DNA of 5,521 bases, taken from NCBI GenBank assembly GCA_031289995.1, contig JAITOI010000102.1:1-5521 (forward strand), in the 5' to 3' direction. Positions 1 to 5,521 of the stretch are shown here, in pieces. The translations under genes and the position numbers were made by a program. The notes under the pieces were generated by a model. The model did not search any database. It worked only from the letters and a program-made list of their open reading frames with translations, and was not told the DNA's origin. This DNA is from Prevotellaceae bacterium. GTDB lineage: Bacteria > Bacteroidota > Bacteroidia > Bacteroidales > UBA932. Each line of letters opens with the position of its first letter. Positions within the stretch are counted from its first letter, which is position 1.

Positions 1-740
1 TGTTCGTTTAGCGGATCGCCTGTATCCAATCGGGCAAGCAGCAAGCCATACACGAGCGACTGCGCATAAATATCGCAAAAATCGGCTAATTGGTAGTAGT
101 AGTTGATAGATTTTTCGTATTCGGAGAAGAGGCCTTTGAATTTGGTGTAAAAGCTGTCGGTTTCGTTTTGTTTGTCTTCGATATATTCACGCAATGCCAC
201 AGAGTAGTAAAAACTTTGGGCGGCAAGAGCCGACGCCAACGTTTTTTTGGAATTGATATAGGGAAAATCGTAGAGATAAAAATCGCGCAGAAGATTTTCA
301 AAATCCAAAAGCGCCTTTGTATCGGCAGTCAGCGTAATATCGTGTATCTTTTTGCCGCCTTGCAACAAAATAAAACGGTAGTAGTCGGTAATGATTATGT
401 TTTCGCATGTCTTTGAGTACTTTTTTATTTGCTCGCTGCCAATCAGCTTATCAAGATTATATGACGGCTTTTTACATTCAATAAAGCCCACCAAACTTTT
501 GAACAGCGTCCCTGCATCTTTATAGACGAAAAAGTCGGGCATACCATCTACCTCAATACCGCTGCGGCGGTACTCCTGCACGATAGAAGTTTTGTTCGTA
601 AAAGGCAGCTGCAACCCATTAAACAGCGTTTCAAACGGGGTACGATACAGCATTTCATTGCCGGTGGGATATTGGGCAAAGTAAGCGAAGTAGGTTTTTA
701 CCTGCTGCTCTATTGCGGATATTAAAGATTTATTTACCAT
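1..740 (-). CDS. N-terminal part of a type IIG/ISP-like restriction-modification enzyme (partial)
   Basis: The reading frame opens at ATG 740-738 and stays open to the left edge, giving 246 residues with the C-terminus missing. The order of motifs is that of the nuclease domain in single-chain restriction-modification enzymes: a TGNEMLYRTPFETLF segment (residues 26-40), then GMPDFFVY (66-73), GFIECKKP (85-92) and SEQIKKY (102-108). D69, E88 and K90 fit a PD-(D/E)xK active site, and Q104/Y108 fit the QxxxY motif of RecB-like nucleases. Next comes a segment ending in YAQSLVYGLLLARL (about 225-238), which in this family leads into the N6-adenine methyltransferase domain. Relatives are usually around 900-1100 residues, so most of the protein, including the methylase and target recognition domains, lies outside the window. 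It would cut and methylate DNA in defence against phage. Base composition is poorer in GC than in the radical SAM gene beside it. The family call is strong; the exact subtype (IIG, ISP or a solitary methylase fusion) cannot be decided here. Confidence 0.82.
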   Translation of the reverse strand, partial: MVNKSLISAIEQQVKTYFAYFAQYPTGNEMLYRTPFETLFNGLQLPFTNKTSIVQEYRRSGIEVDGMPDFFVYKDAGTLFKSLVGFIECKKPSYNLDKLIGSEQIKKYSKTCENIIITDYYRFILLQGGKKIHDITLTADTKALLDFENLLRDFYLYDFPYINSKKTLASALAAQSFYYSVALREYIEDKQNETDSFYTKFKGLFSEYEKSINYYYQLADFCDIYAQSLVYGLLLARLDTGDPLNE

Positions 741-808
741 TTTTTTTAAGCATTTATTTTGATTTTTCAAAGAGCCAAAGTCCATTAAAATTCTCTGTAA
801 ACCCGTGA

Positions 809-816
809 CAAAGATA
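809..816 (-). promoter_or_regulatory. Bacteroidota -7 promoter element for the restriction-modification gene
   Basis: On the minus strand these bases read TATCTTTG, an exact match to the TAnnTTTG -7 consensus of Bacteroidota housekeeping promoters. The element lies 68 bases upstream of the ATG at 740, which would leave a leader of roughly 60 nt. I see no convincing TTG -33 element at normal spacing. It implies that the restriction-modification gene is transcribed separately from the radical SAM gene that ends at 860. Confidence 0.55.
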
Positions 817-859
817 ATTCAAATATTTAATCTTACACCATATTTTTTCGCCCGCGCAG

Positions 860-1939
860 CTAAAAATTGGAAGCCTCCTTGAGCTTATTCCAATGGCACA
901 GCAGCAGCCCGCCGTTTTCGTCGTGCAGGTGCATGCCGTTGCCCTCGCAGTAGCGGAAGTATTTGCACGCGGCGCACTCGCCCGTGTGCGCCCACGCGCG
1001 GTTACGGAACGGCTCGTAGCGCGTGTTCCAAACGGTCATAAAATCATCCTTGTAGATGTTGCCCTGAATGAAGTTGGCGCGCAGGTTGGGGCACGCAGAA
1101 ATGCTGCCGTCTGCCAGCACCGACCCGATGTTGATGCCCGCGCGGCAGAAGAAAAAGTTGTCGCGCACCTTGCCCTCGTAATCGCCCAGAAAGCCCTCGC
1201 AGCCGTAGCTTGCGTGAATAAGCCCCTCCCTGCGCGTGTCGCTGATGAAGTCAAACAGCTGGCGAAGCTGCGTGGGCGGCAGCTGTAGCTCCTTGTCCTG
1301 CGCCGCCCGCCCAATGGGGAAAATGGTGAAGATGCGCCACTGCCTGACACCCATGTCGATGAGCAACTTTTTCACGGCGGGCAGCTCGTGAAACGTGCGG
1401 GCGCTGACGCAGGTAACCACGTCAAACGCAAGCTCGTGCTGGGGTTGCGACAGCAGAGCAATGGCGTTGCAGGCGCTGCGAAAGCTCTGAGGGTTGCCGC
1501 GCATCGCATTGTGGGTGGGTTCCAAGCCGTCCAAGCTGACGGTGGCAGCCCGCAAGCCCGCGCCAAGCAAGCGGCGGGCGCGGTCGGGCGTGAGGGCAAG
1601 CCCGTTGGTGACCATTCCCCAGGGAAATTCGCGGCGGTAGAGCTCGTGCCCGCACTGCTCGAGATCGTTGCGCAGCAAGGGTTCGCCGCCGGTGATGACA
1701 ATCATTGTGCGGTGCGGGTTCACGTGCGGACGGATATTGTCCACCACGCGCAGAAAATCGGCGAGCGGCATATCCTTTTGCCGCGCGTCGCGCCGGCAGT
1801 CGCTGCCGCAGTGCCGGCACGCGAGATTGCAGCGCAGCGTGCACTCCCACATCAGGTAGCGCAGCGGATGCGTCGCCGTCTCAACCTTGCGAAACCGCCG
1901 GTACAGCTCCAAACCCAAACGTTTGCGGAGGGATAACAT
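860..1939 (-). CDS. Radical SAM/SPASM enzyme of the rSAM/lipoprotein system (TIGR04133-like)
   Basis: A 359-residue enzyme expected to reductively cleave S-adenosylmethionine and perform radical chemistry on a peptide or protein. C37, C41 and C44 form the CxxxCxxC [4Fe-4S] motif, flanked by C33 and C48 (WECTLRC...HCGSDC). ITGGEPL at 82-88 is the SAM-binding GGE motif. The C-terminal SPASM region carries C265, C283, C322, C325, C331 and C348; spacing C-x12-G-x4-C then CxxCx5C matches SPASM, but G335 sits where a further Cys is usual. There is no signal peptide, so it acts in the cytosol. I chose ATG 1939-1937: the frame extends upstream to 2131, but that part overlaps the lipoprotein gene and its translation is unlike the family. 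The start lies 10 nt after the lipoprotein stop, so the pair is probably co-translated. I recall the family as TIGR04133 (rSAM/lipoprotein system), a name given from memory. Its substrate is unknown to me; the adjacent lipoprotein is the natural candidate. Confidence 0.9.
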   Translation of the reverse strand: MLSLRKRLGLELYRRFRKVETATHPLRYLMWECTLRCNLACRHCGSDCRRDARQKDMPLADFLRVVDNIRPHVNPHRTMIVITGGEPLLRNDLEQCGHELYRREFPWGMVTNGLALTPDRARRLLGAGLRAATVSLDGLEPTHNAMRGNPQSFRSACNAIALLSQPQHELAFDVVTCVSARTFHELPAVKKLLIDMGVRQWRIFTIFPIGRAAQDKELQLPPTQLRQLFDFISDTRREGLIHASYGCEGFLGDYEGKVRDNFFFCRAGINIGSVLADGSISACPNLRANFIQGNIYKDDFMTVWNTRYEPFRNRAWAHTGECAACKYFRYCEGNGMHLHDENGGLLLCHWNKLKEASNF

Positions 1940-1949
1940 ATCGTTGAAA

Positions 1950-2480
1950 TTATTGCTGAGGCTCCAATTCCACCGTGCCCAAATCCCACGTCGCTTCGCC
2001 TGCGTACCAATTGCCGCTGCCGTTTTGCAGCTGCGAACGTGAAATGGTAGCGGTGTCCTGCCTCGCGGCGAAGAACCCGCCGTTGTCGATGCTGTCCGTA
2101 TCTTCAAAGGTAACGCGGAATTTCGCATCATTGTTGGGGAAACCGTCTATCTGCATATCAAACGCTCCGGCGGTGTCGGTGCGGGATTCTGTGCGGCTGT
2201 AGGAGTTGTAAACGGTAGTGTCCTTATGGTCGGTAGCCGTGAGGTAGGTCGTTCCCTGCTCGGCGAAAACGCTAATTCCCGCAATGGGCTGACGGGTAGC
2301 GCGTGCCACCACTTTGCCCTTTATTTTGTAGATCGCTGACGGCGTGCCGTATTCAGTACCGTATTCAGCCGACGGCGTACCGTATTCATCTTTTCCGTCA
2401 GTGTCGCACGCTGCAAACCCCAGCATGACTAACAATGCGGATAAAAGCTTGGTGTAAACGAAAGATAGCTTTGCTTTCAT
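1950..2480 (-). CDS. Radical SAM-associated lipoprotein with EYGTPSA repeats (TIGR04134-like)
   Basis: A 176-residue predicted lipoprotein. Lys2, Lys4 and Lys11 precede a hydrophobic segment (12-22) and a lipobox ending in FAAC, with C25 as the acylated residue. The mature N-terminus CDTDGKDE is acidic, resembling lipoprotein export signals of Bacteroidota surface lipoproteins, so surface display is plausible but inferred. Residues 32-49 are a tandem repeat: EYGTPSA, EYGT, EYGTPSA. From about 51 to 130 there is a carboxypeptidase-regulatory-like beta-sandwich pattern (KGKV...RQPIAGISV, TDTAGAFDM, FRVTFEDTDSIDNGG). The tail (157-172) contains WYAGEATWDLGTVEL. C25 is the only cysteine. It is first in an operon with the radical SAM enzyme and has its own promoter at 2499-2506. 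The YG-x-P segment just after the lipid anchor, followed by Y-x-x-K-G-K-V, is the hallmark I associate with TIGR04134 (from memory). Function is unknown; a likely modification substrate or partner of the enzyme. Confidence 0.87.
   Translation of the reverse strand: MKAKLSFVYTKLLSALLVMLGFAACDTDGKDEYGTPSAEYGTEYGTPSAIYKIKGKVVARATRQPIAGISVFAEQGTTYLTATDHKDTTVYNSYSRTESRTDTAGAFDMQIDGFPNNDAKFRVTFEDTDSIDNGGFFAARQDTATISRSQLQNGSGNWYAGEATWDLGTVELEPQQ
2334..2387 (-). repeat. In-frame tandem repeat encoding EYGTPSA-EYGT-EYGTPSA
   Basis: Read on the minus strand, a 21-base unit beginning GAATACGGTACGCCGTC is followed by a 12-base partial unit (GAATACGGTACT) and a second 21-base unit that differs from the first only at third codon positions. 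All units are multiples of three, so copy number could change without a frameshift. The repeat begins seven residues after the lipidated cysteine of the lipoprotein, a flexible and exposed position. Confidence 0.85.
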
Positions 2481-2498
2481 AGCTCATAAAAATTTCTA

Positions 2499-2506
2499 CA
2501 AAGATA
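2499..2506 (-). promoter_or_regulatory. -7 promoter element of the lipoprotein/radical SAM operon
   Basis: The minus strand reads TATCTTTG, an exact TAnnTTTG match and the same octamer as at 809-816. It lies 18 bases before the lipoprotein ATG (2480), implying a leader of only about 10-15 nt. An upstream TTG (in AATTGAGC) is 15 bases away, shorter than the usual -33 spacing, so the -33 element is uncertain. Confidence 0.6.
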
Positions 2507-2578
2507 CAAAAAATAATGGCTCAATTAAAAAAAACATAAAATTTTTTTGCCCGCCTGCGGCAATTCGGGAAATTCGTG

Positions 2579-2586
2579 TACCTTTG
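2579..2586 (+). promoter_or_regulatory. -7 promoter element of the DUF7935-like gene
   Basis: TACCTTTG is an exact match to TAnnTTTG and lies 17 bases before the ATG at 2604, pointing to a very short leader. A TTTG at 2546-2549 is 29 bases upstream, longer than normal for a -33 box, so only the -7 element is claimed. It also helps choose 2604 over the upstream ATG at 2547, which would precede the promoter. Confidence 0.55.
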
Positions 2587-2603
2587 CGGCAAAACTAAGG
2601 CTT

Positions 2604-3125
2604 ATGGATACTTTTGCGCAACTTTTAATAGCCATGCTGGCGTCGGGGCTGATGCTGGGGGGCGCGACCTACTTGGTGCTGCGCAAGCTGCTGGATGCCG
2701 AGCGCTACCGCCGCAACGTGGAGCTGCTCAGCGCAACGAAGGACATCACCCTGCCGCTGCGCCTACAGGCGCACGAGCGCCTGCTGCTGATGCTGGAGCG
2801 CATCTCGCCGGAGGCGCTGGTGCTGCGCCTGCGCCGCCCCAACACCACCAACGCTGCGCTGCACGGCGAGCTGGTGGCGGCGGTGCGCTCGGAGTTCGAG
2901 CACAACCTCTCGCAGCAGATGTACACCTCCGGCGGCCTGTGGAGCGCCATCTGCGTGGCCAAAAACGGCCTTATTTCGGCCATCAACAGCTGCGCCACGG
3001 ACACCGAGCCGGGCAACAGCTCAATGCAGCTGGCGCAAAGGCTGCTGGAGTGGCACGTGAACAACGAGCTGCCCACCGCCGCCGCCATCCGGCAGCTGAA
3101 GGAGGAGGTGGCGCGGCTGTTTTAA
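2604..3125 (+). CDS. Small membrane-anchored conserved protein, DUF7935-like
   Basis: A 173-residue protein of unknown function. Residues 4-26 form one hydrophobic segment (QLLIAMLASGLMLGGATYLVL), followed by basic residues (R27, K28, R34, R36, R37), so the protein is probably an inner-membrane anchor with a cytosolic helical domain. The core LPLRLQAHERLLLMLERISP (50-69), an FEHNLSQQMY segment (98-107) and the terminal LKEEVARLF resemble a family widespread in Bacteroidota that I recall as DUF7935. The length fits that family. I start at ATG 2604 because it places the membrane segment at the N-terminus and follows a promoter element; the in-frame ATG at 2547 adds 19 residues that do not look like part of the family. 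It is divergent from the lipoprotein operon and convergent with the HTH gene, with 21 bases between the two stop codons, so it is probably monocistronic. Nothing visible ties it to its neighbours. Confidence 0.78.
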   Translation: MDTFAQLLIAMLASGLMLGGATYLVLRKLLDAERYRRNVELLSATKDITLPLRLQAHERLLLMLERISPEALVLRLRRPNTTNAALHGELVAAVRSEFEHNLSQQMYTSGGLWSAICVAKNGLISAINSCATDTEPGNSSMQLAQRLLEWHVNNELPTAAAIRQLKEEVARLF

Positions 3126-3146
3126 GGGAATAGGCGGGTGAACCCT

Positions 3147-3593
3147 CTATCGGTATCTTTTTCGGTATTTTTGCTTATAATTTTTGAAACAAATTGGTTG
3201 AGAAACAATTTCTATACCGTTATTGTTCAAAATTTGTTTTATTAGTTCTTCTGTACAATCAAATTGGATGGCCAAATCAGAAACTGAAACTCCTCCTTTA
3301 AGATAACGTTCTTGAACGCTTTTTTTTTCAGGCTCTGCCAACCGTTTTGATTGTTCTTGTATTTTATTTTGTGGGATATTAATAGATGTAAGGGCATGAT
3401 AATCATTTAAGGTTTTGATAATATCGCTTAAAACAGAAGGGTTAATTTTTATTTCTTGTTTATGTTCAAATTGTTCACCGTGAATTTTTTGTATAATGCG
3501 TACATATTGGTTCCTACCATTATACTCTACAAGGTCAATGAGAAAGGTGCTTTTCTCATATTCAAGCAATTTTGTTTTAAGAATGACTCCCAT
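3147..3593 (-). CDS. Probable DNA-binding protein: PC4-like N-terminal domain plus C-terminal HTH
   Basis: A 148-residue protein that I do not recognise with certainty. Residues 1-66 show alternating strands and a final helix (STFLIDLVEYN, QYVRIIQKI, QEIKINPSVLSDIIKTLNDY), a pattern reminiscent of PC4-like single-stranded nucleic-acid-binding domains; this is inference. After a charged linker (about 76-92), residues 93-128 (SVQERYLKGGVSVSDLAIQF, then TEELIKQILNNNGIEI) look like a helix-turn-helix of the resolvase/sigma-70 region 4 type. The C-terminus is strongly basic (KNYKQKYRKRYR). Role inferred: transcriptional regulator or nucleoid-type protein. The start ATG 3593-3591 follows an A-rich leader lacking a Shine-Dalgarno. 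It begins 21 bases after the AEC transporter stop, on the same strand, so read-through is possible. The gene is strikingly AT-rich against GC-rich neighbours, suggesting separate acquisition. A run of nine A residues separates the two domains. Confidence 0.7.
   Translation of the reverse strand: MGVILKTKLLEYEKSTFLIDLVEYNGRNQYVRIIQKIHGEQFEHKQEIKINPSVLSDIIKTLNDYHALTSINIPQNKIQEQSKRLAEPEKKSVQERYLKGGVSVSDLAIQFDCTEELIKQILNNNGIEIVSQPICFKNYKQKYRKRYR
3320..3328 (-). repeat. Homopolymer A9 tract inside the HTH gene
   Basis: On the coding (minus) strand codons 89-92 read GAA AAA AAA AGC, giving nine consecutive A. Insertion or loss of one A would end translation before the helix-turn-helix: +1 A gives KRSRTLS then a stop, -1 A gives about 24 altered residues then a stop. 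The tract could be slippage-prone or phase-variable, though nine A in an AT-rich gene can also arise by chance. Confidence 0.8.
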
Positions 3594-3614
3594 TTTATTT
3601 TTTTTGCAAAGTTT

Positions 3615-4553
3615 CTATATATTTTTGCAATTTTCGCTAAAAACCGCCTGTAGCACGAAGTACCACAGCGTGGAGGTGAAGAACCCCACCACGATGCCCA
3701 GCCCCACCACCAGCGAGCAGTAGCGCGGGCTGAGGTTGCTTTGGCTCACCAGCAGGCTCGCGGTGATGTGCGACGACATGCCGGCCTCGAACACGCTTAT
3801 TTTGGCCAGCGTGCCGCCCGACTGCATCAGCAGCGCCAGCGCCAGCACGAGGCAGGGCGCCAGCAGCAGCTTGTAGAAGATGCCCACCGTGAGCAGCCGC
3901 CACTCCCGCTTTATCTCCCCCAGCCGCAGCTGTAGCCCAATGGAGAACAGCGCCATGGGCGACATCGTGGCGATGAGCTTCTCCAGCAAGGGCGTGGCCG
4001 CAGATATGTCCGCAAAGCGCGGCAGTGTCAGGGCTACCATGCAGGCGATGAAGGGCGGAAAGCGCAGTATTTTTTTGAAGATGAAGAGAAAGTTGGCGGT
4101 GCCGCTGCTGCTCTTGGCCGACGAGGCGCGCAGCACCGTGGCCACGCCGATGGTGGCAAAGATGATGAACGTTACCTGGTCGAACACCACGGCGTGGCTG
4201 ATGGCGGCCTCGCCGTAGAAGGCCGAAATCATGGGGAAGCCCAGAAAGGCCGTGTTGCCCAGCCCGCAGATGACGAACAGCGCCGTGCGCGAGGCCGGCA
4301 GCAGGCGCCGCCGGTAGTCGTAGGCGCTGACAAACACCCACGCGCCGCCCCACACCAGCAGGGGGCCAAGCGCGGGCAGCAGCAGCGCCGTGCTCCACTG
4401 TATGGCGGGCACAAACCGCAGCGCCAGCGCCGGCAGCGCCACGTACAGCACCCATGCGTTAACACTCTTGTACGCATCGGCAGGCAAAAGCTTCAGGCGC
4501 GAAAGCAGCACCCCCACGCCGACGCAAAAAACGATGAGGATAAAGTTAAGCAT
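3615..4553 (-). CDS. AEC-family (auxin efflux carrier-like) membrane transporter
   Basis: A 312-residue integral membrane protein with about ten hydrophobic segments, the normal length and architecture for the AEC family (Pfam Mem_trans), which exports or imports small organic anions such as carboxylates or amino acid derivatives. Diagnostic stretches are NAWVLYVALPALALRF (32-47), GLGNTAFLGFPMISAFYGE (97-115), MSPMALFSIGLQL (197-209) and FEAGMSSHITASLLVSQSN (255-273), which fit the two crossover motifs of the five-plus-five helix fold. A polar loop (about 142-152) separates the halves. The start ATG lies one base after the TGA of the upstream MFS gene (TGAAATG), with a purine-rich GAAGGG just before it, so translation is almost certainly coupled. 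No ligand can be assigned from sequence; family membership is secure. Confidence 0.9.
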   Translation of the reverse strand: MLNFILIVFCVGVGVLLSRLKLLPADAYKSVNAWVLYVALPALALRFVPAIQWSTALLLPALGPLLVWGGAWVFVSAYDYRRRLLPASRTALFVICGLGNTAFLGFPMISAFYGEAAISHAVVFDQVTFIIFATIGVATVLRASSAKSSSGTANFLFIFKKILRFPPFIACMVALTLPRFADISAATPLLEKLIATMSPMALFSIGLQLRLGEIKREWRLLTVGIFYKLLLAPCLVLALALLMQSGGTLAKISVFEAGMSSHITASLLVSQSNLSPRYCSLVVGLGIVVGFFTSTLWYFVLQAVFSENCKNI

Positions 4554-4554
4554 T

Positions 4555-5521
4555 TCACCCTTCGGTTTTATTCGGGTGCTCCAGCCCGTAGCCCTTCCGC
4601 TTGTCCTCGCGCTTGAGCAGCAGGGCTACGCCGACGGAGAGGACGGCAAAGCCCGTAAAAATCAGCATCGGCAGCGTGTAGTTGTAGGTGGCCACGCCCT
4701 GCGGCGAAACGGTTTTGCACCACCTGTCGAGCACCACGCCCACCAGCAGCGGCACGAGCATCAGCCCGATGTTCTGCACCCAAAAAATGAGCGCGTAGGC
4801 GGTGCCCAGCTGCTTTTCGGGGATGATTTTGGGCACCGACGGCCACATGGCCGACGGCACCAGCGAAAAGGCAACACCCAGCGCCACCATGAGGCTTACG
4901 GCGAACACCCAGCTGCTGATGGCGGGCAGCGAAAACAGCGCGTGGATGACCACCAGCATGAGCGCACCGGTAATCATGATGGTGGCGCCCCGACCCTTTT
5001 TGTCGTAGATGCCGCCAAAAAGCGGGGTGAGCAGGATGGTGCCGAAGGGCAGCAGCCCCGCGATGGCGCCGGCCCACTCCTCGTCCACGCCAAACTTGTT
5101 GGTCATCAGGTCGGCGGCGTACTTCAGGAACGGGAAAACGCAGGAGTAGAACAGCACGCAGAGGAAGGCGATGAGCCAAAAGCCGTGGTTGGTCAGCACC
5201 AGCTTCACGTCGGAGAGCTTAAACTCATCCTCGGCGGCAGCGGCGGTGGCCGCCAGCCCGCTTTCCCTGTCCAGCTTCTTGTCCAGCAGCCGGTAGATGA
5301 GGAAGCACAGCAGCCCCACGACGAGCAGCGCCAGCCCGAACAGCACGGAGCAGGAAACGCCGCCGAAGTACTTGGCAAGCGGGTTGGCAAACATCAGCGC
5401 AAAGGCCGTTCCGATGCGCGCCACCGCCACCTGCAAGCCCATTGCCAGCGCCATTTCGCGCCCCTTGAACCACTTCACGATGGTTTTGGTGATGGTGATG
5501 CCGGCCACCTCTGCCCCCACG
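4555..5521 (-). CDS. MFS transporter, MFSD1-like (5' end outside the window)
   Basis: The frame runs from the right edge to TGA 4557-4555; 321 complete codons are visible. The first codon, GTG, sits in the middle of a conserved region and is not taken as a start, so roughly the first 100-130 residues (about three to four helices) are missing. Numbering from the edge, WFKGREMALAMGLQVAVARIG (17-37) closely resembles the WFKGKE...GLQ...AR-G segment of the MFSD1 family. Also similar are FLCVLFYSCVFPF (119-131), the motif A-like GGIYDKKGRG (169-178), and PSAMWPSVPKIIPEKQLGTA (222-241) followed by a QNIGL segment (249-253). A polar loop at about 80-104 joins the two halves. Animal MFSD1 is a lysosomal dipeptide carrier; transfer of that function to this bacterial protein is inference. 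The gene leads a cluster with the AEC transporter and perhaps the HTH gene. Confidence 0.87.
   Translation of the reverse strand, partial: VGAEVAGITITKTIVKWFKGREMALAMGLQVAVARIGTAFALMFANPLAKYFGGVSCSVLFGLALLVVGLLCFLIYRLLDKKLDRESGLAATAAAAEDEFKLSDVKLVLTNHGFWLIAFLCVLFYSCVFPFLKYAADLMTNKFGVDEEWAGAIAGLLPFGTILLTPLFGGIYDKKGRGATIMITGALMLVVIHALFSLPAISSWVFAVSLMVALGVAFSLVPSAMWPSVPKIIPEKQLGTAYALIFWVQNIGLMLVPLLVGVVLDRWCKTVSPQGVATYNYTLPMLIFTGFAVLSVGVALLLKREDKRKGYGLEHPNKTEG

Follow-up and report, generated by a model that had tools for sequence, protein, structure and literature searches.

A candidate splicease-like radical SAM enzyme and its X-Tyr-Gly lipoprotein partner in a Prevotellaceae bacterium

A described parallel to the system considered here is PlpXY, a radical SAM (rSAM) splicease that excises tyramine at X-Tyr-Gly (XYG) sites, the natural ones being MYG and LYG (PMC10533398). 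The available passages describe PlpX for MYG, LYG and an engineered GYG and do not mention glutamate in the X position; a review, in the part available, equates PlpX with IPR026482. Another rSAM enzyme directed at tyrosine is the mycofactocin maturase MftC, which decarboxylates Tyr oxidatively and joins it to the neighboring Val (PMC8326336). A literature search found no publication joining a splicease with a lipoprotein and, by name, none on TIGR04133 or TIGR04134, the families treated below; the words "lipoprotein" and "spliceotide" are likewise absent from the available part of PMC10352776.

The gene pair and its recurrence

The stretch of DNA analyzed (the window, 5,521 nucleotides from a Prevotellaceae bacterium) carries a lipoprotein gene and a SPASM-type rSAM gene (Table 1), both where a preliminary description had placed them, with a TAA-to-ATG gap of exactly 10 nt (TTTCAACGAT). 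The rSAM start adopted is the ATG in agreement with the homologues; the open reading frame called mechanically extends to 2131. The families which that description had named were recovered by HMM search against NCBIfam, with the enzyme scoring 573.1 bits against TIGR04133 (rSAM_w_lipo; curated cut-off 425) and the lipoprotein 99.9 bits against TIGR04134 (lipo_with_rSAM; curated cut-off 39.8); hence, the pair is already catalogued. In Pfam, Radical_SAM (61.9 bits) and SPASM (30.1 bits) each exceed their cut-offs, and the cysteine motifs and lipobox noted earlier are all in place: the CxxxCxxC triad, six SPASM-region cysteines (C265, C283, C322, C325, C331, and C348) and the lipobox. The usual SPASM layout is CX2CX5CX3C, in which the enzyme has Gly335 at the position of the fourth cysteine, and C247 is an extra conserved cysteine (29/35 rows).

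Table 1. Features of the gene pair in the window
Feature	Positions	Strand	Basis or remark
Lipoprotein gene	1950..2480	-	176 aa, TIGR04134 member, proposed splice substrate
Radical SAM/SPASM enzyme gene	860..1939	-	359 aa, TIGR04133 member
Bacteroidota -7-like element TATCTTTG	2499..2506	-	pattern match, not functional evidence
Lipoprotein signal peptide, residues 1-24	2409..2480	-	sequence; AF2 helix 2-24
L20-G21-F22 in signal peptide, proposed leader element	2415..2423	-	conservation
Cys25 of lipobox GFAAC, lipidated residue	2406..2408	-	sequence; invariant in 37/37 rows
Proposed splice site 1, E32-Y33-G34 (T-P)	2379..2387	-	sequence; XYGxP survey
Possible splice site 2, E39-Y40-G41, no Pro	2358..2366	-	sequence; alignment
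Proposed main splice site 3, E43-Y44-G45 (T-P)	2346..2354	-	conservation
Beta-sandwich domain, residues 48-172, downstream of tether	1965..2339	-	AF2 mean pLDDT 90.2
Radical SAM CxxxCxxC, C37/C41/C44	1808..1831	-	Pfam; alignment
Signature GFLGDYEGKVR, residues 249-259	1163..1195	-	common to TIGR04103-type enzymes
SPASM cysteine region, C265 to C348	896..1147	-	Pfam; alignment

The further claim that the two genes share one promoter found no clear support. The pattern TANNTTTG, which we take to be the Bacteroidota -7-like promoter motif, has one match 18 nt ahead of the lipoprotein start codon and none in the 10-nt gap between the genes. The same pattern recurs within the lipoprotein gene (2105-2112) and at seven further positions, giving nine matches in the window against 2.9 expected, and a sigma-70 scan returned no site before the pair on the minus strand.

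Of 247 Bacteroidales genomes sampled, 52 have TIGR04133 above its cut-off; in a phylum-wide sample, it was present in only 2 of 296 genomes. The recurrent Bacteroidales pairing previously asserted holds firmly from the lipoprotein to the enzyme: of the 32 genomes of the Bacteroidales sample in which TIGR04134 exceeds its cut-off, 31 carry TIGR04133 (p about 3e-23; the sole exception is G533). It holds more weakly in reverse, as 24 of 55 rSAM genomes have no TIGR04134 above cut-off, 11 of these having no match even at E 0.001. Such absences are soft, since a limited number of candidates was scored per genome; seven of the 24 have a surveyed locus, six with a divergent adjacent XYG partner and one (L111) with none. 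Among 18 genomes chosen for their rSAM locus, TIGR04134 was above cut-off in 15, in G843 within a 1056-aa frame. The genomes with one gene and not the other are what would be expected if the two were mere neighbors and the enzyme did not act on the lipoprotein, but the strength of the forward association, together with an XYG partner close by in 106 of 110 surveyed loci, makes such a coincidence extremely improbable.

The X-Tyr-Gly motif of the partner lipoproteins

The 110 loci comprise L001-L080, obtained with peptide patterns from the query, and L089-L118, with L081-L088 excluded as re-fetches of genomes already included. L070-L079 were retrieved by homology, and five of them are tied to genomes G006 to G010, whose enzymes (362-409 bits) fall below the TIGR04133 cut-off. 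The loci are not independent, because some sequences are duplicated (L020/L108 and, by lipoprotein, L044/L107). Across this set, X-Tyr-Gly(-x-Pro) follows the signal peptide in nearly all partners, including those lacking a folded domain. A script with a looser signal-peptide rule recorded XYG in a nearby signal-bearing frame at 104 loci (89 under a stricter first script); the frame counted at L005 is spurious, the real, contig-cut partner there having MYGVP, and two further partners, those of L037 and L054, were added after manual reading, which gives the 106 mentioned above. At L062, YMA replaces YG; no partner was found at L079 and L111; and L109 ends at a contig end, with no XYG partner counted.

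At 246 sites, the X residue is most often E (88), followed by M (75), with L at 15. Controls carry XYG in 21 of 146 lipobox frames and 52 of 430 signal-bearing frames; therefore, XYG alone is only moderately specific. Composition shuffles of the partners retain it in 46.9 of 157. The specific form of the motif is YGxP, found in 128 of 217 signal-bearing same-strand neighbor frames within 1.2 kb versus 3 of 430 distant controls (Fisher p 3e-71, with related loci not independent and spurious frames present among those counted as neighbors or listed as short partners). Many partners are short lipoproteins of about 60–125 aa, which keep XYG and have no room for the beta-sandwich domain, and XYG is retained even where the lipobox is lost (L114, L116, and L145). 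The beta-sandwich can be rejected as the modified part in view of the many partners without it, and the contrast drawn earlier between the lipoprotein and a small RiPP precursor holds only in part, for these short XYG proteins are among the partners.

In the window lipoprotein, three EYG sites lie in a tether that appears flexible and is of low confidence in the predicted model. In an alignment of 37 domain-bearing partners, Y44 and G45 of the third site are invariant and P47 is present in at least 90% of rows, whereas the second site is the weakest, a homologue (P0002) having EYL there. G21 of the signal peptide is also invariant (37/37), and LG[FIVLYW] occurs in 80 of 110 partner lipoproteins versus 6 of 146 control lipobox frames. 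Foldseek returned weak transthyretin/CnaB-like matches for the domain. As for the putative surface location, the mature N-terminus, C-DTDGKDE, is acidic but, with its K at +6, departs from C-X-K-(D/E)2-X, the Bacteroidota surface lipoprotein export signal given in the part of PMC5080379 available. An anSME-like oxidation of Ser or Cys was rejected, since the invariant and near-invariant columns of the alignment include no Ser and no Cys except that of the lipobox.

Conservation in the domain-bearing partners extends to further columns (G55, V57, and G105 invariant; A49, T101, D129, W158, G161, and L172 almost so), which would suit a YGxP that is merely a structural or sorting element, with the enzyme's target being a different residue of the partner or some third molecule. 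Retention of XYG in the domain-free short partners and the near-absence of YGxP from control signal-bearing frames at the same loci both argue against this reading, which is accordingly improbable, if less so than mere neighborhood.

Relation of the enzyme to other radical SAM families

After its own family, the enzyme scores best against TIGR04103 (nif11-class rSAM maturase 3), at 139.2 bits, which falls far short of the cut-off (725) and only slightly exceeds the scores for TIGR04053 (133 bits) and AhbD (125 bits). We presume TIGR04103 to be the PlpX family, given the Nif11 context common to both. The 20 further TIGR04103-like enzymes collected all score below 725 bits as well. In a tree of 55 rows, among them the window enzyme, L150, L151, enzymes from 32 of the 110 loci, and 12 of the 21 TIGR04103-type enzymes, TIGR04133 forms its own clade on a long stem (2.08) outside TIGR04103; membership of the window enzyme in the PlpX family (TIGR04103) was rejected on the tree and the cut-off. 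A search of solved structures with the enzyme gave only distant rSAM relatives, none named as a splicease.

Likenesses to TIGR04103 nonetheless go beyond the score. The two share G45 (in HCGS), A212, and the signature GxxGxYExxxR, and the Nif11 precursor of a TIGR04103 cluster in Nostoc has a C-terminal end, LYGLPPELF, that contains XYGxP, even though the type of partner and the clade differ. XYG proteins stand beside TIGR04103-type enzymes in 20 of the 21 loci read: a small one adjoins the enzyme in 19 of the 20 further loci, these being of a different design from the lipoproteins, which also counts against a merely structural role for the motif. One TIGR04103-like enzyme is fused to an array of eight XYG. 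The signature itself occurs in 101 of 110 survey enzymes, in all 21 TIGR04103-type enzymes, and in both GDL-motif enzymes (TIGR03913), versus a single row of the 6 in the outgroup and one of the 16 other rSAM controls, the latter being picked low-scoring rSAM matches, 11 of them with a SPASM-like CxxCx5C. Of three DUF1843 peptides translated from the TIGR03913 loci (five annotated in two loci), two have an XYG at some point in the sequence and one has LYA.

The signature was rejected as a perfect discriminator. The nine survey enzymes missed by the pattern (L002, L007, L024, L045, L059, L064, L072, L078, and L079) include two, L045 and L072, that have XYG partners. Among the controls, L189 has the signature as GWFGPHEHQLR and no XYG neighbor, L191, itself fused to XYG repeats, departs from the pattern by a D for E (GYFGPYDSQLR), and L192 has neither the signature nor an XYG neighbor; TIGR04103 is the best-scoring family for all three.

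These relations bear on whether the same Tyr-Gly might be altered by other radical chemistry (a C-C or C-O cross-link, epimerization, dehydrogenation, or an MftC-like oxidation) with no excision of tyramine. The separate clade, the presence of TIGR04053 and AhbD within about 15 bits of TIGR04103, and the fact that MftC, a related SPASM rSAM enzyme, also acts on Tyr (PMC8326336, in part) all leave room for it; XYG(x)P as a common property of proteins beside TIGR04103-type enzymes and GxxGxYExxxR as a signature common to those enzymes and absent from both MftC tested weigh the other way. Such chemistry is unlikely on balance, while being the most serious of the competing explanations.

Proposed reaction and comparison with known systems

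The preliminary verdict of no assigned chemistry was too pessimistic because tyramine splicing is indicated both by the XYG(xP) motif of the partners and by TIGR04103 being the closest other family of the enzyme. The enzyme is probably, judging from these sequence patterns, a splicease-like peptide backbone editor acting on the partner lipoprotein, and the earlier suggestion that it modifies this protein is thereby supported by inference. In the scheme that we infer, from the splicing and the order of events to the role of the leader and the inhibitor function, the enzyme would act while the lipoprotein is still in the cytosol, ahead of its export by Sec and its lipidation, on X-Tyr-Gly in the tether that links the lipobox Cys to the beta-sandwich. 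Recognition would be by the LGF of the signal peptide, and possibly by the folded domain, in place of PlpY, the RRE partner of PlpX. Up to three EYG (residues 32-34, 43-45, and perhaps 39-41) would each lose a tyramine equivalent (C8H9NO, 135.068 Da), the chain being rejoined to leave an alpha-keto-beta-Glu, i.e., an alpha-keto-beta-amino residue. The product would be a membrane-anchored protein bearing electrophilic ketoamides, plausibly a tethered inhibitor of serine or cysteine proteases.

The resemblance of the EYG repeats to splicease sites thus provides a concrete, testable chemistry for a pair labelled hypothetical in NCBIfam. All three predicted sites fall on the single tryptic peptide DEYGTPSAEYGTEYGTPSAIYK (2398.049 Da), for which the masses computed after one, two, and three excisions are 2262.980, 2127.912, and 1992.844 Da. 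If the proposal is true, gut and rumen bacteria would have envelope proteins whose non-canonical backbones and reactive ketoamides lie outside what an ordinary database search expects, and there would be spliceases accepting Glu at X, maybe without a separate RRE, with a use in protein labelling. A wider and more tentative generalization, which we favor somewhat less than its negation, is that TIGR04133 constitutes a second, RRE-free lineage of tyramine-excising spliceases with the lipoprotein signal peptide (LGF) as leader, so that backbone-edited lipoproteins with ketoamides would occur in a fair proportion of Bacteroidales and, here and there, in other phyla.

In terms of known systems, the pair shows no essential difference from the hypothetical equivalogs TIGR04133/TIGR04134, with gene order, strand, and adjacency as in the annotated records of Treponema saccharophilum and Parabacteroides distasonis (NZ_OY725757.1), and is set apart by its three EYG, a single XYG being the number in 94 of the 157 partners surveyed. 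A further parallel is with PlpXY of Pleurocapsa PCC 7319 (PMC10533398, PMC11002830, and PMC10373908, as far as available), likewise a SPASM rSAM enzyme at X-Tyr-Gly that can have several sites per precursor, and the window lipoprotein has the XYG of PlpX-type substrates. PlpX works with the RRE-like PlpY, whereas no PlpY/RRE/PqqD-type match was recognized among the seven window frames scanned, and the AF2 model of the enzyme (pLDDT 91.5) shows no separate N-terminal domain, the barrel being preceded by nothing more than a helix. The plp precursors have leaders of the Nif11/NHLP type, whereas the lipoprotein, with no Nif11 match, bears a lipoprotein signal peptide, followed in many of its relatives by a folded domain.

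Gene pair and co-occurrence of its families

The preliminary description had identified the lipoprotein gene and the radical SAM (rSAM)/SPASM gene, which are separated by a gap of 10 nt (TTTCAACGAT), as the TIGR04134/TIGR04133 pair, and this assignment is borne out by hmmscan, with both proteins scoring above their NCBIfam cut-offs. The pair itself is thus already catalogued.

Annotated features of the window
Feature	Position	Strand	Match
ORF, 246 aa	3-740		none in Pfam/NCBIfam at E 0.01
Radical SAM/SPASM gene (enzyme), 359 aa	860-1939	-	TIGR04133, 573.1 bits, cut-off 425 (hmmscan)
Lipoprotein gene (partner), 176 aa	1950-2480	-	TIGR04134, 99.9 bits, cut-off 39.8 (hmmscan)
DUF7935 gene, function unknown, divergent from the pair	2604-3125	+	157.6 bits
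ORF, 148 aa	3147-3593		none in Pfam/NCBIfam at E 0.01
Transporter-type gene	3615-4553		Pfam/NCBIfam scan
Transporter-type gene	4555-5520		Pfam/NCBIfam scan

Within a single order, the Bacteroidales (247 genomes, the order of G013, which carries locus L038 and is titled Muribaculaceae), TIGR04133 exceeds its cut-off in 52 genomes (55 at E <= 1e-80) and TIGR04134 in 32. The association of the two families holds in one direction, as 31 of the 32 TIGR04134 genomes possess TIGR04133 (hypergeometric probability ~3e-23), the sole exception being G533, with no TIGR04133 match at 1e-80. The reverse is weaker: above-cut-off TIGR04134 is missing in 24 of the 55 rSAM genomes, and 11 of these give no match when the threshold is relaxed to E 0.001. 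For seven of the 24, the locus is part of our survey of rSAM loci, and at six of these (L038, L101, L104, L106, L113 and L117) a divergent signal-bearing protein with an X-Tyr-Gly (XYG) motif is encoded on the same strand at most 534 nt away; no XYG partner was seen at the seventh, L111. Apart from that of L038, these partners are of yet another design, namely lipoproteins in which a charged stretch that by eye looks like a coiled coil is combined with a single V/L-YG-S/T-P. Separately, on the Treponema saccharophilum plasmid pTS1 (L150), the TIGR04133/TIGR04134 pair has a gene for an Mpi-type serine recombinase as its neighbor, perhaps a sign of mobility.

The Tyr-Gly motif and its carriers

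Across 110 rSAM loci (L001-L080 and L089-L118), a script recovered an XYG-bearing signal-peptide ORF within 1.2 kb of the enzyme at 104. At L005 the frame it counted is spurious, and an upstream ORF cut by the contig carries MYGVP; reading adds L037 (EYGSP, EYGVP) and L054 (VMYGPV), overlooked because ORF starts had been set too early. The L062 partner has YMA in place of YG, L109 is truncated by its contig, and at L079 and L111 no XYG partner was found. Composition shuffles expect any XYG in 46.9 +/- 5.2 of 157 partners, and a bare XYG is therefore moderately unlikely at most. Tyr-Gly-any-Pro (YGxP) adjoining the enzyme is highly specific: it occurs in 128/217 same-strand signal ORFs within 1.2 kb, 5/132 opposite-strand signal ORFs and 3/430 control signal ORFs farther off within the same loci. 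Among 246 sites in the 157 unique partners, X is mostly Glu (88) or Met (75), followed by Leu (15), Lys (14), Val (12) and Ala (11), and Pro stands two positions after the Gly in 160; the number of sites per partner is one in 94 of them, two in 45, three in 13, four in 2 and five in 3. The window lipoprotein has EYG at residues 32-34, 39-41 and 43-45, with Y44 and G45 invariant in a 37-row alignment.

Many partners are lipoproteins of ~60-125 aa, with no room for the beta-sandwich domain; one such short partner (L001) ends in KLMYGVPPVHYEIKDTDIKKE, and two others (L039, L056) contain three MYG each. The proteins at L114, L116 and L145 have a signal without a lipobox and Ala-Gln-Tyr-Gly at the expected cleavage point, which fits the Bacteroidetes rule that cleavage by signal peptidase I leaves Gln at the N terminus (PMC5837995). 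The retention of Tyr-Gly in such unlike proteins makes it a natural candidate for the modified site. The L145 protein (G533) also has a C-terminal stretch resembling, by eye, a type IX sorting domain. In MAGs, acidic secreted proteins with five (L075:5474-5968) and three (L077:1863-2225) XYG adjoin TIGR04133-like enzymes and look like multi-core precursors.

Recognition and predicted structures

No RRE-type match was detected among the seven window ORFs scanned against Pfam and NCBIfam, and in the AF2 model of the enzyme, which matches BlsE, SuiB, SkfB, anSME and PqqE in structure searches, only helix 4-23 precedes the barrel. Unexpectedly, LG[FIVLYW] lies directly before the lipobox in 80/110 YGxP lipoproteins, as against 26/110 with shuffled h-regions, 6/146 distant lipobox ORFs and 1/73 other near lipobox ORFs; G21 of the signal peptide is invariant in the 37-row alignment. 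The signal peptide with its LGF element may serve also as the enzyme's leader, the alternative being that LGF conservation reflects common descent of the partners. The lipoprotein is modeled as a confident beta-sandwich (residues 48-172) with only weak Foldseek matches to transthyretin, CnaB and dioxygenase-type sandwiches (TMq <=0.42 among the 50 matches listed), and its EYG-bearing tether is less certain (mean pLDDT 65 for residues 21-30, 59 for 31-40 and 83 for 41-50).

Proposed splicing and relation to PlpXY

In the proposed mechanism, the cytosolic enzyme and a SAM radical would attack the Tyr of XYG in the precursor before export, C8H9NO would be lost and the chain rejoined as a ketoamide, with Sec export and lipidation following splicing. 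The tryptic peptide DEYGTPSAEYGTEYGTPSAIYK has a computed unmodified mass of 2398.049 Da, with a predicted change of -135.068 Da per splicing event; C8H9NO computes to 135.0684, and the excerpt of PMC10533398 prints 135.0757. As spliceotides inhibit proteases (PMC10373908 and PMC11117315, in their excerpted parts), the likeliest use of the product, albeit with low confidence, is as an inhibitor that is tethered to the membrane and bears Glu or Met at X. If true, a known reaction would reach a separate enzyme family and lipoproteins. A literature search for TIGR04133/TIGR04134 and for a splicease with a lipoprotein found nothing; Scott et al. 2022 lay outside this search and may contain it, its title, as known from reference lists, reportedly concerning ribosomal beta-amino acid peptides and proteins.

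PlpXY, the characterized rSAM splicease of Pleurocapsa, excises tyramine at XYG; its natural sites are MYG and LYG, with multiple events per precursor possible (excerpts of PMC10533398, PMC10373908 and PMC11002830). The second-best NCBIfam family of the window enzyme is TIGR04103, the nif11-class rSAM maturase 3 (139 bits, hmmscan). On a Nostoc C057 plasmid, a Nif11 precursor ending AGGRGSIALYGLPPELF is followed by a TIGR04103 enzyme (853 bits) and a 71-aa ORF. A small XYG protein is likewise encoded on the enzyme's strand at 19 of 20 further TIGR04103-like loci from the phylum of genome G010 (497-687 bits, all below the 725 cut-off), L168, which lies on a short contig, having none. The peptides of L155-L157 end PLYGVVSDP, MPLYGVPMPAEL or MPMYGIPLPTEL; the proteins encoded at the other 16 loci (L158-L167, L169-L174) combine a CxxC...CPFC element with between one and four XYG motifs and are a candidate for another type of spliced protein. 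An XYG(xP) core therefore recurs with both families. At several of these loci the CxxC...CPFC/XYG genes stand two or three in a row. Elsewhere, a TIGR04103-like rSAM (P0137, L197:2664-4685, genome G009) ends in a fused array of Cys-rich repeats in which XYG occurs eight times (EYGVE, DYGILPPE etc.), the enzyme apparently bearing its own substrate repeats.

The two families have in common G45, A212, G249, G252, E255 and I280, columns found in at most 1/6 outgroup rows, and the pattern GxxGx[YFH]ExxxR is present in 101/110 survey enzymes, 21/21 TIGR04103-type and 2/2 GDL-motif (TIGR03913) enzymes, 1/6 outgroup rows and 1/16 other rSAM controls. The sole control with it, L189, has TIGR04103 as its nearest family and no XYG neighbor; another control, L191, has the variant GYFGPYDSQLR, and its C-terminus carries eight XYG motifs in an array. 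In a 55-row tree, a single clade holds the 35 TIGR04133-type rows (100/100, stem 2.08) and stands outside the TIGR04103/GDL group (99/99); membership of the window enzyme in the PlpX family was rejected on the basis of this tree and of its 139 bits against the TIGR04103 cut-off of 725. With the signature common but the clades separate, the window enzyme is proposed to work like PlpX without being a member of its family.
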